This document shows, piece after piece, positions 1-49,160 of a stretch of 49,160 nucleotides of DNA (position 1 is the stretch's first letter; every line of letters begins with the position of its first letter). Location: IMG/VR virus record IMGVR_UViG_3300020202_000097, positions 1 through 49,160 of that record; one strand, written 5' to 3'. The notes under the pieces were generated by a model that did no database searches, was not told the origin of the DNA, and worked only from the letters and a program-made list of their open reading frames with translations. The DNA comes from a virus. Position numbers and translations under genes: made by a program.

Positions 1-434
1 TTCGCCATGTGCTCCTCGACAGCGAGGCAGGCAGCGATGTCGCCCGACTCGATGAGCCGCGTGAGGAGCCAGTACCAGGCCTCGGCGTCCTGCTGGTGGT
101 CGCGGGTGAACGCGTGGAGAGCCGCGAGGCTCATGCCCTCGTAGTTCACGACCTCGGGGCTGCCCCGCAGGCTGGCGAAGAGCGACCGCAGGTCGCCCAG
201 ACCCAACGGACGATCGCGCAGGAGCACCTGCACGCTGCCCGCGGTGACCTTCTCGATGATCGGGCGCTCGTAGCCGGCGAGCTGCGCGGCGGTGAGCGGA
301 CCGTAGCTGCGTCCCGGACGGACGAGGTACGGGCCCACCCGGGGCGCCACCTCGCGCGGGAACACGCGTCGACGCTGGCTGCGGGTCGCCGCGTCACGGC
401 CAGAGCCGTAGAGGAAGTACTTGTTCTCGTCCAT
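1..434 (-). CDS. Phage protein of unknown function, C-terminus beyond the window
   Basis: This frame is open from an ATG at 434 to the left edge, giving 144 codons that begin MDENKYFLYGSGRD. An AGGAGA ribosome site lies eight bases before the ATG. The visible part is basic near the N-terminus (residues 14-30 are Arg-rich) and then mixed alpha/beta, with no motif I recognise. It is the last gene visible in the head operon and lies downstream of the major capsid gene, where head-completion or tail genes are common, so a virion role is likely but unproven. It lacks the Lys-X-Ala motif seen near the N-terminus of most upstream genes. Confidence 0.75.
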   Translation of the reverse strand, partial: MDENKYFLYGSGRDAATRSQRRRVFPREVAPRVGPYLVRPGRSYGPLTAAQLAGYERPIIEKVTAGSVQVLLRDRPLGLGDLRSLFASLRGSPEVVNYEGMSLAALHAFTRDHQQDAEAWYWLLTRLIESGDIAACLAVEEHMA

Positions 435-467
435 CGACCTGTCTCCTGTTTCGTGCCCTTGAAGAAC

Positions 468-533
468 GACGGGCCGGAAGGCCGTTGCCAGCCAACCGGC
501 CCGTCGCCGATCCCACTGTCCCGCGACGGGACA
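468..533 (-). other. Two hairpins downstream of the major capsid gene
   Basis: Two perfect inverted repeats lie in the 107-base gap after the capsid gene. GACGGGCCGG (468-477) pairs with CCGGCCCGTC (496-505) around an 18-base loop. TGTCCCG (517-523) pairs with CGGGACA (527-533) around CGA. Neither is followed by a T-run in the leftward direction, so they look less like an intrinsic terminator than like a 3'-end stabiliser or partial terminator that would raise capsid mRNA over the downstream gene. The structures are seen; the role is inferred. Confidence 0.5.
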
Positions 534-541
534 GGACCTGA

Positions 542-1654
542 TCAGAAGGTGACGACGTTCGGGTAGAACTCGCGCTCCGCGGCGCGGTTGTTCACCGCAC
601 CGAGATCGTCCTCGCTCTTCGGCGTGACGTCGGCCTGGATCGAGTCGGCGTCGAGGCTCGTCGCGTCGCCGGAGTAGAGCTCCAGCTTGCGGACCGACGC
701 GATGTTCACGAGCGACATCCCGACGTCCTTCCACGCGACGAACTTGATCAGGTTGATCACCTTGTCGATGTAGAACTTGACGTTGTTCAGGATGTAGAAG
801 CGCCCGAGGAACTCCGGCGACGTGTACGCGTACACGTTGCCGGGACGGAGGATGTCCGTCTTGATCGTGCGCACGACCTTCTTGCCGAGCAGCGTGTTGT
901 GCTGCCAGCCCGAGACGGTCGTCTCGCTCTGGACCTTCGAGCCGTTGTCCTCGATCGTCCACTGGAGGACGTTGTTGAGGTCGGTCGCCGTCATCAGCAG
1001 GAGCTCGCACTCCAGCCGGTTGCCGTCGAGCAGGCTCATGAGGTTGACGATGTCGGGACGCTGGACCGGCCAGACCTTCCCGTCGTTGTTCGTGTCGACG
1101 CGCGCGAGCTCGCCCTTGATGACCGAGAACTCGACGCAGGTGCCCGCGCTGAGGGTGGTCTCGTGGAGCGACGTGGTCGACCCGCCGTTCGCCTCCTTCT
1201 GGAGGGCCTGCACCGCGGCCTCGGAGTGGATCAGGAACTGGCGGTCCTGGATCTCGCCGATGTCGCGCACCGAGTTCTGCTCGATCACCTTCCCGATGGG
1301 GTACGGGTAGGCGAGGAACTCCTGCTCGGGCTTCTGGTACATCTCGCTCATGATCGTGATGAACGGGACTTCGACCCGCTCACCACGGATGAGCTTCGCG
1401 GTCGGCTCGCCGCGGAAGGTGACGACCATCGCGCGCGAGCGGGGCTCCAGGTGCTCGATCTTCACGAGCGAGTCGTGGTTGACCGAGATCTGGCAGTCCG
1501 CACGCGTGACGGTCTGGGGCGGAAGGACCTTCTCGACGAAGCTGGCTTCGCGAAGGCGGTCCTTGATGTAGCCCCCGAACTCCGCGGCGATCTTGGTCTT
1601 CGCCGAGGGGTCCGAGAGCTGCTGGACGAAGAGCTCCTTGGGATCGGACATCAT
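542..1654 (-). CDS. Major capsid protein (probable)
   Basis: A 370-residue protein starting MMSDPKELF, with an AGGAGA site eight bases upstream. Its length suits an HK97-fold major capsid protein. A beta-rich middle (for example the stretch from GEPTAKLIRGERVEVPF) and a long helix around QFLIHSEAAVQAL fit that fold, but I assign it mostly from position: in transcription order it follows the prohead protease, a charged scaffold-like protein and a decoration candidate, the usual head-gene order. The N-terminus carries Lys-Ile-Ala at 21-23, like the other head proteins, and could be a cleaved delta-like region. Tandem hairpins follow the stop. A tail-tube protein is a less likely alternative. 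Confidence 0.7.
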   Translation of the reverse strand: MMSDPKELFVQQLSDPSAKTKIAAEFGGYIKDRLREASFVEKVLPPQTVTRADCQISVNHDSLVKIEHLEPRSRAMVVTFRGEPTAKLIRGERVEVPFITIMSEMYQKPEQEFLAYPYPIGKVIEQNSVRDIGEIQDRQFLIHSEAAVQALQKEANGGSTTSLHETTLSAGTCVEFSVIKGELARVDTNNDGKVWPVQRPDIVNLMSLLDGNRLECELLLMTATDLNNVLQWTIEDNGSKVQSETTVSGWQHNTLLGKKVVRTIKTDILRPGNVYAYTSPEFLGRFYILNNVKFYIDKVINLIKFVAWKDVGMSLVNIASVRKLELYSGDATSLDADSIQADVTPKSEDDLGAVNNRAAEREFYPNVVTF

Positions 1655-1702
1655 GTCTGGTGTCTCCTGGTTCTGAGGGTGTTCCGTCTGTCCCGAGGAG
1701 GA

Positions 1703-2173
1703 TCAGACCGCCGTCTGGATGAAGCGCAGGCGACCACCGTTGATCGCCGGGAGCTTCGTCACGTAGCCGATGACGAGGTTCGAGCCCGTCTGGAGGATGA
1801 GGCCGCGACGGGTCGAGCCGCCGACGGTGCAGTTGCCGTGCATCAGCTTGCTGTGCAGCGCGAGCGACGTGGAGTCGTACACGATCGTGTCCGCCTCGTA
1901 GCTGCCGCCCTTGATGATCGCCGCCTTGCCCGAACCCTGGACCTCCAGGGCGCCGCGCCACTCCAGGTAGGCGTAGGCGGGCGTCGCCGAGTCCGAACCG
2001 CGGACCAGCTTGTAGGCCGAGTCCTCGGTCACGAACTCGCCGTCGATGAGCGGCACCTTGCCGCTCACGTTCGGGTTGAGCAGGTCCTTGTCCGCGACCT
2101 CCATCGCTGCCCGGAGGAGGTGGTCCCACGAGGTGGGGCGGACGACCTCGAAACGCTTGTCGTACGTGGCCAT
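1703..2173 (-). CDS. Putative head decoration protein
   Basis: A 156-residue protein starting MATYDKRFEV, with an AGGAG site before the ATG. After a short N-terminal helix (about residues 14-28) the sequence is dominated by beta-strand-like alternation and Gly-rich turns, with no coiled coil or membrane segment. It lies 48 bases upstream of the capsid gene. A small beta-rich protein beside the major capsid gene is typical of decoration or cement proteins, and that is the basis of the call. A head-tail connector protein is possible. Confidence 0.5.
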   Translation of the reverse strand: MATYDKRFEVVRPTSWDHLLRAAMEVADKDLLNPNVSGKVPLIDGEFVTEDSAYKLVRGSDSATPAYAYLEWRGALEVQGSGKAAIIKGGSYEADTIVYDSTSLALHSKLMHGNCTVGGSTRRGLILQTGSNLVIGYVTKLPAINGGRLRFIQTAV

Positions 2174-2212
2174 GAGAGATTTCTCCTGTCTGGTTCCTCG
2201 GTGAGGGTCTGA

Positions 2213-2629
2213 TCAGCCGTGCGCCTGACCACTCACGATGAAGTGGTCGAGGTGCGCGTAGTGCGCCGAGGAACCGAGCTCCCCAGGCGGCATCTTGTTG
2301 GTGGTGACGTTGGACGCGAGCTCTTCGTTGGTCTCGCGGAGCGAGGCGAGCTTGAACCCGCCCGGCGCCATCTCGACCGCGGCCTCGATCGCCGCGAGCT
2401 TGGTCTCGGGAACGCCCGAGAGGCTCGCGACCTTCTCGGCCAGCGTGAGGCCCTGTTCGAGCCCACGCTCGTCCATGCGCATCGCGAGCTTGTGGATGCG
2501 CAGCTCCCGCGTCAGGTCGTCGACCTGCTGCGAGAGCTCGACGTTGTCCTCTGCGAGCTTGCGCATCGAGCGCGCCGCCTCGGTGAGGATGGCAGGTGCG
2601 TCTGCCGCGATCTTCTGGATGTCCGCCAT
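2213..2629 (-). CDS. Small helical virion-associated protein with repeated Lys-X-Ala motifs
   Basis: A 138-residue protein starting MADIQKIAADAP; the ATG at 2629 has a strong GGAGG four bases upstream, which decides this start over longer upstream readings. Residues 10-75 are predicted helical, with a heptad-like stretch about 22-45. Lys-(Ile/Leu/Val)-Ala occurs six times in 138 residues (positions 6, 24, 47, 66, 78 and 93). Its place between the scaffold-like proteins and the decoration candidate suggests a prohead core or minor head protein. I do not recognise a family. Confidence 0.7.
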   Translation of the reverse strand: MADIQKIAADAPAILTEAARSMRKLAEDNVELSQQVDDLTRELRIHKLAMRMDERGLEQGLTLAEKVASLSGVPETKLAAIEAAVEMAPGGFKLASLRETNEELASNVTTNKMPPGELGSSAHYAHLDHFIVSGQAHG

Positions 2630-2642
2630 GCGATCCTCCGGT

Positions 2643-3731
2643 TCAGACCTTCGCCGACGCCTTGGCCGAGGCCTTGGCCGCGATCTTCTCGCGCACCGAC
2701 GCGATCTTCGCGCCGGCGGTGTTGTCGAGGTTGTCCTGGATGCCGCGGTCGCTCTTGGCGCTGAACGCGGGCTCCGAGACGTGCTTGGCGATCTCGCCCT
2801 TCTCGCGGACCTTCGCGTCACGCTTGGTGAGCGAGGCCATGCCCGCGTTGTCGCGAGCCACGCCACCAGGCGTACCGCCCGCCGGCGTCGAGGCGAGCGC
2901 CTCCACGTTCTTCGGGCTGGCGCTCGGCGTGCGGGTGGAGCCGTCCTCCTCCTCGTACGCCTTCTTCTCGCGACGTGCCGCCGCCACGCCAGCGCCGGCT
3001 GCGCCAGCGGCGGCAGCCGCACCACCACCCATGGCCATCAGACCACGGCCGGTGTCGCTGTTGATGTCGGTGCCGCCGAGACGCTTGCCCACCGACTGCG
3101 CCGCGCCGACGACCTTGCGCGCCCCACGCGTCACCGCGCCGGGCTCGGTGAGCGCCTTGGCGCCCTTGCCGCTGTTGAACGCGACATCGCGAGCCGTCTC
3201 TCCGATGGCCTTCGCTGCACGATCGAAGCGGCTCGCTTCCTTCTGGAACTCCGCCTGCGCCTGCTCGGCGAGGGCCTGAGCCTCCTCTTCGTGACCAGCC
3301 GCGTGAAGCGCCTCGGCCTGAGCGATCTTCGCGTGGAAGATCTGCTCCGCCGCGCTCTTCAGGGCTGCGACCTCCATGCCCGAGCTCGGAGCGCCGCCGC
3401 TCGACGCCTGCTGGTGCGAGAGCGTCGTCGCCTTGGTCGGCGTGTCCTTCGTCGAGCCCTTCTGCTCGCTCTCCAGCTTCGCCGGCTGACCGCTCGACGC
3501 GATCTTCGGCATCAGCACCGCGAGGTTGTCGAGGGCCGTGGCGATCTCCATCGCCTGGGCCGCGGTCTTGGTCACGCTCGCGCGCTTCTCCGCCACGGGG
3601 GCGGGAGCGGGCGCGGCGGACGCCGTCTTGGTCGACGTCTCCGGAACCTCCGGGCGGACGTCACGCGCCGAGGCGATCTTCGTCTCGGCATCGGCGATTG
3701 CGCTCTTCACCAGCTCGCTGAGCTTGCTCAT
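2643..3731 (-). CDS. Putative prohead core / internal head protein
   Basis: A 362-residue protein starting MSKLSELVKS, from an ATG with GAGGAA upstream. Residues 1-100 are low-complexity (Ala, Pro, Lys, Thr). Residues 118-180 are a long, highly charged helix likely to form a coiled coil. Residues 230-252 are an Ala/Gly hydrophobic stretch that could be a single membrane-active segment. The tail is basic and Ala/Lys-rich. Lys-X-Ala recurs throughout (first at 18-20). The combination of coiled coil, Ala/Gly segment and basic tail suits an internal core or ejected protein, possibly a substrate of the prohead protease. No catalytic motif is visible. Confidence 0.65.
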   Translation of the reverse strand: MSKLSELVKSAIADAETKIASARDVRPEVPETSTKTASAAPAPAPVAEKRASVTKTAAQAMEIATALDNLAVLMPKIASSGQPAKLESEQKGSTKDTPTKATTLSHQQASSGGAPSSGMEVAALKSAAEQIFHAKIAQAEALHAAGHEEEAQALAEQAQAEFQKEASRFDRAAKAIGETARDVAFNSGKGAKALTEPGAVTRGARKVVGAAQSVGKRLGGTDINSDTGRGLMAMGGGAAAAAGAAGAGVAAARREKKAYEEEDGSTRTPSASPKNVEALASTPAGGTPGGVARDNAGMASLTKRDAKVREKGEIAKHVSEPAFSAKSDRGIQDNLDNTAGAKIASVREKIAAKASAKASAKV

Positions 3732-3738
3732 GTGTTCC

Positions 3739-3954
3739 TCACTGCACCGGAGGGGGAGGTGCGGTCCTGATCGGGTTGGGGGAAGGGGATGCCTGGGTCG
3801 GGTTCGGAGTCGCGACGGAGGGCGGCTTCGGCGCCGACATGAGCTTCTGCCGGACCTCGCCCGGAGCATCTGCCCGCCGAGCAGCAACCGGCGACGCCAT
3901 GGCGGCGGCAGCCAGCTTGTTGAACTCGGCGAACATGATGTTCCGGGTGGTCAT
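3739..3954 (-). CDS. Small proline-rich protein
   Basis: A 71-residue frame starting MTTRNIMFAEFNKLAAAAM and ending in a Pro-rich tail. It fills most of the gap between two head genes, with its ATG 18 bases after the upstream stop and no clear Shine-Dalgarno, so translation would depend on coupling. Support comes from the Lys-Leu-Ala at 13-15, the same N-terminal motif as its neighbours, and from the lack of another frame in this gap. It could be a prohead-targeted peptide. Function unknown. Confidence 0.5.
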   Translation of the reverse strand: MTTRNIMFAEFNKLAAAAMASPVAARRADAPGEVRQKLMSAPKPPSVATPNPTQASPSPNPIRTAPPPPVQ

Positions 3955-3972
3955 GGCGTCAGCTCAGGGCGT

Positions 3973-4794
3973 TCAGGCGATCCAGCCCTTCTCCTTGAGG
4001 ATCTTGAGCGCCTCGGCGTCGATCTCCTCGGCCGACGCGAGCTTCTGACCCGTGGTCGGGTCGATGCCCTGCGCGAGCAGGTGGGCCTGGACGCGAGCGG
4101 CGACGAAGGACGCCTTCTTCTCGGCCTCCTCCTTCTCCTTGTCCTTGTCCTCGTCCTTCTTCTCGTCCTTGTCCTTCGCGAACTGCGGGGGCACTTCGCC
4201 CGCCTGCTTCGCGCGGAGCGACGCCGCCGCAGCGACGAGCGACGCCTTCTTCTCGTTCTTGTCCTTGTCCTCGTCCTTCGCCTCGGACGGGGGCGCGTCG
4301 CCGGCGGTCTTGGCCGCGATCTTCGCGAGCTCGTCGACGTAGCTGTGCGCCATGACGCGACCGAGCATGTCGGCCTCGGCGACCTTCTCCTGGAGCGCGG
4401 CGACCTTCGCCTGGTAGGTGGGGTCGCTCATCAGCGCCGCCTGCTTCAGCACGGCGTCGTGGAGCTCCTCCGGATCGACGGTCGTCACGTCGATGTTCTG
4501 GGCCGCGGCCATCTTGGTGACCTCCTGGTACGCCTGGGCGTACAGGAGCTGCGCGACCTTCTGCTCCTCGGCGGAGAAGGCCGGCGCCGACGCGGGCGCG
4601 ACCGGGGCCGCCACGGGCTCCTCTTCCGCGAGCTTCGGCTCCTCGGCCGAGCTCGTGTCGCCCTCCATGATCTGCTGGAGGATGTCGGCGGCCTCGTCGT
4701 CGCTGAAGTCGTTGATCGTCAGGCCACGCTCGCTCGCGAGCTTCTCGAAGATCTCTCCGGCGGCGGCCAGCTTGGTCTCGAAGTCGGTGCTCAT
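3973..4794 (-). CDS. Scaffold-like charged helical protein
   Basis: A 273-residue protein starting MSTDFETKLAAAG, with AGGACGAGGAAG before the ATG. It is acidic at 33-70, then helical, with two runs of alternating Lys/Asp/Glu (about 170-185 and 205-230) that form a highly charged coil, and a compact C-terminal helix. This composition and its position between the prohead protease and the capsid gene are typical of scaffolding proteins, which guide capsid assembly and are then degraded. Lys-X-Ala motifs are very dense (over ten, first at 8-10), which would make sense if they mark protease sites. A pure core protein is an alternative. Confidence 0.6.
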   Translation of the reverse strand: MSTDFETKLAAAGEIFEKLASERGLTINDFSDDEAADILQQIMEGDTSSAEEPKLAEEEPVAAPVAPASAPAFSAEEQKVAQLLYAQAYQEVTKMAAAQNIDVTTVDPEELHDAVLKQAALMSDPTYQAKVAALQEKVAEADMLGRVMAHSYVDELAKIAAKTAGDAPPSEAKDEDKDKNEKKASLVAAAASLRAKQAGEVPPQFAKDKDEKKDEDKDKEKEEAEKKASFVAARVQAHLLAQGIDPTTGQKLASAEEIDAEALKILKEKGWIA

Positions 4795-4867
4795 GTTCTT
4801 CCTCGTCCTGTGAATCGGTTGGTCCCGATCGTCGGTGGCCGCGCGGAGCAGCCTCAGAAAGGGTGGA

Positions 4868-6673
4868 TCAGAGAGCGGTACGTACCGCGGACTTGACGGC
4901 GGAGATGAAGTTGCCGCCCTTGTTCAACTCAGCGCAGACCCCGACCCCGAGAGCAGCGAGCTTCGTGTGGTCGCGATCTGAGATGACGTAGTTCACGGCA
5001 GTCACAACTTCGTCTTCGACGTCAGCCACCTTTTCGAGGTGAGCCGAGACCCAATGTACCACGCTCGGCGAAGACAGGAGAAGTGCACCACCAGAGGCGC
5101 TCTTCACCAAGTCGGCCGTGCTGGGCCGCACCACGTCGAAGTAGTGCGGGAAGAGGGTGTCGGACTCCCTCAGAAGCGATGCCCGGTATCCGTTGTAGAG
5201 CGCGGCGATCTTGGCCATGACACGGCCGTCCATGCTCTGTCGCGGAGCCACTCGGGACTCGGACGCCGTCTTCGACATCTGACCCAGTCGCACTGCGAGG
5301 TGCGGGGCAAAAGAAGAGCGCTGGTCGAGGTACGGCAGGAGTTCAGCGGCGAGCTTCGTGTTGAAGTTCGCCGAAGAGACCATGAGGTCGGTACGCATGC
5401 CGACAGGCATCGACGTCTTGAACGTGACGCCTGCCTCGTGGGCCATCTTCGCGATGGCCCCGTGGGCGGGCATCTCCATGCCGACGAGCATGTGGAACTC
5501 GTTCGGGCGCAGTGCGATGCCCAGACCAGCCAGGGTCGAGAGCAGCGTCTTCAGGCCGAACTGCTTCGAGAAGGGGGCCATCACGCCGAACGGGAGCTCC
5601 ATCTCACCGTTGGCGCAGAGGTCGACCTTCCGCATGAGCCCGCCGCGGATCTCCTTCTCCATCTCGGCGGTCTTGGGCTGTTCGACGGCGGCGATCTTCA
5701 TGCTCTCGTCCTGCGCCGTCTTGTAGTTCAACAGATCGTCGAACGTTGCAATCCGAGTCTTCGCCTCGAACTTGCTGGGCTCGTGCTTGGCCTTGCCTGC
5801 CGACAAGAACCACATCACGCGAGCGGTCTTGTCGGCCCCGACCCAGACGACGCTGATATCGAAGAAGCGCGGGAAGTCGTTGTAGACGAAGACCTTCCGG
5901 CCATCGTTCATCACCTTGGCCCGTGCGTTCACCATGTGGTCGCAGTAGTCGGCCTTGGTGATCGCGAGGCCCTGAATGGGCTTCACGGTCTTGTGGTAGA
6001 CGAGGATCGCCGTACCCGGGTGCGGGTGGCGCTTGCGGTCGTAGCCTTTCCAGGCCTTCTTGACCGCGTCCCAGTCGGTGCAGATCGAGCAGAAGTCGAA
6101 GGGCACCTTGCAGCCCATCGACACGTCGACGCGGTCACCGCGCTGAATCCTATCAAGGATCGCAGAGTGGCCACGCTTTGCGGCCAGCTCGACGTCGATG
6201 CGCATCACGAGCTCGATGCGCTTCATCGGCTCGTTCTCGGTCGCGAACACCACGTCACCGAAGCCCAGCGTCGCCGGGTCGGTGTTCTTGTGGTGGGCGT
6301 AGACCGTCGCGCCGTAGAAGCTCGGGAACCCGAACGGCCAGCTCTTGGCGACTCGGGCCTGGACCCGCGGGTCGGTACGCCAGTTCTCGTACTCGCCGTG
6401 GTGGTCGCAGTTGTCCGGCGTGTGGAGCAGCCCGTTGAAGTCCAGGTGCTCGTTGTGGCCGTACCAGTCGGTGTTCGAGTTGGGCCCGAAGTACTCCGAG
6501 TACCCCATCGCGTTCACCAGGGTGAACATGTACTTGGGGTCTGGCCGAAGACGCGACACGAAGTCGTCGACCGCGGGGAGCATCCCCGCGGTCTTCGTCA
6601 TCGAACCGGCCTGAACGAGACGTACGGTGAGCTCGTCGTCTCGTTCGCCGGCGTAGAAGGCCCGCTTCAGCAT
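4868..6673 (-). CDS. Prohead (capsid maturation) serine protease, gp21-like
   Basis: A 601-residue protein. The N-terminal 250 residues resemble the prohead proteases of large phages: a Tyr-Ala-His-His-Lys-Asn segment (125-130) with the likely catalytic His, and Val-Asp-Val-Ser-Met-Gly-Cys (182-188), where Ser185 is the likely nucleophile, followed by Phe-Cys-Ser-Ile-Cys (194-198). These cysteines next to the serine are also common in that group. The family cleaves scaffold and capsid proteins inside the prohead. The C-terminal 350 residues are long for a protease and may be a fused core domain removed by self-cleavage. They contain many Lys-X-Ala motifs. It is transcribed just before the scaffold-like gene. 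The fold assignment is by motif, not by alignment. Confidence 0.75.
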   Translation of the reverse strand: MLKRAFYAGERDDELTVRLVQAGSMTKTAGMLPAVDDFVSRLRPDPKYMFTLVNAMGYSEYFGPNSNTDWYGHNEHLDFNGLLHTPDNCDHHGEYENWRTDPRVQARVAKSWPFGFPSFYGATVYAHHKNTDPATLGFGDVVFATENEPMKRIELVMRIDVELAAKRGHSAILDRIQRGDRVDVSMGCKVPFDFCSICTDWDAVKKAWKGYDRKRHPHPGTAILVYHKTVKPIQGLAITKADYCDHMVNARAKVMNDGRKVFVYNDFPRFFDISVVWVGADKTARVMWFLSAGKAKHEPSKFEAKTRIATFDDLLNYKTAQDESMKIAAVEQPKTAEMEKEIRGGLMRKVDLCANGEMELPFGVMAPFSKQFGLKTLLSTLAGLGIALRPNEFHMLVGMEMPAHGAIAKMAHEAGVTFKTSMPVGMRTDLMVSSANFNTKLAAELLPYLDQRSSFAPHLAVRLGQMSKTASESRVAPRQSMDGRVMAKIAALYNGYRASLLRESDTLFPHYFDVVRPSTADLVKSASGGALLLSSPSVVHWVSAHLEKVADVEDEVVTAVNYVISDRDHTKLAALGVGVCAELNKGGNFISAVKSAVRTAL

Positions 6674-6676
6674 CGG

Positions 6677-7378
6677 TCAGCGACGGGCGTACTCGCCGCC
6701 TCCGGGACCCGCGTAGTGGAAGTAGGCGTCAGCGTTCTGCGCCTGGCCCTTCATCCGCTTGGCGTAGCCGAGCACCGACTGACGCTTGCGCTCGCTGTCC
6801 TGGAGCTTCTTCTGGGTCTCGCCGAGCTGGCCCTGGAGCTTGCCGATCGTCTCCTTGCTGGCCTGCCCCTGCACCTCGGTGATCCCGCGAGCGACCAGGT
6901 CGCCGAACGAGGGGCCGCTCCTGCCGCTCCCACGTCCCCCGAGCCCGAACAGCGCCTTCGCCTCACCGTACATGCCCGAGTGCGGGCGCGACGGGGTGTT
7001 CAGCGCCCGCTGATGATCGACGAAGCTCGCAGCCACGAGCGGATCCGACGCCATCTCCGGGTTCATCCGATAGAAGGAGTCGAAGTAGCGCTGGGTCAGG
7101 AGCGCATCGCCCTGCTGGAGGTGCGGTGCGACCTGGAGCATCTGCTTGTAGGCGTTCGCCTTGTTCGCGCTGTCGCGCATCTTCGCGATCGCATCGCCGA
7201 CGGCGTCGATGGCCTTGCCGATCATGATCGGAGCGATGGGCGCGGCGATGGTGAGCGCGATCTGCTGCGCGGGCGTGAGGCCCGGCGCGTGCGGGGACTG
7301 AAGCCCCATCGTGGCACTCGCCGTCTTGGTCGCGACCTTGGTGAAGGCTGCCGCGACCGGATGCTTCGTGACCTGCAT
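6677..7378 (-). CDS. Virion-associated protein of unknown function
   Basis: A 233-residue protein starting MQVTKHPVAAAFTKVATKTASA. The N-terminus carries two Lys-X-Ala motifs (14-16 and 18-20). Residues 37-60 are a hydrophobic Ala/Ile/Pro-rich segment that may be membrane-active. Residues 160-215 are helical and Gln/Lys-rich, and the C-terminus is Gly/Tyr-rich. Its ATG overlaps the stop of the preceding 108-residue gene (TGATG), so the two are translationally coupled. Position just upstream of the protease suggests a head or ejection protein. No family is recognised. Confidence 0.7.
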   Translation of the reverse strand: MQVTKHPVAAAFTKVATKTASATMGLQSPHAPGLTPAQQIALTIAAPIAPIMIGKAIDAVGDAIAKMRDSANKANAYKQMLQVAPHLQQGDALLTQRYFDSFYRMNPEMASDPLVAASFVDHQRALNTPSRPHSGMYGEAKALFGLGGRGSGRSGPSFGDLVARGITEVQGQASKETIGKLQGQLGETQKKLQDSERKRQSVLGYAKRMKGQAQNADAYFHYAGPGGGEYARR

Positions 7379-7704
7379 CAGTACCCTCCGTAGTCTCCGG
7401 GCCGCGCCCCGAAGTCGGACGGGACGAGGGCGTTGCCGAGCATGTTGCCGGCGGAACCGACCTGCTGACCCAGCCAGGCCTTCGCCTTGCGGGTCGGGGC
7501 GTACTGGTTCGCCGCGTAGTTGGCGAGCAGGACCGGAGCCACGTAGCCGGCTGCCCGGCCCAGCGTCTCCGATCCCAGCTCACGCCCGATCGCCCCGCCC
7601 ACGCTCGCGGAGGCAGAGAAGGTCTTGCCGACCCCGCGTCCCACGGCCTTGGCCGCGTCCGCGAGGCCGGCGATCTTCAGCGCAGTGATCGGGCTCTTCT
7701 TCAT
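7378..7704 (-). CDS. Small Ala/Gly-rich virion-associated protein
   Basis: A 108-residue protein starting MKKSPITALKIAGL, with AAAGGCGG before the ATG; longer in-frame readings upstream lack a ribosome site and overlap the previous gene heavily. It is basic, with a Gly/Ala-rich amphipathic stretch (20-65) that could bind membrane or DNA. Lys-Ile-Ala is at 10-12. It overlaps its upstream neighbour by four bases and its downstream neighbour by three (TGATG). Likely a minor virion protein. Function unknown. Confidence 0.7.
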   Translation of the reverse strand: MKKSPITALKIAGLADAAKAVGRGVGKTFSASASVGGAIGRELGSETLGRAAGYVAPVLLANYAANQYAPTRKAKAWLGQQVGSAGNMLGNALVPSDFGARPGDYGGY

Positions 7705-8513
7705 CGGACCGCCTTTCGGACGAACTCCTCGATGCGGGCGAGCTCGGCCTCGACCCCACGGACCGCCTCGCAGGTGGTCTCGTAGTCCGAAGCGTACTTC
7801 ACGAACTTCGAGAAGCCCGTGATGAGGGGGTGCCCCGAGGCGATCTTCCGACTCGCCACCTTCACGTGCGGGGGTGCGTGCGGGAGGCTCAGGGCCCCCA
7901 GCAGCTCCCGTGCGTGCTTCTGGCTGATCGGCGACCAGACCTGGTCGAAGTCCTCGTGGAAGGCGCCGTCGTGCGTCGCCTGCTTCACGAGACCGACGAG
8001 CTCGCCGACCGCGTCCAGGACCCGGTGCTTGAGGGCACCCTGGTCCGCGATCAGCTCCTCGTGGGCGTACTTGAGCTGCGCCTGGAGGGCGTGGATGTCC
8101 ACCAGGGCCGCCACCTTCGACATCGGCTGCTCCGTGTGGAGCCCGAGACCCGAGTAGGCCGCGACCTTCGCGGTCGGCTCGGTCGAGTAGTCCGAGACCA
8201 CCGACGCCTGCTTCGTGGGCATCGCCGCGAGGTTGAGCCGCTCGATGACAGCCGCCGGATCGGCGGGACCACCTTCGAGCTCGACGACGCGCATCGACGC
8301 ATCCATCGAAGCGTACTTCTGATGGAACGCGGCATGGTTGGCGTGCTCGACGACGCGACGCACCTGCTCGGCACTCAGCTTCTGCATGCCGATGGTGCGG
8401 ATCACGGCGTCGGTCAGCGACATCCCCGACGTCATCGACGTCTGGGCAGCCGTCTTCCCGAGACTCATCAGAGTCTCCGGCTGGACCGGCTGCCACGTTG
8501 TGAGGTTTTCCAT
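7701..8513 (-). CDS. First gene of the head operon, virion-associated, unknown function
   Basis: A 270-residue protein starting MENLTTWQPVQPETL. The ATG at 8513 has GGGAG upstream and lies at the edge of the divergent intergenic region. It is mostly helical, with eight or more Lys-X-Ala motifs (first at 20-22) and a helical C-terminus resembling a coiled coil. No catalytic motif or membrane segment was found. As the first gene of the leftward head cluster it may be a core or portal-associated protein, but this rests only on position. Confidence 0.7.
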   Translation of the reverse strand: MENLTTWQPVQPETLMSLGKTAAQTSMTSGMSLTDAVIRTIGMQKLSAEQVRRVVEHANHAAFHQKYASMDASMRVVELEGGPADPAAVIERLNLAAMPTKQASVVSDYSTEPTAKVAAYSGLGLHTEQPMSKVAALVDIHALQAQLKYAHEELIADQGALKHRVLDAVGELVGLVKQATHDGAFHEDFDQVWSPISQKHARELLGALSLPHAPPHVKVASRKIASGHPLITGFSKFVKYASDYETTCEAVRGVEAELARIEEFVRKAVR

Positions 8514-8559
8514 CTTAGTGCTCCCGTAGTCAGGGGCCGACGCTGTGAGACAAGGATAG

Positions 8560-8569
8560 CTCACGTGAG
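8560..8569. promoter_or_regulatory. Perfect 10-bp palindrome in a divergent intergenic region
   Basis: CTCACGTGAG is a perfect palindrome near the middle of the 80-base gap between divergent genes starting at 8513 (leftward) and 8594 (rightward). GTGAGA also occurs as a direct repeat on either side. A dyad placed so that it could serve both promoters is a candidate operator. Binding is inferred, not shown. Confidence 0.35.
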
Positions 8570-8593
8570 AGCATACGTGGAAGGAAACACGAA

Positions 8594-9061
8594 GTGAATC
8601 ATCGACGCCTGATGGATCTGGAAGTCGACATGGCGAGTCTTCGGCTGCGTCTTGAGACGGTCGAGCGACGTGTCTTCGGGGACGCCGAAGCAGTACCGGG
8701 AGCACAGCCGCTCTTCCGCCTCTACACGCTGCTGCTGCTCGATGGTCTCGAAAGCCGCGAGGAATCTGCGGTTCTGATGCGCACGTGCGCGATGATGATG
8801 ACGCCGCGTCTCATCTTCGACTTGTGCGTGCTGACCCAGGACATGTTCGCCTGGCGGCCGTTCCTGCTCACGCTCGACAAGCTCTCCCTGAAGTTCGACG
8901 TCCAGGAAGCGATCGAGCGGCTGGAGTACTGCATTCGTGCAGTCATGAACGCTCAAGGCCTGAACCGTCTGAAGATCAGCGACGTCATCCGGTCGCCCGT
9001 GGGGCCGTTGGCCAACTTGAAGTCCTTCGCCCTATCAGAACTACAGAGGAGCCAAGGATGA
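8594..9061 (+). CDS. Small helical protein of unknown function
   Basis: A 155-residue protein from a GTG at 8594, with GGAAGGAAA eight bases upstream. It is helical almost throughout: a heptad-like N-terminal helix (1-30) and leucine-rich helices at 45-60 and 75-115. No catalytic residues or membrane span are evident. It is the first rightward gene after the divergent gap and overlaps the next gene (ATGA). Its 3' end contains the CCTATCAGA motif that recurs before other rightward genes. It may be an early regulatory or adaptor protein, but nothing in the sequence proves that. Confidence 0.7.
   Translation: MNHRRLMDLEVDMASLRLRLETVERRVFGDAEAVPGAQPLFRLYTLLLLDGLESREESAVLMRTCAMMMTPRLIFDLCVLTQDMFAWRPFLLTLDKLSLKFDVQEAIERLEYCIRAVMNAQGLNRLKISDVIRSPVGPLANLKSFALSELQRSQG
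9031..9039 (+). promoter_or_regulatory. CCTATCAGA motif, copy 1
   Basis: An exact copy of CCTATCAGA, 18 bases before the ATG at 9058. It lies inside the end of the preceding gene, which makes preservation for coding reasons less likely. Two other exact copies and one near copy lie at similar distances before rightward genes. Candidate promoter or start-site element. Confidence 0.45.
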
Positions 9062-9324
9062 CCACGATACAAGAAGTCGCGGAGAAGTTCGCCAACGAGG
9101 AGGCGCTCCGCGACCTCCTCACCAAGCACTACGAGAAGCACGGCCTCGAATCGCTGCTGACGCAGGTCGTGGTGGTGCTGCGCAAGGTGCCTGCGCAGCA
9201 GGTCGCGGGACAAATCCCGGCGATGGCGGAACACCCCGTCATCCACGCAACGAGCGAACTCGACAAGGCGATTCGCATGGAGCGGCAACGTCGCATCGTC
9301 GACGATCGTCCGTACCCGTTCTGA
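9058..9324 (+). CDS. Small protein of unknown function
   Basis: An 88-residue protein starting MTTIQEVAEKFAN, with GAGGAG before the ATG. It overlaps the upstream stop by four bases (ATGA) and the downstream start by one. It is predicted all-helical, with a hydrophobic Leu/Val stretch at about 32-43 and a basic C-terminal half. It has no recognised motif. It is in the short operon that leads to the topoisomerase gene, so an early function is plausible. Confidence 0.7.
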   Translation: MTTIQEVAEKFANEEALRDLLTKHYEKHGLESLLTQVVVVLRKVPAQQVAGQIPAMAEHPVIHATSELDKAIRMERQRRIVDDRPYPF

Positions 9325-9656
9325 TGGCCCGTCCCAAGAAGCCCGCTGCGCACACCGTGAAGGTGAAGGACCCGCAGCCGCCCGAGTTCTCGATGGCTCT
9401 CTGGGAGAGCTTGTGGAGAGTGGTGGACGCATCTCGTCTCGCCATCTGTCCCATCGGCGAGCTGGACCGAGATAGCGCGCTGGAGTTCCTCGCCGATCAG
9501 GAGAAGATGCTTCGTCGATGCATCGGGCATCCGGAGAACGAGGACCAGTTGCGCGTCGATGTGGTGCCTCACCCGTACGTGCTGAAGGTGCATGAGCAAG
9601 AGAGCCAGCGCATCCGAGCGCTGCGCGAAGAGACCGAAGGGAGCAACGACACGTGA
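9324..9656 (+). CDS. Small protein of unknown function upstream of the topoisomerase gene
   Basis: A 110-residue protein starting MARPKKPAAHTVKVK. The N-terminus is Lys/Pro-rich and basic; the rest is helical with Trp residues at 27 and 31. It is coupled to its upstream neighbour by a TGATG overlap and to the topoisomerase gene by a GTGA overlap, so the three are translated together. A DNA-associated role is possible from the basic N-terminus but is only a guess. Confidence 0.7.
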   Translation: MARPKKPAAHTVKVKDPQPPEFSMALWESLWRVVDASRLAICPIGELDRDSALEFLADQEKMLRRCIGHPENEDQLRVDVVPHPYVLKVHEQESQRIRALREETEGSNDT

Positions 9657-11590
9657 CGAAGACCTACAACGCCTCCGCAATCCGTCAGCTCAAGGGACTC
9701 GAAGCTGTCCGGGAAAGACCGGGCATGTACCTTGGGGACCCGAGCAGCGGAGACGCACTGCACCACTGCGTCTGGGAGGCAGTCGACAACGCCGTCGATG
9801 AGCACCTGGGTGGTCATGCCTCGGCCATCTGGGTGCGCCTCGACCCCGACGGCATCGTGTCCGTACAGGACAACGGTCGCGGTATCCCCGTCGACATGCA
9901 TCCGACGGAAGGCGTTCCTGCACTCCAGCTCGTGATGACGTCGCTTCACGCCGGCGGCAAGTTCGACAAGGACAGCTACGAGCAGTCCGCTGGTCTCCAC
10001 GGCGTCGGCATCTCCGCGGTGAACGCGGTGAGCGAGTGGATGGAGGTTGAGGTCTGTCGCGAGGGGGCTGTCTGGCAGCAGCGCTACGAGCGTGGTGTCC
10101 CCGTCACCGACGTCACTCGTTCCGGTGAGACCTCCGCGACAGGCACCACGGTTCGCTGGGCACGCGACCTCACCATCTTCTCGGGGGTCATCGAGTACGA
10201 CGCGGACATCATCGTCACGCGTCTTCAAGAGCTCGCGTTCCTGAACCCCGGCCTGACGATCACCTTCTGCGACGCCCGAGGCAAGAAGGAGAAGGTTCTC
10301 GTCTTCAAGTACGAAGGCGGCATCAAGGAGTACGTCGAGGACCTGGTCGAGAAGAAGAAGCCGCTGGTCCCGGTCATCTACGTGAAGGCGTTCACCAAGC
10401 GCTCCGGGGCCGAGATCGCGCTCACGTGGACCGATGCCAGCGGCGAGGACGTGCGCTGCTTCGCCAACAACACGTTCAACCGTGATGGCGGCACGCACAT
10501 GACGGGCTTCCGGTTCGGCATCACCAAGGCGATCACCGACTACTGCAAGGAGCACGACCTCCTCAAGAACCTGGAGAGTGGGCTCGAAGGCTCTGACATC
10601 CGCACGGGTCTCGTCGCGGTGGTGAACATCCGCATTCCCGACATCAGCTTCAGCTCGCAGACGAAGGACAAGCTCGTCACGCCCGGCGCGAAGAAGCTCG
10701 TCGAGGACATCCTCACCGACCAGTTCGTCCACTGGATGACGGCGAACCCGGGCCACGCGAAGCGCATCGCTGACCGCGCAGTGCTGAACGCCAAGGCCCG
10801 CGAGGCGGCCAAGCGCGCACGTGAAGGAGTGCTGCGCAAGAGCGAGATGGACATGCTCTCGCTGCCGGGCAAGCTGGCGGACTGCCAGAGCAAGAACCCC
10901 GCGGAGTGCGAGATCTACATCGTCGAGGGCGACTCCGCCGGTGGCTCGGCCAAGAGCGGACGCGACCGGAAGTTCCAGGCCATCCTGCCTCTACGCGGCA
11001 AGGTACTGAACGTCGAGCGTGCGGACCTGGAGAAGGTCCTCGACAACGCTGAGCTCGGCACGCTGGTGACGGCGCTGGGCTGCGGGATGGAAGCAACGAA
11101 GAACTTCAACCTGAAGAACCTCCGCTACCACAAGGTCATCATCATGACCGACGCGGATGTCGACGGTTCGCACATCCGCACGCTGCTGCTGACGTTCTTC
11201 TACCGCTACATGCCGCGGCTCATTTGGGAGGGCTTCCTCTACATCGCCGTCCCGCCGCTCTACCGAGTGAAGAAGGGGAACTTCGAGCGCTTCTTCACGA
11301 ACGACGAAGCGATGGCCAGCTACTTCGCCGAACAGGGCATCGCACGCGACGAGCTCGACGACAGGGGCTACCGAATCACCCGCTACAAGGGCCTGGGTGA
11401 GATGAACCCGGAGACGCTCTGGGAGACGACGATGGACCCCTCCGTACGCACCCTGATGCAGGTGAGCGTTCAGGACGCGGTGAAGGCCGAGCAACTCTTC
11501 GAGCTCTTCATGGGTGATGAGGTCGATGCGCGTCGTACGTACCTCGAAGTCAACGCGTTGGCGATCGGAATGAACGACCTCGACATCTAG
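9653..11590 (+). CDS. DNA topoisomerase II subunit B (GyrB/ParE-type ATPase subunit)
   Basis: A 645-residue protein from a GTG, matching the full length of the compact GyrB/ParE type. GHKL ATPase motifs: Glu42 in Trp-Glu-Ala-Val-Asp-Asn, Asp-Asn-Gly-Arg-Gly-Ile-Pro at 73-79, and Gly-Leu-His-Gly-Val-Gly at 114-119. The TOPRIM domain has Glu425 in Glu-Gly-Asp-Ser-Ala-Gly and the metal-binding Asp500, Asp502 and Asp504. The C-terminal Tyr-Lys-Gly-Leu-Gly-Glu-Met element starts near 578. It uses ATP to drive DNA strand passage, but cleavage requires the A subunit, which is not in this window. It may be encoded elsewhere, or the protein may pair with host GyrA. It does not have the split arrangement of the T4 topoisomerase. 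Confidence 0.93.
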   Translation: MTKTYNASAIRQLKGLEAVRERPGMYLGDPSSGDALHHCVWEAVDNAVDEHLGGHASAIWVRLDPDGIVSVQDNGRGIPVDMHPTEGVPALQLVMTSLHAGGKFDKDSYEQSAGLHGVGISAVNAVSEWMEVEVCREGAVWQQRYERGVPVTDVTRSGETSATGTTVRWARDLTIFSGVIEYDADIIVTRLQELAFLNPGLTITFCDARGKKEKVLVFKYEGGIKEYVEDLVEKKKPLVPVIYVKAFTKRSGAEIALTWTDASGEDVRCFANNTFNRDGGTHMTGFRFGITKAITDYCKEHDLLKNLESGLEGSDIRTGLVAVVNIRIPDISFSSQTKDKLVTPGAKKLVEDILTDQFVHWMTANPGHAKRIADRAVLNAKAREAAKRAREGVLRKSEMDMLSLPGKLADCQSKNPAECEIYIVEGDSAGGSAKSGRDRKFQAILPLRGKVLNVERADLEKVLDNAELGTLVTALGCGMEATKNFNLKNLRYHKVIIMTDADVDGSHIRTLLLTFFYRYMPRLIWEGFLYIAVPPLYRVKKGNFERFFTNDEAMASYFAEQGIARDELDDRGYRITRYKGLGEMNPETLWETTMDPSVRTLMQVSVQDAVKAEQLFELFMGDEVDARRTYLEVNALAIGMNDLDI

Positions 11591-11626
11591 TAGGTGTTGG
11601 TAAGAAAAATACCGAAAAACCACCTA
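11591..11626 (+). other. AT-rich hairpin after the topoisomerase gene
   Basis: TAGGTG (11591-11596) pairs with CACCTA (11621-11626), and inside it GGTA (11599-11602) pairs with TACC (11610-11613), with A-runs between. This is the most AT-rich spot in the window. It directly precedes a CCTATTAGA motif and the next start codon, so it may be a regulatory leader or a promoter-upstream element. There is no T-run, so a terminator is unlikely. Confidence 0.35.
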
Positions 11627-11631
11627 TTAGA
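11623..11631 (+). promoter_or_regulatory. CCTATTAGA motif, near copy of CCTATCAGA
   Basis: It differs from the shared motif at one position and lies 17 bases before the ATG at 11649, the same spacing as the exact copies. The A-rich sequence upstream would suit a promoter. Confidence 0.4.
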
Positions 11632-11648
11632 TAGATGAACGGAACCTG

Positions 11649-12146
11649 ATGCCACCGTTCGACGACTGGGCCCAGGCATCGAACAAGAACACGAGAGGAC
11701 CGGACATCATGGAGAACGAGCAGAAGATGGCGAGCGTGGAGACGAACGAGACGCCCCGCAACATCAACCGCGGCGGCAACGACGCCTGGGAGGCCCGCAT
11801 GCGCGAGCTGCGCGACCAGGCGGAGAGGAACGCGAAGGAGCGGCACGAGGCGCTGCTCGCGCAGGTGGACGAGGTCGCGAGCGGGATGGGCGACATCCGC
11901 CTCGCGGTCGGCCGCGTCGAGGCGAAGATGATCGGCACGCCCCCGGTCACGCCCCTCCAGAAGTTCCACAAGGGCGCGAAGGAGGTCGCCGAGGTGCTCG
12001 CGCCGTACGTCACCATCACGCTGTTCGTGACGGCGACGGGCGGGGCGGCGAAGAAGGGCTACGACGCGGCGAAGGGCTGGTGGCAGCGCCGCCAGACCGC
12101 CAAGTACGGCAACAACGTCACGGTGATGCCGGTCGAGGAGAGCTGA
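11649..12146 (+). CDS. Small coiled-coil protein with a possible membrane segment
   Basis: A 165-residue protein. The ATG at 11649 has GGAA upstream; a second in-frame ATG at 11709 with GAGAGGA upstream is an equally good start and would give 145 residues. Residues 45-95 form a charged helix likely to be a coiled coil. Residues 116-135 are moderately hydrophobic and could span a membrane, followed by a basic Trp-Trp-Gln-Arg-Arg segment. A helix plus one membrane span plus a basic tail recalls some phage holin-like or membrane-anchor proteins, but no lysis genes lie nearby. It ends just before a terminator. Confidence 0.65.
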   Translation: MPPFDDWAQASNKNTRGPDIMENEQKMASVETNETPRNINRGGNDAWEARMRELRDQAERNAKERHEALLAQVDEVASGMGDIRLAVGRVEAKMIGTPPVTPLQKFHKGAKEVAEVLAPYVTITLFVTATGGAAKKGYDAAKGWWQRRQTAKYGNNVTVMPVEES

Positions 12147-12175
12147 GTTCCACTCGGGAGCTCGGCGGGGAGGAG

Positions 12176-12205
12176 GTCCGGGCATAGGCCCGGACTTCTT
12201 CCTTT
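12176..12205 (+). terminator. Rho-independent terminator
   Basis: GTCCGGGC (12176-12183) pairs with GCCCGGAC (12188-12195) around ATAG, and TTCTTCCTTT follows. It lies 30 bases after a rightward stop and just before the end of the convergent terminase gene. It should stop rightward transcription; the leftward side has no T-run. Confidence 0.8.
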
Positions 12206-12230
12206 CGCTACCGAGTCGTTTCTTTGCCCC

Positions 12231-14066
12231 TCACTCGAAGTTGGAGGGGTCGATGCCGTACGAGGCCGGGATGTCGCCGAGATACGAGTCGTCGCTGACG
12301 AACCCGGTGAGCATCGCTTCTTCAGCTTCCTTGAACGGCGCGATGATGTCGGGGCGCTTGTGCTCCAGGAACGAAGCGAGCAGGCAGTACAGCATCGAGT
12401 GGAAGGTGTCGTCCGTCTTCCCCTTCGGCTTGTCGTACTTGATCATGCGGAGGTTGTCCGAATCCTCCGCGTGGATGTTCAGGATGTCTTCGCCGAACGG
12501 ACGCTCGATGGTCTTCCAGCTCGGCAGACGCACCTTGCCGCGACGCAGCGCGTTGAAGAGGTCGGACATGAGCGGCGTGCGGAACGCGAGCGTCCGATGC
12601 AGCGCAGGGATGTACTTCAGCTTCACGTTCAGACGCGGTGCGTACTCGATCGGGAAGACGCGGTGGTTGCCGAACTTCGCGAGCAGACGCTTGTTCTGGT
12701 AGAAGCCGAAGCCGAAGTCGGTGCCGATGTACTTCGGTCGGAACATCATGATGAGGCGTTCGAGCTCATCCATCTGCGCGATCGGATCTGACAGAGGACC
12801 CGAGAAGCGTGTGTGGAAGATGTACTGGAACGATGCATCCGAGCGGCAGTAGGCGCCGATCGAGAGGACGGTGAACGCTCGCTCGCCGCTGCCCCAGTCG
12901 ATGCCGAAGAAGCAGGTGTTGGCCTGCGCGATCTCGCGAGCCTTCTCCAGGTCGTTCTCGTACTTGGGGTCGCACGCGGCGATGAGCTCCAAGCGCGAGA
13001 TCGGCTTCGAAGCCGAGTCGTACGAGATTGCGAGAACCTCGTTCATGAACTGAGCGGTGGGGTACCGCTCACGGGCGGCGAGGATCTCCTTCCACTTCTT
13101 CGGGTCCTTCCAGAACCACGGCACCATCAGACGACAGACGCGGTAACCCTCGAAGGTGATCTTCTCCCCGTCGAGCTCCTGCATCTGTACCCAGCGGGCG
13201 TAGGGGTGCTCGGGGTTGATCGGGTTACCACAGCGATCGCAGATGGGGCCGGTCTTGCCGAGGTTGTTCGGGCCCAGGATGTTCCAGTGCCACGTGGCCG
13301 GGTGGTTCGGCAGACCGTGGTGCTCGCAGGGGATGCACCATTCCGACATCGTCGAGCTGTCCGCCCAGTAGTTCTGGATGGTGTTGTCCATGCTCTTCGG
13401 CGTACCGGAGTAGACGAAGAGCGTCTCCTTGTGGTGCGACGTCGTCTCTTCGATGACGGGCATGATCGAGGACAGAAGGTCCTGGATCTCGTCGGCGAAG
13501 ATGTCGTTGACCGACAGGCCGCGGATACGGTCGGCGGTGAGGAACGCGTAGCGGAGGTAGACCTTCGAGCGCGTCGCGTAGTGCTTCTCGAAGACGTTGT
13601 TCGTCAGCGACTCGTGGCACTGCGCCTTGATGTAGGGGCTGATGTCCGAGATCTCCGCCATGCGGGACTTCGAGAAGACGGTCGTCTGCATGGCAGAGGG
13701 CGAAACGAACAGGATCGAATGGCCCTCCCGCATGAGTGCGCGGGCGAAGATTCGGTTGCCGATCGTCGTCGACTTCTCGGTCTGACGAGACGTGAAGAGC
13801 AGGACCTTGTTCGCCGGCGTGTTGTAGATGCGCTCCAGGTACTTACGCTCGTCGAACACCAGCGGGATTGCCTGGCCCGTGTCGCCGTCCTTGATGCGGA
13901 CGAACTCGGTGACCCATTGCGAAGTCAGGAGCTTGATCTTGTTGCCGGCCACCTGGCGGCGGGCGTAGAGCGCCTTGTACTCAAGGTCCTCTACGCGTAC
14001 ACCCGTCTGGATGCCGGACGGATCTTCGAAGCCGTTGAGCGTGAACCTCGCTGCCATCTCATCCAC
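12231..14066 (-). CDS. terL: Terminase large subunit
   Basis: A 611-residue protein that packages DNA into the prohead. The ATPase domain has a Walker A-like Ser-Arg-Gln-Thr-Glu-Lys-Ser-Thr (93-100) and Walker B with Asp192-Glu193. The RNase H-like nuclease domain has Asp390 (Gly-Ile-Asp-Trp-Gly), Asp450 (Ile-Gly-Thr-Asp) and an Asp552/Asp553 pair. Between them are two Cys-X2-Cys pairs (244/247 and 276/279) that likely bind zinc, an insertion also found in some large-phage terminases. The frame opens at a GTG (14066) with a weak ribosome site; an ATG at 14057 is a good alternative. No small terminase is obvious; the 137- and 305-residue genes upstream are candidates by position only. Confidence 0.92.
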   Translation of the reverse strand: MDEMAARFTLNGFEDPSGIQTGVRVEDLEYKALYARRQVAGNKIKLLTSQWVTEFVRIKDGDTGQAIPLVFDERKYLERIYNTPANKVLLFTSRQTEKSTTIGNRIFARALMREGHSILFVSPSAMQTTVFSKSRMAEISDISPYIKAQCHESLTNNVFEKHYATRSKVYLRYAFLTADRIRGLSVNDIFADEIQDLLSSIMPVIEETTSHHKETLFVYSGTPKSMDNTIQNYWADSSTMSEWCIPCEHHGLPNHPATWHWNILGPNNLGKTGPICDRCGNPINPEHPYARWVQMQELDGEKITFEGYRVCRLMVPWFWKDPKKWKEILAARERYPTAQFMNEVLAISYDSASKPISRLELIAACDPKYENDLEKAREIAQANTCFFGIDWGSGERAFTVLSIGAYCRSDASFQYIFHTRFSGPLSDPIAQMDELERLIMMFRPKYIGTDFGFGFYQNKRLLAKFGNHRVFPIEYAPRLNVKLKYIPALHRTLAFRTPLMSDLFNALRRGKVRLPSWKTIERPFGEDILNIHAEDSDNLRMIKYDKPKGKTDDTFHSMLYCLLASFLEHKRPDIIAPFKEAEEAMLTGFVSDDSYLGDIPASYGIDPSNFE

Positions 14067-14076
14067 CGTCTCTAAG

Positions 14077-14337
14077 GTGCTGGGTGATCTCGTACATCAG
14101 TCTGCCACGAACACCGAAGGTACGTGGTTCCAGCTCAAGCACAGCCCCTCTGACGACCTGAAGGAGGCGATGCGCGGCTACATCAAGGCGATGAACGCCG
14201 AGCACCGCACTCACTTCACGGTCGCCTTCCCGAAGCCGTTCTTGTTCCGGATCAGCGAAGCGGCGCCTGGATCGCGTCGAGGAAGCGCTGCACGAGCAGA
14301 CGGACGTCCAGCACCTGACCCCCGCCGCCGACGATGA
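14077..14337 (+). CDS. Small rightward ORF beside the terminase gene
   Basis: Between the terminase start and the next leftward gene, neither leftward frame reads like protein, but a rightward frame does. From a GTG at 14077, residues 12-62 have balanced, protein-like composition with an amphipathic helix (around SDDLKEAMRGYIKAMN), a beta-like segment, and the strong G/C third-position bias of the phage's genes. After about residue 65 the frame turns into Arg/Pro/Gly-rich shadow sequence, where it overlaps the leftward 137-residue gene antisense, up to the TGA at 14337. No clear ribosome site precedes the GTG. An internal ATG at 14170 has AGGAGG unusually close to it. It may be a real small gene or a decayed one. 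Confidence 0.4.
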   Translation: MLGDLVHQSATNTEGTWFQLKHSPSDDLKEAMRGYIKAMNAEHRTHFTVAFPKPFLFRISEAAPGSRRGSAARADGRPAPDPRRRR

Positions 14338-14665
14338 CGAAGAAGGAGTTGAACTCCCTCTCGAAGCCGGCGGTGATGCGCGAGACGTCGAACACCTGCG
14401 GCATCGCGCGGTCGAGCCGCTTGTCCATCTCGTAGCTGGCGTCCCAGTCGTCCGAGATCTTCCCCTCGCTGTTGAGCGGCGGGTAGAAGTGCATGACGAG
14501 CGCTCGGTCGGTGAGGCGCACGCCCCAGTCGACCACGAACTTCTCGTATGCGCCCGCCTCGCGATTCGGCACATCCTCACGGATCGGCGTCTCGGTCAGG
14601 CTGAAGTCGCGAGCTCCCGGGTCGTCCGGGCGGTGCGGCACTCCGATGGTCACGTTGCGGGTCAT
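14252..14665 (-). CDS. Structural-operon protein of unknown function (137 aa)
   Basis: A 137-residue protein starting MTRNVTIGVPHRPDD, coupled to the upstream gene by ATGA. Mixed alpha/beta, with a beta-rich middle, a hydrophobic FFVIVGGGG segment near residue 110, and a helical end. The size and the position in a structural operon would suit a baseplate wedge or tail-completion protein of the gp25 type, but I cannot confirm this from motifs. A small terminase role is possible because the terminase follows. Confidence 0.7.
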   Translation of the reverse strand: MTRNVTIGVPHRPDDPGARDFSLTETPIREDVPNREAGAYEKFVVDWGVRLTDRALVMHFYPPLNSEGKISDDWDASYEMDKRLDRAMPQVFDVSRITAGFEREFNSFFVIVGGGGQVLDVRLLVQRFLDAIQAPLR

Positions 14666-15579
14666 GAGGCGTCCTCCTGTTCGCGTTTGTTGTTCTCGGC
14701 CAGCGTGTGCAGCGGCAGGTCCGAGGCGGTGGTGAGCTTGCGCTCGTCGTAGCGCGTTTCCATCCGACGCAGGTGGTCCATGAGCTCGGCGGTGCCGCCG
14801 CGGCGCATGTCGACCTGCTCCTGCGAGGAAGTGATGATCGCGACGAGGCTCTGCATCGCGCTCGCCTTGCCCATGCCGGGATAACGGGTCGCGACCGTCT
14901 TGATGTACTCCATGAAGGAGCAGTCGCGGATGTACTTGAACATCTCGGCTTCCTGAGGAACGCCAGAGCCGCCGCGCGTCGCGATGTAGACGCTCATCGA
15001 TGCGCCTACCTGGCTGCGTGGAGCGTTGTAGACGGCGAAGTAGTCCTCGGACTCCTTGCCCTGCATGCTCCGCAGCACCTCCGGCATCTTCGTGGACGGA
15101 ACACACTCCGTGTTCCAGTAGTAGTGCGCGAAGTAGCGAACGGTGGAGACGTTCATCACGACCGGATCGAGGCCGTGGACGTCGCACATGCGCTTGGCGA
15201 TGTCTCCGATCGCCAGCGGACCGAGGAGAAGGATCTCCAGCGTCCTCCGTACCGACGGCATGTCGAGGATGTCCGTGGCGTAGACGACGCCCGGCTCCTG
15301 CGCCCACATATCGTAGATGCGGTGCTTGTTCAGCCACTCGGCGGTGGGCCGGTGCTTCTTGAAGTTCGTCGGGTCGTATCCTGGCGGGAAAACCAGACTC
15401 GCCTGAGCACGGATGAGGGACTCCTCGAAGAGCCCAGCCAGTGCCGCCTCTTGCGGCACCGGCATGTTCTGCTTGGCGAGGAGCCCTACGATCTCGTGGG
15501 CCCGGTACCTGCGTTGCGAGAAGAGGTACTTGATGTAGAAGCGGGCGGGATGTTCGATTTCGTACGTGTTGGTGCTCAT
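14662..15579 (-). CDS. Structural-operon protein of unknown function (305 aa)
   Basis: A 305-residue protein starting MSTNTYEIEHPARFY, coupled to both neighbours by ATGA overlaps. It is mostly helical. Residues 20-60 look like a helix-turn-helix-like bundle, and the C-terminal third is charged and helical, possibly a coiled coil. It lacks the Lys-X-Ala signature and any catalytic motif. It could be a baseplate component or the small terminase, given an HTH-like N-terminus and proximity to the large subunit. Neither is established. Confidence 0.7.
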   Translation of the reverse strand: MSTNTYEIEHPARFYIKYLFSQRRYRAHEIVGLLAKQNMPVPQEAALAGLFEESLIRAQASLVFPPGYDPTNFKKHRPTAEWLNKHRIYDMWAQEPGVVYATDILDMPSVRRTLEILLLGPLAIGDIAKRMCDVHGLDPVVMNVSTVRYFAHYYWNTECVPSTKMPEVLRSMQGKESEDYFAVYNAPRSQVGASMSVYIATRGGSGVPQEAEMFKYIRDCSFMEYIKTVATRYPGMGKASAMQSLVAIITSSQEQVDMRRGGTAELMDHLRRMETRYDERKLTTASDLPLHTLAENNKREQEDAS

Positions 15580-17651
15580 GACGCGACGCTAGAACCCTCC
15601 CGCTCGTCCGTGCTGCGCATCGCCAGCGCCTTGAGGCCCTGGATCACCTCGTCGAGGCTCCGGCACGCACGCGATGCCGCGAACTCCGAGACCTCGTTCA
15701 GGCCGAGGCGCGAGAGCAGCGTGAGCTCGCAGAGCGTGTTCAGCGCCCGATCGAGGTACGGCAGCTTCCCCACGAACGTGCGGATGTTCTCCGGGTTGAT
15801 GAAGCCCAGCGACAGGACGCTGTCGACCGTCTGGATGTCGGGAAGGATCGAAGCCTCCTTCACGAGATCCCGACGGAAGCTGCGCGCCTGCGCAACCTTC
15901 TCCTCCGCGATCTTCTGCACCTCGTCCATCACGGCGCTGAGCGGACGGATGTCGCGGACTCCGATGACGTGCTCGGGGCGGTGGTAGAGGCCCGCCTTCT
16001 TCACGAGCGCGTGCGCCTTGGCCGGCTCCATGCCCGCTGCCGCCAGCGTGAAGACCGCTTCGTCGTACGACGCCGTCTTCGGGGTGGTGGACTCGAAGCC
16101 CGGCAGGTCGTGGAACGAGAGCTCGATGTCCGAGCCGTTGTTCCGGACCGTGATGTAGGGCCGCATCATCGAAGCGACCTTGGCCGCCTCCTGGCCGTCC
16201 AGGAGCGCGATCGCATGCTCGTCCTCCATCGGGAGGAACTGCGCGGTGTCGGGCAGCATGATCTCGCCGCCCTGCGGGATCATCTGCTTGAGGCCCGGCA
16301 CGAGACGCAGGATGTGCTCCTCGCCCGTGAGGCTGAGGACGTGGACGATGTTGCTTCCGTCCATGCCCGCCTCGGTGCCCAGCACCTTCACCGGCACGGT
16401 CGCCTGGATGCCGTCCTCCGCCGCCGTGAAGAAGAGCCCGGAGCCCTGCGGCTCGGCCGTGGGCAGGTCCATGCTGCCGTCATCGCCCACGGGCGTGCCG
16501 ACGATCTGGCTCTGGACCGCCGCGACCTCGCCGTTGGTGAACGCCGACATGGGCAGGCGCGTGCCGTCGAAGTCGATGAGCTGCGGGATGACCCAGCCCA
16601 CGTACTCCTTGCCCGAGGTGTCCCGGACCTTGTAGACGCCCGCCTGCGTGATGATGGCGGCGTTCTCGCCGTCGGTGTTGAGCGGCGTGAGGTCCTTCGG
16701 GGGCTCGGCGAGCGTGGTCGTGCCGTCGGTGTCGACCTTCTTCGCGATCTCCTCGCCGGCGAGCTTCACGAGCTCACGACGCGAGATGTAGTCGATCGCC
16801 GGGTTGTAGAGGGTGCGCGCCGCGGTCTTCATCCAGTAGCGATCACGCGCGGCGTCGTAGCCGAACTGCGCGACCTCGATCTCCGCCAGGCTCGCGGCCT
16901 TGTCGGTGAGGATGTCCGCATCGCCGTCGGTCAGGAGCTGACCGTCGAACGTGCTGAGGTGCGCGACGAGGGCGCTGAACGCCGCGTTGACGCTGAGCTG
17001 GTCCTGGAGGCCCTCGCTCGCGATCTTGTCGCTGAGGGCGTCGAGGTCGTACTGCGAGAGCGTCGGCGCGATCTCGGCGAGGAGCGAGGTCTTCGCGAAG
17101 TCCTGCGCCATCTTCATGCCGGGGCCGTACACGTGTGACACGTCCGAGCCGGTGTTCGACGTGCCCGCGCCCGGCGTGTTCGAGGAACGGCCCGGCGGGT
17201 AGAACATCGAGTAGAGACTGCCGTCCGACTCGTCGGGCGTCATGACGTCGAAGGTGTTCGGCCGGAACAGCACCTCGCGCAGGCGCTGGCCGTTCAGCGG
17301 GAACATCTTCTTGTCCTCGCTCATCAGAAGGTCGAGCGGGCAGAGCTCGTTGTTCTTCACGATGACCGGGATGAGGGCCTTCTTCGACGTCGGCTGCTTC
17401 GACGTCGACGGCGTCAGCGCCGAGTCGGTCTGGCTCGACACGAGGATGACGCCGACCGCGAACCCCTGCTCGGGGTCCTGGCGCATCATGACGACCTTCG
17501 GGTTGTACTCCGAGGCGTCCGGCACCTGACGGAACAGCTCCTGGAGGATCTGCGAGCTCCACTTGGTCGCGTCCTCGTCGAGGGGAGTCGCCGCCACCTT
17601 CGAGTTGGCGAAGGGCTTCTGCACCGGCGTGAAGAGTTCCATGGGGTTCAT
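15576..17651 (-). CDS. Large virion-associated protein of unknown function (691 aa)
   Basis: A 691-residue protein starting MNPMELFTPVQKPF, with GGTAGG directly before the ATG. Residues 1-170 are alpha/beta with a Ser/Gly/Pro-rich linker near 155-170, residues 180-320 are helical, residues 330-520 are beta-rich, and residues 550-690 are helical. Around ten Lys-X-Ala motifs occur (first at 18-20), the signature of the head-operon proteins, even though it lies beside the baseplate gene. It may be a core, neck or tail structural protein. No enzyme motif was seen. Confidence 0.7.
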   Translation of the reverse strand: MNPMELFTPVQKPFANSKVAATPLDEDATKWSSQILQELFRQVPDASEYNPKVVMMRQDPEQGFAVGVILVSSQTDSALTPSTSKQPTSKKALIPVIVKNNELCPLDLLMSEDKKMFPLNGQRLREVLFRPNTFDVMTPDESDGSLYSMFYPPGRSSNTPGAGTSNTGSDVSHVYGPGMKMAQDFAKTSLLAEIAPTLSQYDLDALSDKIASEGLQDQLSVNAAFSALVAHLSTFDGQLLTDGDADILTDKAASLAEIEVAQFGYDAARDRYWMKTAARTLYNPAIDYISRRELVKLAGEEIAKKVDTDGTTTLAEPPKDLTPLNTDGENAAIITQAGVYKVRDTSGKEYVGWVIPQLIDFDGTRLPMSAFTNGEVAAVQSQIVGTPVGDDGSMDLPTAEPQGSGLFFTAAEDGIQATVPVKVLGTEAGMDGSNIVHVLSLTGEEHILRLVPGLKQMIPQGGEIMLPDTAQFLPMEDEHAIALLDGQEAAKVASMMRPYITVRNNGSDIELSFHDLPGFESTTPKTASYDEAVFTLAAAGMEPAKAHALVKKAGLYHRPEHVIGVRDIRPLSAVMDEVQKIAEEKVAQARSFRRDLVKEASILPDIQTVDSVLSLGFINPENIRTFVGKLPYLDRALNTLCELTLLSRLGLNEVSEFAASRACRSLDEVIQGLKALAMRSTDEREGSSVAS

Positions 17652-17670
17652 CCTACCATCAGAGGTTGCG

Positions 17671-18771
17671 TTACGACGACACCAGTACCTTCGTGGACAG
17701 GATCGCCGGCGTCGGCGGAGCAGAGCCCGCAGCGGTGGCGAGAGTCGTCAGGTACGTGAGGAGCTGGGCACCCAGAACGGCCGGTTCGCTGGCACTCGGG
17801 CCACCCACCATGACCTGCGGCGCGTCGATGACGGCCTTGCTGCCACTCTTGACGGTCGCGTCGCCCGTGGCCTCCAGCGTCGCCTTCCCTTGGGCCTTGT
17901 GCAGTAGATCCCCGTCGACCTCGTAGGTCTGGTTCCCCTTGACCCGCAGCGAGTGGTCGGCGCCGATGAGCTCCGTCTTGGCCCCGCTCATCTCGATCAT
18001 CATCGAGTAGACCTCGGAGCTGACTTCTCCGGTGTCCCTGTTGATGCCGTCCTGAGCGACCTTGATATCCCAGACGATCTTCGATTCACCCGTGGGGCCT
18101 CGAAGAGGGAAGTGTCGGACACGGAGAGTGGCCTTCTCGTCCTGCGCATACTCGTTCATGTGGAACACGTACGTGCAGGGGGCATCACCGCTCGGATCGT
18201 TCTCCTGGCGCTCGACCGTCATGCGGATGTCGCCGGCGAACGTGTCGAGCGAGTAGTTCTCGCAGAAGTCCTTGATGTAGTTGCCGATGGGCAGGCAGAT
18301 GCGCTGCGCGATCTCGGTGGCACCGATCTGGAGGATGCCTCCGCGACGCATGATGAAGAAGTTCTCGTCGCGCCCGATCCAGGCCATGTCGCCCGGCTGT
18401 AGATCGATGCGGTTGCCCTTGTACGAGATGTCTGTCGTGCTGCCGCCGTCGGACGTGCTCCGCAGCGGTGTTCCATCCGCCGAGTGCACCACCGTAGGCA
18501 GGAGCAGGAAGCCCATGATGAACGGGGGCGAGGTGTCGTTCGCGCGCCCCACCATGCACGTTGCGCCGACCTCCGGAAGGATCGTGCACCCCTCCCCGCT
18601 GTGGTTGTGCACATACGGGGAGAGGATCTGAAGGTCCTCGAACTTCTTCGACGTCGACTCGGTGACGACAGTCACCGTGTAGTTGTTCTTGTTGACGTCG
18701 ACGACCGTCGCCTTCTCACAGACGAACGGGAAGAAGGCCGAAGTGGACGGGCCATTTCCGGAGTAGGACAT
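17671..18771 (-). CDS. Baseplate / tail spike protein, gpV or gp5-like
   Basis: A 366-residue protein. Residues 15-105 have the pattern of the oligonucleotide-binding-fold domain of baseplate assembly proteins, including 'LPEVGATCMVGR' and 'SPPFIMGFLLLP' segments typical of gpV/VgrG-type N-terminal domains. Residues 265-335 are a run of short beta-strands (repeating small hydrophobic, Gly, Asp/Lys) like the beta-helical needle of such spikes. The C-terminus is an Ala/Thr/Pro-rich tail. It would puncture the cell envelope at the tip of the tail. The ATG overlaps the RNA polymerase stop (TGATG), so the two are translated together. Confidence 0.7.
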   Translation of the reverse strand: MSYSGNGPSTSAFFPFVCEKATVVDVNKNNYTVTVVTESTSKKFEDLQILSPYVHNHSGEGCTILPEVGATCMVGRANDTSPPFIMGFLLLPTVVHSADGTPLRSTSDGGSTTDISYKGNRIDLQPGDMAWIGRDENFFIMRRGGILQIGATEIAQRICLPIGNYIKDFCENYSLDTFAGDIRMTVERQENDPSGDAPCTYVFHMNEYAQDEKATLRVRHFPLRGPTGESKIVWDIKVAQDGINRDTGEVSSEVYSMMIEMSGAKTELIGADHSLRVKGNQTYEVDGDLLHKAQGKATLEATGDATVKSGSKAVIDAPQVMVGGPSASEPAVLGAQLLTYLTTLATAAGSAPPTPAILSTKVLVSS

Positions 18772-21700
18772 CAGTACCCTGCGACTCCTCGACCGTGCCC
18801 GAACTCAGCGCCGTACGCCAGACCCGGGATCGGGTGGAGTCCGTGGATGTCGGACTTCTCGCCGATCGAAGCGGCGTTCGTGATGTGCTGCTGGAGCTGG
18901 TTGCTCATCAGCCGGCCCATCCAGTCCTTCTGCTTCATCGCGGTGGTGGTCTGCATCGGCTCCAGCCGTGCGTGAGCGATGATCGGGCGCTTGCCCTTGA
19001 GGACCGTGCGGTTGATCTCGTCGATGACCGACTTCTGAAGGTGGTCACCGCGAAGGATGGACGGGTGATCACCCGGATCGACGACCGTCATCGTGCTTGT
19101 CGCGTTCCGGACCGTGAGCTCGACGTGACGACGAAGGACGCCCTCCTTCTCGTAGATCTTGCCGACGCGATCGACCATGAAGTCCTGCGCCGCCTCGATG
19201 CCCTTGATCTTCGTGAGCTCGCGAAGGTTCGGGTCACCTTCGGTCAGCATCTCGCCTCGGTGGAACGAGTAGCCCACCGTGACGTGCGGCTTCGGCTTGT
19301 GACGCGAGTAGAGCGGCACCTTGCTCGTGTCGTAGTAGATGCGGTAGCCGCCCTGAGGAGGCGTCTCGATGCGCGTCACCTTGCCGCTCTTCGGTGCGAG
19401 CACTGCATCGACCGGCGACTTCTTCGCGACACCGAAGATGTTCTGCACGGTGCTGAACTCGTCTACTGCACCACGCTCGATCGGCACGATGCCCTGGTTG
19501 TGCGTCTGCTTCAGCATGAGCTGCGAAGCACGCTCACCGATGGCCTGCGCCGAGATGATGCCGACGTTGTCACCGATGGCGTAGTTGCTCCCGCTCGGGT
19601 GCTTGCCCATGCAGGTAGAGCACACACCGTGCGGCATGCGGCACTTCAGAGGCGAGCGCACGAACACGTGCGTGACCCCGTTCTTGGCGAACGAGCTCTG
19701 CATTTCCGGCGTGATGATCGACCCAGCCGGATGCCCCATGACGGGCGAGGCGAGGTAGCGATCCACCAGGTCGCGATCGTTCGCGCTGAGGCTCACGCCC
19801 TGCGTCGTGCCACAGTCGTGCGACGTGATCGGCGAGTCGATGTTCGACTGGATGAGCTCCTTCGTGAGCACGCCGGGATCCCGCACCGCATCCGTCTTCT
19901 GGATGACGCCGCGGCGCGCACCCGAGGACTGAAGGAAGTAGCCACCGATGTCGATGCCCTCGGAGAACGAGCGCGTGATCGGAATCTTCGACGGTCGGCC
20001 GAGGTGATCCTCGACCAGCATCGGGGCGATCACCAGGCCCTGGAACTGCTCGCGCTTGGCCTTGATGCCCGAGTGGGCCATGTCCGAGACGTTCGTCGGG
20101 TTCTTGTGGTGGTTCTGGCTGTAGACCTGGTGGAGCGTCTTGGTCGCGTCCTGCCAGATCTTCGTACGCTCGTCGTCGGTCTTCGCCTTCTCGGCGAGCC
20201 GCTTCGCTTCGCTGATGATGCGCTGTCGATCGGCGCGCAGCGGTTCGAGGTCGCTCAGCCGGACAGTGTGTCCGCTCTCGTAGGCCATCTTGAAGCCGAG
20301 CTGCGTGATGTTCTGCGTGAGGGCACCAAAGTGCGCAGGCTCGTTGCGAGCGACATCCTTGAGCAGGTCGTTGACGAACTTCTTCGTCACCGGAGCCTGA
20401 AGGTCGGTGAGGATCCGCTCCCGGTACTTCTGCGGAACCATCGAGGCGATGCGAGCACGGCCGAGCGTCGTGCGCTTGCCCTCGATGGTCACCACGTCGT
20501 CCAGGTTGATCTTGTTCTCGACGAATGCCTTCTCGGCATCCGCCTTGGACGTGAACGAATGCGTGGTCTGTCGCTTGGGCAGCGACATGCGGTAGAGCGC
20601 GAGCAGCGCTTCGTTGGTCGGGGTGAAGAGCACCTCACCCGTGCTGGCCGAGATCGAGCGGTTCGAGGGCAGGAGCTTGTGTACCTCCTGCACCGCCTCG
20701 TGGCTGATGGGCAGCATCAGCGCGACGGCGTCGCCGTCGATGTCACCGCCGATCGGAGGCAGCACCAGCGGGCTGACCTTGATCGCGCGTGAATCGGTGA
20801 GGCGAACCTTCTGGCCGATGATGCCGTACTGGTGGAGCACCGGGTCGCGCTTCATCAGCACCGGACGGTGCTCGATCTCCTGTCGAAGAACTTCCTCGGC
20901 CGTCTGCGTGCGGGCCGAGATGTCCTTCTGGGCCTGGAACGGGTCGATGCCCATCTGCGTGAGACGGCGGGCCACGATCGGGCGGTAGAGCTCGAACGCG
21001 ATCTTCTTGGGCACTCCGATCTCGTCAGGACCCAGCGTCGGGTCCGCGACGATGGTCGCACGGGCCGAGTAGTCCTGCTTCTTGCCGATGACCTTGTCCT
21101 GGAAGAAGCCGTCCTTCGGACTCTCGCCTGCGATCGAGTGAAGGATGCCGGGCAGGTGACGACCACGGATCTCCTTGCCGTGGTAGTCGATGTCGAGCGC
21201 CTTCTTGTTCTTCGGCGTCGTCCCGATGAGGTTCTGCATCTCCTGGAACAGGTCGCCCTCGTGCTTGAGTAGGCGCTTGTGCGGGATGCCTTCCTTGCGG
21301 GAGTCGAGCAGCGAGTTGTTGACCATGCCGAGCCGGCGATAGAGCTGGTTCAGCGGGTCGATGCGATCGAGCGAGTCCGTGCCTTCCTGGAAGGGACGGT
21401 AGATCGGAGGCAGCACCGGCAGGTACTGCATCGTGTACGCCTCCGCCGGCGTCTTGCCCTGCTCCTTGAGCGACTGGAGCGCCTTGTACGTGAAGGTCGC
21501 ACGGCTGAGATCAGCGCCCTTCACCTTCGGGTCGTCGATCTTCGCCTTGAGCTTCTTCATCTCCTTGTCGATGTCGATCTTGGCGAGCGCTTCGCGAACC
21601 GCTGCACCGCCGGACTTGCCGCCGACCGTGAGCTCGCCCGAGACGACCTTGTGCAGGAGCTGCGTCTCGTTGAGGCGCTGCTTGCCCTCCTGCTTCCCGC

Positions 21701-24700
21701 GAAGGTCGAGCAGATTGACGATCGCCTTCGCGAACACAGGGTTCGGCATCGGCGAGGCGAGCTCGACGTATCCCCACTTGTTCTTGTCGGGGCCGAAGAT
21801 GCGGGTGTCGAAGATGCCGCCGGATTCCGGCTTCATGTTCTTCGCCATCACGGTCGCTGCGGGGTTGGTCACCTTCGCGTGCTTGCCGGCACGCTCCAGG
21901 ATCTCCTTATCCGTCAGCGGCATGATGCGGAGCTGGCTGCCCTTCTTCTCCGTGTTGAGACCTGCCGCGTGCAGCATCGCCTCGAACTTGCTGTAGACGA
22001 AGGGCACCTGCGGAGGCGGTAGCGGCTCACCGTTGACGAGCGACTGCCAGAGCGCCTCGGCCTGCGGCTTGTCCGACTTGAGCGTCTGCATCTCGCCGAG
22101 GTTCTTCTTGAGCCCCGCGGCGAGCGCACCGTACACGCCGAGGGAGCCCAGGCTCTGTGCGCCCGACTCACCGCCCCCGCGCGGCACCATGTTGGTGTCG
22201 TACTGGATCATCGGGGCGAGGTCCTTCACGTAGAACCCGCCGTGCCGAACGTGCGTCTTCTTGTCGATCTGGTGTTCGAGTTGGAAGACGTAGTGCGGGC
22301 CGACCGTGACATCGCCGATCTTGCGCCCAGTCTTCGGGTCGATGAGCGTCTCGGTCTCCTTCAGACCGTGCTTCTTCAGCTCGTCCTGAACCTTCTTCAG
22401 GTAGTCGGTCTGTCCATCGAAGTTCTTGACGATGTACGGCTTGCCCGTCTTCTCGGCGATCTTGCCAGCCGCCGTCTCCAGGATCTGGCCCGGGTTCATG
22501 CGGCCCGGCACCGAGACCGGGTTGATGAGCATCTCGACGTGCTCCTTCTTCCCGTTCTTGTGGAAGAAAGGCATCTCGTGATCGGGCACCACCTGCGTGA
22601 CGATGCCCTTGGCGCTGTGACGCGTGGAGACCTTCGAGCCCACGACGAGCGGCTCCTCGGTCTTCACGTGGACCACGATGTTCTTGTTCGCTCGCGTCAC
22701 GCGAACGACCGTGCCCGGGTACGGGTGGTCCCACGTGAGCGCCGCGTTGCTGAAGCCAAGACGTCCGCTCTTCTTCGAGAGCTGCGCCAGCATCTTCGAG
22801 TCGAGCGACTCCGGATCGCGCTGAGCACGCAGCGCCAGCACGAGCGGGTCTCCAGGCTCGACGCGAGTACCAGGCTTGATGAGCCCGTTCGCATCGATCT
22901 TGGCGAGCTGCTGCGGGGTGTACGACATCCCCTTGTGCTTCTCGAACTCGGTCTTGCTGACCGTGTGGTCCGAGGTGACGTAGAACGACGGCTTGAGCAG
23001 GTGCTCGGTACCGAGCTTCTTGGCTGCGCTCTCCGAGAGAACGATGCCGTCTTCGTGGTTGGCCCCGTTCGCGACGTACGCCACACGCACGTTCGCACCC
23101 AGTGCGAGCACGCCGTTCTTCGTGAACGAGTGGTCGGCCAGGACCTGGCCCGCCTTCACCGAGTCGCCGACCTTCACCAGCGGCTTCGAGTGAAGCATCG
23201 CCTTCTTGTCGTTCAGCGGGTAGTGGTCGTAGAGGTGGACCGCGTGCTCTCGTCCGTCCTTCCCCTTCACGATCACTTCGTCCGACTTCACGGCGATCAC
23301 CGTTCCGTCGACGGGCGACTTGTGGGAGAGGAAAGTCTCGCCGATGCGCTTCTCGAAGGAGTGACCCGGCGCCGCCTCCACCTGTACCGCCGGCGGCTCA
23401 CGACCGACGACCGAGAGCGCCTGTGCCATGTGGCGTGCGGACATCGTCGTACGACCTGCCGCGTCGTTCTGCATGAACGGCACGAGGTTCGTCTCGGTCG
23501 AGAACACCTGTCCCGGGGTGATGAGGGCGTACTCCGCCTTGCTGAACGGAACCTCTTCGATCTCGCCGTTCTTGTTCGAGACGCGCACCTGCTGGTTGAT
23601 CGGCTTGGGCTTGCCCGCCTGCCACTGGATCTGGTCCGGCAGGACCACGACAGCACGAGCTGCCTCCGCCGGCGTGAGCTCCTCGACCTTGCCGGTCTTG
23701 AGGTTGTAGAGCTTCGTGTACGGCTTGCGGTCCTTGATGGACACGCCACTCGTCAGGTGGAGCGAGGTGCCAGCTCCCGAGCCCTCGGGCGTGAAGACCG
23801 GATCGAGGAAGCCGAGGTGCGACGGGTCGACCGAGGTGTTCGACAGCGTCACCTGATGCTCGGACTTCAGGCCACCCGGACCCATGATGGTCGTGTGACT
23901 GTGGTCGGCGAGCATCGTCACCGGGTTCGTCTGCTTCGAGTTGCTCGCGAGCGCCGTGGCGAAGACGTGGTTGATCGGCTTCTGGATGAGGTCCGGCATC
24001 ACGATGTCGCGAAGGACCGTGCTGTTGCCGGCACGCAGCCCTTCCATCGTGCTCTTCTTGCCGAGCGACTTCAGCACGCGGCTGTGGATGTCGGTCTTCG
24101 ACGCCTTCAGGCGTTCGACGAAATGGTCGGTCGGCGTCCAGAGCTCCTTGAACTCCAGCGAGTCGATCGGGTCCGGCTGGACCTTGTTGGCGCTGACGTT
24201 GATCAGCTTCGCGCTCGCGCGCAATAGCGCCGGGCCCGAGACCGACTCGAAGGGACCGCCGAGCGTGGTCTTGGTGACCGCCGCGTCCATCTTCGTCTCG
24301 GACAGGTACTTGTTGATCGCCTGCGGCAGATCCTCCGGCACCTGCTGCGAGTCCTTCATCGCCGTGTAGAAGGACTTCAGATCGTGCTCGTAGCGAGCCT
24401 TCTTCTGGTTGGCCGCGAAGCTCTTGTCGCCCCACGCCTTCTTCATCTCGTCGTCGCTGACGCCGGTGGCCTTCAGCACCGAGTAGAGCGGGATCTTCCT
24501 CGACCCGCTCTTGATGAACATGTAGCCCGTACCGGGCTCCATCTGCACATCGAAGCTCTTGCCCTTGGCGAGCTGGAACTGCGCCTCGTACTCGCCCTTC
24601 TTCTCGGTGGCCTTGACGTATGCACCGGGCCGAAGACGCCACTGGTTCGAGACCGTCTTCTCCTGGCCGCCGATGATGAAGCTGTGGTGGCGTGTCAGAC

Positions 24701-24986
24701 GCGGGATCTCCGCAAGCCGCATGCGGCGGCTGGCCAGCACCTTGCCGTCGCGATCGACGATCTCGACGTGGCCGTAGACGGGCGCCGTGTACGAACGGCC
24801 CGAGAGCCGCGCCTCCATCTGTCCCTTGATGTCGTCGGTGCCGAGCTCGGCTCCGCCCACCTCCAGCTTCTTCACACGCACCTCGATCCCACTCTTGGAA
24901 TCGACGATGGGGAAGGTGCTGGAGATCTCGGCCAGCAGCCGGGCCTTCAGCTCCTCAAACTGCTTGTTCGGGTCGATGGTCAGCAC
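18771..24986 (-). CDS. Fused beta-beta' multi-subunit-type RNA polymerase, single chain
   Basis: One continuous frame of 2071 residues. Residues 1 to about 1000 match beta: a fork/rifampicin region at 352-403, the Gly-Asp-X-Val-X-Ala-Gly-X-Val-Leu-Ala-Asp segment near 607, Lys785 and Lys793 in the beta DPBB (equivalents of E. coli K1065 and K1073), and Pro-X-Arg-Met-Asn-Pro-Gly-Gln at 827-834. Residues 1030-2071 match beta': Gly-Gly-Asp-Ile-Asp-Gly-Asp (Asp1415, 1417, 1419), the catalytic magnesium triad; a bridge helix at about 1680-1712; zinc ligands C1725, C1782, C1789 and C1792; and a trigger-loop segment at 1803-1832. The first beta' zinc domain is missing. The start is a GTG six bases after a TAGACT box. 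It lies in the virion operon and overlaps the baseplate gene. No alpha, omega or sigma subunit is seen. Confidence 0.95.
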   Translation of the reverse strand: MLTIDPNKQFEELKARLLAEISSTFPIVDSKSGIEVRVKKLEVGGAELGTDDIKGQMEARLSGRSYTAPVYGHVEIVDRDGKVLASRRMRLAEIPRLTRHHSFIIGGQEKTVSNQWRLRPGAYVKATEKKGEYEAQFQLAKGKSFDVQMEPGTGYMFIKSGSRKIPLYSVLKATGVSDDEMKKAWGDKSFAANQKKARYEHDLKSFYTAMKDSQQVPEDLPQAINKYLSETKMDAAVTKTTLGGPFESVSGPALLRASAKLINVSANKVQPDPIDSLEFKELWTPTDHFVERLKASKTDIHSRVLKSLGKKSTMEGLRAGNSTVLRDIVMPDLIQKPINHVFATALASNSKQTNPVTMLADHSHTTIMGPGGLKSEHQVTLSNTSVDPSHLGFLDPVFTPEGSGAGTSLHLTSGVSIKDRKPYTKLYNLKTGKVEELTPAEAARAVVVLPDQIQWQAGKPKPINQQVRVSNKNGEIEEVPFSKAEYALITPGQVFSTETNLVPFMQNDAAGRTTMSARHMAQALSVVGREPPAVQVEAAPGHSFEKRIGETFLSHKSPVDGTVIAVKSDEVIVKGKDGREHAVHLYDHYPLNDKKAMLHSKPLVKVGDSVKAGQVLADHSFTKNGVLALGANVRVAYVANGANHEDGIVLSESAAKKLGTEHLLKPSFYVTSDHTVSKTEFEKHKGMSYTPQQLAKIDANGLIKPGTRVEPGDPLVLALRAQRDPESLDSKMLAQLSKKSGRLGFSNAALTWDHPYPGTVVRVTRANKNIVVHVKTEEPLVVGSKVSTRHSAKGIVTQVVPDHEMPFFHKNGKKEHVEMLINPVSVPGRMNPGQILETAAGKIAEKTGKPYIVKNFDGQTDYLKKVQDELKKHGLKETETLIDPKTGRKIGDVTVGPHYVFQLEHQIDKKTHVRHGGFYVKDLAPMIQYDTNMVPRGGGESGAQSLGSLGVYGALAAGLKKNLGEMQTLKSDKPQAEALWQSLVNGEPLPPPQVPFVYSKFEAMLHAAGLNTEKKGSQLRIMPLTDKEILERAGKHAKVTNPAATVMAKNMKPESGGIFDTRIFGPDKNKWGYVELASPMPNPVFAKAIVNLLDLRGKQEGKQRLNETQLLHKVVSGELTVGGKSGGAAVREALAKIDIDKEMKKLKAKIDDPKVKGADLSRATFTYKALQSLKEQGKTPAEAYTMQYLPVLPPIYRPFQEGTDSLDRIDPLNQLYRRLGMVNNSLLDSRKEGIPHKRLLKHEGDLFQEMQNLIGTTPKNKKALDIDYHGKEIRGRHLPGILHSIAGESPKDGFFQDKVIGKKQDYSARATIVADPTLGPDEIGVPKKIAFELYRPIVARRLTQMGIDPFQAQKDISARTQTAEEVLRQEIEHRPVLMKRDPVLHQYGIIGQKVRLTDSRAIKVSPLVLPPIGGDIDGDAVALMLPISHEAVQEVHKLLPSNRSISASTGEVLFTPTNEALLALYRMSLPKRQTTHSFTSKADAEKAFVENKINLDDVVTIEGKRTTLGRARIASMVPQKYRERILTDLQAPVTKKFVNDLLKDVARNEPAHFGALTQNITQLGFKMAYESGHTVRLSDLEPLRADRQRIISEAKRLAEKAKTDDERTKIWQDATKTLHQVYSQNHHKNPTNVSDMAHSGIKAKREQFQGLVIAPMLVEDHLGRPSKIPITRSFSEGIDIGGYFLQSSGARRGVIQKTDAVRDPGVLTKELIQSNIDSPITSHDCGTTQGVSLSANDRDLVDRYLASPVMGHPAGSIITPEMQSSFAKNGVTHVFVRSPLKCRMPHGVCSTCMGKHPSGSNYAIGDNVGIISAQAIGERASQLMLKQTHNQGIVPIERGAVDEFSTVQNIFGVAKKSPVDAVLAPKSGKVTRIETPPQGGYRIYYDTSKVPLYSRHKPKPHVTVGYSFHRGEMLTEGDPNLRELTKIKGIEAAQDFMVDRVGKIYEKEGVLRRHVELTVRNATSTMTVVDPGDHPSILRGDHLQKSVIDEINRTVLKGKRPIIAHARLEPMQTTTAMKQKDWMGRLMSNQLQQHITNAASIGEKSDIHGLHPIPGLAYGAEFGHGRGVAGY

Positions 24987-25022
24987 CGTCGCAGTCTACT
25001 GCTCCGTGCTCTGGAGGGTCAA
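24987..25022 (-). promoter_or_regulatory. Leaderless sigma70-like promoter for the RNA polymerase operon
   Basis: Reading leftward: TTGACC (25022-25017), an 18-base spacer, TAGACT (24998-24993), six bases, then the GTG start of the RNA polymerase. The -10 box would place transcription start at or next to the GTG, giving a leaderless mRNA. The same arrangement precedes the leftward gene at 35289. There is no good Shine-Dalgarno before this GTG. Confidence 0.6.
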
Positions 25023-25052
25023 CGAACGTGGCCGAATCAGGCCGGTTCCTGC

Positions 25053-25061
25053 CCTATCAGA
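25053..25061 (+). promoter_or_regulatory. CCTATCAGA motif, copy 2
   Basis: An exact copy in the divergent gap, 15 bases before the ATG at 25077. It heads the rightward block that carries the MoxR/VWA genes. Confidence 0.5.
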
Positions 25062-25076
25062 GATGTGGAGGCGACC

Positions 25077-25229
25077 ATGCCGGACAACGAGCACCAGGAC
25101 GACCCCGCTTACTTCGAGCGGACCGACACGCTCACGCAGTTCGAGGACTTCGTACAGAACGCGGTCCTCCTGAACATGTACCCGGAGAAACACGATGAAG
25201 CCGACGACGCAGAACCTGCTGCTGCTTAG
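25077..25229 (+). CDS. Small acidic protein (50 aa)
   Basis: A 50-residue acidic protein starting MPDNEHQDDPAYFERTD, with a strong GTGGAGG before the ATG. It is the first gene after the CCTATCAGA motif. It is rich in Asp, Glu and Thr, with a short helix near DTLTQFEDFVQNAVLL. It overlaps the next gene by 35 bases. Small acidic early proteins of phages often bind host enzymes, but nothing specific is visible here. Confidence 0.6.
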   Translation: MPDNEHQDDPAYFERTDTLTQFEDFVQNAVLLNMYPEKHDEADDAEPAAA

Positions 25230-25320
25230 TGTCGTCGCAGGCTTTCTTCTCGGCGTCTCTCACCACCTCTACTACGTCCTCTGGAGACTGAATGACCCGC
25301 CCCGCGACGTACGCTCATGA
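25195..25320 (+). CDS. Small single-span membrane protein (41 aa)
   Basis: A 41-residue protein starting MKPTTQNLLLLSVV, read in a different frame from both neighbours and overlapping both. GGAG stands seven bases before its ATG. Residues 8-30 are strongly hydrophobic and would make one membrane span with a short basic C-terminus. Positive charges on both sides of the span make topology uncertain. The ribosome site and the membrane segment support a real gene. Function unknown. Confidence 0.55.
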   Translation: MKPTTQNLLLLSVVAGFLLGVSHHLYYVLWRLNDPPRDVRS

Positions 25321-25765
25321 CCACGATCACGAGACGCCGGACTGCGCCGAGTGCAACGAGCCGGTCGGCGTCATGGAAGACGCCACGGTCCTGCTGAAGG
25401 GCCAGTTCTTCTACAACAAGGAGGAACAGTGCGCGATGTTCCTCCTCGATCCCGACACCGAGATCGCCATCGTCGAGATCAACAACGGGTTGGGTGATGG
25501 GCGCCCGCAGCTCGCTCTCGTCCTGAACAAGGACGACATCGCTCCGGTGCGCGCAATCCACGACAACTGCCTGGGCGACTACGACCCCGACGCAGCCTCC
25601 GACGAAGAGGAGGACGACGACGAGGACGAGGAGGACGAGGACGACGAGTACGTGTTCGGCGGCGAGCACTACTCCGAGGACTATGAGGACGTGAAGCGCG
25701 CCATCGAGCGCGATCACACGATCTGGGACGAGCAGGACATGTTGCACAAGAGAGGGAGAAGCTGA
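25292..25765 (+). CDS. Acidic protein with a Cys pair, upstream of the MoxR gene
   Basis: A 157-residue protein starting MTRPATYAHDHDHE, with GGAG before the ATG. An N-terminal His/Asp cluster and Cys-Ala-Glu-Cys (18-21) could bind metal. Residues 30-85 look like a small beta-rich domain. Residues 100-118 are almost all Asp/Glu, a DNA-mimic-like or flexible acidic linker. It overlaps the MoxR gene by one base and so is coupled to it. It may be an adaptor or substrate of the ATPase module. No known family recognised. Confidence 0.65.
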   Translation: MTRPATYAHDHDHETPDCAECNEPVGVMEDATVLLKGQFFYNKEEQCAMFLLDPDTEIAIVEINNGLGDGRPQLALVLNKDDIAPVRAIHDNCLGDYDPDAASDEEEDDDEDEEDEDDEYVFGGEHYSEDYEDVKRAIERDHTIWDEQDMLHKRGRS

Positions 25766-26880
25766 TGCCGAAGTACTCGGAAGCTCAGAAGCAGGCGCTT
25801 CAGGAGCTCACCGTTCAGTGGGAGAGCCGCTACCTGTCCATCCCCGCCCTCATGGGCGGGGTGGGCCTCGGCAAGACCGAGATGGCCGGAAGCCTGGCGG
25901 CGGAGATGAGCGAGGTGATGGGCGACGCGCTCATTTTTGAGCCCATCGCTACGGGTGAAGCTTCGGACCCGACCGACACCTCGGGCATCCCGTGGGTCAT
26001 CGACGTCGAAGACCCGAACGGTGTACTCACCAAGAAGGACCAGCGCGTCCTCTGGGTGCTCAATCGTGCCGCCTACCAGGCGTGCCACGTGCCCACGCTT
26101 CTTCTTTTCGATGACATCGACAAGGCGACGAACATCGTCGTCAACTCGCTCCTGAACCTCTTCGTGCATCGGCGGTTCAAGGACTACGCGCTGCATCCGA
26201 ACTCGCTGATGATGTGCGCGGGCAACCGGACCCAGGACGACATCCACGCGAACCGTCTGTCGGAGTCGCTCCGTACGCGCGTGACGATCATCGAAGTCGA
26301 GGCCGACTTCGACGACTTCGCCGAGTACGCGAAGAGGACCGGCAACATCCACCCGCACCTCATCGGCTTCCTGTCGGCTCGACGCGAGCTCCTCCACAAG
26401 TACGAGGAGAACGTCTACCGCTTCCCGACTCCGCGTGGGTACCGCGAGGCGTCGCTCCACATGTGGAAGTTCCACGACGAGAAGGAGTGGCCGGCGATCC
26501 TGGAGCGCAAGCTCGGGGCCGCCGTGAAGGCCGACTTCCTCGCCTGGTACAACATCCTCTCGAAGATCGACGTCGACTACATCCTCATGAACGGCGAGAT
26601 CAAGAACATGCCGTCGGGTGCCGTCGAACGGAAGATGGCGGAGTTCGCCTCGGTCTTCGCCCTCACGATGCGAATGAACCAGAAGGGCGGCGTGCAGCCC
26701 GGATGGACGGGCATCGAGAAGTTCATCGACAACCTGAAGGACTCTCCGGAGCTGAAGGTGGCGTTCCTCCTTCAGATCCGCGACGAGATGCGACGCGAGT
26801 TCCGCAAGCACTACAAGTCGGCCGCCGGCAAGCTCATGGGCTCAGTCATCGCCGACGCCGACGAGACCGAGGAACCGTGA
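25765..26880 (+). CDS. MoxR/CobS-type AAA+ ATPase
   Basis: A 371-residue AAA+ ATPase. Walker A is Gly-Gly-Val-Gly-Leu-Gly-Lys-Thr (31-38); Walker B is Leu-Leu-Leu-Phe-Asp-Asp (112-117). A GNRTQDD segment, typical sensor-1 context in MoxR proteins, follows near residue 155. MoxR ATPases act as hexameric chaperones with a VWA partner encoded next door, helping metal insertion or complex assembly. The partner gene follows here with a GTGA overlap. The C-terminal 160 residues are helical and less typical. Which complex the phage module remodels cannot be read from the sequence. Confidence 0.85.
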   Translation: MPKYSEAQKQALQELTVQWESRYLSIPALMGGVGLGKTEMAGSLAAEMSEVMGDALIFEPIATGEASDPTDTSGIPWVIDVEDPNGVLTKKDQRVLWVLNRAAYQACHVPTLLLFDDIDKATNIVVNSLLNLFVHRRFKDYALHPNSLMMCAGNRTQDDIHANRLSESLRTRVTIIEVEADFDDFAEYAKRTGNIHPHLIGFLSARRELLHKYEENVYRFPTPRGYREASLHMWKFHDEKEWPAILERKLGAAVKADFLAWYNILSKIDVDYILMNGEIKNMPSGAVERKMAEFASVFALTMRMNQKGGVQPGWTGIEKFIDNLKDSPELKVAFLLQIRDEMRREFRKHYKSAAGKLMGSVIADADETEEP

Positions 26881-28097
26881 TTCTCAAGAACAGCGTCGAT
26901 CCCATCTGTCACCGGAGGCTCATCAAGGCAGGCACCGCACTCGTCATCAGGAACCCGTTCTTCGGGTACATCCTCTTCGGCTCGGCGGTGAAGGTGCACG
27001 TCGAAGAAGGGCTTCGGACGATGGCCACCGACGGGATCTCCGTCTACTGCGGGGCGAAGTTCCTGCTCAAAGAGCCGATCGAAGTCATCGAGTTCGGGCT
27101 TCTGCACGAGCTGCTGCACATCTACTTCAACCACCACTCGCGGCGAGGGTCCCGAGAGCCGGAGCTCTGGAACATCGCGGTGGACATCTACGTGAACCAG
27201 CAGTGCTCTGAGCTGCTGGGTGATGGCAAGAACGACTGGAAGATCCCTGATCGTTTCGTGCAGCCGCAGGAGTGGGCGAAGGGCCTCACGGCCGAGGAGA
27301 TCTACGACATTCTCCTCAAGGCCCAGCAGGAGAACCCGGACTCCATCGCGAAGTACCAGCCGGGTGACGACGAGCTCGGCAAGGGCGACGACCTTCGACC
27401 CATGCCGGCCCCTCCCGCAGGCGTCGATCCGAACGACCCGCAGGCGAACAAGGAGTGGCAGTCCACGTTCCAGCAGGACGTGGCCCATTCTCGATCGCTC
27501 TCCGAGGCGACCTCGGACCACGCACGTCCCCTCTCGAAGGCCGTGCGCGATCGCATGCAGAAGATCATGAAGGGCACGCTCCCCTGGGGAACGATCCTTC
27601 GTGGCGAGGTTTCGCACGACCTCGGGTGGGACGAAGCCACCTACTGCCCGCCGAAGGTGAAGTACTACCCGATCAAGGTCATCCTCCCGCAGACCCGCAG
27701 CACGAAGGAGCGTGTGCTGCTGCTCGGCATCGACATCAGCGCGAGCGTCGGTGATGAGCTCATTCGCACGTTCATCTCGAACGTGATGTCGGCGGCGATG
27801 CGGGCGACCAAGACGGTGATCGTCACCTTCGACCAGGTGCAGCGCGATTATCACGAGACGACGAACCCGAAGAACATCTACCAGTACGTGAAGTTCGTCT
27901 CGGGCGACCACTACAAGACGTCCGCCATGTGCGTCTTCGAAGCAGCCGATCGGGTGAAGCCGAACGCCATCTGCATCCTGACGGATGGCTACATCGACAT
28001 CCCCGAGAAGCCCTACATGAATACGACCTTCGTCATCCCCGAAGGAGGCAACCGCCTTCCCTGGGGACGCAACATCGTCATGGAGCATCCTTGGTAA
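26877..28097 (+). CDS. Metallopeptidase-like / VWA domain protein (DUF2201 type), partner of the MoxR ATPase
   Basis: A 406-residue protein from a GTG overlapping the ATPase stop (GTGA). Residues 60-110 hold a zinc-metallopeptidase-like His77-Glu-Leu-Leu-His81. A low-complexity linker (about 155-200, Pro/Gln/Asp-rich) follows. The C-terminal VWA domain begins near 278, with the MIDAS motif Asp286-X-Ser288-X-Ser290 and a later Leu-Thr-Asp-Gly. This two-domain layout matches the DUF2201 group, usually encoded beside a MoxR ATPase, as here. The peptidase motif may be catalytic or only structural. It could equally be described as CobT-like. Confidence 0.82.
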   Translation: MILKNSVDPICHRRLIKAGTALVIRNPFFGYILFGSAVKVHVEEGLRTMATDGISVYCGAKFLLKEPIEVIEFGLLHELLHIYFNHHSRRGSREPELWNIAVDIYVNQQCSELLGDGKNDWKIPDRFVQPQEWAKGLTAEEIYDILLKAQQENPDSIAKYQPGDDELGKGDDLRPMPAPPAGVDPNDPQANKEWQSTFQQDVAHSRSLSEATSDHARPLSKAVRDRMQKIMKGTLPWGTILRGEVSHDLGWDEATYCPPKVKYYPIKVILPQTRSTKERVLLLGIDISASVGDELIRTFISNVMSAAMRATKTVIVTFDQVQRDYHETTNPKNIYQYVKFVSGDHYKTSAMCVFEAADRVKPNAICILTDGYIDIPEKPYMNTTFVIPEGGNRLPWGRNIVMEHPW

Positions 28098-28120
28098 CCA
28101 GCCTCTCTGTGTACGCTTCG

Positions 28121-29554
28121 ATGGCGCACACCGTCATCAGCGAACACCTGCGACCTATCTTCACCTCGGTGATCAGCCAGGGCCCCGACCCGCTCGGCTT
28201 TCGTTCGCGCTGCTGGGATGTGGCTCTCCTCGCCTACGGCAAGGGCCTCTACGAGCTCCCGCAGAAGGTGAACATCCCGCCGGGGACCGAGGTGAAGTAC
28301 GACTACACGAGCGGCAGGCAAACGGTGATCACGGTCGCGAAGCCGTACGCGTTCGCTAGCTACCCGCCCCCGCGCATGTTGTCGCTCGGCATCTCTCCCT
28401 TGGAGATGTACGGGTACCAAACGATCGGCGATGCACGGACGAGCTATACGCCCATCCACATCGCCACGGCGCTGCTTCACTACTACCGAAGCAGCTACGA
28501 GAAGATGGCGCTCGCACTGCTCGATCCCAGCTTTCTCCGCAAGTACGCCAAGCGGCAGAAGCAAGACCTCACCTCGATGAGGCTGAACCCGTACGCACCC
28601 GAGGACTTCGGTCTGCGTACGCTGCCGTTCGAGCCTGGAGATATCGTGGACGAGATCGGTAACCTCGCTTGGTTCAGCCGCGAGTACGCCGAGCATCTCT
28701 ACGAGGGTGGTCGTGCACGTGAGGGGCTTTCGCGCCTCATCCAACTCTGCGTCTGCCACAACTCGTGGTGGAGCATCTGTGAGCGGGGAGCGAGGTCTGC
28801 CCTCTATGCGGGGGAGCGGAACGACGTCAAGAACCACTCGAACTCGGCGTTGTACATCCGGCTCATGAGCGGCGAAGATGCTCGTCGTTACCTTCGAGAG
28901 GTCGAAGGTGTGCGCGAGGTTCTCTGGGCGGTGCGCGGGGATGCCACCGTCGAGGAGATGCGACGGGGTCTATCGCGTCTCGCCGTGACCGACTCGAAGC
29001 CGGCGCGAGAGGTGTACAAGCTGATCGGGCGCGAGCTCACGCTGGACGACATCAAGGCGCTGCCTCCGAGGCAAGCTCTGACCATCCTCTTCAACGCGCC
29101 GCTCGATGCTGTGAAGGGGCTGCGCGGCCACAGCGAGGAGCTCGGGGCCATCTTCTTCGCGATCAAGGACGCGCCGATCACGCAGATCCAGCGCTGTGTG
29201 TCCGAACACTCCGGGCGCCCGAACAAATGGCTCCCCGACACCAACGAAGGGATCGGGGGGCAGGCGAACGCACAGACGCGCGAGAAAGCGCGGGAAGAGT
29301 GGGCCAAGACGTACGGCCCGCTCATGCAGCAGTTCGTCGCGGCCTACGAGTGGCGCAACGATCTGCTCGAAGCGTGCGACCCCGACACGGCGTTCCTGAG
29401 CGTCTTGTCGGAGGTCGCGACCCCCGAGAACTCGTTCCCGAAGCTCGCGGTCGAGTCGGTGCTGAATACGCACCCCAACATCGCGCGAGTGAGGGACCTC
29501 ATGGCTCGGATGCCGCCGCACCTTCGTGCGATGCGCGACCGGCTGGGACAGTGA
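28121..29554 (+). CDS. Protein of unknown function after the MoxR/VWA pair (477 aa)
   Basis: A 477-residue protein starting MAHTVISEHLRPIF. The ATG has no ribosome site; an in-frame TTG at 28091, five bases after GGAG, would add ten residues and is a good alternative. The protein is largely helical with a Tyr/Pro-rich region around 75-100 and few Lys-X-Ala motifs. I see no catalytic motif or membrane span. It closes the block that begins at 25077 and ends at a terminator, so it may work with the ATPase pair, as its substrate or partner. Confidence 0.75.
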   Translation: MAHTVISEHLRPIFTSVISQGPDPLGFRSRCWDVALLAYGKGLYELPQKVNIPPGTEVKYDYTSGRQTVITVAKPYAFASYPPPRMLSLGISPLEMYGYQTIGDARTSYTPIHIATALLHYYRSSYEKMALALLDPSFLRKYAKRQKQDLTSMRLNPYAPEDFGLRTLPFEPGDIVDEIGNLAWFSREYAEHLYEGGRAREGLSRLIQLCVCHNSWWSICERGARSALYAGERNDVKNHSNSALYIRLMSGEDARRYLREVEGVREVLWAVRGDATVEEMRRGLSRLAVTDSKPAREVYKLIGRELTLDDIKALPPRQALTILFNAPLDAVKGLRGHSEELGAIFFAIKDAPITQIQRCVSEHSGRPNKWLPDTNEGIGGQANAQTREKAREEWAKTYGPLMQQFVAAYEWRNDLLEACDPDTAFLSVLSEVATPENSFPKLAVESVLNTHPNIARVRDLMARMPPHLRAMRDRLGQ

Positions 29555-29581
29555 AAAGGGGCGGGTAACCGCCCCTTTTTT
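29554..29581. terminator. Bidirectional rho-independent terminator between convergent genes
   Basis: AAAAGGGGCGG (29554-29564) pairs with CCGCCCCTTTT (29569-29579) around GTAA, with T-runs on both strands. It lies directly after the stop of the rightward 477-residue gene and three bases before the portal stop. A textbook shared terminator. Confidence 0.92.
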
Positions 29582-29583
29582 GC

Positions 29584-31470
29584 TCACCCTCCAGCGCCGC
29601 CCAGCGAGACACGACGAGGCGGTCGCTGTTCGGGAAGCGGTCGCATGTCGACCCCACCGCCTGAGGGCCTGAGCATGTTCTGTCGAACGAGCTCCGCCAT
29701 CTCGGGTGCAGTGTTCGCCAGGTGCGTCAGGTTCTGCGTCTGCATGTCACCCGGCATCTTGCCGATCTCGGCAGCGAGCGCGGCAGCGGCCTGGTTCAGC
29801 GGCAACCCCGCCGGCGCCGAGGCGAGCTGCGAGGCGTTCTCCTGTCCGAACGCAGGAGCCGCGGCGCCCTCCATGGCGGCCTGCTGCGCCTTCATCTGCG
29901 CCTCGTTCATGATCTCAGTCGCCTGCGCCTGGTAGCGCGCCTGCACGACCATCGCCTCGCCCTGGATCTCGGCCTGAGCGAGCTGCTGCTTCTTCAGCGC
30001 CTCCATGCGGATGGCCGTCTCCTTCATCTGGAGCTCGGCCTCGTCCTCGACGTTGAAGTCCATCATCGAGATGAGCGAGGTGTCGCTGATCTTCGACATC
30101 TGGTTCAGACCCTGCGCGAAGGCCATGCGCTGAAGGTCGTCCGCCATCTTGAACGGCTTGAAGCGGGCGGTGGGCACCGGCCAGTTCAGGTAGTCACCGA
30201 TGCGGCGCATCGTCCAGTGCAGCATTCGGAACTGGTTCTGCACGTTCGAGAGGAAGAAGTTCTCGACCATGCGCATCGAGACGCTCGTGCCAGCGTAGGT
30301 GCCCTGACCGAATACGAGGTCGATCGGGAAGCCCATGCCGATGGCGACCATCTCGCCCATCTGCCGGATCTCCTGCATCAGCAGGAGGGCACGTCCGTTC
30401 TCGCCGATGATCTGGTGGCCGATCGGGAACGGCAGGATGCCGTAGTAGCTCGGGTCCATCCGCTGACGGGCGAGCTCACGCTGGATGTGACCACGCCAGT
30501 CGGCGAGGTTCACCGTCGAGAAGGGATCCGCGCCCGAGGTGGCAGGCTGCGGGTAGAGGAAGATCTGCGGCATCAGGTGCGTGAGGAGCACCGTCTCCTG
30601 TGCCTTCTTCATGATCTGCATGTAGAAGGCGTCCTTGAGCACCGGCATGAGAAGGGGCACGCCCCAGCCCATGTCCATGCTCGACAGCGCCGGCCTCCGC
30701 ATGTGGAAGACCTCGCGCTTGTCGAACACGAGGAGCCGGCGCTCCTTCACGGCTTCGAGGAAGAGCTGCGGCGTCGTCGCGACGATGTCCTTGCGCCCCA
30801 TCGTGACGAGGGACTTGAACTTCGGCGACAGGTCGAGCGCATAGTCCATGCGCCCGGTCGACTCGTTGAAGAAGATCGAGACGTTCTCCGGGTTCCACCG
30901 GATGAGCCCGATCTCGGAGGCCTTGGGCAGGTACTTGTCGTGCCCCTTGGCAAAGTTCGACTGACCGCACTTGGGGCACGTCAGGTAGAACTTGTGATCG
31001 GTGTACCGCCAGCTCTTCAGGTGTTCGAGCGCGTCGATCTCCGCAAGACAGCCGTCCTGCGGGCACTTCAGGTACTTCCTGAAGGGGAAGCTCGGGGACA
31101 CGAACGCGTTGCCGTAGACGTAGTAGTCGAGGTTCACCTCGAACTGGTGCGTCCGGTACTGCATCGCGCCGAGCATCTGATCCCGCCATCGATCCGCGAC
31201 TCCTCGCTCCTTGTGCGAGAAGTTGATGTCGGTGATGGGGTACTCGGCGGCCTTCGTGCAGATCGCGTTGATGATGCCGTGCGTCAGGTAGTAGTAGCGG
31301 CAGAACCCGAACAGGCTCTTCACCGACTGCGGCGTGTAGGTCGACGCCTGGTCGAAGAAGGGGTTCGCGAACGGCGCATACTGCCGCCCGAGGATGTTCG
31401 TACGGTTGAACGAGCCGCTGAGCGATGCTCCGCGGTTCTCAACCATCCCCTGGGCGCCGAAGAACGTCAT
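29584..31470 (-). CDS. Portal protein
   Basis: A 628-residue protein forming the ring through which DNA enters and leaves the capsid. The middle has portal-like features: a helical region with many aromatics (55-130), a conserved-looking Gly-Asn-Ala-Phe-Val segment (120-124), a long stem-like stretch near 390-450, and an alpha-helical, Gln/Ala-rich coiled-coil barrel region (about 480-530). Inserted at 136-168 is a zinc ribbon, Cys136-X4-Cys141 and Cys165-X2-Cys168. The C-terminus is Pro/Gly/Arg-rich. It lacks the Lys-X-Ala signature near its N-terminus. The ATG has no good ribosome site but is six bases after TAGTAT, as in the leaderless operons. Confidence 0.8.
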   Translation of the reverse strand: MTFFGAQGMVENRGASLSGSFNRTNILGRQYAPFANPFFDQASTYTPQSVKSLFGFCRYYYLTHGIINAICTKAAEYPITDINFSHKERGVADRWRDQMLGAMQYRTHQFEVNLDYYVYGNAFVSPSFPFRKYLKCPQDGCLAEIDALEHLKSWRYTDHKFYLTCPKCGQSNFAKGHDKYLPKASEIGLIRWNPENVSIFFNESTGRMDYALDLSPKFKSLVTMGRKDIVATTPQLFLEAVKERRLLVFDKREVFHMRRPALSSMDMGWGVPLLMPVLKDAFYMQIMKKAQETVLLTHLMPQIFLYPQPATSGADPFSTVNLADWRGHIQRELARQRMDPSYYGILPFPIGHQIIGENGRALLLMQEIRQMGEMVAIGMGFPIDLVFGQGTYAGTSVSMRMVENFFLSNVQNQFRMLHWTMRRIGDYLNWPVPTARFKPFKMADDLQRMAFAQGLNQMSKISDTSLISMMDFNVEDEAELQMKETAIRMEALKKQQLAQAEIQGEAMVVQARYQAQATEIMNEAQMKAQQAAMEGAAAPAFGQENASQLASAPAGLPLNQAAAALAAEIGKMPGDMQTQNLTHLANTAPEMAELVRQNMLRPSGGGVDMRPLPEQRPPRRVSLGGAGG

Positions 31471-31476
31471 GTGTGG

Positions 31477-31482
31477 ATACTA
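31477..31482 (-). promoter_or_regulatory. Possible internal -10 box before the portal gene
   Basis: TAGTAT stands six bases before the portal ATG, the same spacing as at the two leaderless promoters, and overlaps the stop codon of the upstream gene. A TTGACC-like -35 box is not present at the expected position (AATCCC is there instead). It is suggestive only. Confidence 0.25.
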
Positions 31483-32373
31483 CCCGATCTGTGCGGGCGC
31501 GGGATTCATCTTGCCGTGGAGCAGCTTGCCGGCACGACCCGCGAGGTACTCGGTGCCCTGTCCGACGACGTTCTGCGAGAGCAGAGGCATGCCACCGAAC
31601 ACCAGGCCTCCACCGATGTTGGCCGCCGCACGGAAGCCCTTCTCGGTCATCGATCGTCCGCCGGTGGCGCTCTCGTCACCACGCGCGAGGTCCATGCCGC
31701 TGACAGCGAGGGGCGCTCCGATGCCCGCTGCGACACCGAGCCCACCACCGAGGCGGAGCTGGTCGTAGATGACCTTGGACGCCGCACGCGGGTTCGTCGC
31801 GAACGCCTTCACCGCACCGGGAGCATGCGTCATCCCGAGCTCGCGCATGCGGTCGCCGACCGCACCCTCTTCAGCGAAAGCGCCGAGCTGCTTCGACGCG
31901 CCGTGGATCGCGCGCTGCGCCTTCGCAGGGTTGTGCTTCGCATAGTCCATCGCACGAAGGGCCTCCAGTCGACCCGCTCGTGCCGAGGTTGCGCTGCCTG
32001 CGATCCCGATGCGGTCGAGGTACGCGGTGTCCTTCGCGCCGTAGCCGGTGACGCCATGGACCTGGCGCTGGACGAGATTCGAGACGCCTTCGCCCATCCG
32101 CTTGAGGTGCGCCTTTGCGACGCCTCCGACGCCTGCCGCCTGAGGGTTCAAGAGCATCGTGTCGCGAACGCTGCGAGCGCCTGCCCCCACGCCGGCGCCG
32201 ATGAGACCACCCTTGAGCGCACCCCCGAGCCCGGCCGCGACGTAGTTCTTCTCGCCGTCCTGCATCGACTCGCGGGCAAGACCCGCAGCAGCGCCGAGAC
32301 CCGCACCCGCGGCGGTGGCGGCATGCGGGTTGTGCGCGATGAAGCGACCAGCCGTGCTGAGCAGATTCGGCAT
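31480..32373 (-). CDS. Gly/Ala-rich virion protein, possible ejection protein
   Basis: A 297-residue protein starting MPNLLSTAGRFIAHN. Three Gly/Ala-rich hydrophobic stretches (about 16-32, 45-65 and 205-230) with small residues at regular spacing could insert into membrane, as in ejection or pilot proteins. Helical Arg/Lys-rich regions lie between them. It is coupled to the upstream metallopeptidase gene by TGATG. A virion role beside the portal is likely; the exact function is unknown. Confidence 0.65.
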   Translation of the reverse strand: MPNLLSTAGRFIAHNPHAATAAGAGLGAAAGLARESMQDGEKNYVAAGLGGALKGGLIGAGVGAGARSVRDTMLLNPQAAGVGGVAKAHLKRMGEGVSNLVQRQVHGVTGYGAKDTAYLDRIGIAGSATSARAGRLEALRAMDYAKHNPAKAQRAIHGASKQLGAFAEEGAVGDRMRELGMTHAPGAVKAFATNPRAASKVIYDQLRLGGGLGVAAGIGAPLAVSGMDLARGDESATGGRSMTEKGFRAAANIGGGLVFGGMPLLSQNVVGQGTEYLAGRAGKLLHGKMNPAPAQIG

Positions 32374-32981
32374 CAGATCAGTCCTTCGTCAGCGGCGCCA
32401 TGGAGAGCAGAGATCAAAAGCGAGGTGCCCATGCCCATCGCACCGGGCTGAAGATACGTGCTCCCCAGCCGCAGCGCTTCACTGCGAAGATGCTTGAGCT
32501 GTTGCGGGGTCGCCCCGTGTTCCTTCATCAGACGGTGCCCCTTCATCCAGGCGACACCCTCGTCGGCGAGAAGAGGAACTTGCATTGCCGCGACGGCGCT
32601 GGCGCTGAGCAGTGCGCGACGAACGGCGTTGCCTTCGGCGACATGCGCGATCACGACGCCGATCAGCGGCGCAGCGCCTGCCAGAGAACGCAGGGTACCC
32701 GACCGCACCACACGCCCGATGGGCGACTTTTCGAACTCCGCGTGACCGAGCTCATGCGCGAGTGTCGACAGACCCTCGTCGGTACCTTCGAGGTGCTTGG
32801 CCACCGCGACCAAGGGTTTGCCCTGATCGCCCTTGGGGTCGAAGTAGCCGCCCACGGTGTTGTACGTGTACTCGACCTTCGTGCCCTGCTGCTTCGCATG
32901 TGAAAGCAGCGCCTCGGTCACGCGCTTCCGCGCGTCACCGTCCTGAAGGACTTCACCGAGGCTGGGCTTGTGGTTGGGCAT
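32373..32981 (-). CDS. HELGH zinc metallopeptidase next to the portal gene
   Basis: A 202-residue protein. His76-Glu-Leu-Gly-His80 is a zincin active-site motif, with Glu84 a possible third ligand. Two hydrophobic segments (about 98-115 and 123-140) follow, so the enzyme is probably membrane-associated. It is coupled to genes on both sides by TGATG overlaps. Virion or operon position suggests cleavage of a structural or envelope protein, or of the cell envelope during entry. The prohead protease at 4868-6673 is a separate, serine-type enzyme. The substrate is unknown. Confidence 0.7.
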   Translation of the reverse strand: MPNHKPSLGEVLQDGDARKRVTEALLSHAKQQGTKVEYTYNTVGGYFDPKGDQGKPLVAVAKHLEGTDEGLSTLAHELGHAEFEKSPIGRVVRSGTLRSLAGAAPLIGVVIAHVAEGNAVRRALLSASAVAAMQVPLLADEGVAWMKGHRLMKEHGATPQQLKHLRSEALRLGSTYLQPGAMGMGTSLLISALHGAADEGLI

Positions 32982-33952
32982 CACGCACCCTTCAGCATCC
33001 GGATCTGGCTGATGAGCTGAGCACGCACCTGGTTGCGGTACTCGTTGTGGACGAGGAGGCGATACGTCGCGTTCCCGACGGCGTCTTCCCCGAGACCATC
33101 CACCGCCTGCTCCAGCGGCTTCGTCTTGCGCTCGTTGAAGAGCTTCTTGGTCTGGTCGCGCATGTCCGCGAACATGACCGGGAGTCGCTCCAGCTCCTTC
33201 GAGCCGCAGGAGACGCACTTCACGTCGTGATCGTCCCGTTCGACGGTACCGCACTGCTTGCACTTGAGTCGACGATCGTCGAGCTCCTCCTGCGCGAACT
33301 GAAGCGGTGCCGGTGCGTACGCGATGCCTTCGTCGCGGAAGGCGACCGCCACGAACTTCACGATGTCTTCGGCGAAGGGCCGCGGGCGATCGACGTGCAG
33401 CATCGTGTCGACGGCGCTCATGAGGAAGCCGATCTGAGGCTTCTCCATGAACTTGAAGTTGGGCGCACGTCCGGCAAGCCCGAGTGCGATCCAGTGGAAC
33501 TGCTCCCACTGACGCCAGGGCGAGGGGCTCTGGAGAAGGACGCGCACCGCGAGAATCTTCGTCCAGACGCTGTCGGACAGCAGGATCTCGTCCTTCTTGA
33601 GCGTCATGCGGAGCGCGTCCGTCTCCCACTCCATGCACTCCTGCCCGTAGCGGTCGAGCAAGATGAGCGAGAGGACGATCGGGTGTGCGTTCGGGTGACG
33701 CCAGATGTTCTTCAGCGTGACCGACGGCAGATCGTCGTTGGTCCCGAGGCGCTTGGCCGCGACCTTCTCCGTGCCCTCCGGAAGCTCACGCATCCAGGTC
33801 GGTAGATCCACGGCCACCGAGGTCACGATCGCGGCGGGCGAGACCTCGACGTACTCCATCGATGCGGTCTTCTCGGTCGCATCGATGACCACCTGCGGGT
33901 CTGCGACGGCCATCGGGTGGGGCCACCGCATCCAGTTCGGGTTCGGGGTCAT
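32981..33952 (-). CDS. Zinc-ribbon virion-associated protein
   Basis: A 323-residue protein starting MTPNPNWMRWPHP; this ATG fits the end of the upstream gene, which stops two bases before it. Lys-Thr-Ala is at 28-30 and a second motif is near 63-65, linking it with the head proteins. A central helical region (90-200) is followed by a zinc ribbon, C231-X2-C234 and C246-X2-C249, and a charged helical C-terminus. It resembles a neck or connector protein only in position. No catalytic residues are seen. Confidence 0.7.
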   Translation of the reverse strand: MTPNPNWMRWPHPMAVADPQVVIDATEKTASMEYVEVSPAAIVTSVAVDLPTWMRELPEGTEKVAAKRLGTNDDLPSVTLKNIWRHPNAHPIVLSLILLDRYGQECMEWETDALRMTLKKDEILLSDSVWTKILAVRVLLQSPSPWRQWEQFHWIALGLAGRAPNFKFMEKPQIGFLMSAVDTMLHVDRPRPFAEDIVKFVAVAFRDEGIAYAPAPLQFAQEELDDRRLKCKQCGTVERDDHDVKCVSCGSKELERLPVMFADMRDQTKKLFNERKTKPLEQAVDGLGEDAVGNATYRLLVHNEYRNQVRAQLISQIRMLKGA

Positions 33953-33954
33953 GC

Positions 33955-35289
33955 TCACCGCTGCTGGCTGTCGGAGGCGAGACGGGCGAGCACGACCTTC
34001 TGCGGGTCGGGCATCGACGAGAAGACCGCGATCGGGTCCTTCTGGAAGCTCTTGCGGACGTCGTCTCCGAACGCCTGTTCGACGAGCTGCCACTGGTTCG
34101 CGGCGAGGTTCTTCAGCATCTCGTCGCTGACGTACTCGTTGCCCTGCGACCAGGACCACGACTCGTCCTTGGCGTACTTCCCGAAGGTCGCCTGGATCGG
34201 GTCGCGGAAGCCGAGCGGGCGGTTGTAGTAGTGGTCGGCGCCCACCTGCCGATCGATGTCGGCGAGCATGTCGACCATCAGCGCGGGCTCGACCGCCGCG
34301 CGCTTCATGAGCAGCGCCTCGTAGGCCGCCGCATGCTCGGTGCCTTCGTAGTTGCGCATGCGCGAGACGAGCTCCGCCTCGATGAACGGGCCGTACTCCA
34401 TGCCCGCGTACTTCTGGACCATGCCGGTGACCGGCATGTGCAGCTCTTCGAGGCGGGCCGCGACGTTCAGCGCGTACTCGCGCCGCTCTTCGAGCCCGAG
34501 CTTCGAGTAGTGCTCATCGAAGTAGGCCGAGGCCTGCTTCACGTGCTCGTAGGAGTCGAGCGGGTACTTGCCCTCCGAGGGGAGGGCGAAGCGCGTGAAG
34601 GCCGAAGCGACCTTCTCCACCGGGCGGTGCGCGGTGAGGTCGCCGGCACGCTCCCAGCGGATCTCCTCGGCGATCTTCTTCGATCCCGCCGAGCTCGACG
34701 TGGGCTTCGCCGTGTTGCGCGGATGCGGCCACTGCGCGAGGTGGCCCGACATCGGCATCATCTCCGTTCCGTTCAGCTCCGCACGCTTCATCATGTCGGA
34801 GGTGATCCCGGCCTGGCCGGCACGGAAGCCGTCCATCGCGGTACGCGCGGCGCTCTGTCCGCTCGTCATCCGCCCAGCGGCGTTGGAGAGGTGGCCGAGG
34901 GCGTCGAGGCCCCTGCCCACGAGGCTCGTGATGCCGGCGAGCTTGAGCAGCTCTTCGGGTGCCTCCATGTCGTACCACTCGCAGGCCCCGACGAGGTTCC
35001 TCGCCGCGGTCTTGCGCGCCGACTCCGGCAAGAGGTGAGCCCGGTCGAGGAAGTACACGACCGACGTCGTCAGGTGCGACGAATCGTGCATCGCGTACTT
35101 CCGGATGGTCTCGCCGGCGTTCTCTGCCACGAGCGCGAACATGCGGTCGGGCAGTTGCGCCAGCTCCTCCTGCTTCACGAGCTCCATGTCCTGGAGATGC
35201 GCAGGAAGCTCGGCGCCAGCCAGCTTCGTGACGAGGAGCGACGCGTTCGCGTCGTCGTAGATGTCGAGGATCACGCCCGCGAGATGCAT
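33955..35289 (-). CDS. First gene of the portal operon, virion-associated, unknown function (444 aa)
   Basis: A 444-residue protein starting MHLAGVILDIYDDANASLL. It is helical, with around ten Lys-X-Ala motifs (first at 22-24) and a small Gly/Ser-rich linker near 195-205. There is no Shine-Dalgarno; the ATG is six bases after TACCCT, as for the RNA polymerase gene, so the mRNA is probably leaderless. The very dense Lys-X-Ala pattern is shared with the scaffold-like protein. It may be a core or internal protein. Function unknown. Confidence 0.75.
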   Translation of the reverse strand: MHLAGVILDIYDDANASLLVTKLAGAELPAHLQDMELVKQEELAQLPDRMFALVAENAGETIRKYAMHDSSHLTTSVVYFLDRAHLLPESARKTAARNLVGACEWYDMEAPEELLKLAGITSLVGRGLDALGHLSNAAGRMTSGQSAARTAMDGFRAGQAGITSDMMKRAELNGTEMMPMSGHLAQWPHPRNTAKPTSSSAGSKKIAEEIRWERAGDLTAHRPVEKVASAFTRFALPSEGKYPLDSYEHVKQASAYFDEHYSKLGLEERREYALNVAARLEELHMPVTGMVQKYAGMEYGPFIEAELVSRMRNYEGTEHAAAYEALLMKRAAVEPALMVDMLADIDRQVGADHYYNRPLGFRDPIQATFGKYAKDESWSWSQGNEYVSDEMLKNLAANQWQLVEQAFGDDVRKSFQKDPIAVFSSMPDPQKVVLARLASDSQQR

Positions 35290-35325
35290 GGCCCAAGGGT
35301 ACGGCAGTCACGACAGAACGGTCAA
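35290..35325 (-). promoter_or_regulatory. Leaderless sigma70-like promoter for the portal operon
   Basis: Reading leftward: TTGACC (35325-35320), 18 bases, TACCCT (35301-35296), six bases, then the ATG at 35289. The -35 box, both spacings and the lack of a ribosome site are the same as at the RNA polymerase promoter 10 kb away. Confidence 0.6.
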
Positions 35326-35329
35326 ACGA

Positions 35330-35338
35330 CCTATCAGA
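35330..35338 (+). promoter_or_regulatory. CCTATCAGA motif, copy 3
   Basis: An exact copy in the divergent gap, 23 bases before the ATG at 35362, at the head of the replication operon. It lies four bases from the -35 box of the leftward promoter on the other strand, so the two transcription systems would compete or be coordinated here. Confidence 0.5.
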
Positions 35339-35361
35339 AGAATGAGCTCGTACGGAGGTTT

Positions 35362-35994
35362 ATGTCCCAGGTAGCCGAGGTCGGAACGAACATCGGGCCG
35401 ACCAACAGAAACATGAACTGTGACTCGTGGGGGACGTACGAGTCTCCGAACTCGTCCCCCACCGCGGTTCTGTGCAACGGCGGTACGCTGGAGGGCCATC
35501 TCTGGGCCCAGTGTCCGTCCAAGGAGGACTGCCGCAAGGCACGCAACGATCGCATCCTCGCCGATGCCCGCGCCAGGAGCGGGCGTACTTCTCTTCCCGT
35601 GATCGGTCAGGCCGGTGGCCCGACGTCCACGGTACGCGTAGTAGGTCAGCAGACGGCGCGTACCTATGGTACGACGTCTCCCGCAGCAACGACTCTGCCC
35701 CAGCGACCGGTCGGGGCACCCGCACAGATTCATAGGGCTGAGACCGGCAACCCGTACATCGACACCCCGCGTGTGTTCTCGCCTACGAGGCCGGGCATGC
35801 ACGCGCCGACGTTCCTTCCGCACAAGAAGGAGCACTGGGCCCGCCGCCTCATGAAGAACATGATGCAGGGCGCCTTCAACGCGTTCGGTTGGCACATCCA
35901 CGACTTCACGCAGCACGTCGACCTCTTTCCCTATGAGGAAGACGAACAGCCCGTGACGCCCACCAACGCATCCGCCTCGGAGAACAGCGAGTAG
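35362..35994 (+). CDS. Low-complexity protein leading the replication operon (210 aa)
   Basis: A 210-residue protein starting MSQVAEVGTNIGPTN, with GGAGG three bases before the ATG. Three or four cysteines lie in the first 60 residues (Cys20, Cys38, Cys51, Cys58), which could bind zinc. Residues 70-150 are Thr/Pro/Arg-rich and probably disordered. The C-terminus (160-210) is helical, basic then acidic. It is the first gene after the CCTATCAGA motif. It may be an early regulatory or adaptor protein. Not recognised. Confidence 0.65.
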   Translation: MSQVAEVGTNIGPTNRNMNCDSWGTYESPNSSPTAVLCNGGTLEGHLWAQCPSKEDCRKARNDRILADARARSGRTSLPVIGQAGGPTSTVRVVGQQTARTYGTTSPAATTLPQRPVGAPAQIHRAETGNPYIDTPRVFSPTRPGMHAPTFLPHKKEHWARRLMKNMMQGAFNAFGWHIHDFTQHVDLFPYEEDEQPVTPTNASASENSE

Positions 35995-35996
35995 AG

Positions 35997-37388
35997 ATGA
36001 AGTTCGTACTTCGTGATCCCCAGACCGCGTATCTCGACACGTGGCTCTGGCTCCCGAAGATGTACTGGAGCGCGAACCAGCTCAGGAACGCGCTCCGGTA
36101 CGAGAACCCCCGGACGAACGAGCTCCTCGACGTGTTCCACGAAACGGCGGAGCACTTCCAGGTCCCTCGGAACTTCTTGTCCTGGGAGACACTCGGGAAG
36201 CTGCCCTACCCCGTCATCGACAGCCGGTTCACCGACTTCCCTCGCGTCGAGTTCCACAGCAAGGTGGTGCTCGACGCGAAGGAGCCGTCGAAGACGTATC
36301 AGCGAGATGGTGCCGCCGCTCTTCTTTCCGTATGGGATGGCATCCTCACGCTGCGATGTGGTGCCGGCAAGACTGTCGTCGGTCTGCACGCCGCCTCGCT
36401 CAACAAGAACCCGATCCTCATCGTCGTGCAGGACAAGGGCTTGGCACGACAGTGGATGGAGGAGATCGAGGAGTTCCTCGGGATCCCGCAGAAGGAGATC
36501 GGGCGCATCGGTGGCGATGGCTCCCCGTTCAACTGGGAGCAGAAGATCTGCGTTGCCATCGTCAACTCGCTCGCACTGCGTGTGCAAGACCGAACGCTGC
36601 CGTTGGAGATGACGCGGCACTTCGGAACGCTTCTTCTCGATGAAGCGCACACGATGGCGGCTCCGTTCTTCAACATGGCCGTGCCTCCGTTCCATGGACG
36701 CCGATGGGGACTGAGTGCCACCCCGTCGCGTGACGACGGCTTCGACTCGCTGCTCAAGTACACGATGGGCGATGTCGTGTACGAGTACCTTTTGCCCGAC
36801 CTCAAGCCGACGGTGTTCTTCCGATCGTTGCCGACGATCTTGAACACGACCGACCCCGATGTCGTGGAGGCCACCCACGACTCGACCGGCATGCTGCACT
36901 TCGGAAAGCTCTACGACTACTTCGCCTCGCTCGACGCTCGCGTCAGCAAGATCGCGAAGGACGTACAGCTCTCCCTGAAGGACGGTCGGCAGGTACTCAT
37001 CCTCACGCACAGCCGTGCCATGTGCGACGCGCTCGCTGCGAAGCTCCCTGGAGCGGGCGTAGTGCACGGAGGAGTGAACGAGAGCGAGCGGCTCAAGCGC
37101 ATCAAGAGCTGCAACCCCGTCATCGCCATCATGCGCCTCGGCAAGCAGGCGCTGAACAAGCCGAGCCTCGACACGCTCTACGTCTGCGAGCCCTTCCGCA
37201 AGGAGGGCATGCTCCAGCAGTGCATCGGTCGGATCCTTCGCGCCTACGAAGGTAAGAAGGCACCGAGCGCTGTCTTCTATGAAGACTCGCAGATCGAGGC
37301 GATGTTCAAGCTCTGTAACAAGATCCGAAAGAGCCTCTACTACTGGCCGGCCAAAAAGGGTGGCCGCATCCCGTACTTCAACAAGTGA
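35997..37388 (+). CDS. Superfamily 2 DNA helicase (DEAH, UvsW-like)
   Basis: A 463-residue helicase. A Tyr-Gln near 101 suits the Q motif; motif I is Cys-Gly-Ala-Gly-Lys-Thr (121-126), motif II Asp-Glu-Ala-His (215-218), motif III Ser-Ala-Thr (240-242), and motif VI Gln-Cys-Ile-Gly-Arg-Ile-Leu-Arg near the end. The N-terminal 95 residues resemble the DNA-binding domain of UvsW/XPB-type enzymes. Such phage helicases remodel branched DNA at forks and recombination junctions. It starts two bases after the previous stop, in the replication operon. Confidence 0.9.
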   Translation: MKFVLRDPQTAYLDTWLWLPKMYWSANQLRNALRYENPRTNELLDVFHETAEHFQVPRNFLSWETLGKLPYPVIDSRFTDFPRVEFHSKVVLDAKEPSKTYQRDGAAALLSVWDGILTLRCGAGKTVVGLHAASLNKNPILIVVQDKGLARQWMEEIEEFLGIPQKEIGRIGGDGSPFNWEQKICVAIVNSLALRVQDRTLPLEMTRHFGTLLLDEAHTMAAPFFNMAVPPFHGRRWGLSATPSRDDGFDSLLKYTMGDVVYEYLLPDLKPTVFFRSLPTILNTTDPDVVEATHDSTGMLHFGKLYDYFASLDARVSKIAKDVQLSLKDGRQVLILTHSRAMCDALAAKLPGAGVVHGGVNESERLKRIKSCNPVIAIMRLGKQALNKPSLDTLYVCEPFRKEGMLQQCIGRILRAYEGKKAPSAVFYEDSQIEAMFKLCNKIRKSLYYWPAKKGGRIPYFNK

Positions 37389-37395
37389 GACTGCC

Positions 37396-37902
37396 GTGAA
37401 CGACATCTTCCCCACGATCGAGCTGACCCACCCGCTGGACTTCAAGCCCGTCCCCAGCTCGCTGCTCATGCCGGACGACCCGGCGCAGCCGAAGCCCTTC
37501 AAGGTCGTGATCAACCCGGCCGACCGCAAGCACGAGTGGCTCGACCACGTGGTGCTCATCCCGTGGGCGGCGCCTCAGCGCCTGATCGGGTTCGTGCATC
37601 CGGATGCGAAGGTCGGTCGCGAGCCGTTCATGCTGCACCGCGCCTGCATGTACAACGCGCAGCACGCGTTGCAGCAGGCGGGCGAGAACCAGCTCCGGGT
37701 GGTCGAGGGGCCGAAGATCGTGCTGCCCTACGACGTCATCGCGCCGATGGACGTGCGCATCTACAACTGCCCGTCCGCGATCTGGATGCGAGACCAGGTT
37801 CCCGCTGCGCGCGATCTCTTCGCGAGCATGCTGCTCCAGATCCACGCCCCGTCGAAGATCGTGCCGGCGACCGGCCCCCTTCCTCCGGCAATCGCGCGAT
37901 GA
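37396..37902 (+). CDS. Replication-operon protein of unknown function (168 aa)
   Basis: A 168-residue protein from a GTG eight bases after the helicase stop, beginning VNDIFPTIELTHPLD. The ribosome site is weak, so it probably relies on coupling. Composition is that of a soluble alpha/beta protein with several Pro-rich turns and a hydrophobic strand near 50-65. It overlaps the glycosylase gene by four bases (ATGA). No motif is recognised. Confidence 0.7.
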   Translation: MNDIFPTIELTHPLDFKPVPSSLLMPDDPAQPKPFKVVINPADRKHEWLDHVVLIPWAAPQRLIGFVHPDAKVGREPFMLHRACMYNAQHALQQAGENQLRVVEGPKIVLPYDVIAPMDVRIYNCPSAIWMRDQVPAARDLFASMLLQIHAPSKIVPATGPLPPAIAR

Positions 37903-38636
37903 GCGACCTCGATCGCGCTCGACGGAACCTCTCGGTCCTGAACGAGCAGTGGCACGGGTGCACGCGCTGCGAGCTCTCCAAGACCCGTGAGAGCGAGGGC
38001 ATCTTCTTCGGGTTCGGCGCGGCTCAGCCGCGAGTCCTCATCATCGGCTCGGCACCGACGGCCTCCGACGAGCAGATGGGCGCGATGTTCGCCGGCGACG
38101 AGGGAGATCTCCTCCACCACCTCATCACGGCGGAGGCCGGGATCCCGGAAGAGGAGCTGTACTTCACGTACTCGGTCTCCTGTCGTCCGAAGGTCTTCAT
38201 CCCCGCGACCGAGGATGAAGAGGAGCGCATCGAGAACCGCCCGCCTGCGAAGGAAGAGACGGTCGCCTGTCGCCCGCGTCTCTACGAGATCCTCTACCAG
38301 ACTGATCCGCGAGCGATCGTGACGGTCGGAGAGATCGCAACGAAGTCGGTCGTCCGCGGACGCCTGCCCCGCTTCGTCGAAGCCATCGACAAGCAGTACC
38401 AGTGCGTGCTGTATCCCGCGACGCAGGAGGACCACGAGGACAATAAGGTCACCGGCAAGAGCCGGTACCAGGCACTCGTCTATCCCGTGTTCCCCATCCC
38501 CGACATGATGACGATCATCAACAACCCCAGCACCGCCGATCATGGTCCTTACCGCCTCGCGGTGAAGATCCTGAAGAAGGTGCAGGACTACACGAAGTTC
38601 GTGATCCAGAACGAACAGCAGACGATGAGGAGCTGA
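37899..38636 (+). CDS. Uracil-DNA glycosylase superfamily protein (family 4/5-like)
   Basis: A 245-residue protein. Cysteines at 21, 24, 95 and 124 match the iron-sulfur cluster pattern of family 4 and 5 glycosylases, including 'Cys-X2-Cys-X-Leu' and 'Val-Ala-Cys-Arg-Pro'. Motif A is changed: residues 50-67 read Gly-Ser-Ala-Pro then Asp-Glu and Phe-Ala-Gly, where the family has Gly-Glu-Gly-Pro-Gly. The enzyme would remove uracil from DNA. The substitutions leave open whether it is active on uracil or on another base. It is coupled to both neighbours by overlaps. Confidence 0.78.
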   Translation: MSDLDRARRNLSVLNEQWHGCTRCELSKTRESEGIFFGFGAAQPRVLIIGSAPTASDEQMGAMFAGDEGDLLHHLITAEAGIPEEELYFTYSVSCRPKVFIPATEDEEERIENRPPAKEETVACRPRLYEILYQTDPRAIVTVGEIATKSVVRGRLPRFVEAIDKQYQCVLYPATQEDHEDNKVTGKSRYQALVYPVFPIPDMMTIINNPSTADHGPYRLAVKILKKVQDYTKFVIQNEQQTMRS

Positions 38637-39067
38637 TGTCCAAGCAGTCCGCTTTCGCCGCCAAGACCGCGTACGAGTCCGCCGTCGCCAACTACGAAGC
38701 CTTCCGCGCACAGAACAAGGACCTCCTCGACGAGTACGAGCACCTCGCCGTCGCGCTGAGCGAGGCATACGAGGAGCTCAAGCGCGAGTTCAAGGAGAAC
38801 CGCCATATCCTGGGCAAGCACTTCGCGGGCATGAGCGTCTCGGTCCCGCGCGAGCTCGACCCCACGCCGCTCATCGAGGAGCTGGGTGAGGAGGAGTTCG
38901 AGCGCCTGCCCTTCGTCAAGAAGAAGTACTCGATCGACTCCCGCGCCTTCCAGAAGGCTGTCGAGGATGGGCTCATCGCCCGCGACCTCGCTGAGAAGGT
39001 CGAAGTTGAGGGCTCGCCTCGCATCACCGGCGGCCCGAAGAAGCTGCCGAACATCTACCAGCCGTGA
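38636..39067 (+). CDS. Small helical protein of unknown function (143 aa)
   Basis: A 143-residue protein starting MSKQSAFAAKTAYES. Residues 8-60 form a long charged helix likely to be a coiled coil, and a Lys/Glu-rich second half follows. The overall form, a coiled coil then a small domain, resembles nuclease-inhibitor (Gam-like) proteins, but I see no specific motif. It is coupled by TGATG to the glycosylase gene and by GTGA to the next gene. Confidence 0.65.
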   Translation: MSKQSAFAAKTAYESAVANYEAFRAQNKDLLDEYEHLAVALSEAYEELKREFKENRHILGKHFAGMSVSVPRELDPTPLIEELGEEEFERLPFVKKKYSIDSRAFQKAVEDGLIARDLAEKVEVEGSPRITGGPKKLPNIYQP

Positions 39068-39423
39068 TCGGCCACATCATCCAGATCGTCGAGGTGTGGG
39101 ACGCCGATGGCGTCCCCATCCTCGACCTCTGCTTCAAGAAGTACTTCACGGAGGACGAGCTCTACATGGCAGACGCGTTCAAGCCCCTCGTGGGCGACGG
39201 CAAGGCGAGGGTCCGGCGCGAGATCACCGAGACGCTGGGCGGTCCCCGCTACAGCTCGGTGAAGGTCAGCACCAGCATCGAGATCACCTGCGACCAGTCG
39301 AAGGACAAGATCGAGAAGGCTGCGCGCGAGGCCTACGCCGAGGCCCAGATCCTCAACGACGAGGCGCTGGAGCTCGCCTGGGATCGTCTGGGGCAGCACA
39401 TCGAGAAGACGGACTGGACCTGA
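39064..39423 (+). CDS. Small protein of unknown function (119 aa)
   Basis: A 119-residue protein from a GTG overlapping the previous stop (GTGA). Alternating strands at the N-terminus (about 1-25) and helices in the C-terminal half suggest an alpha/beta fold with a helical tail. It resembles a small protein that may act with the next gene, to which it is coupled by TGATG. No family is recognised. Confidence 0.65.
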   Translation: MIGHIIQIVEVWDADGVPILDLCFKKYFTEDELYMADAFKPLVGDGKARVRREITETLGGPRYSSVKVSTSIEITCDQSKDKIEKAAREAYAEAQILNDEALELAWDRLGQHIEKTDWT

Positions 39424-39752
39424 TGCATAGCGGCTTCAAGGGCACGCGCATCGGACTCAACAGCGTCGCGGTCGCGGGCAACGTCATCAACTACGAGATC
39501 GCGTTCATCGACTCCGAGGGATTCACCCACGGGACGATCCGCCACACCGAGCCGCTGAGCGACACCGAGTCGCCCATCGGCAAGAAGGTCGACGAGCTCG
39601 CAACCCTACTCATCAACAAGGCTGCGGCGATGCACTTCGAGAGGCCTGCGGGCACCGAGGTCATCCCCAGCACAGGAGGCGTTCGTGGAATCGCAGAAGC
39701 CCTGGGCGATACCGGAGTGGCGGCTGATGAGCCTGAAGGAACTCCAGGATAG
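39423..39752 (+). CDS. Small protein of unknown function (109 aa)
   Basis: A 109-residue protein starting MHSGFKGTRIGLNSV. Beta-rich in the first 45 residues, then helical, ending in a flexible Gly/Asp/Glu tail. Its last 68 bases overlap the next gene, whose GTG at 39685 has a strong AGGAGG site inside this gene. Unknown function. Confidence 0.65.
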   Translation: MHSGFKGTRIGLNSVAVAGNVINYEIAFIDSEGFTHGTIRHTEPLSDTESPIGKKVDELATLLINKAAAMHFERPAGTEVIPSTGGVRGIAEALGDTGVAADEPEGTPG

Positions 39753-40776
39753 CGTCGCGTTCGACGCAGCCCTTCATCACCCCGACATCATCTACGACCC
39801 CGTGGGGTCGAACCACAACATGTACTTCAGCGTCGTTCCGATGCGGGAGCTCATCGACGAGCGTGAACAAGACATCGTCGGCCTCACCATCGAAACGGAC
39901 CTCGCTGACCCGTCCAGCTACAACAGTCGCTCGCACATGCTCACGAAGTGGAGCCGCCATCAGCTCCTCGCGTTCTTCGGGGTACGCGAGAAGTGGTTCA
40001 GCTTCGTCGAGCTCGACCGCCAGGCAGAAGAGCTCAACGCCCGCGTGAGCGCTCTGTCTGGGTACTGCGTGCGAACGATGCGCCCGTACGACGATGACTT
40101 CCCGGTGCACGTCGTACGCGGGCTCGTGAGTGCTGAGTACGTGGACATCCCGAACACCGCTATCATGGAAGCAGTGGTCGCGAGGATGCCCCCGGATTCG
40201 GTGGCGCTTCGCTACGCGAGCGGCATCACGGATCGCTCGTTCTACGCATACGTCATGTCGCCGAACCTGATCGGCATCCCGGGCACGAAGTTCCACGCGC
40301 ACCCGACGGTGCTCATCAGGAACAGCGAGGTCGGGCACACCTCGCTGAGCGTCACGCCGGCGCTCGTCAACGCGAACGGCCAGCCCATCGTAGCGAAAGA
40401 GCACATGATGCTGCGCAAGGTGCACCGCGGCCGAGACCTCGATCTGCGCAAGCTGTTCGAGGCCGCGTTCGCAAAGTGCGCCACGCTCTGGGAAGGCATG
40501 GCGGAGAAGATCCCGCTGCTCGTCTCGAAGACGTACACGTTCGCTGACGGCGTCGTGGTGTTGCAGCGGATGCTTCACCGAGCCGAAGCCAAGAAGGAGT
40601 TCATCTTCGCGTGCGAGCAGCACATGAAGAAGACCTTCCACGCCAACACAACGATCACCGCACTCGACCTCGTCGAGACCATCACGGAGGTTGCGTCCGG
40701 TTATACAGACCGCGACGAGAACTACGAGATCAGCGCCATCGCAGGCGCTGTGCTGTTCCGGCTCGTTCTCACCTGA
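39685..40776 (+). CDS. DUF932-like phage protein (363 aa)
   Basis: A 363-residue protein from a GTG with AGGAGG five bases upstream. An in-frame ATG at 39727 is a weaker alternative. A central Arg-Gly-Leu-Val-Ser-X-X-Tyr near residue 146 and an 'Arg-Asn-Ser-Glu-Val-Gly' near 213 resemble the DUF932 (phage/plasmid-like, TIGR03299) family, whose biochemical role is not established. The fold is alpha/beta with a helical C-terminus. Family members occur in phages and plasmids near replication genes, as here. The assignment is tentative. Confidence 0.6.
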   Translation: MESQKPWAIPEWRLMSLKELQDSVAFDAALHHPDIIYDPVGSNHNMYFSVVPMRELIDEREQDIVGLTIETDLADPSSYNSRSHMLTKWSRHQLLAFFGVREKWFSFVELDRQAEELNARVSALSGYCVRTMRPYDDDFPVHVVRGLVSAEYVDIPNTAIMEAVVARMPPDSVALRYASGITDRSFYAYVMSPNLIGIPGTKFHAHPTVLIRNSEVGHTSLSVTPALVNANGQPIVAKEHMMLRKVHRGRDLDLRKLFEAAFAKCATLWEGMAEKIPLLVSKTYTFADGVVVLQRMLHRAEAKKEFIFACEQHMKKTFHANTTITALDLVETITEVASGYTDRDENYEISAIAGAVLFRLVLT

Positions 40777-40891
40777 GCGCTGCCCGTACGTACCGTCACA
40801 GCCTGAGCCCCACAAGGGCTTGTGGTCTGTATTCGGCGCTTGCGGGCGGGCGCTTCCATCTTCAGTATCGCCCTCCCCCAGGAGGTTCGAG
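40777..40891. other. Intergenic region before the DnaB-like helicase gene
   Basis: This 115-base gap is the longest within the replication operon. It holds the perfect palindrome GTACGTAC near 40785-40793 and a six-base hairpin, CCACAA (40810-40815) with TTGTGG (40820-40825) around GGGC. There is no T-run, and no CCTATCAGA motif. It could be an internal regulatory or processing site. Confidence 0.3.
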
Positions 40892-42469
40892 TTGTCGACG
40901 ATCGCCCTCGAACTGTTTGCCGCGATGCTCAAGCTCGGCGACCTCTCGCCGATTCATCGCGGAGACCTACGCAGAGAGCACTGCACCGACGCAGCATCCG
41001 AGACCCTCTACGACTTCTGCGCCAACTACCGACAGATGACCGACGGCAAGGGGCGCGTCCCCTCGCTGGCAGTCATCCGAGACCGCTTCCCGCACATCAG
41101 CCTGCCCGAGCCGGCAGAGACCATCGACATCGACGGCCTGCTCTACGAAGCGAAGGTCTACAAGACCAAGCTCCGTGTGCAGGAACTCGTAGACAAGATG
41201 GTCGACGCCATCGAGTCGACGGACCCCATCAACGACCTCCGCAAGGTGCGGATGCAGTTCGATGAGATCCTCACGACGATGTCTTCCGCGCGCGACCTCT
41301 CCTTCAAGGACGCAGCGCTGGAGGTCCTGGAGAAGTACCAGGAAGGCAACATCCTTCCGGAAGGTATCCCGTGGCCCTGGCCCTCGCTGCACAGAGCCAC
41401 GAGCGGCATGCACAAGGGGCAGTTCTACGTCATCGCAGGACGACCGAAGTCCCGCAAGACGTTCGTCGCGCTCTTCATCGCGGCGTTCCTCGTGAAGTAC
41501 CACGGCCTGCGCGTGCTCTTCGTTTCCCCCGAGATGCCGCCGATGCAGGTCATGCTGCGCTTCGTCGCCTTCATGGCGGAAGTGCGGTACGGCGAGTTCA
41601 AGAAGAGCGAGCTCAGCCCCGAGGAAGAGGAGCGCCTCTTCGTCGAGGTCGCCGGCTTCCTCGACTACCTCGAAGGGATGCTCGACGACCCGACGGGGGA
41701 CACCAACGACGCTGTCGGCTACATGGGGCCCACCTCTTCGGAGGTTCCGCGTGGAACCGAACCCGCCTTCATCGTGACGAAGGGCACCGGTCAGTCGGTG
41801 AGCTTCATCGAGATGAAGATCAAGGAGCACAACCCCGATGTCGTCATCGTGGACTCCTTCTACCGAATCGGCGCGGTCGGAACGAGAGCAAGCGACCCCG
41901 ACTGGAAGCAGATGACGTCGGTCAGCCGGCATCTGAAGGACATGTCGATGGAGCAGAACGTGGTGGTCATCGGCACCCACCAGCTCAATCGCGAGGCGGA
42001 CCAGAAGGTCGGCAGCATCGCGAACCTCGCTCTCTCCGATGCCGTCGGTCAGGACTGCGACCTCGCGATCCGCGTCATCACCGCAAAGCGCAAGACCGGC
42101 GACAAGTCCGCACTCTACGTCCTGGGCGGTCGTGAGACCGACTGCGACGGAGTGTTCATCCACAACGAGCCGTGCTCGAACTTCACCGAGATCGGTCCCA
42201 TCGGACCCGGCATGCGCAACAAGCTGCTGGAGATGATGGTCGAAGAAGATGAAGTCGACGAGCAGGAGCAGAAGGCACAGGAGAAGACCGGCAAGGCGCC
42301 GAGCAACATGCGCGACAAGCAGAAGTTCCTCGAACGCAACGCCGCGAAGCAGACGCCTGTCCAGAAGCTGACGAACGGCGCAGGCATGTCCGCTGCGGCG
42401 GCAAAGCGTCCTGCACAGGCCACGGCTCCTGCTGACGTGGAACCCATCAACCCCGAGGACGTGGCGTAG
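40892..42469 (+). CDS. Replicative DNA helicase, DnaB/RecA-fold
   Basis: A 525-residue protein. The start is a TTG at 40892 because AGGAGG stands seven bases upstream; no in-frame ATG has a site. Residues 1-140 are helical and suit the DnaB N-terminal domain. The RecA-like domain has Walker A Gly-Arg-Pro-Lys-Ser-Arg-Lys-Thr (183-190), Walker B Val-Val-Ile-Val-Asp321, and a 'Thr-His-Gln-Leu' near 362-365 like the family's sensor segment. It would unwind DNA ahead of the fork with the primase encoded next. The C-terminal 100 residues are disordered and charged. Confidence 0.85.
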   Translation: MSTIALELFAAMLKLGDLSPIHRGDLRREHCTDAASETLYDFCANYRQMTDGKGRVPSLAVIRDRFPHISLPEPAETIDIDGLLYEAKVYKTKLRVQELVDKMVDAIESTDPINDLRKVRMQFDEILTTMSSARDLSFKDAALEVLEKYQEGNILPEGIPWPWPSLHRATSGMHKGQFYVIAGRPKSRKTFVALFIAAFLVKYHGLRVLFVSPEMPPMQVMLRFVAFMAEVRYGEFKKSELSPEEEERLFVEVAGFLDYLEGMLDDPTGDTNDAVGYMGPTSSEVPRGTEPAFIVTKGTGQSVSFIEMKIKEHNPDVVIVDSFYRIGAVGTRASDPDWKQMTSVSRHLKDMSMEQNVVVIGTHQLNREADQKVGSIANLALSDAVGQDCDLAIRVITAKRKTGDKSALYVLGGRETDCDGVFIHNEPCSNFTEIGPIGPGMRNKLLEMMVEEDEVDEQEQKAQEKTGKAPSNMRDKQKFLERNAAKQTPVQKLTNGAGMSAAAAKRPAQATAPADVEPINPEDVA

Positions 42470-42472
42470 CCG

Positions 42473-43507
42473 ATGAGACTCATCGAGGAGGTCGTTCGGG
42501 AGGTCGCACCCTCGGCCCTCGATGGGGCCCAGATCTCGACCGCCTACGTGATGGTGAAGTGCCCCTTCCACGGAGGGGGCGGAGAGCGGACGCCCTCGTG
42601 CTCGCTCTCGCGTTTCAAGCCGGTGTTCTTCTGCCACGGATGCAGCACCGGCGGGCACATCTCGCGCTACCTGCGTCAGATCGGTGCGTCGAAGGAGTTC
42701 GCCAAGAGCTCGATCGAGAAGGTCGACTACGACTACAGCGAGTTCGGTGATGGAACCGGACGCAAGTCGCTGTACAGCGGGAAGGTGAACCGCTTCCGCG
42801 GCGAGTTCATCTTGGACGACGACATCCTCGACGGATGGCGCCTCCGCCCGCAGGCACTCTTCCACGCAGGCTTCAAGGAGCGTACGCTTCGGCACTTCGA
42901 GGTGGGCGTGGACCACTCTCGTGCGCGCATCACTTTCCCCCTTCGGAACCTGTACGGAGAGCTCGTCGGCGTCTCCGGCAGGACGATGGTGGAGAACACC
43001 GAAGGACCCAGGTACAAGATCTACTCGGCGAAGGACTTGGAGTCCTTCGGGGTACCCGCTGAGTACACGACCCAGTCGATCAAGAGCGCGCTGCTCTGGC
43101 ATGCGCATTTGGTCTATCCCATCTGCTTCCGAAGCCGTGAGCCGATCATCATCTGCGAAGGCTTCAAGGCAACGATGTGGGTATGGCAGGCTGGCCTCCA
43201 TAACGTCGTCGCTCTCGTAGGCGCGCACCTCTCGAAGCTCCAGGCCGAGCTTCTCGCGCGCACGGCGAGCGAGGTGATCCTCTTCCTCGACAACAACACG
43301 GCCGGCCACGCAGGCACTCACAAGGCTGCTGAGCTCCTGCTTTCGAAGAACATCACGAAGGTCGCGCAGTACCCGGACCTCCGTCAGCAGCCGGATGCAC
43401 TCACCGACGCCGAGGTGCATCACGCCGTGAAGGCGTCAGTTCCGTACTCTCGCTGGCGACTGAAGAACCGAAAAGAAACGCGGTCGACTGACCGCACCAA
43501 GAACTGA
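42473..43507 (+). CDS. DNA primase, DnaG-type
   Basis: A 344-residue protein. The CHC2-type zinc finger is Cys30-X2-His33 with Cys54-X2-Cys57. The TOPRIM domain has Glu229 (Ile-Cys-Glu-Gly) and Asp273 in Phe-Leu-Asp-Asn-Asn; the second acidic residue of the usual Asp-X-Asp is Asn275 here, a common drift in phage primases. It would lay down RNA primers at the fork. The gene begins three bases after the helicase gene. It lacks a helicase-binding C-terminal domain, being short for DnaG. Confidence 0.85.
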   Translation: MRLIEEVVREVAPSALDGAQISTAYVMVKCPFHGGGGERTPSCSLSRFKPVFFCHGCSTGGHISRYLRQIGASKEFAKSSIEKVDYDYSEFGDGTGRKSLYSGKVNRFRGEFILDDDILDGWRLRPQALFHAGFKERTLRHFEVGVDHSRARITFPLRNLYGELVGVSGRTMVENTEGPRYKIYSAKDLESFGVPAEYTTQSIKSALLWHAHLVYPICFRSREPIIICEGFKATMWVWQAGLHNVVALVGAHLSKLQAELLARTASEVILFLDNNTAGHAGTHKAAELLLSKNITKVAQYPDLRQQPDALTDAEVHHAVKASVPYSRWRLKNRKETRSTDRTKN

Positions 43508-43521
43508 GAAAGAGAAGACTG

Positions 43522-44808
43522 ATGTCCAAGCCCATGTTCACCCCCAAGACCCGTGGCCACGTCCCGCAGCGTCGGTTCGCCGACGATGCCAAGAAGGCCA
43601 AGGGCCGGAGTGGCGGCAACTTCAAGAAGGTCGAGGGCAAGTTCGACCGCCTGAAGCTCGGCGAGCACCCGATCTGGGTCCGCCTCTCGCCCGACCAGCT
43701 CTACACCCAGCTCGTGTGGGACGGCGAGGAGAAGGCCGTCGTCGAGGTGACGCGTCCCTGGTTCGAGCTCGTCGGCCACTTCGTGCCGAGCCGCAATCGC
43801 GGCTTCAACTGCTCGTCCGGTCCGCACCGTGATCAGCCCTGCCGCGGATGCGCGGTGCGTGGCTGGTGGTTCGACCAGCAGCGCGCGAAGGCCAAGCAGA
43901 TCAAGGAGTCGACCGGCATCGACACGCGCCGCAACCGCAGCGACGAGGACAAGAAGGATCCGAGCAAGTCGCCGCCGATCCAGGCCTCGAAGAACTTCGC
44001 CATGGGCGTGACCGTCCTGGAGAAGATCTTCGAGATGCAGACGACCGACAAGAAGGGCAAGCCGAAGACGAACCGCGACGGCAAGCCGATCATGATGTCC
44101 GTCCCGGCGCCGCTCTCGGGCCTGCCGCTGATGAAGCGTCGCGACATGCCGGGGGAGTTCGGGAAGAACTTCCACTGGAGCTTCGGCACCCGCGCCCTCG
44201 CCTCGCTCGCCGACATCGACCAGAACCTCTGGAACTCGTGCGCCAACTGCGCGAGCGATCTCGTGGCCACGGAGTTCGTCTGCGCGAGCTGCGAGACCGT
44301 CGTGTTCGACGAGCCGTCGGGTATCAGCGGAGCAGACCTGCGTGACATGCGCTCGCAGGAGATGAAGTGCAGCGCGTGTGGGCACGAAGGTGCCCTCCTC
44401 CCGATGCTCTCGTGCACCGGGTGCGAGAACGCGGCCGAGGGTTCGATCCTCGCGTTCGACCTGCGCCTCAAGGTTGTCAAGGTCGACGAGAACAGCAACC
44501 AGCTCACGCTCGACGAGTTCCGGCTCCCGGACTACGCGTCGCTCTTCCCGGAGGAGGCGGACCGAGTCGCCGAGCTCGTGATGACGCCGCTCGACATCCC
44601 CAGCATCTTCGCCCCCGACAGCATCGACGCCCAGGCGTGGTGCCTGCCCGAGGACCTCAAGGCGATCGATCCGCTCTACCACGTCAAGAACAAGAAGACG
44701 TCCGCGGCCTACGGCTCGGGCGACGAAGGAGCCGAGGGTGCGGGCGGCGACCCGAACCAGATGAGCTTCGACGACGACACCACGGACAGCGAGTCCGAGG
44801 AAGGCTGA
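43522..44808 (+). CDS. Zinc-knuckle protein, candidate single-stranded DNA-binding protein
   Basis: A 428-residue protein between primase and polymerase. The N-terminus is basic (1-45). Cys97, Cys107 and Cys110 form one metal site, and two zinc ribbons follow: Cys240/243 with Cys254/257, and Cys283/286 with Cys298/301. The last 35 residues are Gly-rich then acidic (Asp/Glu/Ser), the kind of tail that SSB and gp32 proteins use to bind partners. The position in the operon is where an SSB would be. An SSB role is inferred; I see no clear OB-fold motif. Confidence 0.5.
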   Translation: MSKPMFTPKTRGHVPQRRFADDAKKAKGRSGGNFKKVEGKFDRLKLGEHPIWVRLSPDQLYTQLVWDGEEKAVVEVTRPWFELVGHFVPSRNRGFNCSSGPHRDQPCRGCAVRGWWFDQQRAKAKQIKESTGIDTRRNRSDEDKKDPSKSPPIQASKNFAMGVTVLEKIFEMQTTDKKGKPKTNRDGKPIMMSVPAPLSGLPLMKRRDMPGEFGKNFHWSFGTRALASLADIDQNLWNSCANCASDLVATEFVCASCETVVFDEPSGISGADLRDMRSQEMKCSACGHEGALLPMLSCTGCENAAEGSILAFDLRLKVVKVDENSNQLTLDEFRLPDYASLFPEEADRVAELVMTPLDIPSIFAPDSIDAQAWCLPEDLKAIDPLYHVKNKKTSAAYGSGDEGAEGAGGDPNQMSFDDDTTDSESEEG

Positions 44809-44812
44809 ACTA

Positions 44813-46816
44813 GTGCCCCGTCTTCGCCTCCTCCCTCCGGTTGAGGAAGTGAAGAGCTGGGAGGCGTGTGCCCCCGTGCTGGAGTACCTACACCAGCGCG
44901 GGGGCACCATCGCCATCGACACCGAGACCACCGGTCTTCGGATGCTGGAGGACAAGGTCCTCTTCTGGTCGATGGCGACGGAAGATCGTCGGTGGTGTTT
45001 CCCCGTCTCGACGATCTACGCCTTCGAGTCTCTCTTCCAGCGTCCTGACGTCACCTGGTGCATGGCGAACGCGAAGTTCGACATGCATATGATTCGCAAC
45101 GCGGGCATCCAGTTCGCGGGACAGATGCACGACATCATCGTCATGGACGCGATGATGGACGACACCCGCCCGCACGGTCTGAAGGACCAGGGCTGGCTCG
45201 CCTACGAAGCGAAGTGGGGCGAGTTCAAGGAGCTCTTCCTCGACCCGACGATCGTCTCGCAGACGCTCAACCTCGACAAGAACGGGTTCCGAGAGTTCAA
45301 GAAGCTCACGGGTGGCGACAAGCTCCTCTACGTCTACAACCAGGCGCCGGAGATGCTCGTCGACTACGCGAGCTGCGACGCGTACTTCACGTACATGCTC
45401 TGGAACGACCTGACGAACCAGCTCGCGAGCGAGCTGCTTCCGGTCGAGGTGGCTCCCGGCTTCGATACCCTTCTCGACTACTTCCGCACCATCGAGGTGC
45501 CGATGACACGCACGCTCTGGAACATGGAGCGGCGCGGCATCCTCATCGACCTCGACTACGTGAAGAAGATCGACGAGCCCATGCGTAACGGCATCGCTGC
45601 CGCCACGCGAGAGCTCCACGACATGGTCGGACGTGCCTTCAACCCGAAGAGCACCGATGACCTTCGCCAGATCCTGTACACGGACAAGGGCTTCGGCATG
45701 AAGCCCATCAAGTACACGAAGGGCGGCAAGAAGGGTGCAACCGAGGGTACGGATGAAAAGACGCTGAAGCGTCTGATGGAGCGTGCGGGCAGCAGCCTTG
45801 CAGCCAAGTTCATCTTCAAGCTCCTGGAGCTGAAGAAGCTGGTCAAGCTGCATGGCACGTACGTCAAGGGCATCCACAAACATCTCGGTCCCGATGGTCG
45901 GATCCACACGAGGTACAACCAGGCCGGCGCTCGTACGTCGCGTCTGTCCTCGTCGGGTCCGAACATGCAGAACCTCCCGCGCCCTGACCCCGACAGCGAT
46001 CCGTACATGATCCGTGGAGCGTTCATCGCGAGCGAGGGCATGGACCTCCTCGACGCTGACTATCCGCAGATCGAGTTCCGTGTCGCCGCTGTGCAGGCCG
46101 GTGAGGAGAAGATGATGGACGCTGTTCGCCGTGGATGGGACATCCACAACGCGAACACGGCCAACATGTTCAACATCGCGTACGACGACCTCGTCGCAGC
46201 GCAGGACAAGAAGAAAAAGAAGATCAAGCTGTCCGACCAAGAGGTGAGGCTGCTCCAGCTTCGCCAAGAGTCGAAGACCGTCGGTCTCGGCACTCTCTAC
46301 GGAGAGGGCCCGACCAAGATGGCCATGCAGCTCAACATCACGAAGGAACGCGCGCTGGACTTGAAGGACACGTTCTTCAAGACCTACCCGGACATCTACG
46401 AGAACATCCTGTTCACGCACGGGTACGCACGGGCCAAGGGCCACACCTTCACGATGTTCGGCCGTATGCGACGGCTGCACCGAATCGGTAGTCCCCTGAG
46501 CAACAACAAGATCATCGCTCAGGAGGAACGCCAGGCGTACAACACGCACATCCAGGGCAGCGCTGCTGAGCTGATGAAGCTCGCGATGCTGCTCGTCGAC
46601 AACAACGAAGACTTCAAGTCGCTCGGCGGCCGTCTCATTCTGACGGTGCACGACGAGCTCGTCGCGGAAGCCCCGAAGGACACGGCCAAGGAGTGCGCCG
46701 AGATCATGGCGGAACTCATGAGCCACCCGATCCACTGGGGTCCGCTTCAGATGGAGTACCCGGTCCCGATCGCTCCGGACGCTGCCACCGGCCACCGGTG
46801 GAGCGACGCGAAGTAG
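44813..46816 (+). CDS. Family A DNA polymerase with 3'-5' exonuclease
   Basis: A 667-residue polymerase from a GTG. Exonuclease motifs: Asp36-Thr-Glu38, Asn86 to Asp90, and Tyr185 to Asp189. Polymerase motif A is Asp416-Tyr-Pro-Gln-Ile-Glu-Phe-Arg, where Ser is usual in place of Pro. Motif B runs from Arg484 to Gly497 with Lys488 and Tyr496; Leu492 occupies the position of E. coli Phe762. Motif C is His613-Asp614-Glu615. There is no 5'-3' exonuclease domain. It copies the phage genome with the helicase and primase encoded just upstream. Confidence 0.93.
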   Translation: MPRLRLLPPVEEVKSWEACAPVLEYLHQRGGTIAIDTETTGLRMLEDKVLFWSMATEDRRWCFPVSTIYAFESLFQRPDVTWCMANAKFDMHMIRNAGIQFAGQMHDIIVMDAMMDDTRPHGLKDQGWLAYEAKWGEFKELFLDPTIVSQTLNLDKNGFREFKKLTGGDKLLYVYNQAPEMLVDYASCDAYFTYMLWNDLTNQLASELLPVEVAPGFDTLLDYFRTIEVPMTRTLWNMERRGILIDLDYVKKIDEPMRNGIAAATRELHDMVGRAFNPKSTDDLRQILYTDKGFGMKPIKYTKGGKKGATEGTDEKTLKRLMERAGSSLAAKFIFKLLELKKLVKLHGTYVKGIHKHLGPDGRIHTRYNQAGARTSRLSSSGPNMQNLPRPDPDSDPYMIRGAFIASEGMDLLDADYPQIEFRVAAVQAGEEKMMDAVRRGWDIHNANTANMFNIAYDDLVAAQDKKKKKIKLSDQEVRLLQLRQESKTVGLGTLYGEGPTKMAMQLNITKERALDLKDTFFKTYPDIYENILFTHGYARAKGHTFTMFGRMRRLHRIGSPLSNNKIIAQEERQAYNTHIQGSAAELMKLAMLLVDNNEDFKSLGGRLILTVHDELVAEAPKDTAKECAEIMAELMSHPIHWGPLQMEYPVPIAPDAATGHRWSDAK

Positions 46817-46823
46817 GAGAAGC

Positions 46824-48137
46824 ATGGCAGCGAAGAAGACTCAGAAGAAGGCCGCGCCGTCGAAGAAGCCGGCGAAGACCACCAGGCCCGTGACCAAGGG
46901 GGCACCGAAGGCCGTCCCTTCGGTCTCGAAGCCGACGGGGAGCAAGCTCGTCTCCGACCTCATCACCAAGATCAACACCGAGATGGGTGGCGAGGTGGTG
47001 CGTCGAGCGAACGATGCCGTGACGTCTCACCTACTGCGCCGCCCCACCGGCATCGTCAGTCTCGACATCGAGATCGGCGGTGGCTTCCCGGCGGGTGCGC
47101 TGAGCGTCGTGACCGGAGAGGATGGCGTCGGCAAGGACTACATCCTCAACTGCTGCATCCGCGAGCTCCAGAGGAACTACGGCGAGGAGACGCGTGTCGC
47201 CATCTTCTCGACGGAGTTCCCGTACGCGAAGGACTACGCGCGCAACGTCTGCGGCGTGAAGGTCGCGGACACCGACGAGGAGATCGAGGAGAAGAACCTC
47301 GGCCGCGCCAAGCGCAACATGCCGCCCCTGACGGAGGAGGAGGTCGCGCGACTCAAGGAGCAGGTCGGCGAGATCCTGCTCATCCAGGGTGTGAACGCCG
47401 ACCAAGGCCTCGACGTCGTGCTCGACGTGCTCGCGACCGGACAGTTCCAGTTCATCGCGATCAACTCGCTCGGCGTCTTCGAGACGTCGGCGAAGGAGTC
47501 GAAGGAGAGCGTCGAAGAGCACGCCACGCAGTCGAGCGAGGCGCAGCTCTTGGCTCGCTGGATCCCGAAGCTCTTCATGCTGCTCAACCGGGTGACACCG
47601 GACGGGCACCGCAACGAGACGACCATCCTCGCGACGAACCAGGTGCGCGCCAACCGCGACCCGGTCCGTACCAAGCCGGGCATGGCCGTGCCCAACTACA
47701 TGAAGATTCAGCCCGGCAGCGGGTCCTGGGCCCTCAAGCACGGTAAGGCAATCGACCTCTGGATGTACAAGCACGACACGAAGGACAACCTCATCCAGGA
47801 CGAGACGGTGAAGCCGCCGGCGCTCCTCGGGAGGAAGATCTTCTGGCGCTTGCTCAAGGGCAAGCTCGGCACGCACGACGGCAAGCACGGTTCGTACGAC
47901 TACTACTTCGCCGAAGGTGCAGATCTCGTCGGCGACCTCCTCGCCACCGCGGTCAAGCTGGAGGTCGTCGAGAAGGCGGGTGCGTACTACCGCTTCTACA
48001 CGAACGACGGCGAATGCCTGCTCGACAAGCAGGGTGTCGATCGCGCGGTCTCGGCTCTTCGTGAAAGCGAGGAGCTCCAGGCCGCGGTGCGCGAAGCGAT
48101 TCTCGCGAAGGCCGGGCTCATCTGCCGGTTCACGTGA
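46824..48137 (+). CDS. RecA-like recombinase with altered Walker motifs
   Basis: A 437-residue protein. Residues 1-40 are Lys/Pro-rich and basic. The RecA core has Gly98-Glu-Asp-Gly-Val-Gly-Lys104-Asp105 as its P-loop, with Asp where Thr/Ser is usual, and Ile-Asn214-Ser215 in place of the usual Asp-Ser Walker B. Glu131 aligns with the catalytic Glu96 of E. coli RecA by context (Glu-Phe-Pro...Tyr-Ala-Arg). The gene is intact and follows the polymerase by seven bases. It could be a RecA/UvsX-type recombinase or a mediator that binds but does not hydrolyse ATP well. Confidence 0.8.
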   Translation: MAAKKTQKKAAPSKKPAKTTRPVTKGAPKAVPSVSKPTGSKLVSDLITKINTEMGGEVVRRANDAVTSHLLRRPTGIVSLDIEIGGGFPAGALSVVTGEDGVGKDYILNCCIRELQRNYGEETRVAIFSTEFPYAKDYARNVCGVKVADTDEEIEEKNLGRAKRNMPPLTEEEVARLKEQVGEILLIQGVNADQGLDVVLDVLATGQFQFIAINSLGVFETSAKESKESVEEHATQSSEAQLLARWIPKLFMLLNRVTPDGHRNETTILATNQVRANRDPVRTKPGMAVPNYMKIQPGSGSWALKHGKAIDLWMYKHDTKDNLIQDETVKPPALLGRKIFWRLLKGKLGTHDGKHGSYDYYFAEGADLVGDLLATAVKLEVVEKAGAYYRFYTNDGECLLDKQGVDRAVSALRESEELQAAVREAILAKAGLICRFT

Positions 48138-48640
48138 TGAAGAAGCCCTCGCAGAAGAAGCTCAAGCGGGCCTCGGCTCGCGCAGAGCACGACTTCGCAA
48201 CTGCCCTTGGTGGACGTCGGACCTGGAACTCGGGTGCCGGCACCACCAAGGGCGATGGGCGTGTCCCGGGCAAGTACCGCATCGAGACGAAGTGCCCGCC
48301 GACCGCGCAGTATCGGTTGTCGATCACTGAGTGGGCGACCTTCAAGCGCATCGCTGACGAAGCACTGGAGGTACCCATCTACCACCTCAAGCTCGATGAC
48401 TTGGAGGTCGTGATCCTTCGTGAGAAGGACTATGACGCCATCGCTGGGCGCGCTGTCATCGAAGCAGTGAACGGGGGTGAGTCGAAGACCATCCACTTCA
48501 CCAAGGGCATGTGGCTTCGCGTGCTCACGGGTGTTCAGCGGATGCGCTTCACCCTCGTCGATCCCAACGGGAGGTTGCGGCCTGCACATCTGCTGGCGCT
48601 GCCCCGTACCCACTTCCTCGCCATCGCGGAGAACCTGTGA
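48134..48640 (+). CDS. Small PD-(D/E)XK nuclease, Holliday-junction-resolvase-like
   Basis: A 168-residue protein. Start is GTG 48134 (GTGA overlap) or ATG 48137; they differ by one residue. The pattern Arg-Ala-Glu-His near 15, Gly-Asp-Gly...Ile-Glu-X-Lys near 40-53, and a later helix resembles PD-(D/E)XK resolvases of the Hjc type, which cut four-way junctions. The region between RecA-like and RecB-like genes supports a role in recombination. The C-terminus is basic and could bind DNA. The assignment is by motif pattern. Confidence 0.6.
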   Translation: MMKKPSQKKLKRASARAEHDFATALGGRRTWNSGAGTTKGDGRVPGKYRIETKCPPTAQYRLSITEWATFKRIADEALEVPIYHLKLDDLEVVILREKDYDAIAGRAVIEAVNGGESKTIHFTKGMWLRVLTGVQRMRFTLVDPNGRLRPAHLLALPRTHFLAIAENL

Positions 48641-49160
48641 TCATCAACGCCGTCACCCGAGACGACGCGCGGCTCATCACGGACGTCGAGTCTCAGGTCT
48701 TCGACCTCGAAGATGCGTACGTCTCGTGGGTCCGCACCGAACCGAGAGACAACCGCCAGGGACACTTCCATCCCTCGGCAGTCGGCGGCTGCGCTCGCCG
48801 CAACGTCTACGAGTACATCCGCGCGCCCCGGCAGTTCGCGGACAAGGTCGAGGACATGGAGATCTTCCGCATCGGACATGCGGTGCATCACATCGTCCAG
48901 ACCATCCTCGCCGACCTCGATCGAGTACTTCGCCCGCAGGGCATCGAGTACTCGTTCTTCCCGGAGATCCCGTACAACCCGGAGACCGACCTCCTCTACA
49001 ACGACCTGGGAATCGGTGGCACCTGTGACGGGCTTCTGGAGCTCCGCCACACGCGTGCGGGCTGGGTTCAGCGCGGGGTCGTCGAGATCAAGACGATCAA
49101 GGGCGAGAAGTTCAACTCGCTGAAAGAGCCCAAGGACGACCACCAGATGCAGGCGAACCT
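48637..49160 (+). CDS. RecB/Cas4-like PD-(D/E)XK nuclease, C-terminus beyond the window
   Basis: From a GTG overlapping the previous stop, open to the right edge: 174 codons. It has 'His-Pro-Ser-Ala-Val-Gly-Gly-Cys' near 45-52, a Gly-His-X-X-His segment near 79-83, Gly-Gly-Thr-Cys-Asp-Gly near 126-131, Glu-Ile-Lys near 149-151, and Asp-His-Gln-Met-Gln-Ala near 167-172. This order of motifs is that of Cas4/RecB-type exonucleases. Only one visible Cys (Cys52) may belong to the Fe-S cluster found in many members. No CRISPR genes are nearby, so a recombination or DNA-end-processing role is more likely. Confidence 0.75.
   Translation, partial: MIINAVTRDDARLITDVESQVFDLEDAYVSWVRTEPRDNRQGHFHPSAVGGCARRNVYEYIRAPRQFADKVEDMEIFRIGHAVHHIVQTILADLDRVLRPQGIEYSFFPEIPYNPETDLLYNDLGIGGTCDGLLELRHTRAGWVQRGVVEIKTIKGEKFNSLKEPKDDHQMQAN

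Follow-up and report, generated by a model that had tools for sequence, protein, structure and literature searches.

How does a virus come to carry, in a single gene, what looks like the core of a cellular RNA polymerase, and what would such an enzyme do for it? The question is raised by a gene in the window analysed here, which is a whole IMG/VR virus record of 49,160 bases. The gene (18771..24986, minus strand, GTG start) is read from 24986 down to 18771 through 2071 stop-free codons, exactly the uninterrupted frame proposed by an earlier, sequence-only reading. Profiles and relatives confirm that the 2071-aa protein consists of an entire bacterial-type beta with an almost complete beta' joined on behind it. 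It matches the Pfam families Rpb2_6 (1.8e-52), Rpb2_3, Rpb1_1, Rpb1_2 and Rpb1_5; in NCBIfam, rpoB covers residues 255-1012 (2e-96) and rpoC residues 1098-2050 (4e-125), and the top relatives among solved structures are bacterial beta' and beta chains. An artefact of assembly or frame is ruled out, since three independently assembled contigs (L003, L004 and L007, 72-83% identity) share the single frame. Coding by long antisense ORFs was also considered, and dismissed as an artefact of GC-rich sequence.

The chain was mapped onto E. coli RpoB and RpoC in a first family alignment that still included the antisense ORFs L008, L011 and L014; its catalytic positions are concordant with an independent alignment (A1), and the three ORFs were taken out before profiles and trees were built. 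The beta part (residues 1-1013; 21948..24986, minus strand) is delimited by the rpoB HMM, the alignment to E. coli beta and a model of residues 1-1110, and the beta' part (residues 1019-2071; 18774..21932, minus strand) by the rpoC HMM and a model of residues 1000-2071. The two meet at residues 1013-1019 (21930..21950, minus strand), where a join near residues 1000-1030 had been expected; residue 1013 aligns with E. coli beta 1338 and residue 1019 with beta' 20, the linker between them being some 5 residues long. Every catalytic position is retained relative to E. coli. Lysines 785 and 793 of the beta double-psi beta-barrel (DPBB; 22608..22634, minus strand) correspond to K1065 and K1073, the Asp triad D1415/D1417/D1419 within GGDIDGD (20730..20744, minus strand) to beta' D460/D462/D464, R1380 to R425 and, in the trigger-loop region (residues 1811-1832; 19491..19556, minus strand), Q1822 to Q929 and H1829 to H936. 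The whole protein has only four cysteines (1725, 1782, 1789 and 1792; 19611..19814, minus strand), which are exactly those of the beta' Zn2 site. Both barrels of a two-barrel RNA polymerase are represented, by the beta lysine pair and the beta' DxDGD triad, and the domain order and fold of the bacterial type are complete (flap, clamp coiled coil, bridge helix, trigger loop, Zn2). Only the beta' Zn1 ribbon and the lineage-specific inserts of E. coli are missing; the suggested minimisation of a cellular enzyme was overstated, being slight. The alignment also shows the flap-tip helix and the beta' coiled coil, to which sigma binds in cellular enzymes. At the E. coli rifampicin contacts D516, H526 and S531, the window has K, D and T, and Salmonella phage Arash, a relative discussed below, has D, N and T; with these differences, the phage enzyme is predicted not to respond to rifampicin.

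The catalytic loop itself varies. Where E. coli has NADFDGD, the window has GGDIDGD, with Gly at the position of N458. Among the sampled phage ORFs, NADFDGD occurs 82 times, GGDIDGD 14 times (the window clade), AADYDGD 13, AGDFDGD 11, AGDYDGD 6, NGDIDGD 4 and NADIDGD 2 times. Gly in the window clade, and Ala in Arash and in the twice-cut type C described below, takes the place of the Asn that touches the ribose 2'-OH, and as these lie in separate branches the Asn was lost in at least two of them. The idea that Gly here signals a loss of NTP selectivity was set aside. The equivalents of R425 and Q929 remain and the N458S substitution costs E. coli only about 4-fold (PMC7862312), so the effect of losing the Asn is expected to be modest.

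Structure prediction agrees with the alignments. Using a 20-locus alignment, two overlapping halves were modelled, each on its own and free of DNA and sigma, and both match the corresponding bacterial folds. The model of residues 1-1110 has low global confidence (pLDDT 72, pTM 0.43), and its top Foldseek hits are without exception bacterial beta (E 1e-55, ~1100 columns); its poor global superposition is due to the free placement of domains. The model of residues 1000-2071 (pLDDT 80, pTM 0.63) fits bacterial beta' with a TM of 0.72 and a VIA-align Z of 34.5 across 993 residues. In a viral structure library, the best named phage matches were weaker than the bacterial ones.

The gene is not alone. 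Four relatives used to scan IMG/VR brought up 78 loci, and further loci came from scanning by catalytic motif. Three architectures occur: a single chain of 2008-2391 aa (A; at least 40 complete cases in IMG/VR), a beta plus N-terminal part of beta' (1448-1529 aa) followed by the C-terminal part of beta' (~600 aa) (B), and a form with an additional cut at ~1110 (C). The cut in B lies at ~1505 in window numbering, close to the cyanobacterial rpoC1/rpoC2 split, and this architecture includes Arash gp206/gp216 and Vibrio phage D69. In one locus (L058) beta itself is cut near residue 510, besides the cut near 1505. Another (L136) was considered as a case of separate beta and beta' genes and rejected, as its break is inside beta near 975 and its junction is fused. 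The beta-beta' junction is fused in all 112 informative family ORFs (111 scored plus L136), and in 110 of 111 the gap between the beta and beta' matches is 1-7 residues. The fusion is thus ancestral to the family, and was not made independently in this phage as first supposed. Nor does the gene lack relatives: the family is large and widespread, and includes isolated phages with a fused junction, namely Arash (OQ632216) and Vibrio phages D69, D148 and D181. The window belongs to this Arash-type family, as defined here, by its in-frame beta-beta' and its place in the family's one clade. The 50,697 GenBank phage records searched yielded no complete single chain. Some INPHARED 'phage' records (OR846602, OR844998 and similar, from Enterococcus, Staphylococcus, Listeria and Salmonella) seem to carry ordinary bacterial rpoBC, as contamination from the host. 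Several related polymerases bear insertions of 340-525 aa with LAGLIDADG motifs (L168:6883-7941, L181:5135-6199, L054:14108-15715, L122:2947-4182(-) and L178:2476-3705), at the beta lysine site, next to the Asp triad or within the trigger loop; those in L054 and L122 also bear intein-splicing domains, and the insertions look like inteins. With single, once-cut, twice-cut and intein-bearing forms, the family is a natural experiment on where this enzyme can be split.

The sequence-only reading had called the enzyme close to cellular. This is right for the domain layout but not for descent, as the trees of each half (beta', 96 rows; beta, a quick tree of 70 rows) and a joint beta+beta' tree (41 rows, 1326 columns, IQ-TREE LG+C20 PMSF, root not inferred) all recover the fused family as a single clade lying outside both Bacteria and Archaea. 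In the joint tree, Bacteria and the fused phage family are each supported at 100/99, Archaea and a further set of phage loci, group X, each form a single clade at 100/100, and the split between {Bacteria, Archaea} and {fused family, X} has 99/97. Nesting within Bacteria, Helicobacter included, is ruled out by all three. Long-branch attraction between the phage groups may play a part. A single-chain member, L134, is sister to all the rest of the fused family, and the cut forms group with one another; on the simplest account the single chain came first and the cuts later. The placement of L134 is unsure, since the beta-only quick tree puts this long branch on the cellular side of the split. Group X (L117, L118, L124, L128, L163, L169, L180, L191, L200, L220 and L221) is a clade separate from the fused family and placed as its sister. 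It has a beta' of ~900 aa, followed, in loci that extend far enough, by an adjacent beta gene of ~1000 aa. Compared by description, its gene lengths and NADFDGD loop resemble those of the published mReC enzymes, with which it is probably identical.

A bacterial core normally comes with an alpha dimer and omega. Neither was found in the relatives' records, the window itself being a fragment: alpha (PF01193) was detected in 0 of 13 records of the family (controls positive, 13/14) and omega (PF01192) in 0 of 20 (controls positive, 14/14), Arash and D69 giving none of either, though both subunits could be too divergent for Pfam. Sigma is a different matter. Sigma70_r2 matches only Arash, D69 and one further relative, but each of the 19 records besides the window (Arash itself counted) encodes a homologue of the 234-aa Arash sigma gp10, among them the L007 genome, the window's nearest relative, whose polymerase is 83% identical to that of the window. 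Both gp10 and the L007 homologue score above the cut-off for Sigma70_r3 and also match FliA/RpoD-type sigma models. In region 2, the virion sigma resembles known sigmas weakly. The window's 49-kb fragment does not reach the gp10-type sigma region, and sigma use and packaging in this virus accordingly rest on homology.

The gene stands in a structural cluster of a large tailed phage, as the sequence-only reading had it for a phage virion operon. Upstream is a 628-aa portal protein (29584..31470, minus strand; homologue of Arash gp204, 27% identity to L005:9953-11692), directly downstream a baseplate-assembly-like protein (17671..18771, minus strand; phrog_9992, 7e-7), and further downstream the large terminase subunit (TerL; 12231..14066, minus strand; PF05876). 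A weak match marks a probable major capsid protein (542..1654, minus strand; phrog_2522, 7e-5). The order portal-polymerase-baseplate-TerL is kept in relatives of the window clade, and Arash and D69 have portal-small gene-RNAP. A MoxR-like AAA ATPase gene (25765-26880, plus strand; phrog_1297) adjoins the polymerase gene divergently throughout the window clade. Two tiny divergent ORFs (MPDNEHQDDPAYFERTDTLTQFEDFVQN..., MKPTTQNLLLLSVVAGFLLGV...) lie at 24987-25291 (plus strand), between the polymerase gene and a 157-aa gene, in a region partly conserved in L003, L004 and L007.

A promoter-like site, TTGACC-N18-TAGACT (24993..25022, minus strand), lies 6 nt ahead of the GTG start in a leaderless arrangement, the only exact match in the window (expected, 0.01). 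All 14 window-clade members examined have TTGACC-N-TAGACT (TAAACT in one) 5-7 nt ahead of the GTG, and the site is conserved where the spacer around it is not; relatives outside the window clade do not have it. A similar site, also TTGACC-N18-TAnnCT, precedes the gene at 35289 (35296-35325, minus strand). By their sequence these sites suggest leaderless sigma70-like promoters and, with 64% GC, hint at an actinobacterial-type host. A genome-wide promoter class of the form TTGACC-N-TAnnCT was not upheld and is not claimed, because there are only a handful of matches per genome.

What the enzyme does is best approached through Arash, whose virions have been analysed by proteomics and contain the sigma gp10 and both polymerase pieces, gp206 and gp216 (PMC10585845). 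More spectra came from gp206 than from any other virion protein, and gp216 and gp10 were also strong (PMC10585845). Per residue, the counts are 2.31 for gp206, 2.00 for gp216, 2.00 for gp10 and 1.51 for the portal; spectral counts are a crude measure of stoichiometry, and these length-normalised values of ~1:1:1 suggest an equimolar holoenzyme. The virions also held ribonucleotide reductase and other cytoplasmic-type enzymes, and the authors allow for carry-over out of infected cells (PMC10585845). The reading we prefer, and consider likely, is that the window encodes the single-chain core of an alpha-less, sigma-dependent holoenzyme that is packaged in the virion and serves early genes; its activity, independence of alpha, packaging in this virus and early role are what we infer. 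One chain would make up the complete catalytic core of a polymerase owned by the phage, with the ~5-residue linker enforcing 1:1 assembly of beta and beta' and removing the need for an alpha-dimer scaffold and omega. Its partner would be a phage-encoded gp10-type sigma, docking on the beta flap-tip helix and the beta' coiled coil. Expressed from the structural gene region, core and sigma would be packaged, injected and set to transcribe early phage genes without the host RNA polymerase. The fuller proposition, that this is the two-protein holoenzyme of an ancient phage lineage, lacking alpha and omega, lying outside the bacterial and archaeal enzymes and injected from the virion, is plausible to us at somewhat short of even chances.

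The most serious rival keeps the same alpha-less, sigma-dependent enzyme and changes its timing: it would be made after infection for middle and late genes, and its presence in Arash virions would be carry-over. The other cytoplasmic-type enzymes in those virions speak for this, and the conserved sigma70-like leaderless promoter of the window clade would suit early expression by the host polymerase, although such a promoter is compatible with packaging. Set against it, gp206 tops the Arash spectra with sigma at a matching level, and the gene stands among portal, baseplate and terminase genes; we regard this rival as rather unlikely. It is less probable still that the phage chain stands in for beta and beta' alone, combining with host alpha, omega or sigma so as to redirect host transcription. 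The failure to find alpha and omega genes in relatives and the retained sigma-binding elements would fit such a hybrid, but all 19 relatives have a sigma of their own, and docking of host alpha is unlikely at ~25% identity to the bacterial subunits. In the phage multisubunit enzymes studied, mixing of phage with host subunits is not known to occur.

The chain might instead be a polyprotein, translated as a fusion from which a protease later releases beta and beta'; in its favour, the junction falls at the point where cellular subunits are separate. Fusions of the Helicobacter type work uncut, however; the linker of 1-7 residues is conserved in length across deep branches (110/111 ORFs), and relatives are cut near 1110, 1505, beta ~510 and beta ~975, never at the junction, so that we give this very little credence. 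Least probable of all, to the point of being negligible, is that the gene was recently acquired from a bacterium whose rpoBC is fused (Helicobacter/Wolbachia type) or is an assembly artefact. Such bacteria exist and the NCBIfam fused models do score, but far below cut-off; in the beta' tree Helicobacter falls within Bacteria and the window outside, and independent contigs carry an equal frame.

If the preferred holoenzyme reading is right, this is a minimal sigma-dependent polymerase of bacterial type built from two polypeptides. It would then offer a simple setting in which to study the real need for alpha and omega, a transcription tool of phage origin and compact size, and, for work on how cellular RNA polymerase evolved, a deep outgroup. 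Deep-branching phage RNA polymerases are already known; the single-chain bacterial-type architecture with a dedicated sigma looks undescribed. The open-access literature yielded no account of a phage whose bacterial-type beta-beta' forms a single chain, an absence that is no proof.

Among known systems, the Helicobacter/Wolbachia RpoBC proteins (NF007172, NF011417) likewise join beta tail-to-head with beta', but they are independent fusions, cellular enzymes with alpha and omega that nest in Bacteria, and the window scores 400.6 bits against the fused-equivalog cut-off of 5372. The phiKZ/AR9-type polymerases are also multisubunit-type enzymes owned by the phage, one form being virion-packaged, but they are split into 4-5 polypeptides, and the group 1 jumbo phages encode no sigma (PMC7824862, PMC7598289), whereas the window has a single 2071-aa frame. 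The crAss-like gp66, YonO and P23-45 gp96/gp64 carry both barrels in one chain and some occur in virions (PMC10770324), but they are extremely divergent, their type being defined by a lack of recognisable similarity to cellular beta/beta' profiles; the window matches rpoB (2e-96) and rpoC (4e-125) and has every bacterial beta and beta' domain in cellular order, except for Zn1 and the lineage inserts. The contrast with both groups drawn in the sequence-only reading thus stands. Within the cellular clade, PMC10770324 also speaks of 'derivatives with fused DPBB domains', with no detail in its text. Nearer are the Caudovirales mReC enzymes, whose definition asks for NADxDGD together with beta and beta' matches that each reach 800 aa or more (PMC7481178, Weinheimer and Aylward 2020). 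Like the window, these are phage beta/beta' recognised by cellular models and reported to branch outside the cellular clades (PMC7481178). They differ in the loop (GGDIDGD in the window) and in the associated capsid PF07068 and terminase PF03237, the window's capsid candidate lacking PF07068 and its TerL being PF05876; the mReC paper mentions fusion for crAssphage only (PMC7481178). The closest comparison is with Arash and the Vibrio phages. The Vibrio phages are homologous over 97-98% of the window chain with the beta-beta' junction fused, and Arash and D69 have the portal-RNAP order and gp10-type sigma of the window's relatives. They differ in a beta' cut at ~residue 1505 into a second gene and in the loop AADYDGD. 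The fusion in Arash gp206 had gone undescribed under the label 'beta', an annotation that is corrected here.
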